From assembly GCA_022826665.1 (NCBI GenBank), contig JAJDUK010000102.1, positions 1 through 61,142 of the forward strand: DNA of 61,142 nt. Reading direction: 5' to 3'. Position 1 is the stretch's first letter. Each line of letters starts with the position of its first letter. The DNA comes from Alphaproteobacteria bacterium (lineage in GTDB: Bacteria > Pseudomonadota > Alphaproteobacteria > UBA828). Shown here piece by piece: positions 1 to 61,142 of the stretch. The notes below the pieces were generated by a model. The model saw nothing but the letters and a program-made list of their open reading frames with translations, was not told where the DNA came from and ran no database searches. The translations under genes were made by a program, and so were the position numbers.

Positions 1-110
1 GCATGCGCTGGACCGTCAACGGCGCCAACGCCATCATCGCCCTGCGCTGCGCCGTCGAGAGCAATCGCTTCGACGATTTCTGGGAACGGCGCGCCGGCGC
101 AGCAGCATGA
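1..110 (+). CDS. ISKra4-family transposase, C-terminal end (partial)
   Basis: The frame is already open at the window edge and ends at TGA 108-110. The last 35 residues include MRWTVNGANAIIALRC and an acidic, aromatic tail (FDDFWERR). This is the usual ending of ISKra4-type transposases, where a GMRWS-GANAI-ALR block closes the catalytic domain. Only the end is visible, so I cannot tell whether the element is intact upstream. No terminal inverted repeat is obvious in the following 200 bases. Confidence 0.7.
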   Translation, partial: MRWTVNGANAIIALRCAVESNRFDDFWERRAGAAA

Positions 111-318
111 ATCTCACAAATCAGACGTACACCCGCACCGATCTTCCTCTTGACGTTGTTCGATCTTCATCAGCGCACGTCCTCGGGCGCTTCTTCCGTT
201 GCCGCGAGACGGAGCCCGCTGGCGCTCGTGCGCCGAGAGGAGCCGGGCGCCCCCCATTGACAGTCGCCGCCGATGGCCCGAGTCTCCGCCCATTCGCGGC
301 GGGCGGCGCGGGAGAACC
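111..318. other. Spacer between transposase end and oxidoreductase gene
   Basis: This is about 200 bases with no convincing gene. It probably holds the right end of the insertion sequence and the promoter of the next gene. A TTGACG hexamer near 162 is a possible -35, but I see no good -10. Confidence 0.35.
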
Positions 319-1425
319 ATGAGCGGATCAAGCGGCATCGACTTTGCCTTCGTTGCTGCGCCTGTGGGCGAGGACGGGCTCTCCGACGCCGCGCTCTACA
401 AGGAGATCCTGGCGGATTGCGCTTTCGCCCACCGGGCCGGCTACCGCGCCGCCTGGATGATCGAGCATCATTTCTCGGACTACTTCCCGACTCCCAATCC
501 GCTGGCCTTCCTCTCCCACATCGCCGCGCGCTTCCCGGATTTCGCGCTCGGCACCTGCGTGCTGGTGACACCCTGGTACGAGCCGCTGCGCCTCGCCGAG
601 GAAATCGCGCAACTCAACCTGCTCACCGACCGGCCGCTCCACATGGGGCTTGGCCGGGGCACGGCGAAGTACGAGTACGACGCCTTCGGCGTGCCGATGG
701 AGGAGAGCCGGCAGCGCTTCCGCGAGGTCTGGGAGATCGTGAGCACCGCGCTCGCTGGTGGGCGCTTCCGTTACGAAGGCAAGTATCTGACCGTGCCGAC
801 CCGCGTCGAGCTGCGCCCGCGTTCCGACACGAGCAAGATCAACTTCTACGGCGCCGTCGGCGGCAGCCCCGATTCTGGGGCGGTGATGGCCGCGCTCGGT
901 CTGCCGCCCATCATGACGGCCTTCAGCAACCTGCCGCTGCAGCGCGAGGCGCTCTCCGGCTGGAAGGAGGCGGCGCAGGCGCGTGGCATGGACGTGGACG
1001 GCTGCCGTTACCCGATGATGATCAACTGCATCATCGCCGACACCGACGACGAGGCCTACGACCTCGCCAAGCGCTACATCCCGCGCTTCCAGCAGGCGCA
1101 GATCGACCACTACGAGGCCGACGACGGCCACTTCGAGACGCTGTCCACCTACACCGCCTGGGCCAAGATATTCGCCAAGATGAAGGCGCGCACCGATCCC
1201 GCCAACATCCCGCCCTGGGCCGACGGTCAGTTCGTGGGCTCGCCCGAGACGGTGCGCCAGCGCGTCGCGGATTACGTGGATGCGGGCTTCAACAGCTTCC
1301 TCATCCACACGGCGACGCCGGGCGTGCCGCGCCGTCACCGCCAGACCTGGCTCGGCCGCTTCGCCGACGAGGTGGCGCCCTACTTCGAGGGCGGCGAGGC
1401 CTTGCGCGCCGCCGCCGGCGCCTGA
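319..1425 (+). CDS. LLM-class flavin-dependent oxidoreductase (luciferase-like)
   Basis: This 368-residue protein has the bacterial luciferase-like TIM-barrel pattern: WMIEHHFSDY at 46-55, the GLGRGT strand at 110-115, and a conserved barrel end. Members use reduced FMN (or F420) and oxygen to oxidise small substrates, so a flavin reductase is normally needed. ATG 319 is chosen over an upstream in-frame start because GGGAGAA lies just before it and family similarity begins there. It is followed closely by an esterase and an SDR on the same strand, suggesting a short catabolic operon. The substrate is unknown. Confidence 0.85.
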   Translation: MSGSSGIDFAFVAAPVGEDGLSDAALYKEILADCAFAHRAGYRAAWMIEHHFSDYFPTPNPLAFLSHIAARFPDFALGTCVLVTPWYEPLRLAEEIAQLNLLTDRPLHMGLGRGTAKYEYDAFGVPMEESRQRFREVWEIVSTALAGGRFRYEGKYLTVPTRVELRPRSDTSKINFYGAVGGSPDSGAVMAALGLPPIMTAFSNLPLQREALSGWKEAAQARGMDVDGCRYPMMINCIIADTDDEAYDLAKRYIPRFQQAQIDHYEADDGHFETLSTYTAWAKIFAKMKARTDPANIPPWADGQFVGSPETVRQRVADYVDAGFNSFLIHTATPGVPRRHRQTWLGRFADEVAPYFEGGEALRAAAGA

Positions 1426-1436
1426 CACCAGTATCG

Positions 1437-2372
1437 ATGCAGCTCGATCCCGCGCTGGCGGAGATCCTCGCCTCGCTCGACCCGAGCGCCGAGACCCCGG
1501 TCGAGGAAATGGCGCCGGAAGACGCGCGCGCGACGTGGAAGGAGGAGATGGCCGCCGTGGCCGGCAAGCCACTGCCGGTCAAGTCGGTGACCGCGCACGA
1601 GGCGCCGGGGCCCGCCGGCCCGCTCGCGGTCAGGCTTTACGAGCCGGAGGGGGCGGGCGCCGGCCCGCTGCCGATCCTCGTCTACTACCACGGCGGCGGC
1701 TGGATCCGCGGCGATCTCGACACCCACGACGACGTTTGCCGCTATCTCTGCCATCACGGAGCCTGTCTGGTGGCCTCCGTAGACTACCGGCTCGCGCCCG
1801 AGCACCGCTTCCCCGCCGCGCTGGAGGATTGCGACGCCGCGACCCAGTGGGTAGCGGAGCACGCGGCACAGCTCGGTGCCGACCCCGCGCGCCTCGCCAT
1901 CGGCGGGGACAGCGCCGGCGGCAACATCGCCTGCGGGGTTGCGCTCAAATCGCGCGAGCGCGGCGGGCCCGCGATCTGCTTCCAGCTTCTGATCTACCCG
2001 GCGACCGACCTCGCCGGCGAGACCGAGTCCAAGCGGCTTTATTCCTCGGACTACCTGCTCAACTCGATGCCCTTCTATGTCGGGAGCTACCTGGGGCCGG
2101 AGGGCGACGCAGCCGACCCGCTTGCCTCGCCGCTGCTGGCGCGCGACCTCTCCAACCTGCCGCCCGCCTTCGTGCTCACCGCCGGTTTCGATCCGCTCCG
2201 GGACGAGGGCGAGGCCTACGCCAGGCGGCTCGAGGCGGCCGGCGTGCCCACCGAGTATCGCTGTCATGAGAGCATGATCCACGGCTTCGTCTCGATCACG
2301 GGCCTGATCGAGAGCGCCGAGGCGGGTCTGGCCGACTCTGCTGCGGCGCTCAGGGCCGCTTTCGCCCGTTGA
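1437..2372 (+). CDS. Alpha/beta hydrolase, HSL-type esterase
   Basis: The 311-residue serine hydrolase belongs to the hormone-sensitive-lipase/acetyl-esterase group. HGGG at 85-88 forms the oxyanion hole. GDSAGG at 157-162 carries the nucleophile Ser159. A downstream Asp (FDPLRDEG) and His (MIHGF) complete the triad. It starts 11 bases after the oxidoreductase stop and ends 16 bases before the SDR gene, so the three are probably co-transcribed. It likely hydrolyses a small ester or lactone made or consumed by its neighbours. It has no signal peptide, so it should be cytoplasmic. Confidence 0.88.
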   Translation: MQLDPALAEILASLDPSAETPVEEMAPEDARATWKEEMAAVAGKPLPVKSVTAHEAPGPAGPLAVRLYEPEGAGAGPLPILVYYHGGGWIRGDLDTHDDVCRYLCHHGACLVASVDYRLAPEHRFPAALEDCDAATQWVAEHAAQLGADPARLAIGGDSAGGNIACGVALKSRERGGPAICFQLLIYPATDLAGETESKRLYSSDYLLNSMPFYVGSYLGPEGDAADPLASPLLARDLSNLPPAFVLTAGFDPLRDEGEAYARRLEAAGVPTEYRCHESMIHGFVSITGLIESAEAGLADSAAALRAAFAR

Positions 2373-2388
2373 GAGAAGGAACAGCGCC

Positions 2389-3168
2389 ATGAGTGAAGGC
2401 ATCGCCGGCAAGGCCTGTGTGATGACCGGCGCAGGCGGGGGTATGGGCCTTACCATCGCCCGCGCGCTCCGCGCCGAGGGCTGCGCTGTCACCGCCATCG
2501 ATCCCAAGCCCGAGCCGCCGGAGTTCGCGTCCGCCGACGGCGCGGCCGGGCGCTACGTCCAGGGCGATGCCACCGACGAAGAGCTGGTCGCGCGCACCGT
2601 CGCCGAGGCCTTCGATGCGTCCGTCCGCCTCGACTACCTGGTCAATGCCGCAGGCGTCGGCTGGTACGACCGGGACGGCTCCATCGCCGAGATGGAGATG
2701 GCCGTCTGGCACCGGGTGATGGAGATCAACCTCACCGCGTCCGCGCTGATGGCGCGCCACGCCGTGCCGTTTCTCCGGCGCACCGGGGCCGGCGGGTCGA
2801 TGGTTCACATCGCGAGCGTGGTGGGCCTGCGCAACATGGAGAACATCCTGGAGGGCGGGCCCATCGACGCCTATCAGGCCTCGAAGGCGGGACTCACCGC
2901 TCTCTCTCGCTCGCTTTCCATGCAGCTCGGGCCCGACGGCATCCGCTCCAACACCATCTGCCCCGGCGCGGTGCTGACGCCGATGACGGCGCCCACCTAC
3001 GAAGCCGACCCCAGCCGCGCCGACGCCATGATCGCGCGCACGCCGCTCGGCCGCCTGGGCCTGCCCGAGGACATTGCCCACGCCTGTCTCTTCCTGCTGT
3101 CGGACAAGGCATCCTTCATCACCGGCATCGACCTCGTGGTCGACGGCGGCATCATGGCCAAGCTCTAG
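2389..3168 (+). CDS. SDR-family NAD(P)-dependent oxidoreductase
   Basis: The protein has 259 residues, classical short-chain dehydrogenase length. TGAGGGMG (13-20) is the nucleotide site, NAAG (86-89) stabilises the fold, and Ser143, Tyr162 and Lys166 (YQASK) form the catalytic set. AAGGA lies upstream of ATG. As the third gene after an LLM oxidoreductase and an esterase, it probably interconverts an alcohol and a ketone in the same pathway. The substrate cannot be read from sequence. Confidence 0.87.
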   Translation: MSEGIAGKACVMTGAGGGMGLTIARALRAEGCAVTAIDPKPEPPEFASADGAAGRYVQGDATDEELVARTVAEAFDASVRLDYLVNAAGVGWYDRDGSIAEMEMAVWHRVMEINLTASALMARHAVPFLRRTGAGGSMVHIASVVGLRNMENILEGGPIDAYQASKAGLTALSRSLSMQLGPDGIRSNTICPGAVLTPMTAPTYEADPSRADAMIARTPLGRLGLPEDIAHACLFLLSDKASFITGIDLVVDGGIMAKL

Positions 3169-3175
3169 ACCAGGG

Positions 3176-4210
3176 TTACGAGACCAAGGCCGCGAACAGA
3201 CCACCGCTCAGGATCGCGCCGGTGATGCCGAAGCCGACGTAAGCCGCGAACACCTGCCGGCGCACCAGCGACCAGACCGCGACCATGGCCGGGATGCAGG
3301 TCACCGCGCCCGCGACCATGAACGCCATCGCGGCACCCGAGCCCATGCCCTGTTCCATCAGGCCTGCGACCAGCGCGGGCGCGGCATAGCCGTTGAGGTA
3401 GGCCGGCGCGCCCACCAGCGCGCCCAGCGCAATCGGCGCCATTCCGTCGCCCCCCACGACGCCCGCGATCATCTCCGCCGGCACGTAGGTCACCAACAGG
3501 GCTTCGATCAGGTAGGCCAGCACCAGCCACTTGACGAGGAACCGGGCGTTGGCGATGGCTTCGGCGCGGAATGCGGCCAAGCGCGCCCGCTCGCGCCAGA
3601 AGCGCCATACCGTCTTGCCCTCCTCGGACCCGCCGGCGCAGCAACCGCCGCCTACGCTCAGGCGGAGCGCTTCGGCGAAGGCGCCGCGCCAGACGAGGAA
3701 GCGAACCCCGAAGCCGCCGAACAGGCCCAGCGCGACCGCCGCGACCGCCTTGCCCGCCGCGAAATCCCAGCCGAGCGCGGCGGCGGTGATGAGCACGGTG
3801 GAGGGGTCGATGAGAGGCGATGAGAGCCAGAACGCCATGATGGCCGAGAGCGGGACGCCCACCGCAAGCAAGCCCGCGATCAGCGGAATGACCTCGCACG
3901 AGCAGAACGGGGCAAGTCCGCCGAGCAGCGCGGCCAGCACGATCATGCGCGTCTCGCGGCCCTCGAAGGCGCGGGAGACCAGCGCGGTGGCCCCGGTCGC
4001 CTTGAGCGTCGCGATCAGCACCACCGCCCCGGCAATGTAGGGCAGGGTGCCGGCGAACGCCTCGGCCGCGGTGCGCAGGATGTCCGTGACGTTCGGCGCA
4101 TCCAGTAGCGCCACCGCGAGCGGGATGGCGAGGATGAGGGCCCAGACGGAGAGCACGTCCCGCGCTCGCGCGCGCAGGCCGTCGACACCGCGAAGAACGA
4201 GGGCGGTCAC
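3176..4210 (-). CDS. YraQ/ArsP-type permease (DUF318 family)
   Basis: This polytopic membrane protein of 344 residues has the family signature APFCSCEVIPL in the first half and a second repeat-like half (GAPAYLNGYAAPALV). A Cys pair (GGGCCAGG) in the central cytoplasmic loop suggests metal or metalloid handling. I start it at GTG 4210 because that overlaps the ArsR-type gene stop as GTGA; the open frame extends upstream but runs into the regulator gene. Such permeases are linked to efflux of organoarsenicals or of Cu/Zn-type metals. Its operon position behind an ArsR repressor fits inducible metal(loid) export. The ion is uncertain. Confidence 0.8.
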   Translation of the reverse strand: MTALVLRGVDGLRARARDVLSVWALILAIPLAVALLDAPNVTDILRTAAEAFAGTLPYIAGAVVLIATLKATGATALVSRAFEGRETRMIVLAALLGGLAPFCSCEVIPLIAGLLAVGVPLSAIMAFWLSSPLIDPSTVLITAAALGWDFAAGKAVAAVALGLFGGFGVRFLVWRGAFAEALRLSVGGGCCAGGSEEGKTVWRFWRERARLAAFRAEAIANARFLVKWLVLAYLIEALLVTYVPAEMIAGVVGGDGMAPIALGALVGAPAYLNGYAAPALVAGLMEQGMGSGAAMAFMVAGAVTCIPAMVAVWSLVRRQVFAAYVGFGITGAILSGGLFAALVS

Positions 4211-4590
4211 GGCGACGGGCTCCTGAGCGCCGCCCGCGCGGCACGGGCCTGGGGCGAGGGCTTGGCGTCGGCGCAGCAAGCCTCAAGCAGGAAGGCGGCG
4301 AGGGCTTCGAGACGCCGATAGGCGGCCCGGTTGATCACGGTGCGCCCGCGGCGCTCCTGCTCGACCAGCCCGCCGGCGGCGAGAAATCCGAGGTGATGGG
4401 CCAGGGTGGACGCCGGGATGGCGGTGCGCTCCTGGATCTCGCCGACGGTGAGCCCTTCGTCTCCCGCGCGCACGAGCAGGCGCAGCACCGTGAGCCTGGG
4501 CTCGGAGCCGCACGCGGCGAACCCCTGCGCCGCTTCTTCGAGTGCGACGGCGGCTTGGGGCGGTCCGTGGGAGTGCTGTTCGAATTCCAT
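4207..4590 (-). CDS. ArsR/SmtB-family HTH repressor
   Basis: A winged helix-turn-helix protein of about 127 residues when started at ATG 4590. The core (SEPRLTVLRLL, then STLAHHLGFLAAGGLV) is typical ArsR. A C-terminal Cys pair (EACCAD) is a likely metal-sensing site. An in-frame Met farther upstream (4650) lies beyond a perfect TTGACA, so 4590 is preferred. There is no Shine-Dalgarno before it, and the predicted transcription start falls on the ATG. The stop overlaps the GTG of the permease, giving a coupled two-gene operon. Confidence 0.82.
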   Translation of the reverse strand: MEFEQHSHGPPQAAVALEEAAQGFAACGSEPRLTVLRLLVRAGDEGLTVGEIQERTAIPASTLAHHLGFLAAGGLVEQERRGRTVINRAAYRRLEALAAFLLEACCADAKPSPQARAARAALRSPSP

Positions 4591-4625
4591 ATAACTAGTT
4601 TTATGGTTATATTGTCGTATGTCAA
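4589..4625 (-). promoter_or_regulatory. arsR promoter with inverted-repeat operator
   Basis: Read on the minus strand, TTGACA (4625-4620) is followed after 16 bases by TAAAAC (4603-4598). A 7-base inverted repeat ATATAAC-N10-GTTATAT (4589-4595 and 4606-4612) overlaps the -10 and the start codon. This is well placed for autorepression by the ArsR-type protein. Confidence 0.6.
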
Positions 4626-4654
4626 GGACCGCCTTGGGTGCAGGACCCATGAAA

Positions 4655-4666
4655 CGGAAACGCTCT
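4655..4666. repeat. Half copy of the CGGAAACGCTCT repeat
   Basis: The 12 bases are identical to the right arm of the hairpin at 20378-20408. It sits at the end of the flavin reductase gene and overlaps the stop codon. Confidence 0.5.
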
Positions 4667-5195
4667 AAGCGGCGAAGGTGCCGAAGGCGCCGCGGGAGTA
4701 GAGCAGGGGCTCCTGGGCCGTGTCGGTGCGCACCGCCTGCACGCGGCCAGTAAGCACAGTGTGGGTCTCGGCCCGGAGCGTCTGGCCAAGCAGGCAGTCG
4801 AAGCTCGCGAGCGCGTCCATCAGCACCGGTGCGCCAGTCGCAAGCGTGCCCCAGTCCCCGGTGGTGAAGCGCTGGGGCACCCGTTCGGAGGACGAGAACT
4901 GCGCGGCCAGGTCGAGGTGCTGCGCGCCCAGCACGTTGACGCAGAAGACCCGGCTCTGCAGCGTCGGATCATGCGCGCCCGCCTCACGGTTGACGCAGGC
5001 GAGAAGCAACGGGGGGTCGGCGCTCAGCGAGCAGACTGCGGTGGCGGTGAGCCCGGTGCGCTGCTCGCCGATGGATGTGGTCACGATGGTGACTCCCGCC
5101 GCGAGCTGGCGCATGCCCTCCCTGAAGTCGTCGGAATCGACCGCCACGACCGGCGCGGCCAGGGTATCGAAATCGAAATCGTCAAGCAGTGACAT
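4665..5195 (-). CDS. Flavin reductase family protein (HpaC/DIM6-like)
   Basis: This protein of 176 residues carries the flavin-reductase-like split-barrel pattern: MRQLAAGVTIVTT, GLTATAVCSLSADPPLL, and a late CLLG motif. Such proteins use NAD(P)H to supply FMNH2 or FADH2 to a separate monooxygenase. ATG 5195 begins the conserved part; the open frame extends 5' without similarity. The nearest flavin monooxygenase candidates are the LLM protein at 319-1425 and the acyl-CoA-dehydrogenase-like protein at 36544-37749, so the partner is not obvious. The stop is followed by the half-repeat described at 4655-4666. Confidence 0.8.
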   Translation of the reverse strand: MSLLDDFDFDTLAAPVVAVDSDDFREGMRQLAAGVTIVTTSIGEQRTGLTATAVCSLSADPPLLLACVNREAGAHDPTLQSRVFCVNVLGAQHLDLAAQFSSSERVPQRFTTGDWGTLATGAPVLMDALASFDCLLGQTLRAETHTVLTGRVQAVRTDTAQEPLLYSRGAFGTFAA

Positions 5196-5307
5196 AAAGC
5201 CCTCTCCCGGCGCGGCGCCGACTGTACCCAAACGCCGCCCGCGCATTATGAAGACCGCCGCCGCAGCGGTCCACGGCACGGCGAAACGGTCGTTCGGCCG
5301 GCCGATG

Positions 5308-6063
5308 TCAGTGGAAGTAGGCGCCGCCGTCGACGACCAGCGTCTGCCCCGTGACGAAGGCCGAGTCCTGCGACGCGAAGAAGACCACCGCGCCCACGAT
5401 GTCGTCCGGATGCTGGTCGCGTTGGATGACCCGCGCCTGCCGCGAGATGTCCTGCAGCTTTTCCAGCTGATGGGGGTTCTCCAGCACGCCGTCGGACAAG
5501 GTGAAGCCGGGCGCGACACCGTTGACCCGGATGTCGTGGGCACCGAGTTCCTTGGCCAGGGCCTTGGTCATGGCGTTCACGGCGCCCTTGCTCGCCACGT
5601 AGTGCAGCATGAAGGGAACGCCCTTGAAGGGCGTCCCCGACGAGACGTTGATGATCGAGCCACCGCCCTGCCGACGCATGGCGGGGACCACCGCGCGGGT
5701 CGCCATCGCCTGCCCGATGACGTTCACGTCGAGCACGCGCTTCCACTCGTCGATGTCCAGGTCCTCAAAGGGCTTCAACTCCAGGTCGGCGTAGATCCCG
5801 GCGTTGTTGACCAGCACGTCGATGCGGCCGAACGCCTCCAGCGCGGCGTTCGCCATCGCCTCTGTGTCGCTCCGGCTCGACACGTCGCAGGAAACGCCGA
5901 TGACGCTGTCCCCGGCGTTATCGAGTGCCTTCGCGGTCTCCGCAGCGCCGTCGCGGTCGGCAATAACCACGCTTGCCCTTTCTGCGAGGAGTGCTTGCAC
6001 GATCGCCTGTCCAATCCCCATTGCCCCGCCGGTGACAATCGCGACCTTCCCGCTGCAACGCAT
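5308..6063 (-). CDS. SDR-family oxidoreductase
   Basis: Classical SDR of 251 residues: TGGAMGIG near 11-18, NNAG at 86-89, Ser141/142, Tyr155 and Lys159 (YVASK). ATG 6063 is chosen because GGAAGGAG precedes it. The C-terminal VTGQTLVVDGGAY is typical of dehydrogenases acting on 3-hydroxy or sugar-like substrates. It lies between a flavin reductase and a cupin protein on the same strand, perhaps as one small operon. Confidence 0.85.
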   Translation of the reverse strand: MRCSGKVAIVTGGAMGIGQAIVQALLAERASVVIADRDGAAETAKALDNAGDSVIGVSCDVSSRSDTEAMANAALEAFGRIDVLVNNAGIYADLELKPFEDLDIDEWKRVLDVNVIGQAMATRAVVPAMRRQGGGSIINVSSGTPFKGVPFMLHYVASKGAVNAMTKALAKELGAHDIRVNGVAPGFTLSDGVLENPHQLEKLQDISRQARVIQRDQHPDDIVGAVVFFASQDSAFVTGQTLVVDGGAYFH

Positions 6064-6100
6064 CGCTGTGCTCCTTCCGCTTACTCGCAACTTCCGCCGA

Positions 6101-6751
6101 CTATGCCGAATCGAGTTCGATGGGTCTCTCCGCAAACACCCGATAGCTCTGCGACTTCGGCTTGTCCCGGTCCTCGTCGTTGACGTAGCGGATAGACGAC
6201 GTGCCGAGCAGCGATCGCGGCAACACCATTGTTCGAATGAAGCGGCTGGGCACGTCTATCGACGCTTGCGCGAAGACGGGTTCCGGTCCGCTCTCGAACC
6301 AGGCGCCGCCGGGGCCGTATGACGAGGAACGGCTCTCTGTATCGATCCGTATTTCCCCCTCTCGCAGGCATCGAATGCCGGGGCCCTGGTGCGTGTGCAG
6401 AAGAGCCGTCCCTCCGGGCGGGAACGCCACGCTATCGAGCCGGATCAAAAGCTCATCGGCGATCGCGCCCGGATCGATAGGGCCGGCAAGTCGAAGGCTC
6501 GTCCGATGAGCGTAAGCGTCGGCGTCTGCGTCGGGCATCCCGACCTCCCAACGCCAGACCGTGGCGCCGCCACCGCTGGCGCGTACCACCGCCGCGTCCG
6601 TCAGGACGGCTCCGTCATCCAGCGGCACATCCTCTCCGTCCACGGTGATGCTGCCGGCCGAGACGTAGAGCGCCCTCGGCGCGGGTTCCTCGAAGCCGAC
6701 CTTTTCGCCGCCGAACAGGATGTCCTCGTAAAGGCGCAGTTCATAAGCCAT
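6101..6751 (-). CDS. Cupin-like protein of unknown function
   Basis: The protein has about 216 residues starting at MAYELRLYED. Its content suggests two beta-rich cupin-type halves, with a histidine-containing turn (LLHTHQGPG) and an acidic GEIRIDTES segment. I cannot name a reaction; cupins of this kind bind a metal and act on small acids or serve as sensors. GAGG precedes ATG 6751. A Met 7 codons earlier (6772) is an alternative start. It ends 37 bases before the SDR start, so the two are probably co-transcribed. Confidence 0.6.
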   Translation of the reverse strand: MAYELRLYEDILFGGEKVGFEEPAPRALYVSAGSITVDGEDVPLDDGAVLTDAAVVRASGGGATVWRWEVGMPDADADAYAHRTSLRLAGPIDPGAIADELLIRLDSVAFPPGGTALLHTHQGPGIRCLREGEIRIDTESRSSSYGPGGAWFESGPEPVFAQASIDVPSRFIRTMVLPRSLLGTSSIRYVNDEDRDKPKSQSYRVFAERPIELDSA

Positions 6752-6817
6752 ACGTTGTGACCTCACAGGCATCGTCCGAACACTCGGGCCGTGCGCCCAG
6801 CCGAGGCCTGCATCGCA

Positions 6818-7462
6818 TCAGTAGGCGACCGGGAGCGGGTCCAGGCTCCGCCACAGATGCCAGACCGCCACCGAGCGCCAGGGCCGCCAGCACGCCGCAT
6901 GGGCCTCGATCGCGTCGGGGTCCATCGAGCCGCCGTCGCCGTAGTGCTTGCCCATGGCCCGGCGCACGCCGATGTCGGCGAGCGGCAGCACGTCCGGCCG
7001 CTGCAGGTAGAAGATCAGCACCATCTCGGCGGTCCATCGGCCCACGCCCCTGAGCGCGAGCAGGTCGTCGATCACCGCTTCGTCGTCGGCGCCCTGCCAG
7101 CGCTCCGGGTCGATGGCGCCGGAGACGAAACCGATCGCGATGTCGCGCAGGTAGCCCGACTTCTGGCGGGTGAGGCCGGCGCCGCGCAGCTCGGCTTGCG
7201 TGCGTGCCGCGACCTCGGGCGGTGCGACGGTGCCGACGCAGGCCTCGAGCCGCGCCCAGATGCTGTCCGCCGCGCGCACCGAGATCTGCTGGGCCACGAT
7301 GGCGCGCGCGAGAGTGAGGAAGAGGTCCCCCTGGCCCACCAGGCCTTCGCCCTCGTAGCGCGCCACGAGCGCAGCCATCGCCGGGTCGGTGGCGGCGAGC
7401 GCGGCCCGCGCCTCCTGCCAATACGCCGGCTGCCCCACCGGCCCGCTCGCCCATCGCGGCAT
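6818..7462 (-). CDS. DNA-3-methyladenine glycosylase, AlkA-like
   Basis: An HhH-GPD base-excision glycosylase of 214 residues. The helix-hairpin-helix LLALRGVGRWTAEM and the downstream catalytic Asp in LPLADIGVRR are both present. It removes alkylated purines, leaving an abasic site. ATG 7462 has GAGGAG upstream and starts the conserved domain; the longer open frame overlaps the neighbouring transporter gene. It lacks the AlkA N-terminal TATA-like domain, as is common in short bacterial forms. Confidence 0.85.
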   Translation of the reverse strand: MPRWASGPVGQPAYWQEARAALAATDPAMAALVARYEGEGLVGQGDLFLTLARAIVAQQISVRAADSIWARLEACVGTVAPPEVAARTQAELRGAGLTRQKSGYLRDIAIGFVSGAIDPERWQGADDEAVIDDLLALRGVGRWTAEMVLIFYLQRPDVLPLADIGVRRAMGKHYGDGGSMDPDAIEAHAACWRPWRSVAVWHLWRSLDPLPVAY

Positions 7463-7494
7463 GACGCCCGTTCTCCTCGTTCCCGCAGCCCGAG

Positions 7495-8430
7495 TCAGCG
7501 CCGGGCGAAGCTCGGCATCGGCTCCTCGATGCCCTCGGGGTCGGCGTGGATGAAAACCTCCGCGTGGGGGAAGGCCTCGCGGATCCGGGCTTCCACGGAA
7601 TCGGAAATCTCGTGCGCGCGGAGCAGTGTAAGCGAGCGATTCATCTCGACATGGACCTGGATGAAGGAATTGATGCCGGAGCGGCGGGTTCTGAGGTCGT
7701 GGCAATCCAGCACCTCCGGGTGCTCAAGCACGATCTGCCGAATGCGTTCCCGGTCTGCCTCGGGGAGTTCGTGGTCCATCAGCTGCTCGATCGCGCTCCG
7801 CGCGACCTGGTACGCGGCATGGATGATGACGCCCGCGATCACGATCGCGATGATCGGGTCGGCGAGCCCCCAGCCCACGGTCATCGCCAGAGCCAGCGCC
7901 GCGATCACGCCGACGTTGGTCAGGATGTCGGAGGCATAGTGCAGGGAATCGGCCTTAATCGCGGTCGAGCCCGTGAGCCGCACGACCCGGCGCTGATAGG
8001 CCACCAGCGCCGTAGTGACGAGGATGGCGAAGACCATCACCCCGATCCCCACCGGCGCCCGCTCGATCGGCTCTGGCTCGATGATGCGGCCGACCGCCTC
8101 GACGATGAGGAAGATCGCGGACGCCGTGATGAAGACCGCCTGGCCGAGCCCCGCCAGCGGCTCCGCCTTGCCGTGGCCGAAGCGGTGTTCGCGGTCCGCC
8201 GGCTGGAGCGCGTGGCGCACGGCGAACAGGTTGATGAGCGAGGCGAGCACGTCCATCACCGAATCGGCCAGCGACGAGAGCAGGCTCACCGAATCCGTGG
8301 CAAGCCAGGCGCCGAGCTTGGCAGCGATCATCAGGGCGGCGGCGGCGACCGCGAAATTGGTCGCGCGGCGCATCAGCCGGCGCGCGCGCTCGGGCTCGAC
8401 CTGGGGGCCGCTCGGGATTTCGGGTTTCAC
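7495..8430 (-). CDS. Cation diffusion facilitator family transporter (FieF-like)
   Basis: 311 residues, six predicted membrane helices and a cytoplasmic ferredoxin-like tail. The metal site of the YiiP/FieF group is visible as SLADSVMD in helix 2 (Asp-x3-Asp) and HYASD in helix 5 (His-x3-Asp), typical of Zn or Fe export. The C-terminal half (MDHELPEADRERI) matches the dimerisation domain. The start is GTG 8430. It exchanges metal for protons at the inner membrane. Confidence 0.88.
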   Translation of the reverse strand: MKPEIPSGPQVEPERARRLMRRATNFAVAAAALMIAAKLGAWLATDSVSLLSSLADSVMDVLASLINLFAVRHALQPADREHRFGHGKAEPLAGLGQAVFITASAIFLIVEAVGRIIEPEPIERAPVGIGVMVFAILVTTALVAYQRRVVRLTGSTAIKADSLHYASDILTNVGVIAALALAMTVGWGLADPIIAIVIAGVIIHAAYQVARSAIEQLMDHELPEADRERIRQIVLEHPEVLDCHDLRTRRSGINSFIQVHVEMNRSLTLLRAHEISDSVEARIREAFPHAEVFIHADPEGIEEPMPSFARR

Positions 8431-8559
8431 GCCGGCTGCTTATAGCACGGCCGCGGTCGATATCCGTATGACAGCACCCGTCGGGGTGTGGAACGGTTTG
8501 TGCCGGGCCGTCAGGCCCGGACGGCGCGACTGCGCCGCGCGCGTAGCGCGTAGCCAAGC

Positions 8560-8588
8560 GAGCGGAGCGAGCGCCCGGCGCTTGAGGG
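8560..8588. repeat. Dispersed extragenic repeat, copy 1
   Basis: GAGCGGAGCGAGCGCCCGGCG (8560-8580) is repeated exactly, in reverse orientation, at 24476-24496. Both copies are followed by TGAGGG after 2 bases. Both lie between genes, consistent with a REP-like family. Confidence 0.6.
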
Positions 8589-8664
8589 ACATGTAAGTTG
8601 CGAGACCGCGGGTTTCGTGTAGGATGCGGCAACACGCGGGAAATCAAGGAAAAACGAGGCTTCG

Positions 8665-9480
8665 ATGGCGGATGCTTCGCCTCTGATGGCGGGCAAGCGG
8701 GGCATCGTGATGGGTGTCGCGAACGCGCGTTCGCTGGCTTGGGGCGTGGCCCATTCACTCGCCGATCACGGCGCGGAGCTGGCCTTCACCTTTCAGGGTG
8801 ACGCCATCGAGAAGCGGCTCAGGCCGCTCGCCGAATCCGTTGGCTCCGATTTCGTCCTTCCCTGCGACGTGACCGACGAGGCGAGCGTCGACGCCACCTT
8901 CGAGGCCATCGCCCGGCGCTGGGGTAGCCTCGACTTCCTGGTCCATGCCATCGCTTACTCCGACAAGGAGGAGCTGAAGGGGCGTTATCTCGACACTACG
9001 CTCGAGAACTTCCAGAACACGCTTCAGGTCTCCTGCTATTCCTTCACCGCGCTGAGCCGCCGCGCCGTGCCGCTGATGGACGGGAACGGCGGCAGCCTGC
9101 TCACCCTCACCTACATGGGCGCCGAGCGCTGGGTGCCGCACTACAACGTGATGGGCGTCGCCAAGGCTGCGCTGGAGGCGAGCGTGCGCTACCTCGCGGC
9201 CGACCTGGGCGACCAGAACATTCGGGTCAACGCGATTTCCGCCGGCCCGATCAAGACCCTGGCCGCCTCCGGCATCGGCGACTTCCGCTACATCATGAAG
9301 TGGAACGAGCTGAACGCCCCGCTCAAGCGCAACGTCACCATCGAGGAGGTGGGCGGCGCCGCCACCTATCTGTTGAGCGATCTGGGCCGCGGCGTCACCG
9401 GCGAGGTCCACCACGTGGACTGCGGCTATCACATCGTCGGCATGAAGCGGCCGGACGCACCCGACATCTCGGTGGTCTAG
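8665..9480 (+). CDS. fabI: Enoyl-[acyl-carrier-protein] reductase (NADH)
   Basis: FabI catalyses the last reduction of each fatty-acid elongation cycle. The 271-residue protein has the FabI nucleotide site ([15 protein letters not shown]), Tyr in LTYMGAERW, and the YNVMGVAK Tyr-x6-Lys pair that separates FabI from other SDRs. The tail ([15 protein letters not shown]) is also typical. FabI is the triclosan and isoniazid-type target. It precedes aroC by 17 bases, an arrangement often seen in alphaproteobacteria. Confidence 0.96.
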
Positions 9481-9497
9481 GGCCGCCCCCTTCTGCC

Positions 9498-10556
9498 ATG
9501 GCCAGCAACAGCTTCGGCCTGCTCTTCCGGGTCACGACCTGGGGCGAGAGCCATGGGCCCGCCATTGGCTGCGTCGTCGATGGCGTACCGCCGCGCCTGG
9601 CGCTGGCCGAGTCCGACATCCAGCCCGCGCTCGACCGGCGCCGGCCTGGCACCTCCCGCTTCGTCACCCAGCGGCGCGAGTCCGACACCGTGCGCATCCT
9701 CTCCGGCGTCTTCGAGGGCCAGACCACCGGCACGCCCATCGCGCTCGTGATCGAGAACGAGGACGCGCGCAGCCGCGACTACGGCCCGATCAAGGAGACC
9801 TACCGCCCCGGCCACGCCGACTTCACCTACGACGCGAAGTACGGCATCCGCGACTATCGTGGCGGCGGACGGGCCAGCGCACGGGAGACCGCGATGCGCG
9901 TCGCCGCCGGCGCCATCGCGCAGAAGATTCTGGGCGACGAGGTGACAATCCGGGGTGCGGTCGTCCAGGTGGGCGAGCACGCCGTGGACCGCGCACGCTG
10001 GGACTGGGCGGAGACGGCGGAGAACCCCTTCTTCTGCCCCGACGCCGCCATCGTGCCGGCTTGGGAGGAGGCGCTGGATACCGCCCGCAAGGCCGGCACG
10101 TCCCTCGGCGCCATCATCGAGGTTGAGGCGGACGGTGTGCCGGCGGGCCTGGGCGCACCGGTCTACGGCAAGATCGACGCCGACCTCGCCGCCGCCATGG
10201 TCGGCATCAACGCGGTCAAAGGGGTCGAGATCGGCGCCGGTTTCGCCGCAGCCGCCATGAGCGGCGACGAGATACGCATGGAAGGCGGGCAGCCGCGCTT
10301 CCTCACCAACAATGCCGGCGGCGTGCTCGGCGGCATCACCACAGGGCAGCCGGTCGTGGTGCGCTTCGTGGTCAAGTCCACGAGCTCGATCCGCACGCCG
10401 CGCCGCACCATCACAGCCAAGGGCGACGAGACCGAGGTTTCGACCGAGGGCCGGCACGACCCCTGCGTCGGCATTCGCGCGGTGCCGGTGGGCGAAGCAA
10501 TGATGGCCTGCGTGCTCGCCGACCACCTGCTGCGCCACCGCGCCCAGTGCGGTTGA
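9498..10556 (+). CDS. aroC: Chorismate synthase
   Basis: AroC converts EPSP to chorismate using reduced FMN, the final shikimate-pathway step. The 352-residue length is standard. Signature segments are visible: [14 protein letters not shown] near the N-terminus, and [11 protein letters not shown] and [10 protein letters not shown] further in. ATG 9498 is used; the open frame extends back into fabI without similarity. It follows fabI closely on the same strand. Confidence 0.96.
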
Positions 10557-10593
10557 AGCGCCGCACGACGTCCACCGCCGAGGGGAGAGAGCC

Positions 10594-11184
10594 ATGCCGG
10601 CCAAGCGAACGGCACGCAAGGCGGAGCGTGTCCACGCGCTGCGTCTGCCCGATCAGCGCAAGAATCCGCCCGAGATCCGCGCCGTCTTCGAGCGCTGCCT
10701 GGAGAAGATCGGCTTCGTGCCCAACGTGCTCCGCTCCTACACGCTCCGCCCGCGCAAGTTCGAGCTGTTCCGCCGCTACAACAACGAGCTGATGCTGGGC
10801 GAGTCCGGCCTCTCGGCGCTGGAGCGGGAGATGATCGCGGTCGTCGTTTCCTGCGTGAACCACTGCCACTACTGCCTGGTGGCGCATGGCGCGCAGGTGC
10901 GCGTCCTCTCGGGCGATCCGGTCCTGGGCGACCAGCTCGTCGCCAACTACCGCGCGGCGCCGCTCTCCCGCCGCCAGCGCGCCATGCTGGACTTCACCTG
11001 GAAGCTCAGCGAGAGCCCGGATTCCGTAGGCACCGCCGACCGCACCGCGCTGAAGAAGGCGGGCTTCAGCGACGAGGATATCTTCGACATCGCCGAGGTC
11101 GCGGGCTTCTACAACATGACCAACCGGCTGGCCGCCGCCATCGATATGCGCCCCAACCGAGAGTATTACGAGATGGGGCGCTGA
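10594..11184 (+). CDS. Peroxidase-related protein, AhpD/carboxymuconolactone decarboxylase fold
   Basis: The 196-residue helical protein has the AhpD-like active site CVNHCHYCLVAHG: a CxxC-type pair with a nearby His, preceded by Glu in LEREMIAVVV. Members reduce peroxides through the Cys pair. It starts 37 bases after aroC with GGGGAGAGAGCC before ATG, and ends just before a bidirectional terminator, so it may be the last gene of the fabI-aroC unit. Confidence 0.85.
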   Translation: MPAKRTARKAERVHALRLPDQRKNPPEIRAVFERCLEKIGFVPNVLRSYTLRPRKFELFRRYNNELMLGESGLSALEREMIAVVVSCVNHCHYCLVAHGAQVRVLSGDPVLGDQLVANYRAAPLSRRQRAMLDFTWKLSESPDSVGTADRTALKKAGFSDEDIFDIAEVAGFYNMTNRLAAAIDMRPNREYYEMGR

Positions 11185-11190
11185 CGACGC

Positions 11191-11233
11191 GCCAAGGGCC
11201 TGCCCCCTGACGGGACAGGCCCTTTCGCTTGGC
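11191..11233. terminator. Bidirectional hairpin terminator
   Basis: AAGGGCCTG (from 11194) pairs with CAGGCCCTT (to 11224), extended by further C-G pairs around a short loop. It sits between the converging AhpD-like and rpoH genes and can serve both strands. Confidence 0.75.
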
Positions 11234-11248
11234 GATGTTCTTTCCGGG

Positions 11249-12154
11249 CTAGGCGTGCGCGGCTGACGCCGCTTCCTCCCGCTGTTTGCGGTGCGCGGCG
11301 CGCATGGCCTTCTGCAGCTTCTTGAAGGCCCGCTCCTCGATCTGGCGGATGCGCTCGCGAGAGACGCCGTATTCCTTGCTGAGCTCTTCCAGCGTCAAAG
11401 GCTCTTCTCTCAGGCGCCTCTCGGCCAGGATGTGCTGCTCGCGGTCGGTGAGCACCTCCAGCGAATCGCGGAAGAGCTGCCTGCGGTGGTCGAGCTCGTT
11501 CGCTTCGAGGACAGTGGTCTCCTGGCTCTCGGTGGAATCTTCGAGCCAGTCCTGCCACTCGCCGCCGCCTTCCTCGCGGATCGGCGCGTTGAGCGACTGA
11601 TCGGGGCCGGTCATCCTCCGGTTCATGGAGATCACGTCGTTTTCAGAGACGTTGAGCGCGGTCGCGATATGCTCGACCTGTTCCGGCGTCAGGTCGCCGT
11701 CGTCGATCGCCTCGATCTCGCCTTTCAGCTTGCGCAGGTTGAAGAAGAGCTTCTTCTGCGCGGCCGTGGTGCCCATCTTCACCAGCGACCAGGAGTGCAG
11801 GATGTATTCCTGCATCGAGGCGCGAATCCACCACATGGCGTAAGTGGCGAGGCGGAAGCCGCGGTCCGGATCGAAGCGCTTGACCGCCTGCATGAGGCCG
11901 ATGTTGCCCTCGGAAATCAGCTCGCCCACCGGGAGGCCGTAGCCGCGATAGCCCATCGCGATCTTGGCCACCAGGCGCAGGTGGCTGGTTACGAGCCGGT
12001 GCGCCGCCTCGGCGTCATCGTGCTCGCGCCAGCGCTTGGCCAGCATGAACTCCTCCTCGGGCGTGAGGAGCGGAAATTGGCGGATCTCGCGGAGATAGCG
12101 GGAGACGCTGCTCCCCTCCGGTGTCGCCGGTATCGGAACGGCACGCGCTGCCAT
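11249..12154 (-). CDS. rpoH: RNA polymerase sigma factor RpoH (sigma-32)
   Basis: Heat-shock sigma factor of 301 residues. Region 2 (SEGNIGLMQAVKRFDPDRGF, then ATYAMWWIRASMQEYI) is followed by the RpoH box QKKLFFNLR at 133-141, which distinguishes it from RpoD and RpoS. Region 4 (LSKEYGVSRERIRQIEERAF) contacts the -35. Length and C-terminus match alphaproteobacterial RpoH. It lies 130 bases downstream of an rluD-type gene on the same strand. Confidence 0.96.
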   Translation of the reverse strand: MAARAVPIPATPEGSSVSRYLREIRQFPLLTPEEEFMLAKRWREHDDAEAAHRLVTSHLRLVAKIAMGYRGYGLPVGELISEGNIGLMQAVKRFDPDRGFRLATYAMWWIRASMQEYILHSWSLVKMGTTAAQKKLFFNLRKLKGEIEAIDDGDLTPEQVEHIATALNVSENDVISMNRRMTGPDQSLNAPIREEGGGEWQDWLEDSTESQETTVLEANELDHRRQLFRDSLEVLTDREQHILAERRLREEPLTLEELSKEYGVSRERIRQIEERAFKKLQKAMRAAHRKQREEAASAAHA

Positions 12155-12284
12155 TGTTCCATCCCTCCTCTAAACCGAGACGCCCCGGCGCCCCGCCGGC
12201 CCCGCGCCGCGTTATGCTGCGTCTGCGAAGCCGTATATGGAATTTGCGCTCAAATTAGGCGTTTTCAAGGCAATTCGTCTTATA

Positions 12285-13277
12285 TCAAGCCTTTGTGATG
12301 CTTATGTCATCGCCCGCATTTGCCGCCGCGATCAGAGCGTTCATGTCGGCGGGCAGCGGGCTCTCGAAGGCAAGCGCCGCGCCGCTCACGGGGTGGACGA
12401 AGCTCAAAGCGGCGGCATGTAGCGCCTGGCGGGGGCAAAGCGCAAGCGTTTTGTGCCAACGCTCGTCGAGACCCCGTCGCCTCGCGCCGCCATAGAGCGC
12501 ATCGCCCACCAGCGGATGGTCCCGGTGCGCCATGTGGACCCTGATCTGGTGGGTGCGCCCGGTCTCCAGCCGGCATTCGACGAGGCTCCAGAGCGGCTCC
12601 AGCAGCTTCAGCACGCGATAGTGCGTAACCGCAGCCTTGCCGCCGCTTGCGCGCACCGCCATCCGCTTGCGATTGCGCGGATCACGGCCGATGGCGCCCT
12701 CGATCCGCCCCTCGGCAGGCCGCGGTACCCCCCAGACCACCGCCCGATAGGTGCGGCTCAGCCGTCGCGTCGCGAACCGCTCAGACAGCCCCTGATGGGC
12801 GGCGTCGTGCTTGGCCGCCACCATGAGGCCGCTCGTGTCCTTGTCGAGGCGGTGGACGATGCCGGGCCGCCGCACGCCGCCGATGCCGGACAGGCTCGCG
12901 CCGCAATGGGCGAGCAGCGCGTTGACCAGCGTGCGGTCGGGGTTGCCCGGCGCCGGGTGAACCACCAGCCCGGCGGGCTTGTCCACCACGATCAGATGCT
13001 CGTCCTCGTAAGCGACCTGGAGCGGAATCGCCTGCGCGCGGGGCGTCTCGTCCACCGGCGGCGGGATGACCAGCGTCACCGCCTGGCCCGGTTTGACCCG
13101 ATATCCGGGCTCCGTTATCGTCGCGCCCGCGATCGAGACCCGGCCGGTCTCGATCAAGTTCTTAAGCCGGGAGCGTGACAGCGCCGGCACGCGGTCCGCC
13201 AGGAGTCGGTCGAGCCGCGCGCGAGCGTCCGCCCGAGCGACGGTGAACCGGCGGCGCGTTTCGGCGACGGTGCTCAT
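12285..13277 (-). CDS. rluD: Ribosomal large-subunit pseudouridine synthase, RluA family (RluD-type)
   Basis: 330 residues: an N-terminal S4 RNA-binding domain (SRSRLKNLIETGRV at 34-47) and the RluA catalytic motif HRLDKDTSG at 142-150, with Asp145 as nucleophile. Size, S4 domain and position next to rpoH fit RluD, which modifies helix 69 of 23S rRNA, though RluC-type specificity cannot be excluded. A small DUF6476-like membrane protein is divergent 14 bases away. Confidence 0.88.
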   Translation of the reverse strand: MSTVAETRRRFTVARADARARLDRLLADRVPALSRSRLKNLIETGRVSIAGATITEPGYRVKPGQAVTLVIPPPVDETPRAQAIPLQVAYEDEHLIVVDKPAGLVVHPAPGNPDRTLVNALLAHCGASLSGIGGVRRPGIVHRLDKDTSGLMVAAKHDAAHQGLSERFATRRLSRTYRAVVWGVPRPAEGRIEGAIGRDPRNRKRMAVRASGGKAAVTHYRVLKLLEPLWSLVECRLETGRTHQIRVHMAHRDHPLVGDALYGGARRRGLDERWHKTLALCPRQALHAAALSFVHPVSGAALAFESPLPADMNALIAAANAGDDISITKA

Positions 13278-13291
13278 ATCCGGTACGGGCC

Positions 13292-13648
13292 ATGATCACC
13301 TATCTCAAGATCATCGTCATCGTTCTCGGGGTGATGATTGCGGCGGGGCTCGTCGTCATCGGCATCAAGCTTGTCGAGAAGGGCGACGAGCTGGCCGAAC
13401 TCAGCGAGGATGACGGCGAGACGGCGGCGGATGATTGGGGCGCCAGCGCCCTGTCGGAGGCCGCGGCCCCCTTGCCCACGCCCGCCGACCTGGGGCTGTC
13501 CGCGGGCTCGCAGGTGCGGCGGATGACCGCCGCGGGCCATCGGCTCATCCTCGTGGTGGCCGTGCCGGATGCGGGCGAGCGGATCGTGATTGTCGACCTG
13601 CGCAACGGCGGCATGGTCGCGAATATCGGGCTCGAGAGCGCGCCGTGA
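13292..13648 (+). CDS. Small single-span membrane protein (DUF6476-like)
   Basis: 118 residues, with one N-terminal membrane helix (about residues 4-26) and an acidic linker. A C-terminal beta-rich part (ILVVAVPDAGERIVIVDLRNG) probably faces the periplasm. This resembles the DUF6476 family found beside rluD genes in alphaproteobacteria; function unknown. It is divergent from the rluD-type gene with only 14 bases between starts, so the promoters overlap coding sequence. Confidence 0.7.
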   Translation: MITYLKIIVIVLGVMIAAGLVVIGIKLVEKGDELAELSEDDGETAADDWGASALSEAAAPLPTPADLGLSAGSQVRRMTAAGHRLILVVAVPDAGERIVIVDLRNGGMVANIGLESAP

Positions 13649-13670
13649 GCGTCGCGCGGGAACGCGTGCG

Positions 13671-14120
13671 GTGAGTATCGCGCGGGTCCGGCTCTCGACG
13701 GCGCAGTTGCAAGCCATCGAGCGGGCGGCGGAGGCGGCTTACCCCGAGGAGGCCTGCGGCCTGCTGGTTGGTCACTCCGAGCCGGGCGGGGCTTGGCAGG
13801 TAAGCGCGGTGGAGGAGAGCGCAAACGTCGCGGAGCCGCCGCGCACACGACGCTTCGAGGTCGATCCCAAGCTCCGGCTCAGGCTGGAGCGCGAGCTTCG
13901 GGAGAGCCCTGATTCGGTCGTCGGCGTCTACCACTCTCATCCCAACGGCAGCGCCAAACCTTCGGAGACGGACGTCTCGATGATCTTCGAGCCCGACATG
14001 GTCTGGCTGATCACCGCCGTCACAGACGGCAGGGCGGGTGCGACCAAGGCTTACAAGCCGAGCGAGGACGGCGCGGCCTTCCAGCCGCTCGGGCTTGACC
14101 TCGGCGGCGAAGAGGCGTGA
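13671..14120 (+). CDS. JAMM (Mov34/MPN/PAD-1) metalloprotease-like protein
   Basis: A compact 149-residue JAMM domain with all zinc ligands: Glu27 (EEACG), His88 and His90 (HSHP) and Asp101 of H-x-H-x10-D. Stand-alone prokaryotic JAMM proteins cleave after Gly-Gly-type tails or release cysteine from sulfur-carrier proteins (the Mec model). It starts at GTG 13671, 22 bases after the membrane protein, and is followed by threonine aldolase. A rhodanese and a class V aminotransferase lie further along the strand. No ThiS/MoaD-type carrier gene is visible in the run. Confidence 0.85.
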   Translation: MSIARVRLSTAQLQAIERAAEAAYPEEACGLLVGHSEPGGAWQVSAVEESANVAEPPRTRRFEVDPKLRLRLERELRESPDSVVGVYHSHPNGSAKPSETDVSMIFEPDMVWLITAVTDGRAGATKAYKPSEDGAAFQPLGLDLGGEEA

Positions 14121-14142
14121 GCCGGTAGGAGGCACGGAGCAG

Positions 14143-15192
14143 ATGGATTTTCGCAGCGATAACGTGGCCTCCGCCGCGCCGGAGATCGTGGATGCCGTGG
14201 CGGAGGCCGCGCGCGGAAGCGCCACTCCCTATGGCGGCGATCCCTGGACCGAGGGCCTGGAGCCCGCGTTCTCCGAGCTTTTCGAAACCAAGGTGAAGGT
14301 CTTCCCGGTGGTGACCGGGACCGCCGCGAACTCCGTCACGGTCGCGACGCTGACCCCGCCCTGGGGCGTGATCTACGCGGGCCGCGCCGCTCACGTCGAG
14401 AACGACGAGTGCGGCGCGCCCGAGTTCATGACCGGCGGCGCCAAGGTCACCGGCATCGACGAGCGCTTCGGCAAGATCCAGCCCCAAGCGCTGGAGGCGG
14501 CGCTCGATGCCGCCGGCACGGGCGAGGTGCACTGGTCGCAGCCGGCATGCCTCAGCCTCACCCAGCCGACCGAGATGGGCCAGATCTACACGCCGGGCGA
14601 GCTTGCGGTGCTGACCGGGATCGCGCGCCGCCACGCGCTTGCCGTCCATATGGATGGCGCCCGCTTCGCCAATGCTGTGGCTGCCAGCGGGGAGAGCCCG
14701 GCGGCGCTCACGTGGCGGGCCGGCGTCGACGCGCTCTCCTTCGGCGCGACCAAGAACGGCGCGCTGGCGGCCGAGGCCATCGTGCTCTTCGGCGATAAGC
14801 GCGCAGGCGAGCTCGCCTTCCGCCACAAGCGGGCGGGACAGCTCCTCTCCAAGATGCGCTTCGTCTCGGCCCAGCTCGCGGCCTACATCGCGGACGGCCT
14901 CTGGCTCAGGCTGGCGGAGCAGGCGAACAGCCAAGCGCGTCGGCTCGCCCGGGGCCTGGAGGCGGTGCCCGGCGCCTCGCTCGCGGCGCCCATCGAGGCC
15001 AACGAGCTCTTCGTCACGCTGCCCCGCCCGGTGATCGACGGGCTCGCCGAGGCCGGCGTCCTCTTCTACCCGTGGCCGGAGACCGATCCCGCGACCACGA
15101 CGATCCGCCTCGTCACCCGGCACGACACCGACCCGGCCGAGGTTGATCGGCTGGTCGAGACCGCGCACGAACTCGCCACCGCAGCCGCGTAG
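14143..15192 (+). CDS. Low-specificity threonine aldolase-like beta-eliminating lyase
   Basis: A PLP enzyme of 349 residues, fold type I. HMDGAR (169-174) contains the cofactor-ring Asp171, and SFGATKNG contains the Schiff-base Lys204. Such enzymes split L-allo-threonine or related beta-hydroxy amino acids into glycine and an aldehyde. GTAGGAGG precedes ATG 14143. It lies in a run with RidA-like and rhodanese proteins. Confidence 0.87.
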   Translation: MDFRSDNVASAAPEIVDAVAEAARGSATPYGGDPWTEGLEPAFSELFETKVKVFPVVTGTAANSVTVATLTPPWGVIYAGRAAHVENDECGAPEFMTGGAKVTGIDERFGKIQPQALEAALDAAGTGEVHWSQPACLSLTQPTEMGQIYTPGELAVLTGIARRHALAVHMDGARFANAVAASGESPAALTWRAGVDALSFGATKNGALAAEAIVLFGDKRAGELAFRHKRAGQLLSKMRFVSAQLAAYIADGLWLRLAEQANSQARRLARGLEAVPGASLAAPIEANELFVTLPRPVIDGLAEAGVLFYPWPETDPATTTIRLVTRHDTDPAEVDRLVETAHELATAAA

Positions 15193-15277
15193 CTCGCCGG
15201 CGGGCCGTGACCCTGGCACGACCTCCGGGCTAGAGTGCGCGGACCAAGGATACAGACCGAATTGGGGAGGACTCACC

Positions 15278-15670
15278 ATGCTGAAGCGGCACAATCCCGC
15301 CACCGTCGTCGAGGCCTATGGCGGCGGCTACAGCCAGGCGCTGGAGATCCCGGCGGGCGCCCGGCTCATGTTCACCGCAGGCCAGGTGGGCGTGGCGCCC
15401 GACGGCACCACGGCCGACGGCTTCGCCGCCCAGGCCGATCAGACCTGGGCCAACGTTTTGGCTTTGCTCGCCGAGGGCGGCATGGGCGTCGAGGACATCG
15501 TCAAGATCACCGGCTACATCGTGGGCTCTGAGAACTTCCCGGCCTACGCGGCGGCACGGAAGAAGGCGCTCGGCGGTATCCGCCCGGCATCCACCGGGAT
15601 CATCGTGCCGGCGCTCGCGCTGCCGGAGTGGTTGGTCGAGATCGAGGCGGTGGCCTCGAAAGTGGACTGA
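15278..15670 (+). CDS. RidA (YjgF/YER057c/UK114) family protein
   Basis: 130 residues of chorismate-mutase-like RidA fold (MFTAGQVG, then VEDIVKITGYIVG). RidA proteins hydrolyse reactive enamines or imines from PLP enzymes. The catalytic Arg usually found in a P-A-R motif is Ser105 here (PAST), so imine deamination as in true RidA is doubtful. A role in binding or in another hydrolysis is possible. GGGGAGGA precedes ATG. Confidence 0.85.
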   Translation: MLKRHNPATVVEAYGGGYSQALEIPAGARLMFTAGQVGVAPDGTTADGFAAQADQTWANVLALLAEGGMGVEDIVKITGYIVGSENFPAYAAARKKALGGIRPASTGIIVPALALPEWLVEIEAVASKVD

Positions 15671-15716
15671 GCGGGCGCTTCGCCCACCCGGTGACCGCAG
15701 CGGGAGGAGAGGGACC

Positions 15717-16091
15717 ATGGTGACTCCATCCATGCAATTGATCGGCGAGGCGCTGGCCGAGGTCGCCAGCATCTCGGTGGACGAGGCGCTGGCGCTGGTT
15801 GACGGCGGCGATGCGGTCTTCGTCGACGTGCGCGAGCGGGCCGAGCACGATGCCGGCGCCATCGCCGGCGCCGTGGCCGCCCCGCGCGGCTTCCTGGAGT
15901 TCATCGCCGACCCGACCTCGCCGATGCACAACGCGTCGCTCTCCTCCGGCAAGCGGCTGGTGATCTACTGCGCCTCCGGCGGCCGCTCCGCGCTCGCGAC
16001 CAAGACCCTGCAAGACATGGGCTATTCGGGGGTCGCGAACCTCACCGGCGGCTTCCAGGCCTGGACCGAGGTCGGCGGCCCCACCGAATGA
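15717..16091 (+). CDS. Single-domain rhodanese (sulfurtransferase)
   Basis: 124-residue rhodanese domain: VFVDVRERAEHDAG near 35-48, and the active loop CASGGRS at 85-91 with persulfide Cys85. It moves sulfane sulfur between thiols. GGGAGGAGAGGG precedes ATG 15717. Its stop overlaps the next gene start as ATGA, so the two are translationally coupled. Confidence 0.9.
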   Translation: MVTPSMQLIGEALAEVASISVDEALALVDGGDAVFVDVRERAEHDAGAIAGAVAAPRGFLEFIADPTSPMHNASLSSGKRLVIYCASGGRSALATKTLQDMGYSGVANLTGGFQAWTEVGGPTE

Positions 16092-17341
16092 CGGAAGGAG
16101 CGGCTGGCGGCATGTCGCCGCCGCTCGATACCGCCTTCGCCCGCGCGCACTTCCCGGCGCTCGCGGGCCCCTGGGCGCTGTTCGAGAACGCGGGCGGCAC
16201 CCTCGCCGCGGAGCAGGTGCTCGACCGCATCCGCACCTACATGGCCGAGTACCAGGTGCAGCCGGGCGCGGCCTATCCGGCGTCCGCCCGCGCGGCCGAG
16301 ATGATCGCGGAGAGCCACCGGGCGATGGCCGCGATGATCAACGCCCAGCCCGAAGAGGTGATGATCGGGCCCTCCACCTCCATGAACGTGTTCCTCCTGG
16401 CCCAGGCGCTCAAGCCCGGCCTCGGCGAAGGCGACGAGGTCGTCGTCACCAATCTCGACCACGAGGCGAACGTCGGCGCCTGGCGCAAGCTCTCAGGCGA
16501 AGGGATCACGGTACGCGAGTGGCGCTTCGATCGGGAGAGCTTCGCGCTGGAGCCGGCGGGGCTCGCGGCGCTGCTGAACGAGCGCACGCGCCTGGTCTGC
16601 TTCGGCCACTGCTCCAACATCACCGGCGGCTTCACCGACGTGCCGGCACTGGTGCGCACGATCCACGACGCCGGCGCGCTGGCTTGCGTGGACGGCGTCG
16701 CCTACGCGCCGCATCGTGCGATCGACGTGAAGGCGTGGGACGTCGATTTCTACCTCTGCTCCACCTACAAGCTCTACGGGCCGCACTTGGCACTCCTCTA
16801 CGGCAAGCGCGCGCACTTCGAGCGGGCGGCACCGCTCAATCATGTCTTCCTGGACGACGAGCTGCCGCTGAAGCTGAATCCAGGCGGCCCCAACCATGAG
16901 CTGAGTGCGGGCCTTGCCGGCGTCACCGCCTATCTCGACGCGCTCCACGCCCACCACGAGGGTGAATCCAATCTCCCGCTCCACGGCCGCCTCGCCGCGA
17001 TCTTCGAGCGCATCGCGGCGTATGAGGAGGCGCTGGTCGCGCCGCTGCTGGAGTTCCTCGCAGCCAAGCCCGGAGTCCGCCTGATCGGCAATCCGACCGC
17101 CGACCGCCACGCGCGCGCGCCCACGGTCGCCTTCGCAGTGGAGGGGCGCGATGCCGGCGAGATCGCCCGCGCCGTCGCCGCGCACCGGGTGGCCATCGGC
17201 GCCGGCGACTTCTACGCCGCCCGCTGCATCGAGGCCCTGGGCCTCGCAACCCAGGGCGGCGTGGTTCGCGCCAGCATGGTCCATTACAACACGGCGGACG
17301 AGGTCGAACGCCTGATCCGCGCCCTGGACGAAGCGATCTAA
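16088..17341 (+). CDS. Class V aminotransferase, cysteine-desulfurase-like
   Basis: PLP protein of 417 residues: NLDHEANV around 122-129, ACVDGVAYAPH around 199-209, and the Schiff-base Lys228 in STYKLYGPH. It resembles the cysteine desulfurase-like subfamily, but the mobile catalytic Cys loop of SufS/IscS (R-x-G-x-HC) is not seen. Desulfurase activity is therefore an inference from family and from ATGA coupling to a rhodanese. It ends the plus-strand run. Confidence 0.82.
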   Translation: MTEGAAGGMSPPLDTAFARAHFPALAGPWALFENAGGTLAAEQVLDRIRTYMAEYQVQPGAAYPASARAAEMIAESHRAMAAMINAQPEEVMIGPSTSMNVFLLAQALKPGLGEGDEVVVTNLDHEANVGAWRKLSGEGITVREWRFDRESFALEPAGLAALLNERTRLVCFGHCSNITGGFTDVPALVRTIHDAGALACVDGVAYAPHRAIDVKAWDVDFYLCSTYKLYGPHLALLYGKRAHFERAAPLNHVFLDDELPLKLNPGGPNHELSAGLAGVTAYLDALHAHHEGESNLPLHGRLAAIFERIAAYEEALVAPLLEFLAAKPGVRLIGNPTADRHARAPTVAFAVEGRDAGEIARAVAAHRVAIGAGDFYAARCIEALGLATQGGVVRASMVHYNTADEVERLIRALDEAI

Positions 17342-17356
17342 GCGGCGGCCAAATTC

Positions 17357-17989
17357 TTAGAGCCTGCGCGCCTGGGCGATGGGGAGGTCGGAGATCCGGG
17401 CGTACTCGCCGGCCGCGAAAAACGCCGGATCGTTCAGGTAATCCAGCACCAGATCGGTGGTATCGAGACCCCAGAATATCTCGTCGCCGATGACGAACGT
17501 CGGGATTCCGAAGACTCCGCGCTCCGCGGCCTCCTCCGTGCCCCGCCTGAGCGCCTCCTTGACTTGCGGTGCCGCGATCAACGCGTCGGCGTCCGCGATG
17601 CCGAGACGCCCGGTCATCGCCCGCCATTCCTCGTCGTCCGAGGGATCGCGCCCCTCGGCCCATATGGCGTCGAAGACCGCGCGTATCAGCTGAGGATCGG
17701 CGCCCTGGGCGACGGCAAGGCGGAGCGGGCGCAGCGGGTTGAAGGGGTGCGCCGGCGGCATGCGGAAGGGGATGCCGTGTCGCGCCGCGTACCAATGGCA
17801 CCAGCGGTAGGTCTGCACGCGCTTGGCCGGGATCTCCGCCGGCCCCTTGTGCTCCCAGTGGGCGAGGAGCCCGGCGAAGAGCACCGGCCGGTAGGTCACC
17901 TCCAGGTCCGGCGGCAGCCGGTCGAACTGGGCGAGTTGCAGATAGGAAAAGGGAGAGAGAAAATCGAAGTACCAGTCTGCGGCCGGCAT
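17357..17989 (-). CDS. 2-hydroxychromene-2-carboxylate isomerase (DsbA family)
   Basis: 210 residues of kappa-GST/DsbA-like fold. The conserved FDFLSPFSYL puts Ser12 where GSH-dependent HCCA isomerases have their nucleophile-activating Ser, and FGIPTFVIGDE is the cis-Pro loop. These enzymes act in aromatic (naphthalene-type) degradation or serve as glutathione-dependent isomerases. It is convergent with the preceding gene and divergent from a class II aldolase. Confidence 0.83.
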   Translation of the reverse strand: MPAADWYFDFLSPFSYLQLAQFDRLPPDLEVTYRPVLFAGLLAHWEHKGPAEIPAKRVQTYRWCHWYAARHGIPFRMPPAHPFNPLRPLRLAVAQGADPQLIRAVFDAIWAEGRDPSDDEEWRAMTGRLGIADADALIAAPQVKEALRRGTEEAAERGVFGIPTFVIGDEIFWGLDTTDLVLDYLNDPAFFAAGEYARISDLPIAQARRL

Positions 17990-18099
17990 CGGCCCGTCCT
18001 TTGCGCTCAGTGATACGGCTTGCCGGACGATTGTGCCCGGTCTGGCCCGTCTGAGCGAGGGAGAGCGGGAGCCCGGCGAGTGGAAATGGCGGAGGGACC

Positions 18100-18834
18100 A
18101 TGAGCGAGACGGAGCGCGAGGCGCGGATCGACCTGGCGGCGGCCTACAGGATCGCCTGCCACCACGGGCTCAACGAGGGCGTCTGCAACCACTTCTCTCT
18201 CATGCTGCCGGGGAGCGACGATCGCTTTCTGCTGATCTCCTACGGCACGCATTGGAGCGAGGTGCGCGCCAGCACGCTCCTGGTCGTCGACATGGACGGC
18301 AACGTGCTCGAGGGCGAGGGCGACGTGGAGGAGACCGCCGTCTGCCTTCACGCCCCCCTCCACAAGGCGCGGCCGGACCTGCGCTGCCTGATGCACACCC
18401 ATCAACCCCAGGTGCTGGCGCTCGCCATGATCGAGGACGGCAAGCTGGAGCCCGCGAGCCAGAACGCGCTCCGCTTCAGCCGCCGCGTCGCCTACGACCG
18501 GGAATACGGCGGCGTCGCCTTGGCCGAGAGCGAGGGCGAGCGCGTGGCCCGCGCGATGGACGGCAAAGACATCCTCTTCATGGGTAATCACGGCGTGATG
18601 GTGGGGGGCGGCGACGTCGCCAAGACTTACGACGACCTCTACTACCTGGAGCGCGCGGCGATGGTGCAGATCCTCGCCATGAGCACCGGCCGCCCGCTCA
18701 AGCCGATCCCGCCCGAGATGGAGGCGGAAGCGGTGCGCCAGCTGTCGCGGGACAACAGGCACCGCTACGCGACCGAGCACTTCGGTGCGATCAAGCGGAT
18801 TCTCGACCGCATCGAACCCGACTATCGGGAGTAG
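18100..18834 (+). CDS. Class II aldolase/adducin family protein
   Basis: 244 residues. The zinc site is readable as HTH in CLMHTHQPQV plus the later His of GNHGVMVGG, with NEGVCNHFS as the substrate loop. Family members are fuculose-phosphate-type aldolases, but many relatives in degradative clusters act on other carboxylated hydroxy-aldehydes. GGAGGG precedes ATG. The substrate is unknown. Confidence 0.85.
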   Translation: MSETEREARIDLAAAYRIACHHGLNEGVCNHFSLMLPGSDDRFLLISYGTHWSEVRASTLLVVDMDGNVLEGEGDVEETAVCLHAPLHKARPDLRCLMHTHQPQVLALAMIEDGKLEPASQNALRFSRRVAYDREYGGVALAESEGERVARAMDGKDILFMGNHGVMVGGGDVAKTYDDLYYLERAAMVQILAMSTGRPLKPIPPEMEAEAVRQLSRDNRHRYATEHFGAIKRILDRIEPDYRE

Positions 18835-18896
18835 GCGCGGGCCGGACTGGCGCCCTCCTCTCCAAACGCGCTTGTCGGTTCAGCCCACCGCCCGCA

Positions 18897-20333
18897 TCAG
18901 AGCGACGGGCGGTGCTGCGCCCAGGGCCGCGCGCGCTCGTAGTCGGCTGCGGCGCGGAACACCGAGACATCGTCGTAGGTGCGGCCGACGAGCTGAATCC
19001 CGGTTGGCACCCCGTTGGATGCAAAGCCGCTCGGCACGCTCGCCACCGGGCACTCCGACATCAGGTTGAACGGGTAGTTGAGCTGCCATTGCACGTAGAG
19101 GTCGCCGGGGTGGTTGGAGGTGGTGACCGGCTTGCCGTTGATGCGCAGCGAGGTGTCGCTCAGGTCCTGATCCGCCCGAAGCGCCGGGATCGCGTTGGTC
19201 GGGCAGACCAGGATGTCGTGAGTCTCGAAGATCGCCGCGAGCGAGCGGTACATGTCGCCGCGCACCTTGTTGGTGCGGTAGAAGTGTGCGAGGCTGTGCC
19301 GCGAGCCTCGCTCCAGGATGTCGCGCACGAAGCTCTCGACTTCGTACTTCCAGCGCGGGAAGTCGGGCTCCACCGTGGCCCAGAACAGCCCCTCCCAGAT
19401 CACGGTCCAGGCGTCGAGCGTGCTCAGGTTCCAGCCGACGTCCACCTCCTCGACGGTGCAGCCGAGGTCGCGGAAGGTCTGGAGCGCGTCGCGCGTGTTC
19501 TTCTGCACCTCCTCGTCCACCTCGATGAAGCCGAGGTCCATGGAGTACGCGATCTTCCAGCCCTTGATCGGCTCCAGCGTCTCCGGGATTTCCAGCTTGG
19601 GGCGGAGCGAGCAGATGTCGTCCGGGTGGGGACCCGCCGTCACGTTCTGCATCAGCGCACCGTCGGCGACGCTGCGGGTGAGCGGGCCGTAGTGCAGCAG
19701 GGATTCGCGCGGGTGGTCTCGGTCGGTCGGGTTGCGGCCGAAAGGCGGCTTGAAGCCGAAGATCCCGCACGCGCCGGCGGGGATGCGGATCGAGCCGCCG
19801 CCGTCGGTGCCGTCGGCCAGCGTGGTCATGCCGGTCGCGATGGCGGCGCCGGCGCCGCCAGAGGAGCCGCCGGGTGCGAATTCCAGGTTCCACGGGTTGC
19901 GCGTGATACCCCAGAGCTCGCTGTGCGTGTGCGGCGCGTGGGCCATCTCAGGCGTGGTGGTCCGCGCGTGCATGATCGCGCCCGCATCGAGCAGTCGCTC
20001 CACCGTCGGCGCCGAGAACTCGGGCACGTGGTCCGCAAAGATGCGCGAGCCGAAGGTGGTGATCTCGCCCTCGAGCGCGTGGAAGTCCTTGATGACCACC
20101 GGCACCCCTTCCAGCGGCCGCGTCTCGGCGCCGGAGGCATAGGCCTGCTCGGCAGCCTGCGCCTGCTCCAGCGCGCGCTCGTAGAAGGTGTAGGTGTAGG
20201 CGTTGACCTTGGGGTTCACCGCCTCGGAACGCGCGATCACGGCGGACATCAGCTCGACCGGCGAAAGCGTCTTCGCCCGGAACCGCTCGATCGCCTCGTT
20301 TGCGGTCAAGTAGCAGAGATCGTCGGTCGCCAT
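18897..20333 (-). CDS. Amidase (amidase-signature family)
   Basis: 478 residues with the complete amidase-signature triad at family spacing: Lys82 (VIKDF), cis-Ser157 (GGSSGG) and nucleophile Ser181 (GGGSIRIPA). It hydrolyses a linear amide to acid and ammonia. The GatA-type partner genes are absent, so it is not the tRNA amidotransferase. It is monocistronic, with a repeat-hairpin upstream of its start. Confidence 0.9.
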   Translation of the reverse strand: MATDDLCYLTANEAIERFRAKTLSPVELMSAVIARSEAVNPKVNAYTYTFYERALEQAQAAEQAYASGAETRPLEGVPVVIKDFHALEGEITTFGSRIFADHVPEFSAPTVERLLDAGAIMHARTTTPEMAHAPHTHSELWGITRNPWNLEFAPGGSSGGAGAAIATGMTTLADGTDGGGSIRIPAGACGIFGFKPPFGRNPTDRDHPRESLLHYGPLTRSVADGALMQNVTAGPHPDDICSLRPKLEIPETLEPIKGWKIAYSMDLGFIEVDEEVQKNTRDALQTFRDLGCTVEEVDVGWNLSTLDAWTVIWEGLFWATVEPDFPRWKYEVESFVRDILERGSRHSLAHFYRTNKVRGDMYRSLAAIFETHDILVCPTNAIPALRADQDLSDTSLRINGKPVTTSNHPGDLYVQWQLNYPFNLMSECPVASVPSGFASNGVPTGIQLVGRTYDDVSVFRAAADYERARPWAQHRPSL

Positions 20334-20666
20334 CGCAGCCTCCCGCTGTCGGTTGTTCGTTGCCTGCGACCGAGACTAGAGCGTTTCCGCTTCCCACGGA
20401 AACGCTCTCGCATTTTGTCGCTCACGGCAGCCGGCCTACGGCCGGCGCCTCCGCGTCGCGCGTCCACGCGCGCGGGCGCGCGATGGCGCCGCGAAAGCGG
20501 CGGGCCGCAGTCGCGGCCTGTCGCGCATCCGTCAAAGTCGGACGCGCTCTTGCCCGCAATTCTCACGAAGGTCACGGGCTGCGTCGCGCTCAGGCGCCCC
20601 AGCGGTTGCGCGGGCGGCCGATCCGCGCGAGCCTGCGGCGAGCAACGGTCTTCGGGAGGCAAAGTC
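20334..20666. other. Intergenic stretch with repeat hairpins
   Basis: There is no convincing gene. It contains the 12-base-arm palindrome at 20378-20408, a second GC-rich palindrome near 20424-20441 (GCCGGCCTACGGCCGGC), and the RBS GGGAGG of the next gene. It lies between divergent genes. Confidence 0.5.
20378..20408. repeat. Perfect palindromic repeat AGAGCGTTTCCG / CGGAAACGCTCT
   Basis: 12-base arms (20378-20389 and 20397-20408) around a 7-base loop form a strong stem. One arm recurs exactly at 4655-4666. This looks like a dispersed intergenic repeat family rather than a gene-specific terminator. Confidence 0.65.
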
Positions 20667-21329
20667 ATGGCGGCGAAACGTGTGGTGTTGACCGGCTACG
20701 AGCCCTGGTCTCACGCGAGCGAGAACCCCACCCTCGACCTGCTCGACAAGGCGCGCGAGCGCAACTTCGCCGACATCGAGCTGATCACGCTCCGCGTGCC
20801 GGTGGAGAGCGAGCGCCTGGGGCCTCTCGTGGACGAGGCCCTGGAGACCCACAAGCCCGACATATGGATCAGCCTCGGGCTCTTCCCCGGCAGCCCGGTC
20901 GTCGCGGTCGAGCGCACCGCCGCTAACGTCATGGACTTCCCGGTGCCGGACAATGTCGAGGTCCAGCCGGTGGACGAGCCCGTGTACGCGGACGGCCCCT
21001 TCGCCTATCGGTCCACGCTGCCGATCAAGGCCATGGTGGCGGCGATGAACGAGCGCGGCGTCCCGGCCAAGGTCTCGAACACGGCGTCCACCTATCTCTG
21101 CAATCAGATCATGTATACCGCGCTCCACCTCGTGCAGGAGAAGGGGATGGAGACGCGCGCGGGTTTCATCCACGTGCCCTGCTCGCCGGGCTACGTCGCG
21201 CAGGCCTCCTACCCCGAGCACGAGTGGCCGTCGATGAGCCTCGATCTCATGGACGAAGCGGTCGATGCGGCCATCACCACGGCCGCGCGGCAGGAAACCG
21301 ACATCGCCGCACCGCCCAAGGGGTATTAG
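20667..21329 (+). CDS. Pyroglutamyl-peptidase I family cysteine peptidase
   Basis: 220 residues with the three catalytic positions of Pcp: Glu82 (VERTAANV), Cys145 (TYLCNQIMY) and His169 (FIHVPCSP). The enzyme removes N-terminal pyroglutamate, releasing 5-oxoproline. The hydantoinase/oxoprolinase-type genes at 40.6-44.4 kb could in principle act on oxoproline but are far away. CGGGAGG precedes ATG 20667. Confidence 0.86.
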   Translation: MAAKRVVLTGYEPWSHASENPTLDLLDKARERNFADIELITLRVPVESERLGPLVDEALETHKPDIWISLGLFPGSPVVAVERTAANVMDFPVPDNVEVQPVDEPVYADGPFAYRSTLPIKAMVAAMNERGVPAKVSNTASTYLCNQIMYTALHLVQEKGMETRAGFIHVPCSPGYVAQASYPEHEWPSMSLDLMDEAVDAAITTAARQETDIAAPPKGY

Positions 21330-21338
21330 GAGGGTTAC

Positions 21339-22034
21339 TTAGTCCGTGGTCTGGGACGCGCCCCGGTAGCCGGTGGCGAGCACGTAGCTCTCGGCGGAAT
21401 CGGAACGGCTCGCTGGCGGCTTGGCGTTGCGCACCCGCGCGAAGGCCTGGCGCAGCCGGACCTGAAGCTCGCCGTCACCGCCCTGGCGCAACTTGGCGAG
21501 GAAGCATCCGCCCGGCGCGAGCAGCGGCTCCGCGATATCCAGCGCGGTCTCGCAGAGTGCCGAGACCCGCAGCCGGTCGGTCGAAGCGTGGCCGGTGGTC
21601 GGCGCCGCCATGTCGCTCATCACCAGATCCGCCGGGCCGCCGAGCGCGGCGCGAATTGCGTCGAGCGCGTCCGCGCCGCAGGCATCCATCGTCAGCACGG
21701 CGACGCCGTCGATCGGCTCGATCTCGGTGGTGTCGACCGCGACCACGTGGCCGCGCTTGCCCACCCGCTCGGCCGCCACCTGGCTCCAGCCGCCGGGTGC
21801 CGCGCCGAGATCGACCACCCGCTGCCCCGGCTTCAGGATGTCCGCGCTCTCGGCGAGGCCGATCAGCTTGTAGGCGGCGCGGGAACGATAGCCCGCCTCC
21901 CGCGCCGCGCGGACGTAGGGGTCGTTGAGCTGGCGTTCGAGCCAGCGGGTCGACGACGCCTTGCGGCGACGCGCGCGCTTGAGCTTGACCGGCGCACGGC
22001 GCTTCCGGGGACCGTTCTCGTCGCGCGCGGTCAC
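21339..22034 (-). CDS. rlmE: 23S rRNA (uridine-2'-O-)-methyltransferase RlmE
   Basis: 231 residues from GTG 22034. The SAM-binding motif VVDLGAAPGGWSQVAAE and the K-D-K-E catalytic set are visible (Lys in RAAYKL, Asp in SDMAAPTTG, Lys in FLAKL, Glu in SAESYVLA). It methylates U2552 in the 23S A-loop. The start overlaps the stop of the upstream phosphatase as GTGA, so the pair is coupled. Confidence 0.93.
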   Translation of the reverse strand: MTARDENGPRKRRAPVKLKRARRRKASSTRWLERQLNDPYVRAAREAGYRSRAAYKLIGLAESADILKPGQRVVDLGAAPGGWSQVAAERVGKRGHVVAVDTTEIEPIDGVAVLTMDACGADALDAIRAALGGPADLVMSDMAAPTTGHASTDRLRVSALCETALDIAEPLLAPGGCFLAKLRQGGDGELQVRLRQAFARVRNAKPPASRSDSAESYVLATGYRGASQTTD

Positions 22035-23026
22035 GAGTGCGCGCGCTCCCGGCGATCGGCGCGGGCCGCCCGCATCATGCGCAGCAGCATCCCCTCGCGG
22101 AGTCCCCGGTCGGCGACATCCAGCTGCCCCGCCGGGCAGGCGACCATGACCGCATCCAGGATGGCGCAACCTGCGATCATCACGTCGCCCCGTCCGGGGC
22201 CGATGCAGGGCTGCGCCGCGCGGGCCTCGTAGTCCTGGTCGATGACCGTGTCGATCACTGCGCGCACATCGCCGAATTGCAGTCTGAGACCATCCACCCG
22301 GTCCCGGTCGTAGCGCGGGAGCCCGAGGTGAATGCCGGCAATGGTGGTGACAGTGCCCGAGGTGCCGAGAAGCTGGACCGTGCCGTCGGCGGCACCCGCC
22401 GGGATGCCGTGGGTCGCGGCGAACGGGCCGATCGCCGTCTCGATCTCGCCGACCATCGCGGCGTAGGACGCACGGGCGACCCGGTCGCCGCCGTAACGTT
22501 CGGCGAGCGTCACCACCCCATGGCCGATCGAGGCCCACGCCGCCAGCACCGGCGGCTTGCCGTCATCCAGGCGCACCCAGATGAGCTCGGTGCTGCCGCC
22601 GCCGATATCGAGCAGCAGCACGTGCCGCATCGTCCGGTCGAACAGAGGCGTGCAGCCGTCGAGGGCCAGTTGGACTTCCTCGGCCGGCGAGATGATCTCC
22701 ATGGAGAGCCCGGTCTCGTCGCTGACGCGGTCGATGAACGCCTGGCGATTCTCGGCGCGCCGGCAGGCCTCGGTCGCCACCGCCCAGTAGCGCTCGACAC
22801 CGCCCCGCCGAAGCTTGCCGGCGCAGACCCTGAGCGCCCCGATTGTTCGCCCGATCGCCTGCTCCGAGAGTCGGCCCGATTGCGCCACGCCTTCGCCGAG
22901 CCGCACGATCCGGGAGAAGGCGTCGACGACGCGGAAGCCCGCGCCCTTCGGCCGCGCGACGAGGAGCCGGCAGTTGTTCGTGCCGAGGTCGAGCGCGCCG
23001 AATGAAGGGCCGGGCCGATCGCTCAC
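22031..23026 (-). CDS. Ppx/GppA family exopolyphosphatase/guanosine pentaphosphatase
   Basis: 331 residues, the short single-domain-pair form. The sugar-kinase-like phosphate loops are present: ALDLGTNNCRLL at the N-terminus and LLDIGGGSTELIW in the second lobe. These enzymes hydrolyse polyphosphate or pppGpp. Coupling to rlmE is common in alphaproteobacteria. Confidence 0.9.
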   Translation of the reverse strand: MSDRPGPSFGALDLGTNNCRLLVARPKGAGFRVVDAFSRIVRLGEGVAQSGRLSEQAIGRTIGALRVCAGKLRRGGVERYWAVATEACRRAENRQAFIDRVSDETGLSMEIISPAEEVQLALDGCTPLFDRTMRHVLLLDIGGGSTELIWVRLDDGKPPVLAAWASIGHGVVTLAERYGGDRVARASYAAMVGEIETAIGPFAATHGIPAGAADGTVQLLGTSGTVTTIAGIHLGLPRYDRDRVDGLRLQFGDVRAVIDTVIDQDYEARAAQPCIGPGRGDVMIAGCAILDAVMVACPAGQLDVADRGLREGMLLRMMRAARADRRERAHS

Positions 23027-23162
23027 TGTGCTTGCTCCGATTGCCGGGGCGCCCGCTGCCCGACGCCGGCTTGGGCACCATTACAGCGCGTGCGCCCCCG
23101 ACTGGCAACGCGCGGAGGCCGTGGTGACTTACGCCTCATGGTAGAGGCCGCGCGACGATCGG

Positions 23163-23190
23163 TTGACACGGCCGCCCCATGCAATAATTG
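23163..23190 (+). promoter_or_regulatory. Probable tRNA-Gln promoter
   Basis: TTGACA (23163-23168) is a perfect -35, and an AT-rich block (23182-23190) follows at -10 distance, just before the tRNA. The exact -10 hexamer is ambiguous. Confidence 0.4.
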
Positions 23191-23206
23191 TCAGGCCGGA
23201 CCCTGC

Positions 23207-23280
23207 TGGGGGATCGTCTAACGGTAGGACAGCGGACTCTGACTCCGTAGGTCCAGGTTCGAATCCTGGTCCCCCAGCCA
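23207..23280 (+). tRNA. tRNA-Gln (anticodon CTG)
   Basis: A full cloverleaf: acceptor TGGGGGA/TCCCCCA, D arm GTC-loop-GAC, anticodon stem GCGGA/TCCGT with loop CTCTGAC (anticodon CTG), T arm CCAGG/CCTGG with loop TTCGAAT, and encoded CCA. I see no duplicated 3' end nearby that would mark an integration site. Confidence 0.97.
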
Positions 23281-23287
23281 CCCTCCA

Positions 23288-23321
23288 CGCCCGGCGCGGC
23301 CACTGGCCCGGCCGGGCGTTT
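23288..23321 (+). terminator. Terminator after tRNA-Gln
   Basis: CGCCCGGC (23288-23295) pairs with GCCGGGCG (23311-23318), followed by TTT. It also lies just beyond the end of the oppositely oriented GcvT-like gene and may serve both. Confidence 0.65.
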
Positions 23322-23342
23322 CGATTCTGGCCGGCCCCACGA

Positions 23343-24440
23343 TCAGGCGTGGGTGCGGGTCTTGTCCGGATCGTAGAAGGGGATGCGCGAGACCGTCGCG
23401 GAGCAGCGCCCGCTCTCGCCCTCGACATCGAGCCGCGTGCCCTCGGCCGCCGCGTGGGGCGCCACGTGGCAAAGCGCGAGGGATTTCTGCATCCGGTGCG
23501 ACCAGCCTGGGCTGTTGACGACGCCGACCTTCTCGCCGTCGAGGGTAAGCGCGGCGTCGGCGTCGACGGCATCGTCGTGATCGGCCACGATGCCCACCAT
23601 GAGGATCTTCTCCTGACCCTCGCGGGCGAACACCGCGTCCTTGCCGCGAAAATCGCCCTTCTTGCGCGAGACCGACCAGCCCATGGTGACCTCCCAGGGC
23701 GTGTTGGCCTCGGTCATGTCGTAGGGATAGAAGAGCAGCGCCGCCTCCACCCGGATCTTGTCCAGGCAGGTGAAGGAGCAGGGGACGATGCCGGCGCTCG
23801 CGCCCGCGCTCAGGATCTCCTCCCAGAGCGGCACCACGTGCTCGGCGGTCGCGAAGATTTCGTAGCCGCGTTCACCTGAATAGCCGGTCCGCGAAATCAG
23901 CGCCGGCCGGCCGAAGAGCGTGGTCTCGGCCTGATGAAAGTAGCCGAGCGCCGGCAGGTCGATCGGCGTGTGCGCATCGAGGAAGTCCACCGATGCCGGC
24001 CCCTGCAGCGAAATGTCGTGCAGATCGTCGTCGAAGGCGATGCTCACCTCTTTGCCCTCGGCGCTCTGCTGCAGCATCTCCAGGCAGGCGCCCGCGCCGT
24101 GGACCACCAAATAGTGGTCATCGGCGAGGGTGAAGATGATGGCGTCGTCGCAGATGCCACCATCGTCCTGCAACACCGGCCCGTAGGCCGACCGCCCGAT
24201 CGGGATCCGCGACATGTTGCGGGTGATGACGTGATCGCAGACCGCCGCGGCGTCGCGCCCGCGCACGTGAACCTTCTTGAGCCCGGAGACATCGAAGAGG
24301 CCCGCGCGCTCCCGCACCGCGTCGTGCTCGTCGCAGGGGTCCGAGTTGTAGGTCCACGGCGCCCCCATGCCGTTCCAGTCCTCGAGGTTGGAGCCGAGCG
24401 CCCGGTGGTGCGCGGCCAGCGCCGATTCGCGTTCACTCAT
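23343..24440 (-). CDS. GcvT-like folate-dependent aminomethyltransferase/demethylase
   Basis: 365 residues of the glycine-cleavage T/DMSP-demethylase family, with the conserved Asp pair in GGICDDAIIF (Asp98-99) that contacts the folate-linked substrate. The barrel domain is at the C-terminus. Members pass one-carbon units to tetrahydrofolate. It sits 90 bases downstream of a trimethylamine-dehydrogenase homologue on the same strand. I infer it captures the formaldehyde-level carbon released there as methylene-THF. GGGAGAG precedes ATG 24440. Confidence 0.8.
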   Translation of the reverse strand: MSERESALAAHHRALGSNLEDWNGMGAPWTYNSDPCDEHDAVRERAGLFDVSGLKKVHVRGRDAAAVCDHVITRNMSRIPIGRSAYGPVLQDDGGICDDAIIFTLADDHYLVVHGAGACLEMLQQSAEGKEVSIAFDDDLHDISLQGPASVDFLDAHTPIDLPALGYFHQAETTLFGRPALISRTGYSGERGYEIFATAEHVVPLWEEILSAGASAGIVPCSFTCLDKIRVEAALLFYPYDMTEANTPWEVTMGWSVSRKKGDFRGKDAVFAREGQEKILMVGIVADHDDAVDADAALTLDGEKVGVVNSPGWSHRMQKSLALCHVAPHAAAEGTRLDVEGESGRCSATVSRIPFYDPDKTRTHA

Positions 24441-24475
24441 AGAGAACTCTCCCTGACTCTTTCTTTCCCCTCAGT

Positions 24476-24496
24476 CGCCGGGCGCTCGCTCCGCTC
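24476..24496. repeat. Dispersed extragenic repeat, copy 2 (inverted)
   Basis: This is an exact reverse-complement match of 21 bases to 8560-8580, in the 90-base gap between the GcvT-like and trimethylamine-dehydrogenase-like genes. Confidence 0.6.
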
Positions 24497-24530
24497 AGAT
24501 CGCCTGCCCCTACACGCAACTCGCGTGGCG

Positions 24531-27143
<2,613 letters not shown>

Positions 27144-28415
27144 ATGGGCAAGAAGGGACTTACACGCAGGCAGTTCACGGGCACGGCCGCGGCTGCAGCC
27201 GGCGCTGTCGCTGCGTCGTCGTTCGGCGCCCCCTATGTTGCACAGGGCGCCGAGAAGGTCGTCAAGCTCGGCTTTCTGGGGCCGCTCACCGGCGAAGTGG
27301 CGGGCTGGGCCCTGCCGGGCCGCAATGCTTGCCTGATCTGGGCCGACCAGGTCAACGCGGGCGGCGGCATCAAGATCGGCGACGACAACTACATGGTCGA
27401 GATCGTCTCCTACGACAACGAGTACCTGGCGGACAAGTCGTTGATCGGTGCGAAGAAGCTGGTGCTCGAGGACGACGTCAAGTTGGTCTTGATGCTGGGC
27501 GGCACCGACGCGCCGGCGGCCGTGCAGTTCTTCACCAAGCAGAAGATGCTGTCGACCACCCTGCTGCCGAGCGATCTCACCCCCGACACGCTCTATCACC
27601 TGGCGCCCGCCGAGGTGCATCCGCTCTACAACGTGACCGGCGTCGAGTGGCTCGCCGAGAACCGGCCGGAGCTCAAGACCGCTGCGATCTGTGCCCAGGA
27701 CGACGAGCTCGGGTGGCCCTCGGTCGCGACCTATCTCGCTGCGTTCGAGGCGGCAGGCATCGACGTCGTCTACAACAAGTACTTCGACATCGCGACCACC
27801 GACTTCGCGCCTGTGGTGACCGCGATGCTGGCCGAGAATCCTGACATCGTCTGCCTCGACACGGCCTATCCGGACTTCGTCAACCTGCTCTGCGAGCAAC
27901 TGTTCCTGCAGGACTACAAGGGGCAAATCATCTCCTGCACCCTCGATTTCTACGGGCGGATTATCGAGAAAACGAGCACGGAGTTCCTCGAGGGTCTGAT
28001 CTTCCAGTTCCCGGATTTCGACGACCCGGCGATGAACGAGCCGCACATCAACTTCGAAAACCCCAACGAGTTCTTCGTCAACTACAACGAGCGCTTCCCC
28101 GACGCCTGGAGCGCGGTGACCTGGGAATATCCCGCCATCGCCGAGATGTGGAGACTGGCGGCCGAGAAGGCCGGCAGCGTCGAGCCGATGGCCGTGTTCG
28201 CGTCGCTGAAGGAAGGCGGGCGCGGCCCCCATGTCTTCGGCGACGCCGACTGGTGGGGCGAAGAGCTGTGGGGCATCGACAACGCCCTGGTCGGCAACTG
28301 GCCGGTGGTGCAGATCCAGAACGGCAAGGCCACGATCGTCGAGTACCGCAACATCATCGACTGGTGGAACAAGCACGGCGAGCTGTTGAAGAAGCATACC
28401 GCGGAGCAAGGCTGA
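27144..28415 (+). CDS. ABC transporter substrate-binding protein, Tat-exported (LIV-type)
   Basis: 423 residues. The N-terminus LTRRQFTGTAAAAAGAVAA is a twin-arginine signal ending near QGA. The mature part has the type I periplasmic-binding fold of the branched-chain/amide group (GFLGPLTGEVAGWALPGRNA). Tat export suggests folding before export. It is divergent from the trimethylamine-dehydrogenase homologue and followed by two LIV-type permeases, so the ligand may be a methylated amine or betaine. That is inference from context only. ATG 27144 has GGGAGA upstream. Confidence 0.87.
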   Translation: MGKKGLTRRQFTGTAAAAAGAVAASSFGAPYVAQGAEKVVKLGFLGPLTGEVAGWALPGRNACLIWADQVNAGGGIKIGDDNYMVEIVSYDNEYLADKSLIGAKKLVLEDDVKLVLMLGGTDAPAAVQFFTKQKMLSTTLLPSDLTPDTLYHLAPAEVHPLYNVTGVEWLAENRPELKTAAICAQDDELGWPSVATYLAAFEAAGIDVVYNKYFDIATTDFAPVVTAMLAENPDIVCLDTAYPDFVNLLCEQLFLQDYKGQIISCTLDFYGRIIEKTSTEFLEGLIFQFPDFDDPAMNEPHINFENPNEFFVNYNERFPDAWSAVTWEYPAIAEMWRLAAEKAGSVEPMAVFASLKEGGRGPHVFGDADWWGEELWGIDNALVGNWPVVQIQNGKATIVEYRNIIDWWNKHGELLKKHTAEQG

Positions 28416-28486
28416 CCCTGCAGCCTGCGGTAACCACCACGTTATGACGCGGCGGGTCCGTCGTCAGCACGGACCGCCGCACAGGC

Positions 28487-28512
28487 GAGCCGGGGCGGTG
28501 CAGCCCCGGCTC
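28487..28512 (+). terminator. Hairpin between binding-protein and permease genes
   Basis: GAGCCGGGGC (28487-28496) and GCCCCGGCTC (28503-28512) form a perfect 10-base stem with a 6-base loop, followed by TTCCGTTGT. It probably attenuates transcription or protects the abundant binding-protein message. A weaker palindrome precedes it at about 28451-28480. Confidence 0.6.
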
Positions 28513-28634
28513 TTCCGTTGTAGGATTCGTCTCCGGACAAGCGGACGCACCGTCGGGCCCGGCGCACTGGCCGCGCCGCCGGGATGGTGGGGCATGCGCC
28601 GCGCCTGAGACGCACCTGACCCGCACGAGGGACC

Positions 28635-29510
28635 GTGGATACTGTCGTTCAGACGCTGGTGAACGCTCTGATGCAGAGCAGCTTCGTCGCGCTGATGGCG
28701 GTGGGTCTGGTTCTCATCTTCGGCGTCATGCGGGTCATCAACTTCGCCCACGGCGAGTTCTACATGGCCGGCGCCTACGTCGTGTTCTGGCTCTACGCCC
28801 AGCACGAGCTGCCCTTCTTCGCTGCCGTGGTCGCGGCCATGATCATCGTCGGCATCATCGGACTGATCATCGAGCAGCTTCTGTTCAAGCCGATGCGGGA
28901 AAACCCGCTCGGCGGGCTGATCATGTCCATCGGCGTGCTCTTCATCCTCCAGGTGCTCGCCGCGGTCATTTTCGGCGTCGGCCTGATGAAGCACATCCCG
29001 CCGCTCTATCCCGGGGCAACGCCGCTCTTCGGCATGGACGGCGTCTCGGTGCCGTGGCAGCGGCTCGTCGCCTTCGGCATTGCGGTCGTGCTGCTGATCG
29101 GGTTCTGGCTCTTTCTCAAGCGCACACGGCTCGGCTGGGCGCTCCGCGCCTGTGCGCAGGACCGCGAGGCGGCGGCGCTCCAGGGCATGTCGATCAACAA
29201 ACTGGCGCTGCTCGCGATGGGGCTCGGCGCCGGCATGGCGGGCGCCGCCGGTGCGATCATGGCGCCGCTGGTCCGGGTCTACCCCTATATCGGCGGCCCG
29301 GTGATCGTGACCGCCTTCATCGTCATCATCGTGGGCGGTATCGGCAGCCTCGAAGGCGCGGTGCTGGCCGCCGTGCTCTACACCTTCTTCCACACATTCG
29401 TGGCCACCTACCTCGACGGGACCATCGCGAGCATCCTCGGCCTCCTCCTGATGCTGCTCGTCCTGACCGTGCGGCCCGCCGGCCTGCTGGGTAAAGGTGA
29501 GAAGGTCTAA
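28635..29510 (+). CDS. Branched-chain-type ABC transporter permease (LivH-like)
   Basis: 291-residue inner-membrane permease with about eight helices and the LivH pattern: ALMAVGLVLIFGVMRVINFAHG near the N-terminus and FIVIIVGGIGSLEGAVLAA near the C-terminus, the EAA-like coupling region. It pairs with the LivM-like protein that starts inside its last codons (14-base overlap). The start is GTG. Confidence 0.9.
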   Translation: MDTVVQTLVNALMQSSFVALMAVGLVLIFGVMRVINFAHGEFYMAGAYVVFWLYAQHELPFFAAVVAAMIIVGIIGLIIEQLLFKPMRENPLGGLIMSIGVLFILQVLAAVIFGVGLMKHIPPLYPGATPLFGMDGVSVPWQRLVAFGIAVVLLIGFWLFLKRTRLGWALRACAQDREAAALQGMSINKLALLAMGLGAGMAGAAGAIMAPLVRVYPYIGGPVIVTAFIVIIVGGIGSLEGAVLAAVLYTFFHTFVATYLDGTIASILGLLLMLLVLTVRPAGLLGKGEKV

Positions 29511-30540
29511 CCAGCTCCTGGTGACGGGCGGCGGGCTGACGGCGCTGCTGGCGGTCTTTTGCGCGCTGCCCTTCCTGGTCGCGCTCTATCGCCTCGACAT
29601 CCTGATCTTCATGCTCATCAACGTGATCCTCGCGGTGAGCTATCGCTTCCTCACGCTGGCCGGCGAGTTCTCCCTCGGTCATGTGGTGATGATGGGCGTC
29701 GGCGCCTACGGCAGCGCGCTCGCCACCAAGGAGGCGGGGCTATCGGTCTGGCTCGCGGCGCCGCTGGCGGCTGCGTTCACGGGCCTCCTCGCGCTGCTGC
29801 TGGCCTTCCCGCTGTTCCGCATGAAGGGCTTCTACTTCCTGATCGGCTCGTTTGCGGCGGGCGAGGCGATTCGCCTCTCCTGGAACCGCTTCCGCGACCC
29901 CTTCGGTGGGCCGGGTGGCATCGTGTTCATTCCCTCGCCGGAGATTCCCCTCCCCGTCCTCGGCATGGTCGATATCGCGGCGGACCCGATCGCCTACTAC
30001 TTCTTCACGCTCGCGATCGTCGTCATCACCATCGTCGTCTTCTACCGGCTGGAGCGTTCTCGCTTCGGGCTCACGCTGCACGCGATCCACTGGCAGGACG
30101 TGCTGGCCGAATCGGTCGGCGTGCACATCTGGTGGTACAAGACCTTTGCTCTGGTGTTGGCGTCGGCCTTCGCCGGGCTCGCTGGCGGGCTCCTCGGCCA
30201 CTACCTCGGCACAGTCAACCCGACCCAGTTCAACCTGCACATCATGCTCTTCGTGCTGGTGTGGGTGATCGTCGGCGGCACGCGGACCATCGCCGGCCCC
30301 ATCATCGGCGTCGTGGTGCTGACGGTCGTCGATCAGGGGCTGCGCAGCCTCGACGAATGGCGGCCGCTGTTCTACGGCGCGATCCTGATTCTGACCGTGA
30401 TGTTCCTTCCCCATGGGCTGGAGAGCCTGCCGCGACGCGCCAGGGAGTGGTGGGAATGGGCGCGGCACAGGCGCCAACCGCCGGTCAGCGACGACGAAGA
30501 ACCACCGGAGTCAGATAGACCGCCGCCTCAAGACGCCTGA
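29497..30540 (+). CDS. Branched-chain-type ABC transporter permease (LivM-like)
   Basis: 347 residues from GTG 29497, overlapping the LivH-like gene. The core LAGEFSLGHVVMMGVGAYGSALA and VIVGGTRTIAGPIIG are LivM features. The tail after the last helix (from about 315) is highly charged, ending in Glu-, Pro- and Asp-rich sequence. No LivG/LivF ATPase gene follows; a convergent gene overlaps its 3' end by 56 bases. The ATPases must be encoded elsewhere if the transporter works. Confidence 0.9.
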   Translation: MRRSNQLLVTGGGLTALLAVFCALPFLVALYRLDILIFMLINVILAVSYRFLTLAGEFSLGHVVMMGVGAYGSALATKEAGLSVWLAAPLAAAFTGLLALLLAFPLFRMKGFYFLIGSFAAGEAIRLSWNRFRDPFGGPGGIVFIPSPEIPLPVLGMVDIAADPIAYYFFTLAIVVITIVVFYRLERSRFGLTLHAIHWQDVLAESVGVHIWWYKTFALVLASAFAGLAGGLLGHYLGTVNPTQFNLHIMLFVLVWVIVGGTRTIAGPIIGVVVLTVVDQGLRSLDEWRPLFYGAILILTVMFLPHGLESLPRRAREWWEWARHRRQPPVSDDEEPPESDRPPPQDA

Positions 30541-31225
30541 GATCACTGGACGCCTCGCCTTCCGCAAGCGGGCCCAGGCGCTCGGGGCCGAAGCGCACCG
30601 GATCGCGCTCGATTGCCTCGGCCCGGTGCCGGGCGTCAAGCGCCGCCGCACCGTCGCCCGCCTCCTCCCTGAGCACCGCGAGCGCGCGCCAGATCGTCAC
30701 TTGGTCCGCTTCGCGCCAGCTGAGGCCCGCCGCCCGCTTCGCCTGGGCAGCCTCGAGCGCGGCCGCCGGGCTGCGTGCGAGGTGGGCGCCACCGGTGAGC
30801 GCTGCCGCCCGCCCGGCGCCCAGCAGCTTGGTCAACTCGGCGCGGGCGACGGCGTCGTACCCGCCGGGGTGTTTGGCCTGCAGGCGCAGGTGGAAGCCCG
30901 AGCTGCGTGCGCGCTGCGGTAGCGCCATGTGCGCGATCCAAGCGTCCGACGCCTCCCAGGCCCGCAGCGCCCGGCGGAAGGCTCGTCGCGCCGCCGCGGC
31001 ATTGCCAGAAGCAGAATGGCAAAGGGCGAGATGTGTCCGGCTTGCGGCGCGGCGCGGGTCGTCTGCGGCGAACGCCCTGGCGATCGCGGCGGCGGAACGC
31101 CATGCGGCATAGGCCTCGTCCACGCGGCCTCCATGAAACGCATCGAGGCCGTCGCGGACCCGCGCTTCCCACCGCTGCTCGGCGCCGGCCGCCGCGTTGT
31201 TGCGATGCACGCGCTCAGCCGGCAC
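30485..31225 (-). CDS. TPR-like helical protein of unknown function
   Basis: 246 residues, Ala- and Arg-rich, with repeated helix pairs of TPR character (RWEARVRDGLDAFHGGRVDEAYAAW; THLALCHSASGNAAAARRAFRRAL). I recognise no family. The start is GTG 31225 with GGGGGA upstream. The 3' end overlaps the convergent livM-like gene by 56 bases, which argues for caution. The frame is long and its composition is sensible. It may be in an operon with the LytTR gene upstream. Confidence 0.5.
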   Translation of the reverse strand: MPAERVHRNNAAAGAEQRWEARVRDGLDAFHGGRVDEAYAAWRSAAAIARAFAADDPRRAASRTHLALCHSASGNAAAARRAFRRALRAWEASDAWIAHMALPQRARSSGFHLRLQAKHPGGYDAVARAELTKLLGAGRAAALTGGAHLARSPAAALEAAQAKRAAGLSWREADQVTIWRALAVLREEAGDGAAALDARHRAEAIERDPVRFGPERLGPLAEGEASSDLRRLEAAVYLTPVVLRRR

Positions 31226-31250
31226 CGGTTTCCCCCACCTCTCCCTGTCC

Positions 31251-31330
31251 CTCTCCGCCCCCAGGGGCGGAGAGGGGACGCAGATGGCGCCCGTCTACTC
31301 TCCCTCTCCTCCCCTCGGGGGAGGAGAGGG
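31251..31330. repeat. Two GC-rich palindromes (CTCTCC repeat family)
   Basis: CTCTCCGCCCC/GGGGCGGAGAG (31251-31261 and 31264-31274) and CCCTCTCCTCCCC/GGGGAGGAGAGGG (31302-31314 and 31318-31330), followed by CCGGGGTGAGG. This resembles the CCCTCTCC-GGAGAGGG-GGGGTGAGG repeats scattered in proteobacterial genomes. Confidence 0.65.
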
Positions 31331-31382
31331 CCGGGGTGAGGAGGGGGGCGTCGCACCGCTGCTTCATCGGCAGACGCTCCGC

Positions 31383-32198
31383 TCACACCAGGCCGGCGGC
31401 GCGGACGGCGGCCATGTAGGTGCGGCTCACCGGCACCTCGTGGCCGCCGGTGAGGCACAGCGTGGTGCGGCCTTCCTGGCGCGCGGCACCTTCCACATGG
31501 CGGCGTGCGACCCAGTAGGAGCGGTGCACCCTGAGCCCGCCCGCGCCGTCGAGCTCGGCGACGGCGTCGACGAAGCGCATCAGTACCAGGGTGGAGCCTG
31601 CCGTGGTGAAGGCCTCGACGTAGTGGTCGGCGGTCTTGAGGTAGACGAGGTCGCGGCCGAGTTTTTCGGGCAGGCGGTCGAGGAAGCGCGCGCCCGGCGC
31701 AGGGCCGGCATGGGTGCCTGACTCGCCTGCCTCTTCTGAAGCGGTTATCGCTCCGCTCCGCTCCGCCAAACCGCGACGGATTTCCATGACGGCGACCACC
31801 GCGAGCCCGATCACCAGCATCAGCACGGCGACCGAGAGATAGATCATCGGTACGCCGACCGGCTCGGCATAGCCGGGCCGGAACAGCGCTTCGGCGGCGA
31901 ACACGACGCCGGTGCCGGGCGCGGCGGCGACCGGGGCCGTTGCTGCCGCCACCAGCACGCGCCTTCGTACCGAGTGGCCGCCTGCGGTGACCAGGGCCAG
32001 CATCATGATGCTGCCACAGACGAGCCAGTTGCCACCCATCGCCACCGCCCAGTAGCCGATGCGGCCGGAGACGCCGAGCGAGTCGTAGGTGCCGAACGGG
32101 CCGATGAAGGCGAACAGCGCTACCAGAGCGACGAGCGCCACCGCCTGACCGGCCAGCGAGCGGCGCATTTCGCGAAGCGTGAACGGCGAATCCTGCAA
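31383..32198 (-). CDS. Membrane-anchored LytTR-domain transcriptional regulator
   Basis: 271 residues: four predicted membrane helices (about 17-150) and a C-terminal LytTR DNA-binding domain (LVYLKTADHYVEAF, LRVHRSYWVARRHVEG, VPVSRTYMAAVRAAG). Such proteins sense a membrane or periplasmic cue and regulate directly, without a kinase. The longest start is TTG 32198; ATG 32168 is possible. Two TTCGCGAA palindromes lie 30 bases apart at 32169 and 32199 around the start. Confidence 0.78.
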   Translation of the reverse strand: MQDSPFTLREMRRSLAGQAVALVALVALFAFIGPFGTYDSLGVSGRIGYWAVAMGGNWLVCGSIMMLALVTAGGHSVRRRVLVAAATAPVAAAPGTGVVFAAEALFRPGYAEPVGVPMIYLSVAVLMLVIGLAVVAVMEIRRGLAERSGAITASEEAGESGTHAGPAPGARFLDRLPEKLGRDLVYLKTADHYVEAFTTAGSTLVLMRFVDAVAELDGAGGLRVHRSYWVARRHVEGAARQEGRTTLCLTGGHEVPVSRTYMAAVRAAGLV

Positions 32199-32301
32199 TT
32201 CGCGAATAATCCCGTGGCTCTCGCGTATCGGACGGTGACGCGCGGCGCGGACCTGCTCACCCTGCCCCGGTCAGCCAACCCAACGCTTTGGAGGATATGT
32301 G

Positions 32302-32793
32302 ATGACCATTCGAACCGCATCCATCAAGGGCGCCGCGCTGGCGGCCACGCTCGCCTGTGTCGCCTCGCTCGCGTTCGGGGCCCAGGCGGCGGACCTCGAG
32401 GTCCATATCGAGGGCCTGCGCTCGGCCGATGGTGACGTGCGCATCGCGCTGCACCGGCACATGGAGGACGCGAAGTTCCCCGGCGATGCCGGCGTGGTCG
32501 GCGCGATCATGCGCCCTGCCGCCTCCGGCACCGTGCGCGTGATCTTCGCCGACGTAGCGCCCGGCGCGTATGCCGTCGCGGCCTTCCACGACGCCGACGG
32601 CGACGGCGAGCTCGCCCAGAACTTCTTGGGGATGCCGACCGAAGGCTACGGCTTCTCCAACGGCGCGGTGGGCTTCATGGGCCCGCCCAGCTTCGCGGAC
32701 GCCGCGGTGACCGTGGGCGAGGGAGAGGCCATGCCTTCAGTCTCGGTGCCGATCGCCTATTCCGACGCTGGTGGGCATGGGGCCGGGCAATGA
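32302..32793 (+). CDS. Exported DUF2141-domain protein
   Basis: 163 residues: a Sec-type signal peptide (ALAATLACVASLAFGAQAA) followed by a DUF2141 beta-sandwich (ADLEVHIEGLRSADGDVRIALHR; YAVAAFHDADGDGELAQNFLGMPTEGYGFSN). The DADGDG loop may bind calcium. Function unknown. ATG 32302 has GGAGG at ideal spacing. Its stop overlaps the carotenoid oxygenase start as ATGA, implying a joint role. Confidence 0.85.
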   Translation: MTIRTASIKGAALAATLACVASLAFGAQAADLEVHIEGLRSADGDVRIALHRHMEDAKFPGDAGVVGAIMRPAASGTVRVIFADVAPGAYAVAAFHDADGDGELAQNFLGMPTEGYGFSNGAVGFMGPPSFADAAVTVGEGEAMPSVSVPIAYSDAGGHGAGQ

Positions 32794-34304
32794 CGGCCGC
32801 ACCCTCCCGCCGCGCGGTGCTGCGCGCGCTGGGCACCCTGCCGGTCGTCATGGCGGCCGGCGGGGCAGGGGCAGCGGCGGCCGATGCCGCCGATGCCGCG
32901 CCCGCGCTCACGGCCGATCAGCGCCGGCTCGCGTTCGCCACGGCACCGGCCGAAACACTCGCCGCGCCGCTCACCACGCTTGCCGGCGGCCTGCCGCCCG
33001 ACCTCACCGGCGTGCTCTGGCGCAATGGCCCGGCGGAGCACGAACGCTTCGGCCACCGCTACGGCCACTGGTTCGATGGCGACGGCATGGTGCAGGCTTT
33101 CACCTTCACGGGGGCCAGCGTGAGTCACCGCGCCCGCATCCTGGACACGCCGAAACGAAGGCGGGAGACGGCGGCAGGCAAGCGCCTCCTGCCAGCCTTC
33201 AGCACCTTACCCCCCGAGGTCGCGCCGATCATGGCGCCCGACGACATGAACGCCGCCAACACCTCCGTGCTCGCCCACGGCGGGCGGCTCATGGCGCTCT
33301 GGGAGGGGGGCTCGGCGCTGGAATTCGATTCCGAGACCCTGGAAGCCGGCGACTTCGTCTCCTGGCGACCGGACCTCGCCGGCGCGCCCTTCTCAGCCCA
33401 TCCCAAGGTCGAGGCGGACGGCACCTGCTGGAACATCGGCTGCGTCACCTTCCCCCGGCTGATGCTGCTGTTCTACCGCATCGACCCGCAAGGCCGGCTC
33501 GCCGCGTTCAACGCCCTGCCGGTTGACCCACTCGGCATGGTCCACGACTACGTCGTGACCAAGCGCCATCTGGTGCTTGTCGTGCCGCCCTTCGTGATCG
33601 AGCCAGAGCGCTTCGCCGCCGGCCCTATCAGCTTTCTCGATGCCCATGTCTGGCGGCCCGAGCTCGGCACCCGCGTGATCGTGGTGGACAAAGAGACGCT
33701 CGCCCCGGTCCGCCGCTACGACCTGCCGCCGGGCTTCCACTTCCACCACGGCAACGGCTGGGAGGAGGCGGACGGCACCATCCACCTCGATCTCTGCCAG
33801 GCGGCGGACCCGATGTTCGCCATCCACGACCTGCGCGCGGTCATGGAGGGCGACTGGGGCTTCCCCTCCGCCCACCCACACTACCGCCGCATGGTGCTGC
33901 GGCCCGGCGGGGCTGCCGCGATAGAACAGGTGGCTACGGCCGTGGCGGATTTTCCGCGCATCGACCCGCGCCGCACCGGGCTCCGGCACCGCGCGCTCTT
34001 CGCGCTCACCGGCGCGCGGGACGGCGGCTGGCCGCTCTCACGGGTCGGTCGGATCGATCCCGATCACGGTGTGGTCGATGGCTGGACCTACCCGCGCCAC
34101 CTGATCCCGGAGGAGCACGTGTTCGTGCCGCGCGGGACGGCGGAGGGTGACGGCTGGCTGGTAGGCCCCTTCCTCGATCTGGAGCGCAGCGCCGCCGGGC
34201 TCAGCGTCTTCGAGGCCCGGCACCTCGCCGACGGGCCGCTCTGGCAGGGTCTCCTGCCCTACCCGCTCCCCCTCGGCCTGCACGGGACATTCGTGGCGGC
34301 CTAG
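32790..34304 (+). CDS. Carotenoid oxygenase family protein, Tat-type signal
   Basis: 504-residue RPE65/carotenoid-cleavage-dioxygenase fold. Four candidate iron-ligand His are seen in order: FSAHPK, VHDYVVTK, FHHGNG and the final LHGTF. GHWFDGDGM is the usual N-terminal propeller motif. The N-terminus SRRAVLRALG followed by an Ala-rich stretch looks like a twin-arginine signal, unusual for a family that mostly works in the cytoplasm. DUF2141-carotenoid oxygenase pairs suggest cleavage of a carotenoid or stilbene at the cell envelope. Confidence 0.88.
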   Translation: MTAAPSRRAVLRALGTLPVVMAAGGAGAAAADAADAAPALTADQRRLAFATAPAETLAAPLTTLAGGLPPDLTGVLWRNGPAEHERFGHRYGHWFDGDGMVQAFTFTGASVSHRARILDTPKRRRETAAGKRLLPAFSTLPPEVAPIMAPDDMNAANTSVLAHGGRLMALWEGGSALEFDSETLEAGDFVSWRPDLAGAPFSAHPKVEADGTCWNIGCVTFPRLMLLFYRIDPQGRLAAFNALPVDPLGMVHDYVVTKRHLVLVVPPFVIEPERFAAGPISFLDAHVWRPELGTRVIVVDKETLAPVRRYDLPPGFHFHHGNGWEEADGTIHLDLCQAADPMFAIHDLRAVMEGDWGFPSAHPHYRRMVLRPGGAAAIEQVATAVADFPRIDPRRTGLRHRALFALTGARDGGWPLSRVGRIDPDHGVVDGWTYPRHLIPEEHVFVPRGTAEGDGWLVGPFLDLERSAAGLSVFEARHLADGPLWQGLLPYPLPLGLHGTFVAA

Positions 34305-34331
34305 CGGCCGCGGTCATCATCATTTTGCCCC

Positions 34332-34364
34332 TTGACGAGTGCTCATATAGAACAAATAATGAAC
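34332..34364 (+). promoter_or_regulatory. SOS promoter: -35/-10 with alphaproteobacterial LexA box
   Basis: TTGACG (34332-34337), a 17-base spacer, then AATAAT (34355-34360), each one mismatch from consensus. GAAC-AAATAAT-GAAC (34350-34364) is exactly the GAAC-N7-GAAC box bound by alphaproteobacterial LexA, and it covers the -10. Transcription should start near 34367. Confidence 0.75.
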
Positions 34365-34427
34365 ATTCAGTCGAACACCATCGGGGCCAGACCATGCCTC
34401 AACGGCGAAACTATCGAAGGAGCGGCA

Positions 34428-34484
34428 ATGACAGTGATACACTCTCTTTTCTGCTGTTGCCGATGCAACGCAATCGGCAACTGA
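34428..34484 (+). CDS. Possible Cys-rich leader peptide
   Basis: An 18-codon frame (MTVIHSLFCCCRCNAIGN) with a perfect AAGGAG 5 bases upstream. It lies between the SOS promoter and the DUF5131 gene, whose own start lacks a clear RBS and lies 19 bases after this stop. It could couple translation. It may also be chance. Confidence 0.3.
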   Translation: MTVIHSLFCCCRCNAIGN

Positions 34485-34503
34485 TATCGCGCGGATTATC
34501 GAA

Positions 34504-35265
34504 ATGGGTGATAGCTCCTCGATTGAGTGGACGGACGCGACTTGGAACCCGGTGACGGGTTGCACCAAAATCACTCGTGGCTGCGACCATTGCTACGCCG
34601 AGCGGTTCTCTGAGCGTTTCCGCGGAACACCCGGTCATCCATTCGAGAACGGTTTCGATCTTACACTTCGCCCCGATCGACTTTCCCAACCATTTTCATG
34701 GAAGCGACCTCGCAGAATTTTTGTCAATTCAATGAGCGATTTATTTCATAAGAAAATACCGCGGAGCTTCATTGACAGAGTATTCGACACTATGGAATCA
34801 GCGGATAGACATGTGTTCCAGGTGCTCACGAAACGAAGTTCCTTGATGAGGAACTACTTGCGTTATCGGTATGGTAGTGGTGTTGCACCCATACATATTT
34901 GGTGCGGCGTATCGGTCGAAGACCATATGGCAACCGCGAGAATCCGGCATCTAAAGGGTGCACCAGCATCAGTTCGCTTTCTGTCCATCGAACCACTCTT
35001 GGGCCCTGTAGGTGAAATTGATTTGGAGGGTATTTCTTGGGTCATAGTCGGGGGAGAGAGTGGTCCCAAAGCTCGACCAATGAATGAAGAGTGGGTTCTC
35101 GATATCCGAGACATGTGCAAAGAGCAAGGTGTCCATTTTTTCTTCAAGCAGTGGGGTGGTTTGAGGCCCAAATCCGGTGGACGGAGACTTGAAGGAGTTG
35201 AGCACAATTCAATGCCAACTCTCTTGAAAAAGGACCGTGTTCATGCCCTTCAAGTGGCATCCTGA
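34504..35265 (+). CDS. Phage Gp37/Gp68 family (DUF5131) three-Cys-motif protein
   Basis: 253 residues. The N-terminus SSIEWTDATWNPVTGC leads into Cys20-x6-Cys27-x2-Cys30, a radical-SAM-like cluster motif, and the rest (IFVNSMSDLFH, FQVLTKR, VIVGGESGPKARPM) is typical of the family. Members occur in phages and bacterial islands; the reaction is unproven. Base composition here is far less GC-rich than the surroundings, indicating transfer. A LexA-box promoter lies 130 bases upstream. It overlaps TcmP by 23 bases. Confidence 0.88.
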   Translation: MGDSSSIEWTDATWNPVTGCTKITRGCDHCYAERFSERFRGTPGHPFENGFDLTLRPDRLSQPFSWKRPRRIFVNSMSDLFHKKIPRSFIDRVFDTMESADRHVFQVLTKRSSLMRNYLRYRYGSGVAPIHIWCGVSVEDHMATARIRHLKGAPASVRFLSIEPLLGPVGEIDLEGISWVIVGGESGPKARPMNEEWVLDIRDMCKEQGVHFFFKQWGGLRPKSGGRRLEGVEHNSMPTLLKKDRVHALQVAS

Positions 35266-36493
35266 AGAACCTCCTCCCATCATCGAGGAACATAGCAAGG
35301 CAAAACTCCTCGTATTGCGCAAATGTCTTCGCGCCTATTTCGATAGACTAAATGTCAATCCGAATCGAGAGGAGTTCAAACTTGACTTGGTTGATGGATT
35401 TGCCGGCGGTGGCACCTTCCGCGACGGCGATGATATCGTGTCTGGTTCACCGCTAGTCATGTTGGAAGAAGTGGAAACAGCCAGAGGGCGTCTCAATCGG
35501 AAGCGTAACAAACCGTTGCGCGTCGATTGTAAGTGTTACTTTGTGGATGTTGAGCAGGCGCATACAGATCATTTGCGAAGGACATTGATTGAACGAGACC
35601 ATGTTGTTGATAGCACGGAAATTGTCGTTCTCAATGAAGCATTCGAGAATGTTGTCGATGATATTTCCACTAGCATTCGTCACCGGCAACCGCGTGCGGG
35701 TCGCGCGATCTTCCTGCTTGATCAAACCGGATTCTCGCGAGTGGAGCTTACGCTTGTTGCTCGAATTCTGTCCGAACTGCCAGCCGCGGAGGTAATTCTG
35801 ACGTTTGCTGCTGATGTGCTCACTAATCATCTTGCCGAAACACCACAGATAATCAAGTCGGTCGCCCCTCTCCAAATGACGGAGGCGCAGATACGAGACT
35901 TGATCGAACAACGAGACGGAAGCGGTGGACGAGCACTGGTTCAACGAACTCTTCGAGGCCATGTGCGTTTGATGACCGGTGCTACCTTCGACACGCCGTT
36001 TTTTATCCGGCCGGTGCAATCGCGACGCGCGCTATGGTTTTTGCACTTGTCGCGGCATCCGACAGCAAGAGATGTGATGGTCCGACTCCATTGGGAGACG
36101 CACAATACATTCGAGCACTACGGCCCAGGCGACTTCGGAATGCTTGGATGGGACGCATTGAGACCCAATGACATACCTCTGTTTAATTTTGAGGATTTAG
36201 AGGCGCAACAGATGCAACGCCAACTTTTGGAATCAATGCCGAAAAGGCTGTTCGGGTTGGCATCGGAGGAGCCAATTTCAGTGGAGGCTCTGCGATATGC
36301 GGTGGCCAATGAGACCGCAGCCCGGTTTTCTGATCTCGACAAGACTCTGCTCACGCTCGCAGGTGAAAGAAAAATCGAAATTTTGAATGTGGATGGAAAA
36401 CGCCGTTCGCGCGGGCTCACGCGCCTTAGAGCGACTGACAGAATTGCCTTCCCGGACACGCTGTTTCTTCCTGGATTTTCGCGCTTGCGCTGA
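35243..36493 (+). CDS. tcmP: Three-Cys-motif partner protein TcmP
   Basis: 416 residues from ATG 35243, chosen over GTG 35237 because AGGA is then at proper spacing. The N-terminal half has methyltransferase-like features: KLDLVDGFAGGGTFRDG resembles SAM motif I, GSPLVML follows, and FLLDQTGFSRV stands where D-P-x-G is usual. TcmP is known only as the constant neighbour of DUF5131 three-Cys proteins, as here. Low GC matches its partner. I infer a SAM-dependent modification system with the DUF5131 protein, perhaps acting on nucleic acid after DNA damage. Confidence 0.85.
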   Translation: MPFKWHPEEPPPIIEEHSKAKLLVLRKCLRAYFDRLNVNPNREEFKLDLVDGFAGGGTFRDGDDIVSGSPLVMLEEVETARGRLNRKRNKPLRVDCKCYFVDVEQAHTDHLRRTLIERDHVVDSTEIVVLNEAFENVVDDISTSIRHRQPRAGRAIFLLDQTGFSRVELTLVARILSELPAAEVILTFAADVLTNHLAETPQIIKSVAPLQMTEAQIRDLIEQRDGSGGRALVQRTLRGHVRLMTGATFDTPFFIRPVQSRRALWFLHLSRHPTARDVMVRLHWETHNTFEHYGPGDFGMLGWDALRPNDIPLFNFEDLEAQQMQRQLLESMPKRLFGLASEEPISVEALRYAVANETAARFSDLDKTLLTLAGERKIEILNVDGKRRSRGLTRLRATDRIAFPDTLFLPGFSRLR

Positions 36494-36543
36494 GCGAGGC
36501 ACGGAGCTTCCCGTGTGTTACCAGTCTAAGCGGAAGTGCAGCT

Positions 36544-37749
36544 TCAGAGCCCCGGGTCGGCGGAGGGGAGGCCAAGCAGGACGCCGCCGTGGTTCGACGC
36601 GTTCACGTCCCAGTTCTGGGTGATGTGCCCGCGGATGCAATTGACATCGCGCATGGCGCGCGAGAGCGGGTTGCTGTCGTAGAGCCCGGCGCCGCCCGAG
36701 AGGTGGAACAGCAGGTCCACCGCCTCGGCCGCGAGCTTGCCCGCCATGGTCGCCTGGGCGCGCAGCTCGGATTTCTTCGGCATCGGCGCGGTCCCGCCGC
36801 TCTCGGCGATCGCCATGCCCTTGTCGCAGCAGTGGTGCAGCAGCAGGCGCGCCGTCTCGATCTTGGTGTGGGCCTCGGCCACCTTGACCTGCGCGGTGGA
36901 GTAGTCGGCCATGCTCTTGCCGGACATCCGCGCGACGCGGTCGCGGGTGCGCGCGACGAAATCGTCGTAGACCGCCTGGGCCACGCCGAGCGCAGGGACG
37001 CTCTGGTTGATGGAGAACATGGCATAGGCCGGCAGCTTGTAGAGCGCCGCGTCGTTCACGGCGCATCCCGGTGCGGTGCCGCCGCCCTTGGTGGCGTCGA
37101 TGGTAAGCGCGCGGCAGTCCGGCACGAAGACGTCATCCACGGCGACGTCGGCGCTGCCGGTGCCGCGCAGGCCCGCGGTGTGCCAGGTGTCGATGATCTC
37201 GTACTCGCCTTGCGGGATCGCGTGCATCTGGGCGAGCCTGGGCTCGTCGCCGTCTTCGGTGAAGGCGGCGGCGATGAACCAGTCGGCGCCGTAGACTCCG
37301 CTCGCGAACGGCCAGCGTCCGCTGATGCGCCAGCCGCCATCCACCCGCACCGCCCGGCCGCAGGCCGGGATCAGAACGCCCGCCACCATGGCGTCCGGCG
37401 TCGTGCCCCAAATCTCGTCCTGCCCCTCCGGCGGCCAGTAGCCCAGCAGGCAGTTGTGGGAGGAATACTGGACCAGGCACCAGCCGGCGGCGCTGCAGGC
37501 GATGGAGATGGCCTCCACGATATCGACCATGCCGGAATAATGCGCCTCGGCCCCGCCGTGCCGGGCGGGCTGCAGGATGCGGTGGATGCCGGCCTCGCGC
37601 ATCGCCTGCATGGTCTCGGGCGCGAGCCGACGGGTCTCCTCGGTCTCGTCCGACCGCTCGCGGATCGTCTCCGTGAGCCCCCTGGCACGCGCGAGCAGGT
37701 TTTCGCGAGTCCTCACCGCCGCCGCGTCTGACGCCGCCGCCTCGTTCAT
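36544..37749 (-). CDS. Acyl-CoA dehydrogenase-like flavin monooxygenase (HsaA type)
   Basis: 401 residues of acyl-CoA dehydrogenase fold (GWRISGRWPFASG; WHTAGLRGTGSADVAVDDVFVP), nearest in pattern to the two-component FMN monooxygenases HsaA/HpaB-like group D. The usual catalytic Glu of dehydrogenases is not obvious. Such oxygenases need a reductase; the flavin reductase at 4665-5195 is a possible but distant partner. It ends the minus-strand run that begins with ureE and ureG, only 6 bases after ureG. Confidence 0.75.
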   Translation of the reverse strand: MNEAAASDAAAVRTRENLLARARGLTETIRERSDETEETRRLAPETMQAMREAGIHRILQPARHGGAEAHYSGMVDIVEAISIACSAAGWCLVQYSSHNCLLGYWPPEGQDEIWGTTPDAMVAGVLIPACGRAVRVDGGWRISGRWPFASGVYGADWFIAAAFTEDGDEPRLAQMHAIPQGEYEIIDTWHTAGLRGTGSADVAVDDVFVPDCRALTIDATKGGGTAPGCAVNDAALYKLPAYAMFSINQSVPALGVAQAVYDDFVARTRDRVARMSGKSMADYSTAQVKVAEAHTKIETARLLLHHCCDKGMAIAESGGTAPMPKKSELRAQATMAGKLAAEAVDLLFHLSGGAGLYDSNPLSRAMRDVNCIRGHITQNWDVNASNHGGVLLGLPSADPGL

Positions 37750-37755
37750 GGCGTT

Positions 37756-38409
37756 TCAACCTTCCATCAACACATCGTGGGCAAGGTGGTCGGCGACCCG
37801 ATCAAGACCCTCGCCGGTGCGGCAGTTGGTGAGCAGCACGGGCCGGCCGTTCCGCACCTCTTCCGCCTCCCGCTGCATCAGCGCGAGATCGACCCCCACG
37901 TGCGGCGCGAGGTCGGACTTGTTGACGATGAGCAGGTCGGCCCGGACGATCCCCGGCCCCCGCTTGCGCGGGATATCGCCGCCGCCCGAGACGTCGATCA
38001 CGAAGAGCCAGTAGTCCACCAGGTCGAGGGAGAAGGTGGAGGCGAGATTGTCGCCGCCACTCTCGATCAGGATCAGGTCGAGGGGGCGGAGCTGATCTTC
38101 CAGGAGGTCGGCGGCCTCGATGTTGAGGGTCGGGTCCTCGCGGATCACGGTGTGGGGGCAGGCGCCGGCCTCGACGCCCACCACGCGCTCCGGCGAGATC
38201 AGGCCGCTCCGCTGCAGCCGCTCGGCGTCCTCCTGCGTCACCAGGTCGTTGGTGACGATAGCCAAAGAGGTGCCGCGCGCTGCGAAAAGCGGCAGCAGCC
38301 CCTCGATCAGCGCGGTCTTGCCGGAGCCCACCGGCCCGCCGATGCCGACCCGCGCCGCGCTCGCCGCCGCCGTTGCCCCAGCCAGGTCTTGCGCTGTCTC
38401 CACCGCCAC
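37756..38409 (-). CDS. ureG: Urease accessory GTPase UreG
   Basis: 217 residues from GTG 38409 (a second GTG lies two codons in). P-loop [11 protein letters not shown], the nickel-binding CPH in [11 protein letters not shown], and GTPase NKSDLAP are all present. UreG delivers Ni2+ to urease with UreE, UreF and UreD. The start overlaps the ureE stop by one base. No ureA, B, C, D or F gene is nearby. Confidence 0.92.
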
Positions 38410-38864
38410 TACGCGTCCTGCTCCTCGATGATGCGCGCCCGGCCGTCGGCAAGATGCTGGGCGAGCCGCGCGGTATAGGTCTCGCGCGGGCCGTCCAAAG
38501 CCACCTTGAGGACTTCGCCCTCGAAGCGCACCCGCCAGTGCAGATTGCCGCAGAAATAGCCGAGGTCCAGCGCCGCCGCCAGGTCGCGGGGGCCGAGCGC
38601 GAGCCACACGGTCTCGCGCATGCGGACCACGACGGCGCGGTCGTCCTCCAGCAGGAGGACCGCACCGTTGGCGAGGCGGTCGGAGCGCGCGATGGCCACG
38701 GCGCAGTCGGTGCCCTTGTCGGTCGCGACCCGGAGCCGCTTGCGCGCGGTGTCGGCCGCATCCAGCGTGATGGTCTCGACCCGGCCGTCGTGCTCCAGCG
38801 CGTGCAGGCGCTCGGCGAATTCGGGCTCGGTCGCGTTGCCGAGGATGCGGGTGAGCCGCAGCAT
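38409..38864 (-). CDS. ureE: Urease accessory metallochaperone UreE
   Basis: 151 residues: N-terminal beta domain and C-terminal ferredoxin-like Ni-binding domain with the conserved [13 protein letters not shown] stretch. The His-rich tail of many UreE proteins is absent. It directly precedes ureG. Without urease genes in the window, the pair may serve a urease elsewhere or another metalloenzyme. Confidence 0.88.
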
Positions 38865-38977
38865 GGCGGGCAGCTTACGGCCATTCCCGGTGCGGGCAAG
38901 GGAGGGCGCGGCAGTCGATTGAAGGCCGGCCGGGGGTTCGGCATCATGCGCCCACGGGCGCCACGCGGAGGAGACTG

Positions 38978-40603
38978 ATGCGCGCGACGATGATGGACTA
39001 CCCGCTCACCCTCACGCAGTACCTGGAGCGGGCCGGCACGCTGCTCAAGGACAGCGAGATCGTCACCCGGCTGCCGGACAAGTCGCTGCACCGCTACCGC
39101 TACGGCGACTTCCACCGGCGCGCCCGCCAGCTCGCCTCCGCGCTCAGGAGGGCGGGGCTGGAGCGGGGAGACCCGGTGGGCACCATGATGTGGAACAACT
39201 ATCCGCACGAGGAGTGCTATTTCGGCGTCCCCGCAGCCGGCTGCGTGCTGCACACGCTCAACTTCCGCCTGCACCCGAACGACATCGCCTACATCGCGAA
39301 CCACGCCGGCGACCGCTTCGTGATCGTGGACGACGTGCTGCTGCCGCTGTTCGAAAAGGTCCGGCCCGAGATCGCGCCGGAACGGGTGTTCGTGGTGGCG
39401 CTTTCGGGCCAGCCGGTGCCGGAGGGCTACGAGAACTACGAGGACCTGTTGGCGTCGGGCGATCCCGACGACGACCTGCCCGCCCTCGACGAGCGAGACG
39501 CCTGCGGCGTCTGCTACACCTCTGGCACGACCGGCAGGCCCAAGGGCGTCGTCTACTCGCACCGGGCCATGGTGCTGCACACCATGGCGATGTGCATGAC
39601 CGAGCCTTTCGGCGTCAGCCAGCACGACACCATCATGCCGGTGGTGCCGATGTTCCACGCCAACGGCTGGGGCCTGCCCTACGGCGCCGTCGCAACCGGC
39701 GCCCGTGTCGTGCTGCCTGGGCCTCATCTCGACCCGGTGAGTCTGCTCGATCTCTGCCAGGTCGAGCGGGTCACATTCGCCGCCGGCGTGCCGACGATCT
39801 GGAACGGAATCCTCCAGGCGCTCGATGCCGAGCCCGACCGCTGGTCCCTCGACCCGCGGCTCCGCACCGCGGTCGGCGGCTCGGCGGCGAGCGAGGCGAT
39901 GATCCGCGGCTTTGACCGTCACGGCGTCCGCACCATCCACGCCTGGGGCATGACCGAGATGACACCGCTCGGCAGCGCCGGGGTCATCAAGGCGACCATG
40001 GGAGAGCTCGGCGAGGACGCCCAGTACGACTACCGGGCGAAGCAGGGGATCGCCATGCCCTTCGTCGACATGCGGTTGATAAACGACGCCGGCACCGCGC
40101 CCTGGGACGGCGAGACCATGGGCGAGGTGCAGGTGCGCGGGCCCTGGATCGCCGCCGCATACCACAATTCCGGCGAGCTCGGCGACAAGTGGACCGAGGA
40201 CGGCTGGCTGCGCACCGGCGACGTCGCCACCATCGACTCCGAGGGCTACATGAAGATCACCGACCGCACCAAGGACCTGATCAAGTCCGGCGGCGAGTGG
40301 ATCAGCTCGGTCGATCTGGAGAACGCGCTCATGGGCCACCCCGCAGTGAGCGAGGCCGCTGTGATCGCGGCGCGGCACGAGAAGTGGGACGAGCGACCGC
40401 TCGCCGTCATCGTCCTGAAGGAGGGGGCCGAGGCGGACGCGGACGCGCTCCAGGGCCACCTCGCCGGCGATTTCGCCAAGTGGTGGCTGCCAGACGACTA
40501 CCTGTTCGTGGACGAGATTCCCCGCACGTCTACCGGCAAGTTCCTCAAGTCGGCCCTGCGCGAGCGCTTCGAGGGGCTGTTGGTGGGCGAAGGCGGCGGT
40601 TAG
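38978..40603 (+). CDS. AMP-binding acyl-CoA ligase
   Basis: 541 residues of the adenylate-forming superfamily. The P-loop-like [35 protein letters not shown] and the hinge with the C-terminal catalytic Lys ([13 protein letters not shown]) are intact. The subgroup resembles medium/long-chain fatty acid-CoA ligases. GGAGGAG precedes ATG. Its stop overlaps the convergent hydantoinase B gene by 4 bases. In this setting it may activate the acid released by the heterocycle operon. Confidence 0.9.
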
Positions 40604-42351
40604 CCGGCCTTCCCGCAGGGCCCGGCGCTACGCCGCGCTGCGGTCGCGGCCTCGTCCACCTGAAGCGGGTCGCCGCTGAGAACCACGCCGAAGCGTTGCT
40701 CCGCCTCGTCCGCCGTGTAGTAGCCCCGCAGCACGTCCTGCAGCACCAGCGCAGGCTCGCGCTCGAACGCCGCGCCGTAGCCGCCGCCGCCCGGCGTCGA
40801 AACCCGCACGGTATCGCCGGGACGAAGCGGGATTTCCTGGTCCTTGGAGAGATGCGGCGGCCGGTAGCGGGAGCCGTCGGCGCGGATCACGTCCACGGTG
40901 TTGACGCCGCCGGGTGCCCCGCCGAGCGCGCCGTTGGGCCCGGTGCGGCCGTGGTCCATCACCATCGAGGCCGAGGCTGCGCCGCGCCTGAGCGTGCAGG
41001 CGTAGGTCACGCCGAAGCCGCCGCGCCAGCGCCCGGCGCCCCCCGAGCCCTCGTGCAGCGAATACTCCTGGAACAGCACCGGGTACTTCTGCTCCATCAC
41101 CTCGATCGGCTGCGACTTGGAGATGCCGATGGTCGAGCAGCCGTTGGTGAGCCCGTCGCCCTCGGGCGAGCCGCCGTAGCCGCCGCCGGTGAAGAGGTAC
41201 ATCACGTAGTCGCGCCCGCGCGCGGGGTCGGCCCCGCCCACGGCGAAGTTGCCCGAGGTGCCGGCGGGCGCGGCGAAGAGGCGATCCGGAATCGCCTGGG
41301 CGAGCGCATCGAACACGGCCTCGGCGATGCGCTGGCTCACCTCCGCCGCGCAGCCCGAGACCGGGCGCGGGTATTCGGCGTGGAGGAAGGTGCCCCTGGG
41401 CTCGGTGATGTGCAGCGGCTCGAACATGCCGGCGTTGATCGGCACGTCGGGGAAGATGTGGCGGATCGCGAGGTAGATCGCGGACTTGGTGGTGGCCGCC
41501 ACGCTGTTCATCGGCCCCAGGCAGGGCGGGCTGGAGTGCGCCATGTCGAAGTGGAGCTCGGTGCCCTCCACGCGGATGCGCATGTCGATGGTGAGCGGCT
41601 CGTTCACCACGCCGTCGGAATCGACCTGGGCGAGGCCGCGGTAGTGGCCGTCCGGGATGGTCTCGATCTTGGCCCGCATCTGCCGCGCGGCGCGCTGGCG
41701 CATATCCTTGATGACATCCTCGACTAACGATTGGCCGTACTTGTCGAGCAGCGCGGTCATCCGCCGGGCGCCCACCAGCAGCGCCGCCGACTGCGCCTCG
41801 ATGTCGCCAATGCGCTGCTCGGGCACGCGGATGTTGGAGAGGATGATCGAGAGAATCTCCTCGTCGATCCGCCCCTCCTTGTAGAGCTTGACCGGCGGGA
41901 AGCGCAGGCCCTCCTGCACCACCTCGGTGGCGCGCGCCGAGAAGCCGCCCGGCACCATGCCGCCGGTGTCCGGCCAATGCCCGGTGTTCGAGAGCCAGGC
42001 GAAGTGCGCGCCCTTGTAGAAGAAGGGGAGCGCGAAGCGCACGTCCATCAGGTGGGTGCCGCCGAGGTAGGGGTCGTTGACCGCGAAGATGTCGCCCTCG
42101 CGCACCGTGGGCCTGGTGGCGATCAGGTGCTCGGTGGAGAACTGCATGGTGCCGACGAAGACCGGCAGACCCAGCTCCCCCTGCGCGATCAGCTTGCCAT
42201 CCTCCTTGGCGTAGATGCCGTCCGAGCGGTCGAGGCCCTCTGAGATGACCGGGCTGAAGGCAGAGCGGACGAAGGCGAGGTCCATCTCGTTGCAGACCTG
42301 CTGCAGGCCGCTCTGCACCACGCCGAGGGTGATGGGGTCGAGCGCGCTCAT
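40600..42351 (-). CDS. Hydantoinase B/oxoprolinase family subunit
   Basis: 583 residues, the HyuB half of ATP-dependent lactam/hydantoin hydrolases. Conserved parts include DPITLGVVQSGLQQVCNEMDLAF at the start, DPYLGGTHLMDV, and the Gly-rich end PLRPGDTVRVSTPGGGGYG. With HyuA it uses ATP to open a cyclic amide. The start overlaps the HyuA stop as ATGA. It is the last gene of the six-gene operon. Confidence 0.93.
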   Translation of the reverse strand: MSALDPITLGVVQSGLQQVCNEMDLAFVRSAFSPVISEGLDRSDGIYAKEDGKLIAQGELGLPVFVGTMQFSTEHLIATRPTVREGDIFAVNDPYLGGTHLMDVRFALPFFYKGAHFAWLSNTGHWPDTGGMVPGGFSARATEVVQEGLRFPPVKLYKEGRIDEEILSIILSNIRVPEQRIGDIEAQSAALLVGARRMTALLDKYGQSLVEDVIKDMRQRAARQMRAKIETIPDGHYRGLAQVDSDGVVNEPLTIDMRIRVEGTELHFDMAHSSPPCLGPMNSVAATTKSAIYLAIRHIFPDVPINAGMFEPLHITEPRGTFLHAEYPRPVSGCAAEVSQRIAEAVFDALAQAIPDRLFAAPAGTSGNFAVGGADPARGRDYVMYLFTGGGYGGSPEGDGLTNGCSTIGISKSQPIEVMEQKYPVLFQEYSLHEGSGGAGRWRGGFGVTYACTLRRGAASASMVMDHGRTGPNGALGGAPGGVNTVDVIRADGSRYRPPHLSKDQEIPLRPGDTVRVSTPGGGGYGAAFEREPALVLQDVLRGYYTADEAEQRFGVVLSGDPLQVDEAATAARRSAGPCGKAG

Positions 42352-44387
42352 TCGCTCACGTCCAGGATCAGGTTACCGATGACATCGAGGGAGGCCCGGT
42401 TGCCGGGCTCGACCACGCTGGTGCAGTCGGTCTGTTGCACAATCGCAGGGCCGGGGAAGGACGCGCCCGCCGGCAGCCGGTCACGATCGTAGACCGGAGT
42501 CGCCTGCCAGCCGTCGGGGAACCAGACGCGGCGCATCGCGATCAGCGCGCCGTCGAGGGACGAGGCCCGCGCGACGCCGGCAAGCGCCGCGAGCGGCACG
42601 GCCGGGCGGGCGCCGATCACGGCGGTGTGGAGGTTGACCAGCACCGGGCGGATCGTGTCGAGCGCGACCGCGAAGCGCTCCCAGTAGGCCTTCTCGAACG
42701 CCTGCTGGAGTTCCTCGCGCGTCACGTCCGGGTTCTCGACGGGTACGGTGAGCAGGTGGGTCTGGCCCTCGAACTGCATGTCGGCGGCGTGCAGGCAGGC
42801 GATCTCGCCGACCGCGACGCCCTCCTGCTCGATGGTCGCGCGCCCGTCCGCCGCCTGGCGTTCGAGGATCGCGCGTACCGCGCCCATGTCCGCTTCCGCC
42901 AGCGGGGCGTTCAACGTGTTGACGTAGTCGTGGCGCAGGTCGGCGGTGATGCAGCCGACGGCACTGGTGATCCCCGGCCGGGCCGGGATCATCACGCGCG
43001 GGATGCCGAGCTCGGCGGCGAGCGCTGCGGCGTGCATGGGGCCGGCACCACCGAAGGCGAAGAGCACGAAGTCGCGCGGGTCGTGGCCGCGGGCGAGCGT
43101 CGCCATGCGGATCGCGCCCGCCATGCGGTCGTTGGCGATGCGGATCACCGCCGCCGCCGCATCGTCCGCATCGAGGCCGAGGGCGGCGCCGACGGCCTTC
43201 GCGAACGCCGCCCGCACGTCGCCCGGCGCGACCGGGTTCTCGACCGCGAGCAGGGCGCCCGCGTCGAGCCGGCCGAGGATCAGGTTGGCGTCGGTGAGGG
43301 TCGGCCGCTCACCGCCCCGGCCGTAGCAGATCGGGCCCGGCTGGGCGCCCGCGCTCTCCGGCCCCACCTGGAGCAGCCCGGCCTCGTCGATGCGCGCGAG
43401 CGAGCCGCCGCCGGCGCCGACCGTGTGCACGTCCACCATGGGCACGTGGATGGGCATGCCGTGCTCAAGCTCCATCTCGGCGCTGACCGCCGGCACGCCC
43501 TCCAGCACGAGGCCCACATCGGCGCTGGTGCCGCCGGTGTCGAAGGTAATCAGGCGCTCGGCGCCGGCGGCGCGGCCGATGGCGGCGGCGGCCATGACGC
43601 CCGAGGCCGGACCCGAGAGCACCGTGTTGACCGCCTTCGCCGCCGCCGAGCGGGCGGAGACGCTGCCGCCGTTGCCCTGGATCACCAGCAGCTCGCGTCC
43701 GTATCCGCGCTCCGAAAGCCTGCCCTGCAGGCGGTCGAGATAGCGGTGCAGCAGCGGCTGGACGCAGGCGTTCACCGCCGCCGCGACGCCGCGCTCGAAC
43801 TCGCGGAACTCGGCAAGGATCGCGTGCCCCGCTGTGACGTGGCCCTCCGGCCAGGCCTCGCGGGCGATCGCCAATGCGCGCTCCTCGTGCGCCGGGTTCT
43901 TGTAGCTGTGGAGGAAGTGGATCACGAGCGAATCGCAGCCGGCGGTGTGCAGTTGTTCCAGCGCGGCGCGCACCGCCGCTTCGTCCAGCGGCACCAGCAC
44001 CTCGCCGGCGGCATCCATGCGCTCCGGTACCTCGATGCGAAGCTCGCGCGGGATTAGCGGCGTGAAGCTGCCGGTGAGGCCGTAGGGCCGGGGTCTCGTG
44101 CGCCGGCCGAGCTCCAGGATGTCGCGGAAGCCCCTGGTGGTGATGAGACCCGTGCGGCTGAGCTTGCGTTCCAGCAGCGCGTTGGTGGTGACCGTGGTGC
44201 CGTGGATGATGGCCCCGACCTCGGCGAGGGACGCCGCCGCGCCGTCTAGCGCCGCGAGCACGCCCGCCGCCTGGTTCGCGGGCGTGGACGGCACCTTGGC
44301 GAGCCGGACGGCGCCAGTCTCCGGCTCCATGAGGATCAGGTCGGTGAAGGTTCCGCCGACATCGACGCCGACGACCGCGCCGCTCAC
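42348..44387 (-). CDS. Hydantoinase A/oxoprolinase family subunit
   Basis: 679 residues with the ASKHA-type phosphate loops VVGVDVGGTFTDLIL (start) and LITFDTGGTSADVGLV, and the FAFGGAGPMHAAALA motif near the C-terminal third. This subunit phosphorylates the lactam carbonyl oxygen so HyuB can hydrolyse the ring. It follows the UPF0280 gene after 7 bases. The substrate class spans N-methylhydantoin, 5-oxoproline and other lactams. Confidence 0.93.
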   Translation of the reverse strand: MSGAVVGVDVGGTFTDLILMEPETGAVRLAKVPSTPANQAAGVLAALDGAAASLAEVGAIIHGTTVTTNALLERKLSRTGLITTRGFRDILELGRRTRPRPYGLTGSFTPLIPRELRIEVPERMDAAGEVLVPLDEAAVRAALEQLHTAGCDSLVIHFLHSYKNPAHEERALAIAREAWPEGHVTAGHAILAEFREFERGVAAAVNACVQPLLHRYLDRLQGRLSERGYGRELLVIQGNGGSVSARSAAAKAVNTVLSGPASGVMAAAAIGRAAGAERLITFDTGGTSADVGLVLEGVPAVSAEMELEHGMPIHVPMVDVHTVGAGGGSLARIDEAGLLQVGPESAGAQPGPICYGRGGERPTLTDANLILGRLDAGALLAVENPVAPGDVRAAFAKAVGAALGLDADDAAAAVIRIANDRMAGAIRMATLARGHDPRDFVLFAFGGAGPMHAAALAAELGIPRVMIPARPGITSAVGCITADLRHDYVNTLNAPLAEADMGAVRAILERQAADGRATIEQEGVAVGEIACLHAADMQFEGQTHLLTVPVENPDVTREELQQAFEKAYWERFAVALDTIRPVLVNLHTAVIGARPAVPLAALAGVARASSLDGALIAMRRVWFPDGWQATPVYDRDRLPAGASFPGPAIVQQTDCTSVVEPGNRASLDVIGNLILDVSE

Positions 44388-44394
44388 GGAACGC

Positions 44395-45258
44395 TCATGC
44401 GGCAGCGGCGCCGGCGGCTTCCACCGGCGCGAGGGCGCGGGTCTCGCCCTGCAGCGCGAGGCGGGCGGAGTCGATCAGCCCGGCCCGCTGCATCGTTCGC
44501 GCCTCCGCAAGCCCGGCGTCGAGCGCCGCAACTCTCGCGTGCGCGGGCAGCGGCCCCACGGCGACGGTCACCGGACGCGCGCCCAGGTCGCTCTCCTCGC
44601 GGAGCGAGACGGCCGGCGCGCGCTCGACCGCCGGATGGTCGACGGTGATCGCGTTGGCGATCAGTGTCGCCGCCGCGTCGGCTGCGGCCGCGCTCTCGGC
44701 CAGAACCGTGACTGCATCGGCGATCCCGAACGAGAGCGAGCGCCCGCGCCAGCCCGAGGTCGCCATGCCCCGTGCGGGCCGGTCGGCGCTGAGGACAATG
44801 CGGTCGTCGAGACCCGGTCGGTCGGGATCGTTCACCACCCCGGCCGAGACCGAGGTGCCGGGGCTGAGATGCACCGCAATGTCACCGCCGTTGTTGACGT
44901 AGGCCCGCGCGAGCCTGCGCCCCGCCGTCATGGCCGCCAGCACCTCGTCGGCGACGGAGCCTGCCACCGTCGCCATCGGCGTGATGAAGCGCGCCCGGTG
45001 CGGCCAGCAGGCGGCGAGCATGCGCCGCGCCACCGGCCCCGCCAGCGCGGGCCGGATGTCAGCGAGGGGACGCCGTAGCATCTCAAGCTCGGCCACCAGA
45101 TCGTCGAGAACGGTCGCGAAGCAGGCGCCGGCCTGGCGGTAGGCGGCGTCCAACTCCGCCGTCGCGCCGAAAGCCTCGGCCACGATGTCGATGGGGCCGT
45201 GCTGCAGGTGCAGCCGGCGGCCGTCGGGCAGCAGCGCCATGCGAGCTTCGCCGGCCAT
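44395..45258 (-). CDS. UPF0280 family protein (ApbE superfamily)
   Basis: 287 residues. UPF0280 proteins are grouped with the ApbE flavin-transferase superfamily; YVNNGGDIAVHL here resembles the ApbE GG-Asp loop. ApbE attaches FMN to a Thr of target proteins. Its start shares one base with the stop of the 6-hydroxynicotinate-reductase-like gene (TGATG), so the two are made together. A role in flavinylating that neighbour is plausible but unproven. Confidence 0.82.
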   Translation of the reverse strand: MAGEARMALLPDGRRLHLQHGPIDIVAEAFGATAELDAAYRQAGACFATVLDDLVAELEMLRRPLADIRPALAGPVARRMLAACWPHRARFITPMATVAGSVADEVLAAMTAGRRLARAYVNNGGDIAVHLSPGTSVSAGVVNDPDRPGLDDRIVLSADRPARGMATSGWRGRSLSFGIADAVTVLAESAAAADAAATLIANAITVDHPAVERAPAVSLREESDLGARPVTVAVGPLPAHARVAALDAGLAEARTMQRAGLIDSARLALQGETRALAPVEAAGAAAA

Positions 45259-46730
45259 CAGGATTTCCCCTCCGCCAGCGGCCAGGGATTGGCGCGGGGC
45301 CACGGCTCCGCCCTGTGCTCGGCGTCGTCCAGCGCCTGCTCCAGCGGCACGATGCGGTCCACGTGGCCGCCCAGCGCCGCGAACTCGGCACGACTCAGCG
45401 TGAATTCGATGGGTGCGACCAGCGCCGGCGTCGGCACGTAGCCGAAGGCGTCCGCCGGCATGCTGGTCACGTCCACCATGAAGGTGATGCCGCCGCCAGG
45501 CCAGACGTGCACCGGCGCGCCGCCGGCGGTGACGCGGGTGAGCGCGTCCTTGATCGAGCGGGTCAGGCGCACCGGGTTCTCGGTCACGCCCGCGCGCAAG
45601 CTGCCGCCCGCGCCCGCCATGAAGAGCACTGTGCAAAGCGCGGGCTCGCAGTTCTCCGCGATGCGGTCCACCACGGTCTCGATCTCGGCGGGCATGGGGG
45701 CAGGCCGGGGCGTCAGCGTCTCGTCCAGCTCGAACCAGGCGGCGTCCTCGCCGGTGGTCGAGACCATGTGGAGGCGGAGGCCGGGCCAGGCCTTCTTCGG
45801 ATCGATGCGCTCGATGATCTCCAGCGGGTCGGCGATGTCGGTGGCGGCCCAGCCGCGCCCCTTGCGCGCCACCTGGAAGTAGCGCCCCGGCGTCGAGCGC
45901 CGGCCACGGATGCGGATGCCCGCCGGCGGCATGTCGAGGAAGCGCCCGGCCTGGTGCTCAGTGAGCACGCCGGTGATCTGGTCGTCGACGACGATCACCT
46001 CGTCGGCATGGCCGTGCCACTGGCGGGCGAACATGCCCATGGCGGCCGAGCCGCAGCCGGCCCGCATGCGCTCCTCGTGCTGGCCGTCAACCACCGGCGC
46101 CTCCCCCGCCTGCACCACCAGCTCCGCGCCGTCGTCCACGGTGAGGGTCGCGGGCTTGCCGTTGCAGAGGTCGAGCAGGGTGGCGCAGGTGACCGTGCCC
46201 TCGCGCTTGGAGCCGCCGGTGAAGTGGCGCACGCCGCCGAGGGAGAGCATCTGCGAGCCGTATTCCGCCGTGGTGACGTGGCCGATGGGCTCGCCGTCGG
46301 CCCGCACCGAAGCCTGCTCGGGGCCCACGTGGCGGTCGGTGTCGATCTTCACCTTGACGCCGCAGTAGCTGAAGATCCCTTCCGAGACGACGGTCACCAT
46401 GTCCACGCCCGCCGCCTCGCTCGCGATGATGAAGGGTGCGGGCTTGTAGTCGGGATAGGTGGTGCCGGAGCCGATCCCGGTGACGAAGCGTTCAGGCTGC
46501 GCGACCATGCCGCCGTCCCAGTCCTCGGCGCCATCCAGGAAGGGCACCAGGGTCTCGGCGCGCTCGGTGACCAGCAGCGGGTCCACGCGGGTGAGCGTGC
46601 CGCCGACGTTGGCGTAGCGATCGCAGGCGCCGACCTTGCCCTCCCGGATGCGGCATAGCACCGGGCAGGCGTCGCAGCGGATGATCGAACCCTCGTCCTT
46701 GGCGCGGCGATTGGCCTTGGGCTCGCTCAC
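45258..46730 (-). CDS. 6-hydroxynicotinate reductase-like Fe-S protein
   Basis: 490 residues. An N-terminal cluster motif Cys19-x2-Cys22-x3-Cys26-x9-Cys36, then the family core (GIGSGTTYPDYKPAPFIIASEAAGVDMVTVVSEG; GVKVKIDTDRHVGPE). Homologous Hnr of Eubacterium barkeri reduces 6-hydroxynicotinate to 1,4,5,6-tetrahydro-6-oxonicotinate with ferredoxin. GTVTCATLL (178-186) resembles a flavin-attachment sequence with Cys for Gly. It overlaps the Mo-hydroxylase gene by 4 bases, as in nicotinate pathways where hydroxylation precedes reduction. The true substrate here is not known. Confidence 0.8.
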   Translation of the reverse strand: MSEPKANRRAKDEGSIIRCDACPVLCRIREGKVGACDRYANVGGTLTRVDPLLVTERAETLVPFLDGAEDWDGGMVAQPERFVTGIGSGTTYPDYKPAPFIIASEAAGVDMVTVVSEGIFSYCGVKVKIDTDRHVGPEQASVRADGEPIGHVTTAEYGSQMLSLGGVRHFTGGSKREGTVTCATLLDLCNGKPATLTVDDGAELVVQAGEAPVVDGQHEERMRAGCGSAAMGMFARQWHGHADEVIVVDDQITGVLTEHQAGRFLDMPPAGIRIRGRRSTPGRYFQVARKGRGWAATDIADPLEIIERIDPKKAWPGLRLHMVSTTGEDAAWFELDETLTPRPAPMPAEIETVVDRIAENCEPALCTVLFMAGAGGSLRAGVTENPVRLTRSIKDALTRVTAGGAPVHVWPGGGITFMVDVTSMPADAFGYVPTPALVAPIEFTLSRAEFAALGGHVDRIVPLEQALDDAEHRAEPWPRANPWPLAEGKS

Positions 46731-49480
46731 GGGCGGGCCTCCCGCTCAAGGAGCGCCCGGCGCAGGCGGTGGGGCAGGGCAGGGACTTGGGTGACGCGCA
46801 CGCCCGTCGCGTGGCGGATGGCGCCTAGGATCGCCGGCGCCGTGGGGACCAGGCCGGGCTCGCCCACGCCCTTGGCGCCGAAGGGGCCCAGGGGCTCCGG
46901 GTCCTCCACGATGATCACCTCGATCTCCGGTACGTCGCCGATGGTGGGGATCAGGTAGTCGTGCAGGTTCTCGGTCTTGCCCGGCAGGTATTCCTCCATC
47001 AGCGCGAGCCCGATGCCCTGGGCGATGCCGCCCTCGATCTGGCCTTCCACCTGGGTCGGGTTGATGGCGCGGCCGACGTCGTGGGCAGCGTGGATGCGGA
47101 CGGGCGTCACGGTCCCGAGTTCGGTGTCCACGTCCACCACTGCGACCTGGGCGCCGAAGGCGTAGGCCGCGTAGGGCGAACCCTGACCCCTGGCGTCGAG
47201 CGTCGTGGTCGGCGGGTCGAAGCGGCCGGTGCCTTCGAGCACGACACCCGCCGCGTCGGCCTTGAGCCGGGTGAGGTCGATCTCCACCCGGCGGCCGCCG
47301 TCGCGGACCACGACCTGCGCGCCAGCGAATTCGAGCGTGGCGTCGTCGGCGGCATTGGCCTCGCGCAGGATCGCGGCGCGGAGCGCGGCGCCCGCCAGCT
47401 CGGCCGCCTTGCCCGAGACGAAGGTCTGGCGTGAGGCGGAGGTCTTGCCCGCATCCTCGGTCCAGTCCGTGTCGCCGATGACTTGGGCGATCCGGTCCGC
47501 GGCGACGCCCAGCGCGTCCGCGCAGATCTGGGCGAGGATCGTGGTCGAGCCCTGGCCAATATCGACCGCGCCGTTGTAGAGGATGAGCCGGCCTTCGCGG
47601 TCGAGCGTGATGCGCATGGCGGACGGGTTGCTGAGCGCGGTGTTGCCGATGCCGTACCACATGCAGCTGATGCCGACGCCGCGCCGCACCCGGCCGTCGT
47701 CGGCGTTGACGCGGGCGGCGTCTTCCAGCGCGCGCTGCCAGCGCGGGGCCAGCGCCTCCAGGCAGGGCACGAGGCCGGCGCTCGCTTCCAGCACCTGGCC
47801 GGTTGCCGTGGCGTCGCCGGCGCGGAGCGCGTTCTTCAGGCGGAACGCCAGCCGATCCATGCCCAGCTGTGCCGCTAGGTCGTCCATCAGCGCCTCGTGG
47901 ACGATGGCGGCCTGCGGCACGCCGAAGCCGCGAAAGGCGCCCGCCGGCGGCCCGTTGGTGTAGAAGGCCCGGCCGCGCGCCGAGACGTGGGGCACGACGT
48001 AGGGGCCCGAGGCGTGAACAGGCACGCGGCCCGCCACGGTCGGCCCCCAGGAGGCGTAGGCGCCGGTATCGAAGGTCGCGTCGAAGTCGACCGCCTGCAG
48101 CCTGCCCTCGGCGTCGCAGCCCATGCGCGCCTCGATCACCGCGGGGTGGCGCTTGGGGCTCGCCATCATGCTCTCGGGCCGCTCGTAGACGCAGGCGACC
48201 GGGGCGCCGGTGAGCCAGGCGGCGAGCGCCGCGAGCGGCTGGATCGAGACGTCGAGCTTGCCGCCGAAGCCGCCGCCGCAGGCGCTCGGCACGATGCGCA
48301 CCTGCGTCGGCGCGAGGCCCAGCACCTCGGCGGTCGTGTCCCGGTCCATCACTGGAGTCTGGGTCGAGACGAAGAGCTCGACCCGCTCGCCGACCCGGCG
48401 CGCCCAGCCGGCCTCGGGCTCGATATAGGCGTGCTCGACGAAGGCGGTCTCGAAGCGCCCGCGCGCCGTGGCGGCGCAGTCCGCGAGCGCCGCCTCGGCA
48501 TCGCCGCGCTCGACCCCACCCTCGACGAGCTTGTTGCCCTCGGTCTCTTCGTGGACCAGGGGGGCGCCCAGCGTGCGGGCGTCCGCCAGGCCGTGCACCG
48601 GCGTGAGCGGCTCGTAGCGGATCGGCAGGTCTTCGTCGCGCACCGCCGTGACGGCTTCGCGTGTGCCGACGAGCGCCACCACCGGATCGCCCCGGTAGCG
48701 CACCACCCCCTCGGCCAGCACCGGCTGATCGCGCAGGTCGGGATAGATGCCGGTGCGGTTGTAAGGCACGTCGGCGGCGGTGAGCACCCGCTCCAGGCCG
48801 GGCCGGGCGGCGTCTTCCATCAGGTTGCCTAGCACGACCCGCGCCGAGTCATGGGGCGAGCGGACGATGCGGAGCCAGAGCGCGTCCTCCGGTACGGCAT
48901 CGGCGCCGTAGCGCTCGGCGCCCGTGAGCTTGGGCACGCCGTCGAGCTTGGCGAGCCGGGCGCCCACGGCGGCACCGGCAGGCGGCGTTGCCAGGGGTTG
49001 CGGTGCATCGCCCGCCGCGTCGAGCACCGCCGCCACGATCTTGCGATAGCCGGTGCAGCGGCAGAGCACGCCGCCGAGGCCGTCCAGCACTTCCGCCGCA
49101 CGGGGGCGTGGGGAGGCGCGCAGCAGCTCGGTCGCGGCGACCAGCATGCCCGGCGTGCAGGCGCCGCATTGGGCCGCGCCGTGGCGCAGGAAAGCCCGCT
49201 GCAGTCGGTTCAGCCGTCCTTTGGCGGCAAGGCCCTCCACGGTCTCCACGTGGCGCCCCGCCGCCTGGGCCAGCGACACCATGCAGCTGCACACCTGGGC
49301 ACCGTCGAGCAGCACCGTGCAGGCGCCACAGTCGCCGGCGTTGCAGCCCACCTTTGTCCCGGTGAGGCCGAGATCGTCGCGGAGCGCGTCGGCGAGGCGG
49401 CGGAGCGGCGGCGCGTTCACCGTCACCGGCCGGCCGTTGACCAGGAATGCGGTGGTACCGTCCGGACCGCCCGCGTTCAC
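46727..49480 (-). CDS. Molybdopterin hydroxylase with fused 2Fe-2S domain (xanthine dehydrogenase family)
   Basis: 917 residues. Residues 1-160 are the two-cluster 2Fe-2S subunit (Cys46, 51, 54, 66; then CGACTPG and CRCTGY). The rest is the large Mo subunit with AFRGFGVPQ and the active-site Glu874 in KGVGEPG. These enzymes hydroxylate N-heterocycles next to nitrogen using water. Fusion of the small and large subunits is less common than separate genes. It overlaps the FAD-subunit gene and the reductase-like gene by 4 bases each. Confidence 0.93.
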   Translation of the reverse strand: MNAGGPDGTTAFLVNGRPVTVNAPPLRRLADALRDDLGLTGTKVGCNAGDCGACTVLLDGAQVCSCMVSLAQAAGRHVETVEGLAAKGRLNRLQRAFLRHGAAQCGACTPGMLVAATELLRASPRPRAAEVLDGLGGVLCRCTGYRKIVAAVLDAAGDAPQPLATPPAGAAVGARLAKLDGVPKLTGAERYGADAVPEDALWLRIVRSPHDSARVVLGNLMEDAARPGLERVLTAADVPYNRTGIYPDLRDQPVLAEGVVRYRGDPVVALVGTREAVTAVRDEDLPIRYEPLTPVHGLADARTLGAPLVHEETEGNKLVEGGVERGDAEAALADCAATARGRFETAFVEHAYIEPEAGWARRVGERVELFVSTQTPVMDRDTTAEVLGLAPTQVRIVPSACGGGFGGKLDVSIQPLAALAAWLTGAPVACVYERPESMMASPKRHPAVIEARMGCDAEGRLQAVDFDATFDTGAYASWGPTVAGRVPVHASGPYVVPHVSARGRAFYTNGPPAGAFRGFGVPQAAIVHEALMDDLAAQLGMDRLAFRLKNALRAGDATATGQVLEASAGLVPCLEALAPRWQRALEDAARVNADDGRVRRGVGISCMWYGIGNTALSNPSAMRITLDREGRLILYNGAVDIGQGSTTILAQICADALGVAADRIAQVIGDTDWTEDAGKTSASRQTFVSGKAAELAGAALRAAILREANAADDATLEFAGAQVVVRDGGRRVEIDLTRLKADAAGVVLEGTGRFDPPTTTLDARGQGSPYAAYAFGAQVAVVDVDTELGTVTPVRIHAAHDVGRAINPTQVEGQIEGGIAQGIGLALMEEYLPGKTENLHDYLIPTIGDVPEIEVIIVEDPEPLGPFGAKGVGEPGLVPTAPAILGAIRHATGVRVTQVPALPHRLRRALLEREARP

Positions 49481-50322
49481 ATCATGCTCCCGAGCCCGGC
49501 GAGCGTGCGCGCGGTCAGCGTGCGCGCCGCATCGAGGCGGTAGTCGGCCGAGCCCCGCGCATCATCTACCGGTGCGAGCGGCGCCATGTGCGCGTCCGTC
49601 ACGGTCTCGCCCAGCGCCGCGTCGCAGGGGCGGCCGGCGAGCGCCTGTTCCAGCGCGGGCAGGCGGCGCGCGACCGGCGAGCAGGCGCCGACCGAGACCG
49701 CAGCGCGGACGACCCGGCCCGCCGCGTCGGCCTCCAGCGCTGCCGCCACCATGACGATGGAGATCACCAGGTAGCGCCGCGCGCCCAACTTGAGGAAGTG
49801 TCCGCGTGCTCGCTCGGCATGGGGCTTGGGCACGCGCACCGCCACCATGAGCTGGTCGGGCGCGAGCGCCGTCTGCCGATTGCCGCGAATGAACTCGGCG
49901 AGCGGCATGGTCTCCCGCCGTTCCAGCGAGGCCAGCTCCACCTCGGCATCGAGGCTGAGCAGCACCGGGACCCCGTCGGCGGCGGGCGAGGCGTTGCACA
50001 GGTTGCCGCAGAGGGTGCCGGCGTTCTGCACTTGCCGGCCGCCGATCTCGCGCGCGGCAAGCTTGAGGCCGTCGAACCAGGGCGGCAGGTCGGCCTCGAC
50101 GATATCGGTCCAGGTCGCGAGCGCAGGGATGCGCCAATGGTCGGCGTGCTCCTCGATCGTGCGCATCCATTGCAGCGCGGTGATGTCGAGCACGTCGTCG
50201 TCGAGCGGTGCGCCGACCCGCGCTGGGTAAAAGTCGGTGCCGCCGGCCAGCACCGTGAGCGGACGGCTACTCAGCGCCGCGAGCGCGTCGTCGAGGGCGG
50301 TGGGTCGCAGATACTCCGGCAT
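49477..50322 (-). CDS. FAD-binding subunit of the molybdenum hydroxylase (CoxM/XdhB-like)
   Basis: 281 residues starting MPEYLRPTALDDALAAL; the frame allows a GTG one codon earlier. VLAGGTDFYPAR and the GRQVQNAGTLCGNLCNASPAAD block are the two FAD-binding signatures. It passes electrons from the Fe-S clusters to NAD or another acceptor. It is the first gene of the six-gene minus-strand operon. A 146-base gap separates it from the glutamate dehydrogenase gene. Confidence 0.93.
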   Translation of the reverse strand: MPEYLRPTALDDALAALSSRPLTVLAGGTDFYPARVGAPLDDDVLDITALQWMRTIEEHADHWRIPALATWTDIVEADLPPWFDGLKLAAREIGGRQVQNAGTLCGNLCNASPAADGVPVLLSLDAEVELASLERRETMPLAEFIRGNRQTALAPDQLMVAVRVPKPHAERARGHFLKLGARRYLVISIVMVAAALEADAAGRVVRAAVSVGACSPVARRLPALEQALAGRPCDAALGETVTDAHMAPLAPVDDARGSADYRLDAARTLTARTLAGLGSMM

Positions 50323-50468
50323 CACGGCAGTCTCGATTCCTTACCCATGATACCGGAGAGGCGCAAGCGACCCCACGTCACCCCGGCCTTCCTGGCATAT
50401 CGTTCTTCCGCGGCGACATTGCGAAGCGGCGACCGTCGGCCCACCGTAACGACCGACGGTCTCTATCG

Positions 50469-51887
50469 TCAGGCAAGGCCCATCTGGCGGTAGGAGCGCA
50501 CGACCTTCTCCAGCCCGACGGCGAAGGCGGCCGTGCGCAGATCTTCGATCGTCTCCGACGACCGCATCGCCTCCCGCATCGCGCCGTAGGCCTCGCGCAT
50601 GGTGTCCTCGAGGCCCGATTGCACCAGGTCGAGCTCGTCAACGCCGCGCAGCAGCGGCGCCTTGAGCTCGTCGGGCACCTGCCGGCCGGACGCGGTCTCG
50701 ATCATGTCGATGATGCGCCGGCCGCGCTGGATGTCGAGCTGGCGCGACAGCCGGCCGAAGCGCATGTGCGAGACGTTGGAGACCCACTCGAAGTAACTGA
50801 CCGTCACGCCACCGGCATTAACCAGAAGGTCCGGGAGGATGACCGTGCCGCGCGCGAGCAACTGCCGCTCGGCCGCGAGCGTCACGGGGCCGTTGGCGGC
50901 CTCGACGATGAGCGGCGCGCGGATGCGCGGGGCGTTGGCCTCGGTGATCTGGCTCTCGATGGCGGCGGGAATCAGGATGTCGCAGTCCGCCTCGAGGACG
51001 GATGCGCTGTCGGCGACGAAGCGCGCGCCGGGGAATCCCTTCACGCCGCCTGAGCGGGCCCGGTGCTCGGCAAGTGCCTCGGGCGCAAGGCCTGCATCGG
51101 AGAGAACGGCGCCGTCGTGCTCGATGACGCCTATGAGGCGCACGCCCGCTTCCTCGATGAGACATCTGGCGGCGTGAAAGCCCACGTTGCCGAGCCCCTG
51201 GACGATGACTCGCTTGCCCTCGAGGCCGCCGTCCAAACCGCTGCGGGCCACGTCGTCCCGGTGGCTGAAGAATTCGCGCAGCACGTAGTGGACGCCGCGG
51301 CCGGTCGCCTCCACGCGGCCCGGAATACCGCCCTGGGTCACCGGCTTTCCCGTGACGCAGGCCAGCGCATCGATATCAGACGGGTAGAGCTGCCGATACT
51401 CGTCCGCCATCCAGGCCATCTCGCGCGCGCCGGTGCCGATGTCGGGCGCGGGCACGTCCCGGCTCGGGCTGATGTAGCCACGATCGGCAAGCTCCTGCGT
51501 GAAGCGCCGCGTGATCTGCTCGAGCTCCTCCTCCGTGTAGTCTTCGGGCCGGATGACGAGCCCGCCCTTGGCGCCGCCGAAAGGCACGTCGACCAGCGCG
51601 CACTTGAAGGTCATCAGCGCCGCCAGCGCCTCGACCTCCTGCTGGTCGACGAAGGGTGCGTAGCGGATGCCGCCCTTCACCGGCAGCCGGTGCTCGCTGT
51701 GCACCGCGCGCCAGCCGCAGAAGGTCTGGTAGCGCCCCCTGAGCCGCACCGGGAACTGCAGCTGGATGACGGACTTGCACTCGCGGATGGTCGCCACGAG
51801 ATCGTCCGGGACACCGAGGGCGCAGGCGGCCCGGTCGAACATCCCGCGCACGCTGGCCTGGAAATTGCTTTCGGTCGATGACTCCAC
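50469..51887 (-). CDS. Glu/Leu/Phe/Val dehydrogenase (glutamate dehydrogenase)
   Basis: 472 residues from GTG 51887 (GGGAGGA upstream). LPVKGGIRYAP carries Lys71, MTFKCALVDVPFGGAKGG carries Lys95 and catalytic Lys107, and VIVQGLGNVG is the nucleotide site. It interconverts glutamate with 2-oxoglutarate and ammonia, probably with NAD. It stands just upstream of the heterocycle operon on the same strand and could handle the ammonia released there. Confidence 0.92.
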   Translation of the reverse strand: MESSTESNFQASVRGMFDRAACALGVPDDLVATIRECKSVIQLQFPVRLRGRYQTFCGWRAVHSEHRLPVKGGIRYAPFVDQQEVEALAALMTFKCALVDVPFGGAKGGLVIRPEDYTEEELEQITRRFTQELADRGYISPSRDVPAPDIGTGAREMAWMADEYRQLYPSDIDALACVTGKPVTQGGIPGRVEATGRGVHYVLREFFSHRDDVARSGLDGGLEGKRVIVQGLGNVGFHAARCLIEEAGVRLIGVIEHDGAVLSDAGLAPEALAEHRARSGGVKGFPGARFVADSASVLEADCDILIPAAIESQITEANAPRIRAPLIVEAANGPVTLAAERQLLARGTVILPDLLVNAGGVTVSYFEWVSNVSHMRFGRLSRQLDIQRGRRIIDMIETASGRQVPDELKAPLLRGVDELDLVQSGLEDTMREAYGAMREAMRSSETIEDLRTAAFAVGLEKVVRSYRQMGLA

Positions 51888-51991
51888 GCGGTCCTCCCGC
51901 AGCGGATGAGGCGGGGCTTGCCTCCGACTCCTTATGTATGTTCGCACCGCGCGTTTCGCATCGTCACGCCTCGGCTGGTGCGAATTCCGGT

Positions 51992-52762
51992 CTAACGCCT
52001 GCGGTCGAGGAAGGCTCGCATGCGCTGGCCTGGCTCGCCGCTCGCGAAGCCCTCGGCAAAATAGTCCATGCTCCGCTGGACCCCTTCAGGCGCCGGCAGC
52101 TCCTCCCATTCGCGCAGGAACGCCTTCTGCAGGCGGATCGCCGTGGGTCCGGCTGCGCAGATCATGTCCACCGTGCGCACGAGTTCGTCGTCGAGCTCGC
52201 CTTCGGGGACGAGGGCTTCGACGAGGCCCCAGTCGTAGGCCTGTTCCGCCCCGATCGTCTCGCCGGTGTAGACGATGCGGGCAGCGCGCCCCCAACCCAC
52301 CAGGCGCGGCAGCAGCGTCGACGCGATGACGGAGGGGATGCCGACCACCACTTCGGGCACGGCGAACTTTGCGGTCGTGTCGGCCACCCGGAGATCGCAC
52401 GACGCCGCAATTCCCACCCCCGCCCCGAGACAGTATCCGGAAACACGCGCCACCACCGGAACCGGCACGTCGCGAAGCGCGGTGCGCACACCGTGCAACG
52501 CGGTGACGAAGGGGCGCGCCGTCTCGCGCGTCAAGTCGACCATGACGCGGATGTCCGCCCCACCGATGAAGGCGCGCTCGCCCGCGCCGCGCAGGAGGAT
52601 GGCCCGGACTTCCGGGCTCTCACCCGCCTGCCGGATGGCGGCGCTCAGCGCGTCGGCGCCCGCACCGTCGATGGCATTGAGCTTCTCCGCGTTGTCGTAG
52701 CAGACGGTCGCGACATGACCGCCGTGGGGGGTGTCCTCGATCTCGACATGAACCTCGGTCAA
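51992..52762 (-). CDS. Enoyl-CoA hydratase/isomerase family protein
   Basis: 256-residue crotonase: oxyanion-hole segments ERAFIGGADIRVM and SGYCLGAGVGIA, and the Glu of FAVPEVVVGIPS equivalent to Glu164. The second catalytic Glu (144 in rat crotonase) is replaced within the GAGVGIA loop, so classical hydration is doubtful; isomerase or another crotonase reaction is possible. The only in-frame start that fits is TTG 52762. Confidence 0.86.
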   Translation of the reverse strand: MTEVHVEIEDTPHGGHVATVCYDNAEKLNAIDGAGADALSAAIRQAGESPEVRAILLRGAGERAFIGGADIRVMVDLTRETARPFVTALHGVRTALRDVPVPVVARVSGYCLGAGVGIAASCDLRVADTTAKFAVPEVVVGIPSVIASTLLPRLVGWGRAARIVYTGETIGAEQAYDWGLVEALVPEGELDDELVRTVDMICAAGPTAIRLQKAFLREWEELPAPEGVQRSMDYFAEGFASGEPGQRMRAFLDRRR

Positions 52763-52938
52763 CGCTCTCGCTCTCTCGGCGGATCAAACATGCGGGCGCG
52801 CCGCCGACTGTGACACCGGTGAGATTTCGGGGCCAGTGCGACAGTCCTCGCGCGAACCGGTCGTCCTTGTGTCCCGAGCCGGCATGACGCACCCTTAATG
52901 AACCCCGGTTCAGTTCCATCAGCGAGGGGGACGCGGGC

Positions 52939-53796
52939 ATGGGGATCGTCACGGACATCGTGCTGCCGATCGCGCTTGCGTTCATCATGCTCGCGCTCGG
53001 CCTCGGGCTCACCGTCGGCGACTTCGTCCGGGTCGCGAAGCAGCCGCGCGATTTCCTCGTGGGCGCCGTGGCGCAGGTGGTGCTCTTGCCTGCGGTGGCC
53101 TTCGGCCTGGTCAGCATCTGGCCGCTCGCGCCGGAACTCGCTTTGGGCGTCATGATCATCGCTGCCGCGCCTGGCGGGGTGACCTCCAACCTGCTCACCG
53201 CCTTCGGGCGCGGCGACGTGGCGCTCTCCATCTCGCTCACCGCCATCATCAGCCTGCTCGGCGTGGTCACGATCCCGTTCATCGTCGTCTTTGCCCACGC
53301 CCACTTCGTGGGCGGCGGTGTCGGCGACGTCTCGGTTGCCGAAACCGCGCTCGGCGTCTTCCTGATCGTCGCTTTGCCCGTGCTGATCGGAGTGGCGATC
53401 CGGCGCTGGGCCGAGCGCTTCGCCACGCGGGTCCAGCCCACCGCACGCCGGATCTCGGCACTGCTTTTCGTGCTGGTTCTGGCGGCTGCCATCTACCAGG
53501 AGCACGAGAACGCGCTCGAGTACATGGGTCAGGCCGGGCCGGTGACGGCCGTGCTGAACGTGGTGATGATGGCCCTGGCCTACCTGCTTGCGCACTTCCT
53601 CGCGACCGGCCCGCGCCAGCGCATCTCCATCTCTATGGAATGCGGGGTGCAGAATGGCACGCTTGCCATCGCCGTGGCGACGCTTCTGTTCGGCGGCGGG
53701 CTTACCGTCGTGCCAGCGGCGACCTACAGCCTGATCATGTTCGGGAGCGCGCTGATCTTCATCGCCTTCCTCAGGAGTCGCGACGCGCCGACTTGA
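52939..53796 (+). CDS. Bile acid:sodium symporter (BASS) family transporter
   Basis: 285-residue membrane protein with the BASS/SBF pattern: AFIMLALGLGLTVGDF at the N-terminus, GVMIIAAAPGGVTSNLLTAFGRGDVALS as the crossover region, and MECGVQNGTLAIAVATL near the C-terminus. It probably imports an organic anion with Na+. GAGGGGG precedes ATG. It stands alone. Confidence 0.9.
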   Translation: MGIVTDIVLPIALAFIMLALGLGLTVGDFVRVAKQPRDFLVGAVAQVVLLPAVAFGLVSIWPLAPELALGVMIIAAAPGGVTSNLLTAFGRGDVALSISLTAIISLLGVVTIPFIVVFAHAHFVGGGVGDVSVAETALGVFLIVALPVLIGVAIRRWAERFATRVQPTARRISALLFVLVLAAAIYQEHENALEYMGQAGPVTAVLNVVMMALAYLLAHFLATGPRQRISISMECGVQNGTLAIAVATLLFGGGLTVVPAATYSLIMFGSALIFIAFLRSRDAPT

Positions 53797-53816
53797 TCGC
53801 CTTGAGTGCGGCCACC

Positions 53817-53915
53817 CTATTCCCGGCTTGTCCTCACCTCTAGGCCGCGTTGAAACCGTGGGAAAAGGTGGCAACGGCACGCAAGTGGTAGGAGGTTGTC
53901 GTCAGGAGCGATCAC
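53817..53915 (-). pseudogene. VapC PIN-toxin stump
   Basis: GTG 53915 overlaps the antitoxin stop as GTGA, the usual vapBC arrangement. It opens with VIAPDDNLL, the first strand and Asp-x-Asn of VapC PIN domains. Similarity then stops, and the frame ends after 32 residues. The rest of the roughly 130-residue toxin is missing; the next gene is the oppositely oriented BASS transporter. Confidence 0.65.
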
Positions 53916-54181
53916 TGCGCGAGCTTTCGCGCGATCTCTTCCGTCTCCATTTCATCGGTGAGCTGATTGAGCCCGTCGACGTCCACTCCCGGCTTGAAGC
54001 CGAAGTCATGGGGCTCCACCTTGAAGCGACGCGCGCGCGGGGGCTTGCCCTGCATCCCAAGACCGGCGCGGAGCGCATCGTTCACGACGGCCTCCATGCT
54101 CCTGTTGGTCCGCTGCATCTCCCGCCGCAGAAGCTGCTCGACATCGGAGTCGATGGTCAGTGTGGTTCGCATGGATGACAT
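53912..54181 (-). CDS. vapB: VapB-type (ribbon-helix-helix) antitoxin
   Basis: 89 residues. MRTTLTIDSDVEQLLRREM is the ribbon-helix-helix DNA-binding part of VapB antitoxins, and the C-terminal VEPHDFGFKPGVDVDGLNQL is the toxin-wrapping tail. ATG 54172 (MRTTL) is an equally good start. Its toxin partner is reduced to a stump, leaving an orphan antitoxin that may still repress related loci. Confidence 0.78.
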   Translation of the reverse strand: MSSMRTTLTIDSDVEQLLRREMQRTNRSMEAVVNDALRAGLGMQGKPPRARRFKVEPHDFGFKPGVDVDGLNQLTDEMETEEIARKLAQ

Positions 54182-54205
54182 CTTGATACCGATAGAGTTG
54201 ATGTC
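54177..54205. promoter_or_regulatory. Possible vapB operator
   Basis: GACATC (54177-54182) and GATGTC (54200-54205) are inverted around a 17-base spacer at the antitoxin start, a fitting place for autorepression. Confidence 0.35.
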
Positions 54206-54382
54206 TAGAGGCGCGATAGCGGCAAGGCCTGGTGGCGGGCCGAAGCCGCCGCGTCAACCCGCGCTGTCGCGCGCAGCCGTTGGACCGAGAACGGTGCTTC
54301 GGCTATGAGGAGCGCAGCGAAGGAAACAGATCCGCTCGGGGTGCGGGCGTCCCCGCGGCCCGACTCAGCAAGGGAGACATCG

Positions 54383-55027
54383 ATGGAAATTATCGCCGAT
54401 CCGATCACCGTGAACTGCCGCAAGGTCCTCGCCGGCCTCAAGCTGATCGGTGCGGACTACACGCTGACCAAGGTCGACTACTTCAAGGGCGAGCAGAAGA
54501 GCCCCGAAGTCGTGGCGATCAATCCGAACGCCACGATCCCGGTCATGCGCGATGGCGACCTGGTCCTCTGGGAATCGAACTCGATCCTGCAGTACGCCGC
54601 CGACAAGGTGGGCAATGCGAGCGCCTATCCCACCGACCTTGAGACCAGGGCCGACGTGAACCGCTGGCTGCTCTGGGAATGCGGCGCCTGGTTCCCGACC
54701 TGCTACGTCCATCTGGTCGAGAACTGCGTCAAGCCGCTCCTGGGCGATCAGGCGGACCAATCGGTGCTCGACGGCGAGGCGCCGAACTTCCACAAGCTCG
54801 CCGGCATCATGGACGCGCGGCTCGCCGGGAGCGCCTACCTCTGCAGCGATCAGCCGACCATCGCGGACGTGGCGGTGGCGTCGCCGATGCACCTGCACGG
54901 CTGGGCCAAGCTGCCGCTCGACGATCACCCCAACGTTGTCCGCTGGATGACGGAGGGGATCGAGCCGCAGCCCTGGTGGAAGGCCACGCATGTGGGCGAG
55001 GGGTTTGTAGCGTCCGAGGCGGCCTGA
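54383..55027 (+). CDS. Glutathione S-transferase family protein
   Basis: 214 residues. The thioredoxin-fold N-domain has PITVNCRKVLAGL and the cis-Pro/GSH segment INPNATIPVMRDGDLVLWESNSILQYAA; the helical C-domain has TIADVAVASPM. The catalytic Ser or Cys is probably in the VNCRK turn. GGGAGACATCG precedes ATG 54383. Confidence 0.88.
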   Translation: MEIIADPITVNCRKVLAGLKLIGADYTLTKVDYFKGEQKSPEVVAINPNATIPVMRDGDLVLWESNSILQYAADKVGNASAYPTDLETRADVNRWLLWECGAWFPTCYVHLVENCVKPLLGDQADQSVLDGEAPNFHKLAGIMDARLAGSAYLCSDQPTIADVAVASPMHLHGWAKLPLDDHPNVVRWMTEGIEPQPWWKATHVGEGFVASEAA

Positions 55028-55081
55028 ACCCGGCGGCCGGCCCACCGGCCCCTCTCGCCTGAAGCTGGAGCGGAGGCAGGG

Positions 55082-55849
55082 GTGAGCGAAAGAGACCTCT
55101 CAGGGCGCATCGCTCTAGTCACCGGCGGCTCGCGAGGCATCGGCCGCGCGATCTGCCGGCGGCTTGCGCGGGCCGGCGCGTGGGTGGCGATCAACCACTC
55201 TGCGAGCGATGAGGCCGCGGCGGAAACCCTGGCCGGAATCGAGGCCGACGGCGGCGCGGGCGGCGTCTACAAGGCCGACGTCTCGTCGTTCGAGGCGACC
55301 GATGCAATGTTCCGCCGCATCGAGGCCGACCGTGGCCCGGTCGACCTCCTGGTCACCAACGCAGGGATCGCCTCGTTCCAGGACGATGTCGACATGCCGG
55401 TCGATCTCTGGCGCCGCATCCTCGCGGTGAACCTGGACGGCACCTTTCATTGCGTGTGGCGCGCCAGGGCGGGCATGCTGGCGCGGGGCGACGGGCGCAT
55501 CGTCTGCATCTCTTCGATCAACGGGCTGGCGCCGACCACGATGCGCTCGGACAGGCTGATCGCCTACGGCACGTCGAAGTCCGCCATCATCGGGTTCTCG
55601 CGCAACTGCGCGGTCGCGTTCGGGCCCGCGATCCGCGTCAACTGCGTGGCACCGGGGCTGGTCGACACGGACATGACCAGCGGCATGAGCGAGGAGATGC
55701 GCGCGCGCATCGTCGCGAGCACACCCGCCGGCCGGACCGGCACGCCGGACGACATTGCCGAGCTCACCTACTTCCTGCTGAGCGATGCCGCGAGCTTCAT
55801 CACGGGCCAGACCTGCGTCGCCTCCGGCGGCCTCGTTACGCTGCCCTGA
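55082..55849 (+). CDS. SDR-family oxidoreductase (FabG-like)
   Basis: 255 residues: TGGSRGIG (15-22), NAG (93-95), Ser144/145, Tyr162 and Lys166 (YGTSK), and an AGRTGTPDDIAELTYFLLSD tail. The start is GTG 55082 after GGAGG. It lies 54 bases after the GST gene and may be co-transcribed. The substrate is unknown. Confidence 0.86.
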   Translation: MSERDLSGRIALVTGGSRGIGRAICRRLARAGAWVAINHSASDEAAAETLAGIEADGGAGGVYKADVSSFEATDAMFRRIEADRGPVDLLVTNAGIASFQDDVDMPVDLWRRILAVNLDGTFHCVWRARAGMLARGDGRIVCISSINGLAPTTMRSDRLIAYGTSKSAIIGFSRNCAVAFGPAIRVNCVAPGLVDTDMTSGMSEEMRARIVASTPAGRTGTPDDIAELTYFLLSDAASFITGQTCVASGGLVTLP

Positions 55850-56728
55850 CGGGTGTGGGGCAGAAAACGATTGAGCGGCGCGTGCCCGGCCAACGTTGTC
55901 CGTGCGCGTCTCCGAAGGTGGCTCAAAAGAGAGCCGAACGATCGTTCAGGTTTTCGGACTCACGTCCTTCATTTGCGCCGTGGTGTTACGGATCATACTC
56001 TCCGCGACTGCGACCATTATGCATCAACAGATCGCCATGTCATGAAGAGTTAATAAGCCGTACAAGGCGGAGACGGTGTGGGTGATTTCATGTTGACATT
56101 GTCGAGATTTATACTCAATGTTTTGTGACGATAACGGCATATAAATGTCGAGATTTCTCGTCAATTGTCGGTATTAGGGTAGTCGTACTTGTTGTTGCTG
56201 TGTGGTTGATTGGTTTTCTGGAAGGGTCGCCAAGGCGAGCGCGCGCTTGCCTGGGTAGTTCCGGCAGGTACGGTCGCGCTATATATCGCGTCCACTGGCG
56301 CAACTCAGGGCTGGCGGGCCTGGCGCGGCCGGGCGCGCAGCGCGCTTACGGCGCTCCGTCAGACACGATCGTTACGGGAGAGGAACCGAGGGATGTCCGC
56401 GCGTTCGGGCGCGCGGCGGCGTCACTCGATCCGCCGTTATCGACGCCCCTTACGCGCGGTAATGAAGAGGCCTCGTCGGGAAGCCTCAAGGAGACGCTTC
56501 ACCGCGTCACAACGTGGCAACAACCGGACGAGCAGCCGCGCGATACGACGATAACGCCTTTCATTTCCTTCAGTTTTGGAGCCGCCCTTCATCTGCCCTG
56601 TTTCGCGAACCGACGGGCGGGTGCTTACGCGCGCGTTGTTGTGATTCCGGCGCGTTACGCGGTGAAGCCGACACGGCGCGTCGTGATGACGGCATTCGTG
56701 CGCCTCTGCGGCCCCGCTCGCTTGGGAC
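55850..56728. other. Long spacer upstream of the integrase array
   Basis: About 880 bases with open frames on both strands but none with convincing coding character. Bases 56040-56220 are markedly AT-rich and contain TGTCGAGATTT twice (56100-56110 and 56146-56156). Bases 56340-56660 contain five TTACG pentamers on one strand (56346, 56372, 56450, 56625, 56655). Either could be recombinase or excisionase sites. No tRNA or direct-repeat att core is recognised. Confidence 0.4.
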
Positions 56729-57967
56729 GTGACGGCCGTGCCGCGCCGTAGTGAGCTGACGCTGAGCGGGCGGGCGGTGGACCGTCTCTCGGTCGAGGGC
56801 GGGGACCGGATCTTCTGGGACCGCGAGCTGGCCGGCTTCGGGGTGCGCGTCTATCCCTCGGGGCGGAAGGTCTACGTCGTCCAGAGCCGGGCCCAGGGCG
56901 GGCCCAGGCGGGTGACGCTGGGAACCCACGGCGAGCTTACGACGACCCAAGCCCGCCTCCGCGCAGCCCAGGCCATCGACCGCATCAAGCGGGGCGAGGA
57001 ACCCGCAGCACCGCCTGCCCAGGCCGGCGCCACCATCGCCGACCTCGCCGCCCGCTACCTGAGCGCTCACGTGGCCCAGAACTGCAACGCCCATACCGCC
57101 GGCATCTACCGGGGCTCGCTGGAGAACCACATCCTGCCTGCGCTGGGCATGATGCCGCTCGCCATGGTCGAGACGGCGCATGTGGCGGCGCTCCACTACC
57201 GGCTCCGCTCCACGCCCCGCGCCGCCAACCGCGCGCTCTCGGTCCTCTCCAAGATGTTCTCGCTCGCCTGCGCCTGGGGCCTGGTGGCGGACGGCACCAA
57301 CCCCTGCAAAGGCGTGCGCAAGTACAAGGAGAAGAAGCGCGAGCGCTTCCTCAGCCGAGACGAGTACCGCAGGTTGGGTCAGGCGCTGGCCGAGGCCGAG
57401 CTTGAGGCAGAGGCCGGCGTGGAGGGCGCGGTCTCCCTCTACGCCGTCGCGGCGCTCCGCCTGCTCATGCTCACAGGCTGCCGGCTCAACGAGATCCTCA
57501 CGCTCCGCTGGGACGATATCGACCGCACCGCAGGCGAGTCCAGGCTGCGCGACGGCAAGACCGGCGCCCGCATGGTACCGCTGACGCCCACGGCAGAGAT
57601 CGTGCTGGCAGGGATCCAACGTGTGCCCAACAACCCCTGGGTCATCGTCGGCAAGAAGCCCGGCACCCACCTCTCCACCATCACCGCAGACTGGTATTGC
57701 CTCCGCGCCCACGCGGGCCTCGACGACGTCCGAATCCACGACCTCCGTCACTCCTACGCCTCCCGCGCGCTCGCGGCGGGCGAGAGCCTGAGCATGATCG
57801 GCAAGCTGTTGGGCCATGCCGACATCCAGAGCACTGCCCGCTACGCCCATCTCGCGCGCGAGACCGAGCGCCTCTCCGCCGCCCGCGTCGGCGGCAGCAT
57901 CGGCGCCGACATCGGTGCCGAGGGCAGTGCCGATGGCACTGCCGATAAGGACAGCAGATCAACATGA
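56729..57967 (+). CDS. Tyrosine-type recombinase/integrase A
   Basis: 412 residues: N-terminal arm-binding domain (WDRELAGFGVRVYPSGRKVYV near 30-50), core-binding domain and catalytic domain. The active-site set is complete: Arg in LTGCRLNE, Lys in GKTGARM, His337 and Arg340 (HDLRH), His363 (LLGH) and Tyr372 (ARYAHL). The start is GTG. It overlaps integrase B by ATGA. Its closest relative here is integrase C. Confidence 0.9.
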   Translation: MTAVPRRSELTLSGRAVDRLSVEGGDRIFWDRELAGFGVRVYPSGRKVYVVQSRAQGGPRRVTLGTHGELTTTQARLRAAQAIDRIKRGEEPAAPPAQAGATIADLAARYLSAHVAQNCNAHTAGIYRGSLENHILPALGMMPLAMVETAHVAALHYRLRSTPRAANRALSVLSKMFSLACAWGLVADGTNPCKGVRKYKEKKRERFLSRDEYRRLGQALAEAELEAEAGVEGAVSLYAVAALRLLMLTGCRLNEILTLRWDDIDRTAGESRLRDGKTGARMVPLTPTAEIVLAGIQRVPNNPWVIVGKKPGTHLSTITADWYCLRAHAGLDDVRIHDLRHSYASRALAAGESLSMIGKLLGHADIQSTARYAHLARETERLSAARVGGSIGADIGAEGSADGTADKDSRST

Positions 57968-58854
57968 ACGTGGCAGTGCCCTCGGCACTTCCCGCGCAGG
58001 GGACGATCACGGACCACACCGTGGCGGCGCTGTCTGCCGCCAGGGACACGGTGGTGTGGGACCGGGCGCTCACCGGCTTCGGCGTCCGGGTCTATCCCTC
58101 CGGCGCCAAGGTCTACGTGGTGCAGGCGCGCGGGCCCCAAGGCACGAAGCGCATCACCGTGGGCCGCCACGGGGTGATCGGGGCTCAGGAAGCCCGCCGG
58201 CGCGCCGCCCTCATCATCGCCCGCATCCGCGCGGGCGATGAGCCCGTCCCCGAGGCACAGAAGACCGAGAGCATTACCGTCGCCACCCTCGCCCAGCGCT
58301 ACCTGCGCGAGCACGTGGCGGTGCGCTGCAAGCCGACGACGGCCGCCCAGTACCGGCTCGCCATCGAGCGCTACATCGTGCCCGCCCTCGGCATCCGTTC
58401 CGTCTCCTCTCTCGGCCGTGCGCAGGTGGCCGACCTGCAGCACGCACTCAGTGACCGGCCTGCCATGGCCAACCTGGTGGTCGCGACCCTCTCGCGCATG
58501 ATCGAGCAGGCGATGGCCTGGGGCGTGGCGGGGGAGATGAGCAACCCCTGCCGCTCTGCCCCAAAGTATCGGACGCGCCGGCGCGAGCGCTTCCTCACGG
58601 ACGCGGAGTTCCAGCGTCTGGGCCGCGTGCTGGACGAGATGGAGGGGGAGGGGCGCATCTCTCTCCATGCGGCGGCGGCGCTGCGTCTGCTCATGCTCAC
58701 CGGCTGTCGGCGCAACGAGATCCTGACGCTGCGCTGGGAGGATGTGCGACTGGAGGCGCAGGAGCTGCATCTCACGGACAGAAAGACAGGCGATTATTCC
58801 ATCCCGATGCCAGCCGGGTCCGTGCAGGGCCATGCGGTGCCTAACTTACCGTAG
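57964..58854 (+). pseudogene. Tyrosine-type recombinase/integrase B, 3'-truncated
   Basis: 296 residues coupled to integrase A. The arm and core domains and the first catalytic Arg (LTGCRRNE) are present. After the Lys region (RKTGDYS) the sequence departs from the family and stops, so His-x-x-Arg and the nucleophile Tyr are missing. It cannot recombine DNA alone. It is most like integrase D, which keeps the later segment that B lacks. Confidence 0.82.
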
Positions 58855-59011
58855 TGATTAGCATTTTTCGTCTCTTCGGCGTTCCCGCCCCCTTGCATCG
58901 GGGACACGCGGGCTCTAGGATATCCCGTCGAGGTGATGCCACTTGAGTGCGCCTTGATACCACGAATTTCGGGCTTCGCCGTCGAGCCCGAAATCGTCGC
59001 CGGAGAACGCC
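58855..59011. other. Junction between integrases B and C
   Basis: 157 bases including a 29-base hairpin (58966-58994: ATTTCGGGCT/AGCCCGAAAT arms, 9-base loop) and the RBS CGGAGAA of integrase C. It probably marks the breakpoint where B was cut. Confidence 0.5.
58966..58994. repeat. Perfect 10-base inverted repeat before integrase C
   Basis: ATTTCGGGCT and AGCCCGAAAT around TCGCCGTCG, 17 bases before the integrase C start. It may be a terminator, a recombination-site remnant or an operator. Confidence 0.5.
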
Positions 59012-60196
59012 ATGCCGAAGAGAAGCACCCTCCGCCTCACCATCCGCAGCATCGCCGCCCTGCCGGCCACCGGCAGCGACGCCTTCCACTGGGACCGCGA
59101 CCTCGCCGGCTTCGGCGTGCGCGTCCAGCGCAACGGCCGCAAGGTCTATGTCGTGCAGTCCAGGGGACCCGCCGGCCTGAAGCGCGTCACCCTCGGACCC
59201 GTCGCAGGCGAGGCGCTCGACCAGCGACGGCGCGAGGCGGCCGGCATCATCGACCGCATCAAGCGCGGCCTCGACCCGATCGCGCCGGAGCCCGAGCCGG
59301 ACCCCACCGTCGCCGATCTCGCCGAGCGGTGCATGCGTTCCTACGTCAAGGTGCAGTGCAAGCCGAAGACCCAGGCGCTCTACCGCACCGCCATCGACAG
59401 GCACATCGTTCCCGCACTCGGAACCATGCTCGTGAAGGACGTGCGGTCCAGTCACGTCATCGAGCTCCACGACCGCCTGTGCGACACGCCGTCGATGGCC
59501 AACCACGTCGTCAGCATGCTCTCGAAGATGTATTCGTTGGCCGCGACGTGGGAGCTCGTGCCCCACGGCCGCAATCCCTGCAAGCGGGTGAGGCACTACC
59601 GCGAGGAGCCCCGCGAGCGCTTCCTGTCGCCGGACGAGTACCGCAGCGTCGGCGCCGCGCTCAGGAAAGCCGAGGCGGACGGCTCGCTGTGGCCGCCCGC
59701 GATCGCGGCGATCCGGCTGCTGATGCTGACCGGCTGCCGGAAGTCCGAGATCCTCACCCTGCAATGGGACGACGTGGACCGCACGGCGGGCGAGTTCCGG
59801 CTCCGCGACGGCAAGCGGGGGCCGCGCATGGTGCCGCTGACCACGCCCGTCCTGAAGGTGCTCGACGGCATCGAGCGGGTCGAGGGCAATCCCTGGGTCA
59901 TCCGCAGCAAGAAGCCCGGCGCGCATCTGCCGGGCCTCGGCTACTACTGGAACCGCATCCGGGACCGCGCCGGGCTGGAGGACGTGCGCATTCACGACCT
60001 CCGCCACAGCCACGCCTCGGAGGCCCTCGCGCTGGGCGAGAGCCTGAGCATGATCGGCAAGCTCCTCGGGCATTCGAAGGTCGGCACCACCGCCCGCTAT
60101 GCGCATCTGGTGCAGGACGCCGAGAAGGCCGCCGCCGCGCGCACCGGCGAAAGCATCGGCGCCCATCTCGCTGCGAACGGCGCAGCGGCGGCGTAG
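59012..60196 (+). CDS. Tyrosine-type recombinase/integrase C
   Basis: 394 residues, parallel to integrase A from WDRDLAGFGVRV onward. The catalytic set is intact: Arg in LTGCRKSE, Lys in DGKRG, His328 and Arg331 (HDLRH), His354, Tyr363 (ARYAHL). It is followed after 15 bases by integrase D with GGGGGAGG as RBS. Confidence 0.9.
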   Translation: MPKRSTLRLTIRSIAALPATGSDAFHWDRDLAGFGVRVQRNGRKVYVVQSRGPAGLKRVTLGPVAGEALDQRRREAAGIIDRIKRGLDPIAPEPEPDPTVADLAERCMRSYVKVQCKPKTQALYRTAIDRHIVPALGTMLVKDVRSSHVIELHDRLCDTPSMANHVVSMLSKMYSLAATWELVPHGRNPCKRVRHYREEPRERFLSPDEYRSVGAALRKAEADGSLWPPAIAAIRLLMLTGCRKSEILTLQWDDVDRTAGEFRLRDGKRGPRMVPLTTPVLKVLDGIERVEGNPWVIRSKKPGAHLPGLGYYWNRIRDRAGLEDVRIHDLRHSHASEALALGESLSMIGKLLGHSKVGTTARYAHLVQDAEKAAAARTGESIGAHLAANGAAAA

Positions 60197-60211
60197 GGGG
60201 AGGCACGGACG

Positions 60212-61142
60212 ATGGCGGTGCTGCAATACAGGACGATCTCCAACCGCACGGTGACGGCGCTCGCGGTCGAGCGCGACACGGTGTTCTGGGACCGCGAGCT
60301 GAAGGGCTTCGGGGTCCGGGTCTATCCCACCGGCGGCAAGCTCTACCTCGCCCAGGCGCGCGGCCCGGACGGGCCGGGCGGGCGGCGCAAGGCGCGGCGG
60401 ATCACCGTCGGCCGCCACCCGGTGCTGGGGGCCGAGGAGGCGCGCCAGCGGGCCGCGCTCATCATCGCGCGCATCAAGGCCGGCGAAGACCCGGTGCCGC
60501 TGCCGCTGCCGGCGAAGCACCACGGCGGCCCGACGGTGGCCGACCTCGCCGCGCGCTATCTCGAACGGCACGTAGCGGTGCGCTGCAAGCCGAAGACGCA
60601 GCGCACCACCCGCAGCGTCGTCAACCGCCACATCGTGCCGGCGCTGGGCAGGCTGCCGCTCCAGGCGGTCGAACGGCGCCACGTCATGGCGCTGCACGAG
60701 AGCCTGTGCGAGACCCCCGCGATGGCGAACATGGTGGTCGCCACCCTCAGCCATATGTACGGGCTTGCCGGCGATTGGGAGATGACGCCCGAGGACTTCG
60801 ACAATCCCTGCCAGGCCATCCCGGCGAACCCCGAGCGCAAGCGCGAGCGGTTCCTCACCGACGCCGAGTTCACCCGCCTCGGGCAGGTGCTGGACGAGGT
60901 CTCAAGCAACGGAAGCCAGATTTCGGCCGGCGCGGTGACGACGATCCGCCTGCTGATGCTGACGGGCTGCCGCAAGAGCGAGATCATGACGCTGCCGTGG
61001 GAGCATGTCGATCTCGACAGGGCCGAGATGCGCATCGTCGGCGGCAAGACGGGCAGCCGCACCGTCCACCTGTCGCCGTCGGCGGTCGGCGTGCTGGAGG
61101 CCCTGCCGCGCGTCCCCGGCAATCCCTGGGTCGTTCCAGGTG
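60212..61142 (+). CDS. Tyrosine-type recombinase/integrase D (partial, runs off window)
   Basis: At least 310 codons, cut by the window end. It starts MAVLQYRTISNRTVTAL and has WDRELKGFGVRVYPTGGK, the core domain and the first catalytic Arg (LTGCRKSE), then GGKTGSRTVHL. The C-terminal His-x-x-Arg and Tyr lie beyond the window. It resembles integrase B (GRHPVLGAEEARQRAALIIARIKAGEDPVP in D, a closely matching segment in B). Confidence 0.88.
   Translation, partial: MAVLQYRTISNRTVTALAVERDTVFWDRELKGFGVRVYPTGGKLYLAQARGPDGPGGRRKARRITVGRHPVLGAEEARQRAALIIARIKAGEDPVPLPLPAKHHGGPTVADLAARYLERHVAVRCKPKTQRTTRSVVNRHIVPALGRLPLQAVERRHVMALHESLCETPAMANMVVATLSHMYGLAGDWEMTPEDFDNPCQAIPANPERKRERFLTDAEFTRLGQVLDEVSSNGSQISAGAVTTIRLLMLTGCRKSEIMTLPWEHVDLDRAEMRIVGGKTGSRTVHLSPSAVGVLEALPRVPGNPWVVPG

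Follow-up and report, generated by a model that had tools for sequence, protein, structure and literature searches.

DUF5131 (PF07505) and TcmP (TIGR04474) are protein families whose pairing is already catalogued in NCBIfam and PADLOC, without a function. PADLOC lists the pair as the anti-phage candidates PDC-M30 and PDC-M41. In the window, i.e., the whole stretch of 61,142 nucleotides of alphaproteobacterial DNA that was analysed, a small island encodes two proteins of the same families, which are likewise adjacent; its TcmP is a divergent type with the sequence LLDQTG. The PADLOC B models match with E-values of 8e-102 (PDC-M30) and 8e-101 (PDC-M41), and the A models match the N-terminal part only (1e-16 and 7e-9, respectively); these models come without thresholds. 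A first-pass annotation had put the locus forward as the best candidate for a new system, which was too strong because the pair is already listed.

The spore photoproduct lyase (SPL)/SplB family (COG1533) and the PA0069/Rv2578c family have the SPL fold in common with DUF5131. In several species, radical-SAM proteins of the SplB type are under SOS control (PMC8565304; PMC3765255), and a PA0069-family gene of the present genome also has a LexA box. DUF5131 differs from these families in having a CX6CX2C motif and a methyltransferase partner, and no sequence similarity to them was found. RlmJ (DUF519), the N6-methyltransferase of A2030 in 23S rRNA, shares its fold and motif I with TcmP, whereas motif IV of TcmP is D-(P/Q)-x-G and not DPPY, and TcmP has an extra C-terminal winged-helix region, is mobile and is predicted to be SOS-controlled. 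Weak TIGR04474 matches in enteric bacteria are probably RlmJ-like proteins. As for the radical SAM mobile pair A/B (TIGR04471/TIGR04470), DUF5131 is a distant relative of A (73.7 bits, cut-off 355) and the PA0069-type protein of B (93 bits, cut-off 410), but the partner of DUF5131 is a methyltransferase. The imuA-imuB-dnaE2 mutagenesis cassette is also a mobile SOS cassette with the same type of LexA box and occurs in the same genome; however, it is polymerase-based and its proteins are unrelated.

In this study, we found that the DUF5131-TcmP pair very probably belongs to the DNA-damage response. This gives a physiological handle to an orphan pair that was listed only as an anti-phage candidate. 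The LexA link makes the function of the pair directly testable, and it affects how PDC-M30 is read in defence surveys. It is also suggested that SplB is not the only SPL-fold radical-SAM family for nucleic-acid repair or modification, DUF5131 being another. We found no statement on LexA control of DUF5131-TcmP in the open-access literature, which is not proof of absence.

The island and its two proteins

Judged from the same site in related genomes, the 2.2-kb island is an insertion. It is cleanly missing from four congeners (G002, G004, G006 and G007), in which the flanking genes are 13-172 bp apart, and it is located at the identical place in G005 and G772 (L013); orthologues have 88.5% DNA identity. 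The neighbours are a carotenoid-oxygenase-like gene and an acyl-CoA-dehydrogenase-like gene, names which we presume by eye. The GC content of the island is 0.509 and that of the rest of the window 0.694, and the island is the window's lowest-GC 2.2-kb stretch; GC3 of its two genes is 0.49 and 0.52, compared with 0.89 for the neighbouring gene. The foreign base composition and the horizontal acquisition proposed in the first-pass annotation are thus borne out by composition and by the empty site, respectively. Because G004, G006 and G007 hold DUF5131-TcmP pairs of different types elsewhere in their genomes, the pair seems to have entered the genus repeatedly. These comparisons support the idea that DUF5131-TcmP has moved as a unit.

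Table 1. Positions in the window of the island and of the elements within it.
Feature	Position	Strand	Basis or remark
Acquired island (promoter, LexA box, DUF5131, TcmP)	34304..36547	.	Empty site in congeners; GC 0.51 vs 0.69
-35 element TTGACG	34332..34337	+	Sequence; unchanged in orthologues
LexA box GAACAAATAATGAAC, covering the -10 element	34350..34364	+	GAACN7GAAC; unchanged in orthologues; resembles own imuA/recA boxes
-10 element AATAAT	34355..34360	+	17-bp spacing from -35
Possible 18-codon leader ORF, Cys-rich (MTVIHSLFCCCRCNAIGN)	34428..34484	+	Doubtful; within 5' untranslated region
DUF5131 (phage Gp37/Gp68 family), 253 aa, SPL-like radical-SAM fold	34504..35265	+	PF07505; AF2 model
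Codons of C20-X6-C27-X2-C30, probable [4Fe-4S] ligands	34561..34593	+	Cys invariance
TcmP, 416 aa, RlmJ-like class I methyltransferase domain and C-terminal winged-helix-like region	35243..36493	+	TIGR04474
TcmP motif I D51-x-F-A-G-x-G, SAM-binding loop	35393..35413	+	D51, G55, G57 invariant in family alignment
TcmP motif IV LLDQTG, residues 158-163	35714..35731	+	D160 invariant
TcmP C-terminal GMT-wHTH-like region (weak)	36182..36397	+	PF22560 16.4 bits, below cut-off 27

DUF5131 matches PF07505 over residues 5-238 with 319.2 bits (cut-off 28.9, E 2e-95), and all of the 49 homologues compared keep C20, C27, C30 and C205; C20, C27 and C30 are the probable ligands of a [4Fe-4S] cluster. The AF2 model (pLDDT 90.5) has the radical SAM hallmark, a partial TIM barrel with the Cys triad near the N-terminus. 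SPL is its top structural match with both programs used: the SPL matches of Foldseek (E 5e-4) are the sole ones under 0.001, and SPL is superposed with Z 13.3 over 194-196 residues at 2.9-3.0 Å. Next come viperin-like proteins (Z 11.4) and RlmN (Z 10.9), and LipA is also matched. The model supports the idea that DUF5131 is a radical-SAM protein with an SPL-like fold. It is not SPL by sequence, since CX6CX2C, which the family alignments show as well, differs from SPL's CX3CX2C. Pfam Radical_SAM (PF04055) gave no match to DUF5131, PF07505 being the only hit at E up to 1, and sequence searches of solved structures with DUF5131 and TcmP yielded nothing useful.

The TcmP gene starts at ATG 35243, with GTG 35237 as a possible alternative, and overlaps the DUF5131 gene by about 20 bp. 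Its product scores 168 bits against TIGR04474 (cut-off 53, E 4e-49) and adjoins the three-Cys protein, as the definition of that family asks. The AF2 model (pLDDT 78.6) was built on 17 sequences because TcmP relatives are sparse in viral contigs. It is superposed on RlmJ with Z 17.1 over 210 residues at 3.0 Å; the first ten rows of the search are RlmJ/DUF519 proteins (Z 16-17), and the nearest folds after them are Trm1 (Z 15.2) and TYW4. The catalytic motif DPPY of RlmJ is absent: the island protein has LLDQTG, and its relatives have DPFG or DQ(Y/C)G and never DPPY. DPFG is motif IV of Trm1, which is a lead only. In the C-terminal region, the relative L126 passes PF22560 with 58 bits. The description of the locus from its letters alone, as a Gp37/Gp68 three-Cys (CX6CX2C) protein that looks radical-SAM-like and overlaps a methyltransferase-like TcmP, was therefore correct as to family and overlap, and the folds support its two enzyme assignments.

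In pairs from the same genomes, the mean identity of DUF5131 stays at 52% while that of TcmP falls to 23%. This contrast suggests that the chemistry of DUF5131 is constant and that the TcmP partner is variable.

LexA boxes upstream of DUF5131-TcmP loci

One promoter precedes the overlapping DUF5131 and TcmP genes, a geometry of co-transcription. The first-pass annotation had described it as TTGACG-17-AATAAT with GAAC-N7-GAAC exactly over the -10 element, and this was confirmed at 34332-34364. The -35 element and 26 bp around the box are constant in the orthologues, while the flanking bases differ. GAACN7GAAC occurs once in the window, where 1.22 matches are expected by chance, and 65 times in the genome, where the reversed control pattern occurs 72 times. 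We therefore rejected the window or the genome alone as a measure of significance. Because the pattern is at background frequency, the single match is not significant by itself, and it is the comparison between loci that makes it so. Between the box and the start of DUF5131 there is a leader of 139 nt. The frame of the short ORF in it stays open in the orthologue L013, with GTG as the start there; its translation is putative and doubtful.

The LexA of this organism very probably uses a box of the GAACN7GAAC type, because lexA, imuA, recA, SRAP and PA0069-family genes have such boxes. The box of lexA, GAACCAAACTAGAAC, is 39 bp upstream. That of imuA, GAACAAATAGTGAAC, equals the island box in 14 of 15 bases, and the recA site, GAACAAATAGGGTAC, has one mismatch to the pattern and shares the core GAACAAATA with the island box. 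Two SRAP (HMCES/YedK-like) genes (L025 and L026; G000:C78 and C85) each have a perfect box about 40 bp upstream. A PA0069-family radical-SAM gene (SPL-like, COG1533-type) has one 18 bp before its start (L020:989-1003; G000:C32), and two SPL-fold families, DUF5131 and the PA0069 type, appear to be SOS-controlled in this genome. Separately, the boxes GAACATATTGAGAAC and GAACATATGCAGAAC are found near the starts of transposase-like genes (L023 and L024; G000:C92 and C104), which are possibly damage-induced insertion sequences.

DUF5131 loci were drawn over relatives, the class and the phylum, the systematic sampling covering Pseudomonadota; in almost all of them a TcmP gene adjoins DUF5131. Their upstream regions were scanned from -300 to +40. 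TcmP is above the cut-off in 30 of 387 sampled alphaproteobacterial genomes (about 8%). A perfect GAACN7GAAC was found in 19 of 41 alphaproteobacterial upstream regions; without the island's own, the 18 positives among 40 loci span 17 families. Sequences simulated with the same dinucleotide content (300 rounds) gave a mean of 0.48 and a maximum of 4 boxes. The reversed control pattern occurs once in the 41 regions, and the same loci contain 11 matches in 251 kb outside these regions. With the latter rate, and with the relatedness of the loci disregarded, the binomial tail is about 3e-24. The wrong spacings N5, N6, N8 and N9 gave no match in the first 31 alphaproteobacterial loci. All 19 boxes have GAACA in common, most being GAACAAA, and the box-positive loci include both gene orders.

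A perfect box is absent from 22 of the 41 alphaproteobacterial loci. No perfect box was found in the rhizobial plasmid loci L144 and L148, in the Methylobacterium and Acetobacter loci, or in Pseudomonas Tn4652-type loci. Boxes with one mismatch were not counted: with them the alphaproteobacterial number rises to 23 of 31, and that of the control to 9 of 31. One of the perfect matches, GAACAGAGATCGAAC (G589; viral contigs L156 and L159), differs in its core, lies at an almost fixed distance and is perhaps no LexA site; if it is dropped, 18 of 41 regions remain. Among DUF5131 copies in viral contigs the box occurs in 8 of 80, and the control in none.

The LexA box is CTGTN8ACAG in beta- and gammaproteobacteria and GAACN4GTTC in Gram-positive bacteria (PMC3323433). 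CTGTN8ACAG was found upstream in 3 of 13 gamma- and betaproteobacterial loci (CTGTATGAATATACAG, CTGTATGCATATACAG and CTGTGCAAATAAACAG), compared with 0.04 expected, and in perfect form it is absent from the other 10; the alphaproteobacterial type was found in none of the 13. GAACN4GTTC lies upstream of DUF5131 in two related Streptomyces plasmid loci (-153 and -157) but is absent from the six further actinobacterial loci examined, which is only suggestive. The survey supports the idea that the box at DUF5131-TcmP is swapped for each class's own version. It also supports LexA control as common but not universal, because about half of the loci have no perfect box. The first-pass annotation had named a lack of the box at other alphaproteobacterial loci as evidence against LexA control; the box recurs at 18 of 40 of them, against about 0.5 expected.

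Other links of the pair to the SOS response come from a plasmid and from mycobacteria. On a Comamonas plasmid, the gene of a LexA-like S24 repressor, whose HTH and autoprotease motifs were recognised by eye, overlaps DUF5131 and is followed by TcmP in one run. In Mycobacterium tuberculosis, Rv2734 is presumably a DUF5131 protein, judged from the convergent arrangement in Streptomyces plasmids. Rv2734-Rv2735c-recX-recA is the largest cluster of genes differentially expressed with mitomycin C (PMC5057432); part of the Rv2735c transcription is shared with recA-recX (PMC3062782). BCG_2748c, which is annotated as TcmP (PMC7387457), is probably Rv2735c. The mycobacterial mitomycin C data fit SOS control of the pair.

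Possible function of the pair and its rivals

The explanation that we prefer, at slightly better than an even chance, is that the pair is a mobile, SOS-induced two-enzyme cassette for nucleic-acid repair or modification. Direct reversal of lesions is the most likely function of such a cassette, and anti-phage use is its main rival. Direct repair is favoured because of the SPL fold and the contrast in constancy between DUF5131 and TcmP, and because SplB enzymes are known SOS genes. LexA at the box over the -10 element would keep the operon off, and DNA damage would turn it on through RecA-driven cleavage of LexA. DUF5131 would then take up a [4Fe-4S] cluster and SAM to yield a 5'-deoxyadenosyl radical acting on a nucleobase. 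Most likely, this radical would restore a damaged base or undo a crosslink in DNA, in the way that SPL reverses spore photoproduct. The variable parts of TcmP would hold the nucleic acid, and TcmP may present or methylate the target. It counts for the cassette that a Burkholderia plasmid copy follows an error-prone polymerase gene and is near a dTMP kinase gene. Several findings count against it: the loci without a perfect box; the CX6CX2C motif in place of CX3CX2C, the missing Radical_SAM match and the missing DPPY; the substrate of RlmJ, which is RNA; the variable partner and the carriage on phages and plasmids, which also suit defence; and the flanking genes, which are mostly ordinary. A wider proposal is that DUF5131-TcmP represents a widespread class of DNA repair that has so far gone unrecognised, induced by the SOS response and working by direct reversal. 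An SPL-fold lyase and a fast-diversifying targeting subunit of methyltransferase fold, spread between bacteria on mobile elements, would act on some lesion that is not spore photoproduct. This can be offered only tentatively, and we consider it rather doubtful as a whole.

An anti-phage module is a possible explanation that we nonetheless hold to be unlikely. In such a module, the DNA damage caused by infection would lead to cleavage of LexA, and replication or translation would be blocked through modification of phage (or host) nucleic acid by the pair. PADLOC lists the pair among phage-defence candidates, but the entry is based on guilt by embedding and not on a test (PMC10855318). Of 100 P. 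aeruginosa strains, 32 have PDC-M30, and 68.8% of these 32 are phage-resistant, although this figure is a correlation common to three candidates (PMC10855318). In Sinorhizobium meliloti, the TcmP gene SMa2243 stands beside the phage-defence gene hna in an expression table (PMC12445080). The carriage of the pair on plasmids, Tn4652-type elements and prophages, and the far faster diversification of TcmP than of DUF5131, would also agree with defence. However, few genes flanking the pair match defence models, so that no clear island is seen, LexA boxes across the class are a hallmark of damage genes, and phages carry DUF5131 themselves (161 records, mostly of Mycobacterium and Gordonia phages).

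SOS-induced modification of rRNA or tRNA after DNA damage is improbable. It is favoured by the closest folds of TcmP, which are RlmJ, acting on 23S rRNA, and then Trm1 and TYW4, acting on tRNA, and by the RNA radical-SAM methylase RlmN, which is also near DUF5131. But the best match of DUF5131, and its only significant one in Foldseek, is SPL, a DNA enzyme, and a fold says nothing on substrate. The chance is slight as well that DUF5131 serves mobile elements by modifying the bases of their own DNA, with LexA timing this to prophage induction or transfer. TcmP is found in only one phage record as opposed to the many with DUF5131, the viral-contig copies have boxes above the control, and DUF5131 adjoins DNA methyltransferase genes on Nocardia pNF2 and in viral contig L161; yet no further gene of a mobile element is present in the island, and the two enzymes persist on their own in a chromosome. 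It is very improbable that the box arose by chance and that the pair lies outside SOS control: over the genome the pattern is no more frequent than background, but at these loci it is conserved across 17 families, with the correct spacing only and with a class-specific switch of box.

Mobile carriage and gene neighbourhoods

Genes flanking DUF5131-TcmP loci are mostly ordinary, and enrichment of defence islands around the pair was not found. On Pseudomonas plasmids (L146, L147, L234, L238, L239 and L241), DUF5131-TcmP comes after a tnpS-like site-specific integrase/recombinase gene, which adjoins a cointegrate-resolution gene of the Tn4652 type; no perfect LexA box is present there. The pair looks in these plasmids as if it were a passenger or a part of a Tn4652-type transposon. 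DUF5131 is directly beside a gene for a DNA cytosine methyltransferase or a Dam-like (D12) methylase in L260 (the Nocardia pNF2 locus) and in L161. In the Burkholderia glumae plasmid locus L145, the genes for an error-prone DNA polymerase, a divergent second TcmP, DUF5131, TcmP, a radical-SAM protein and dTMP kinase stand in a row, which hints at a larger cassette for the repair or modification of bases.
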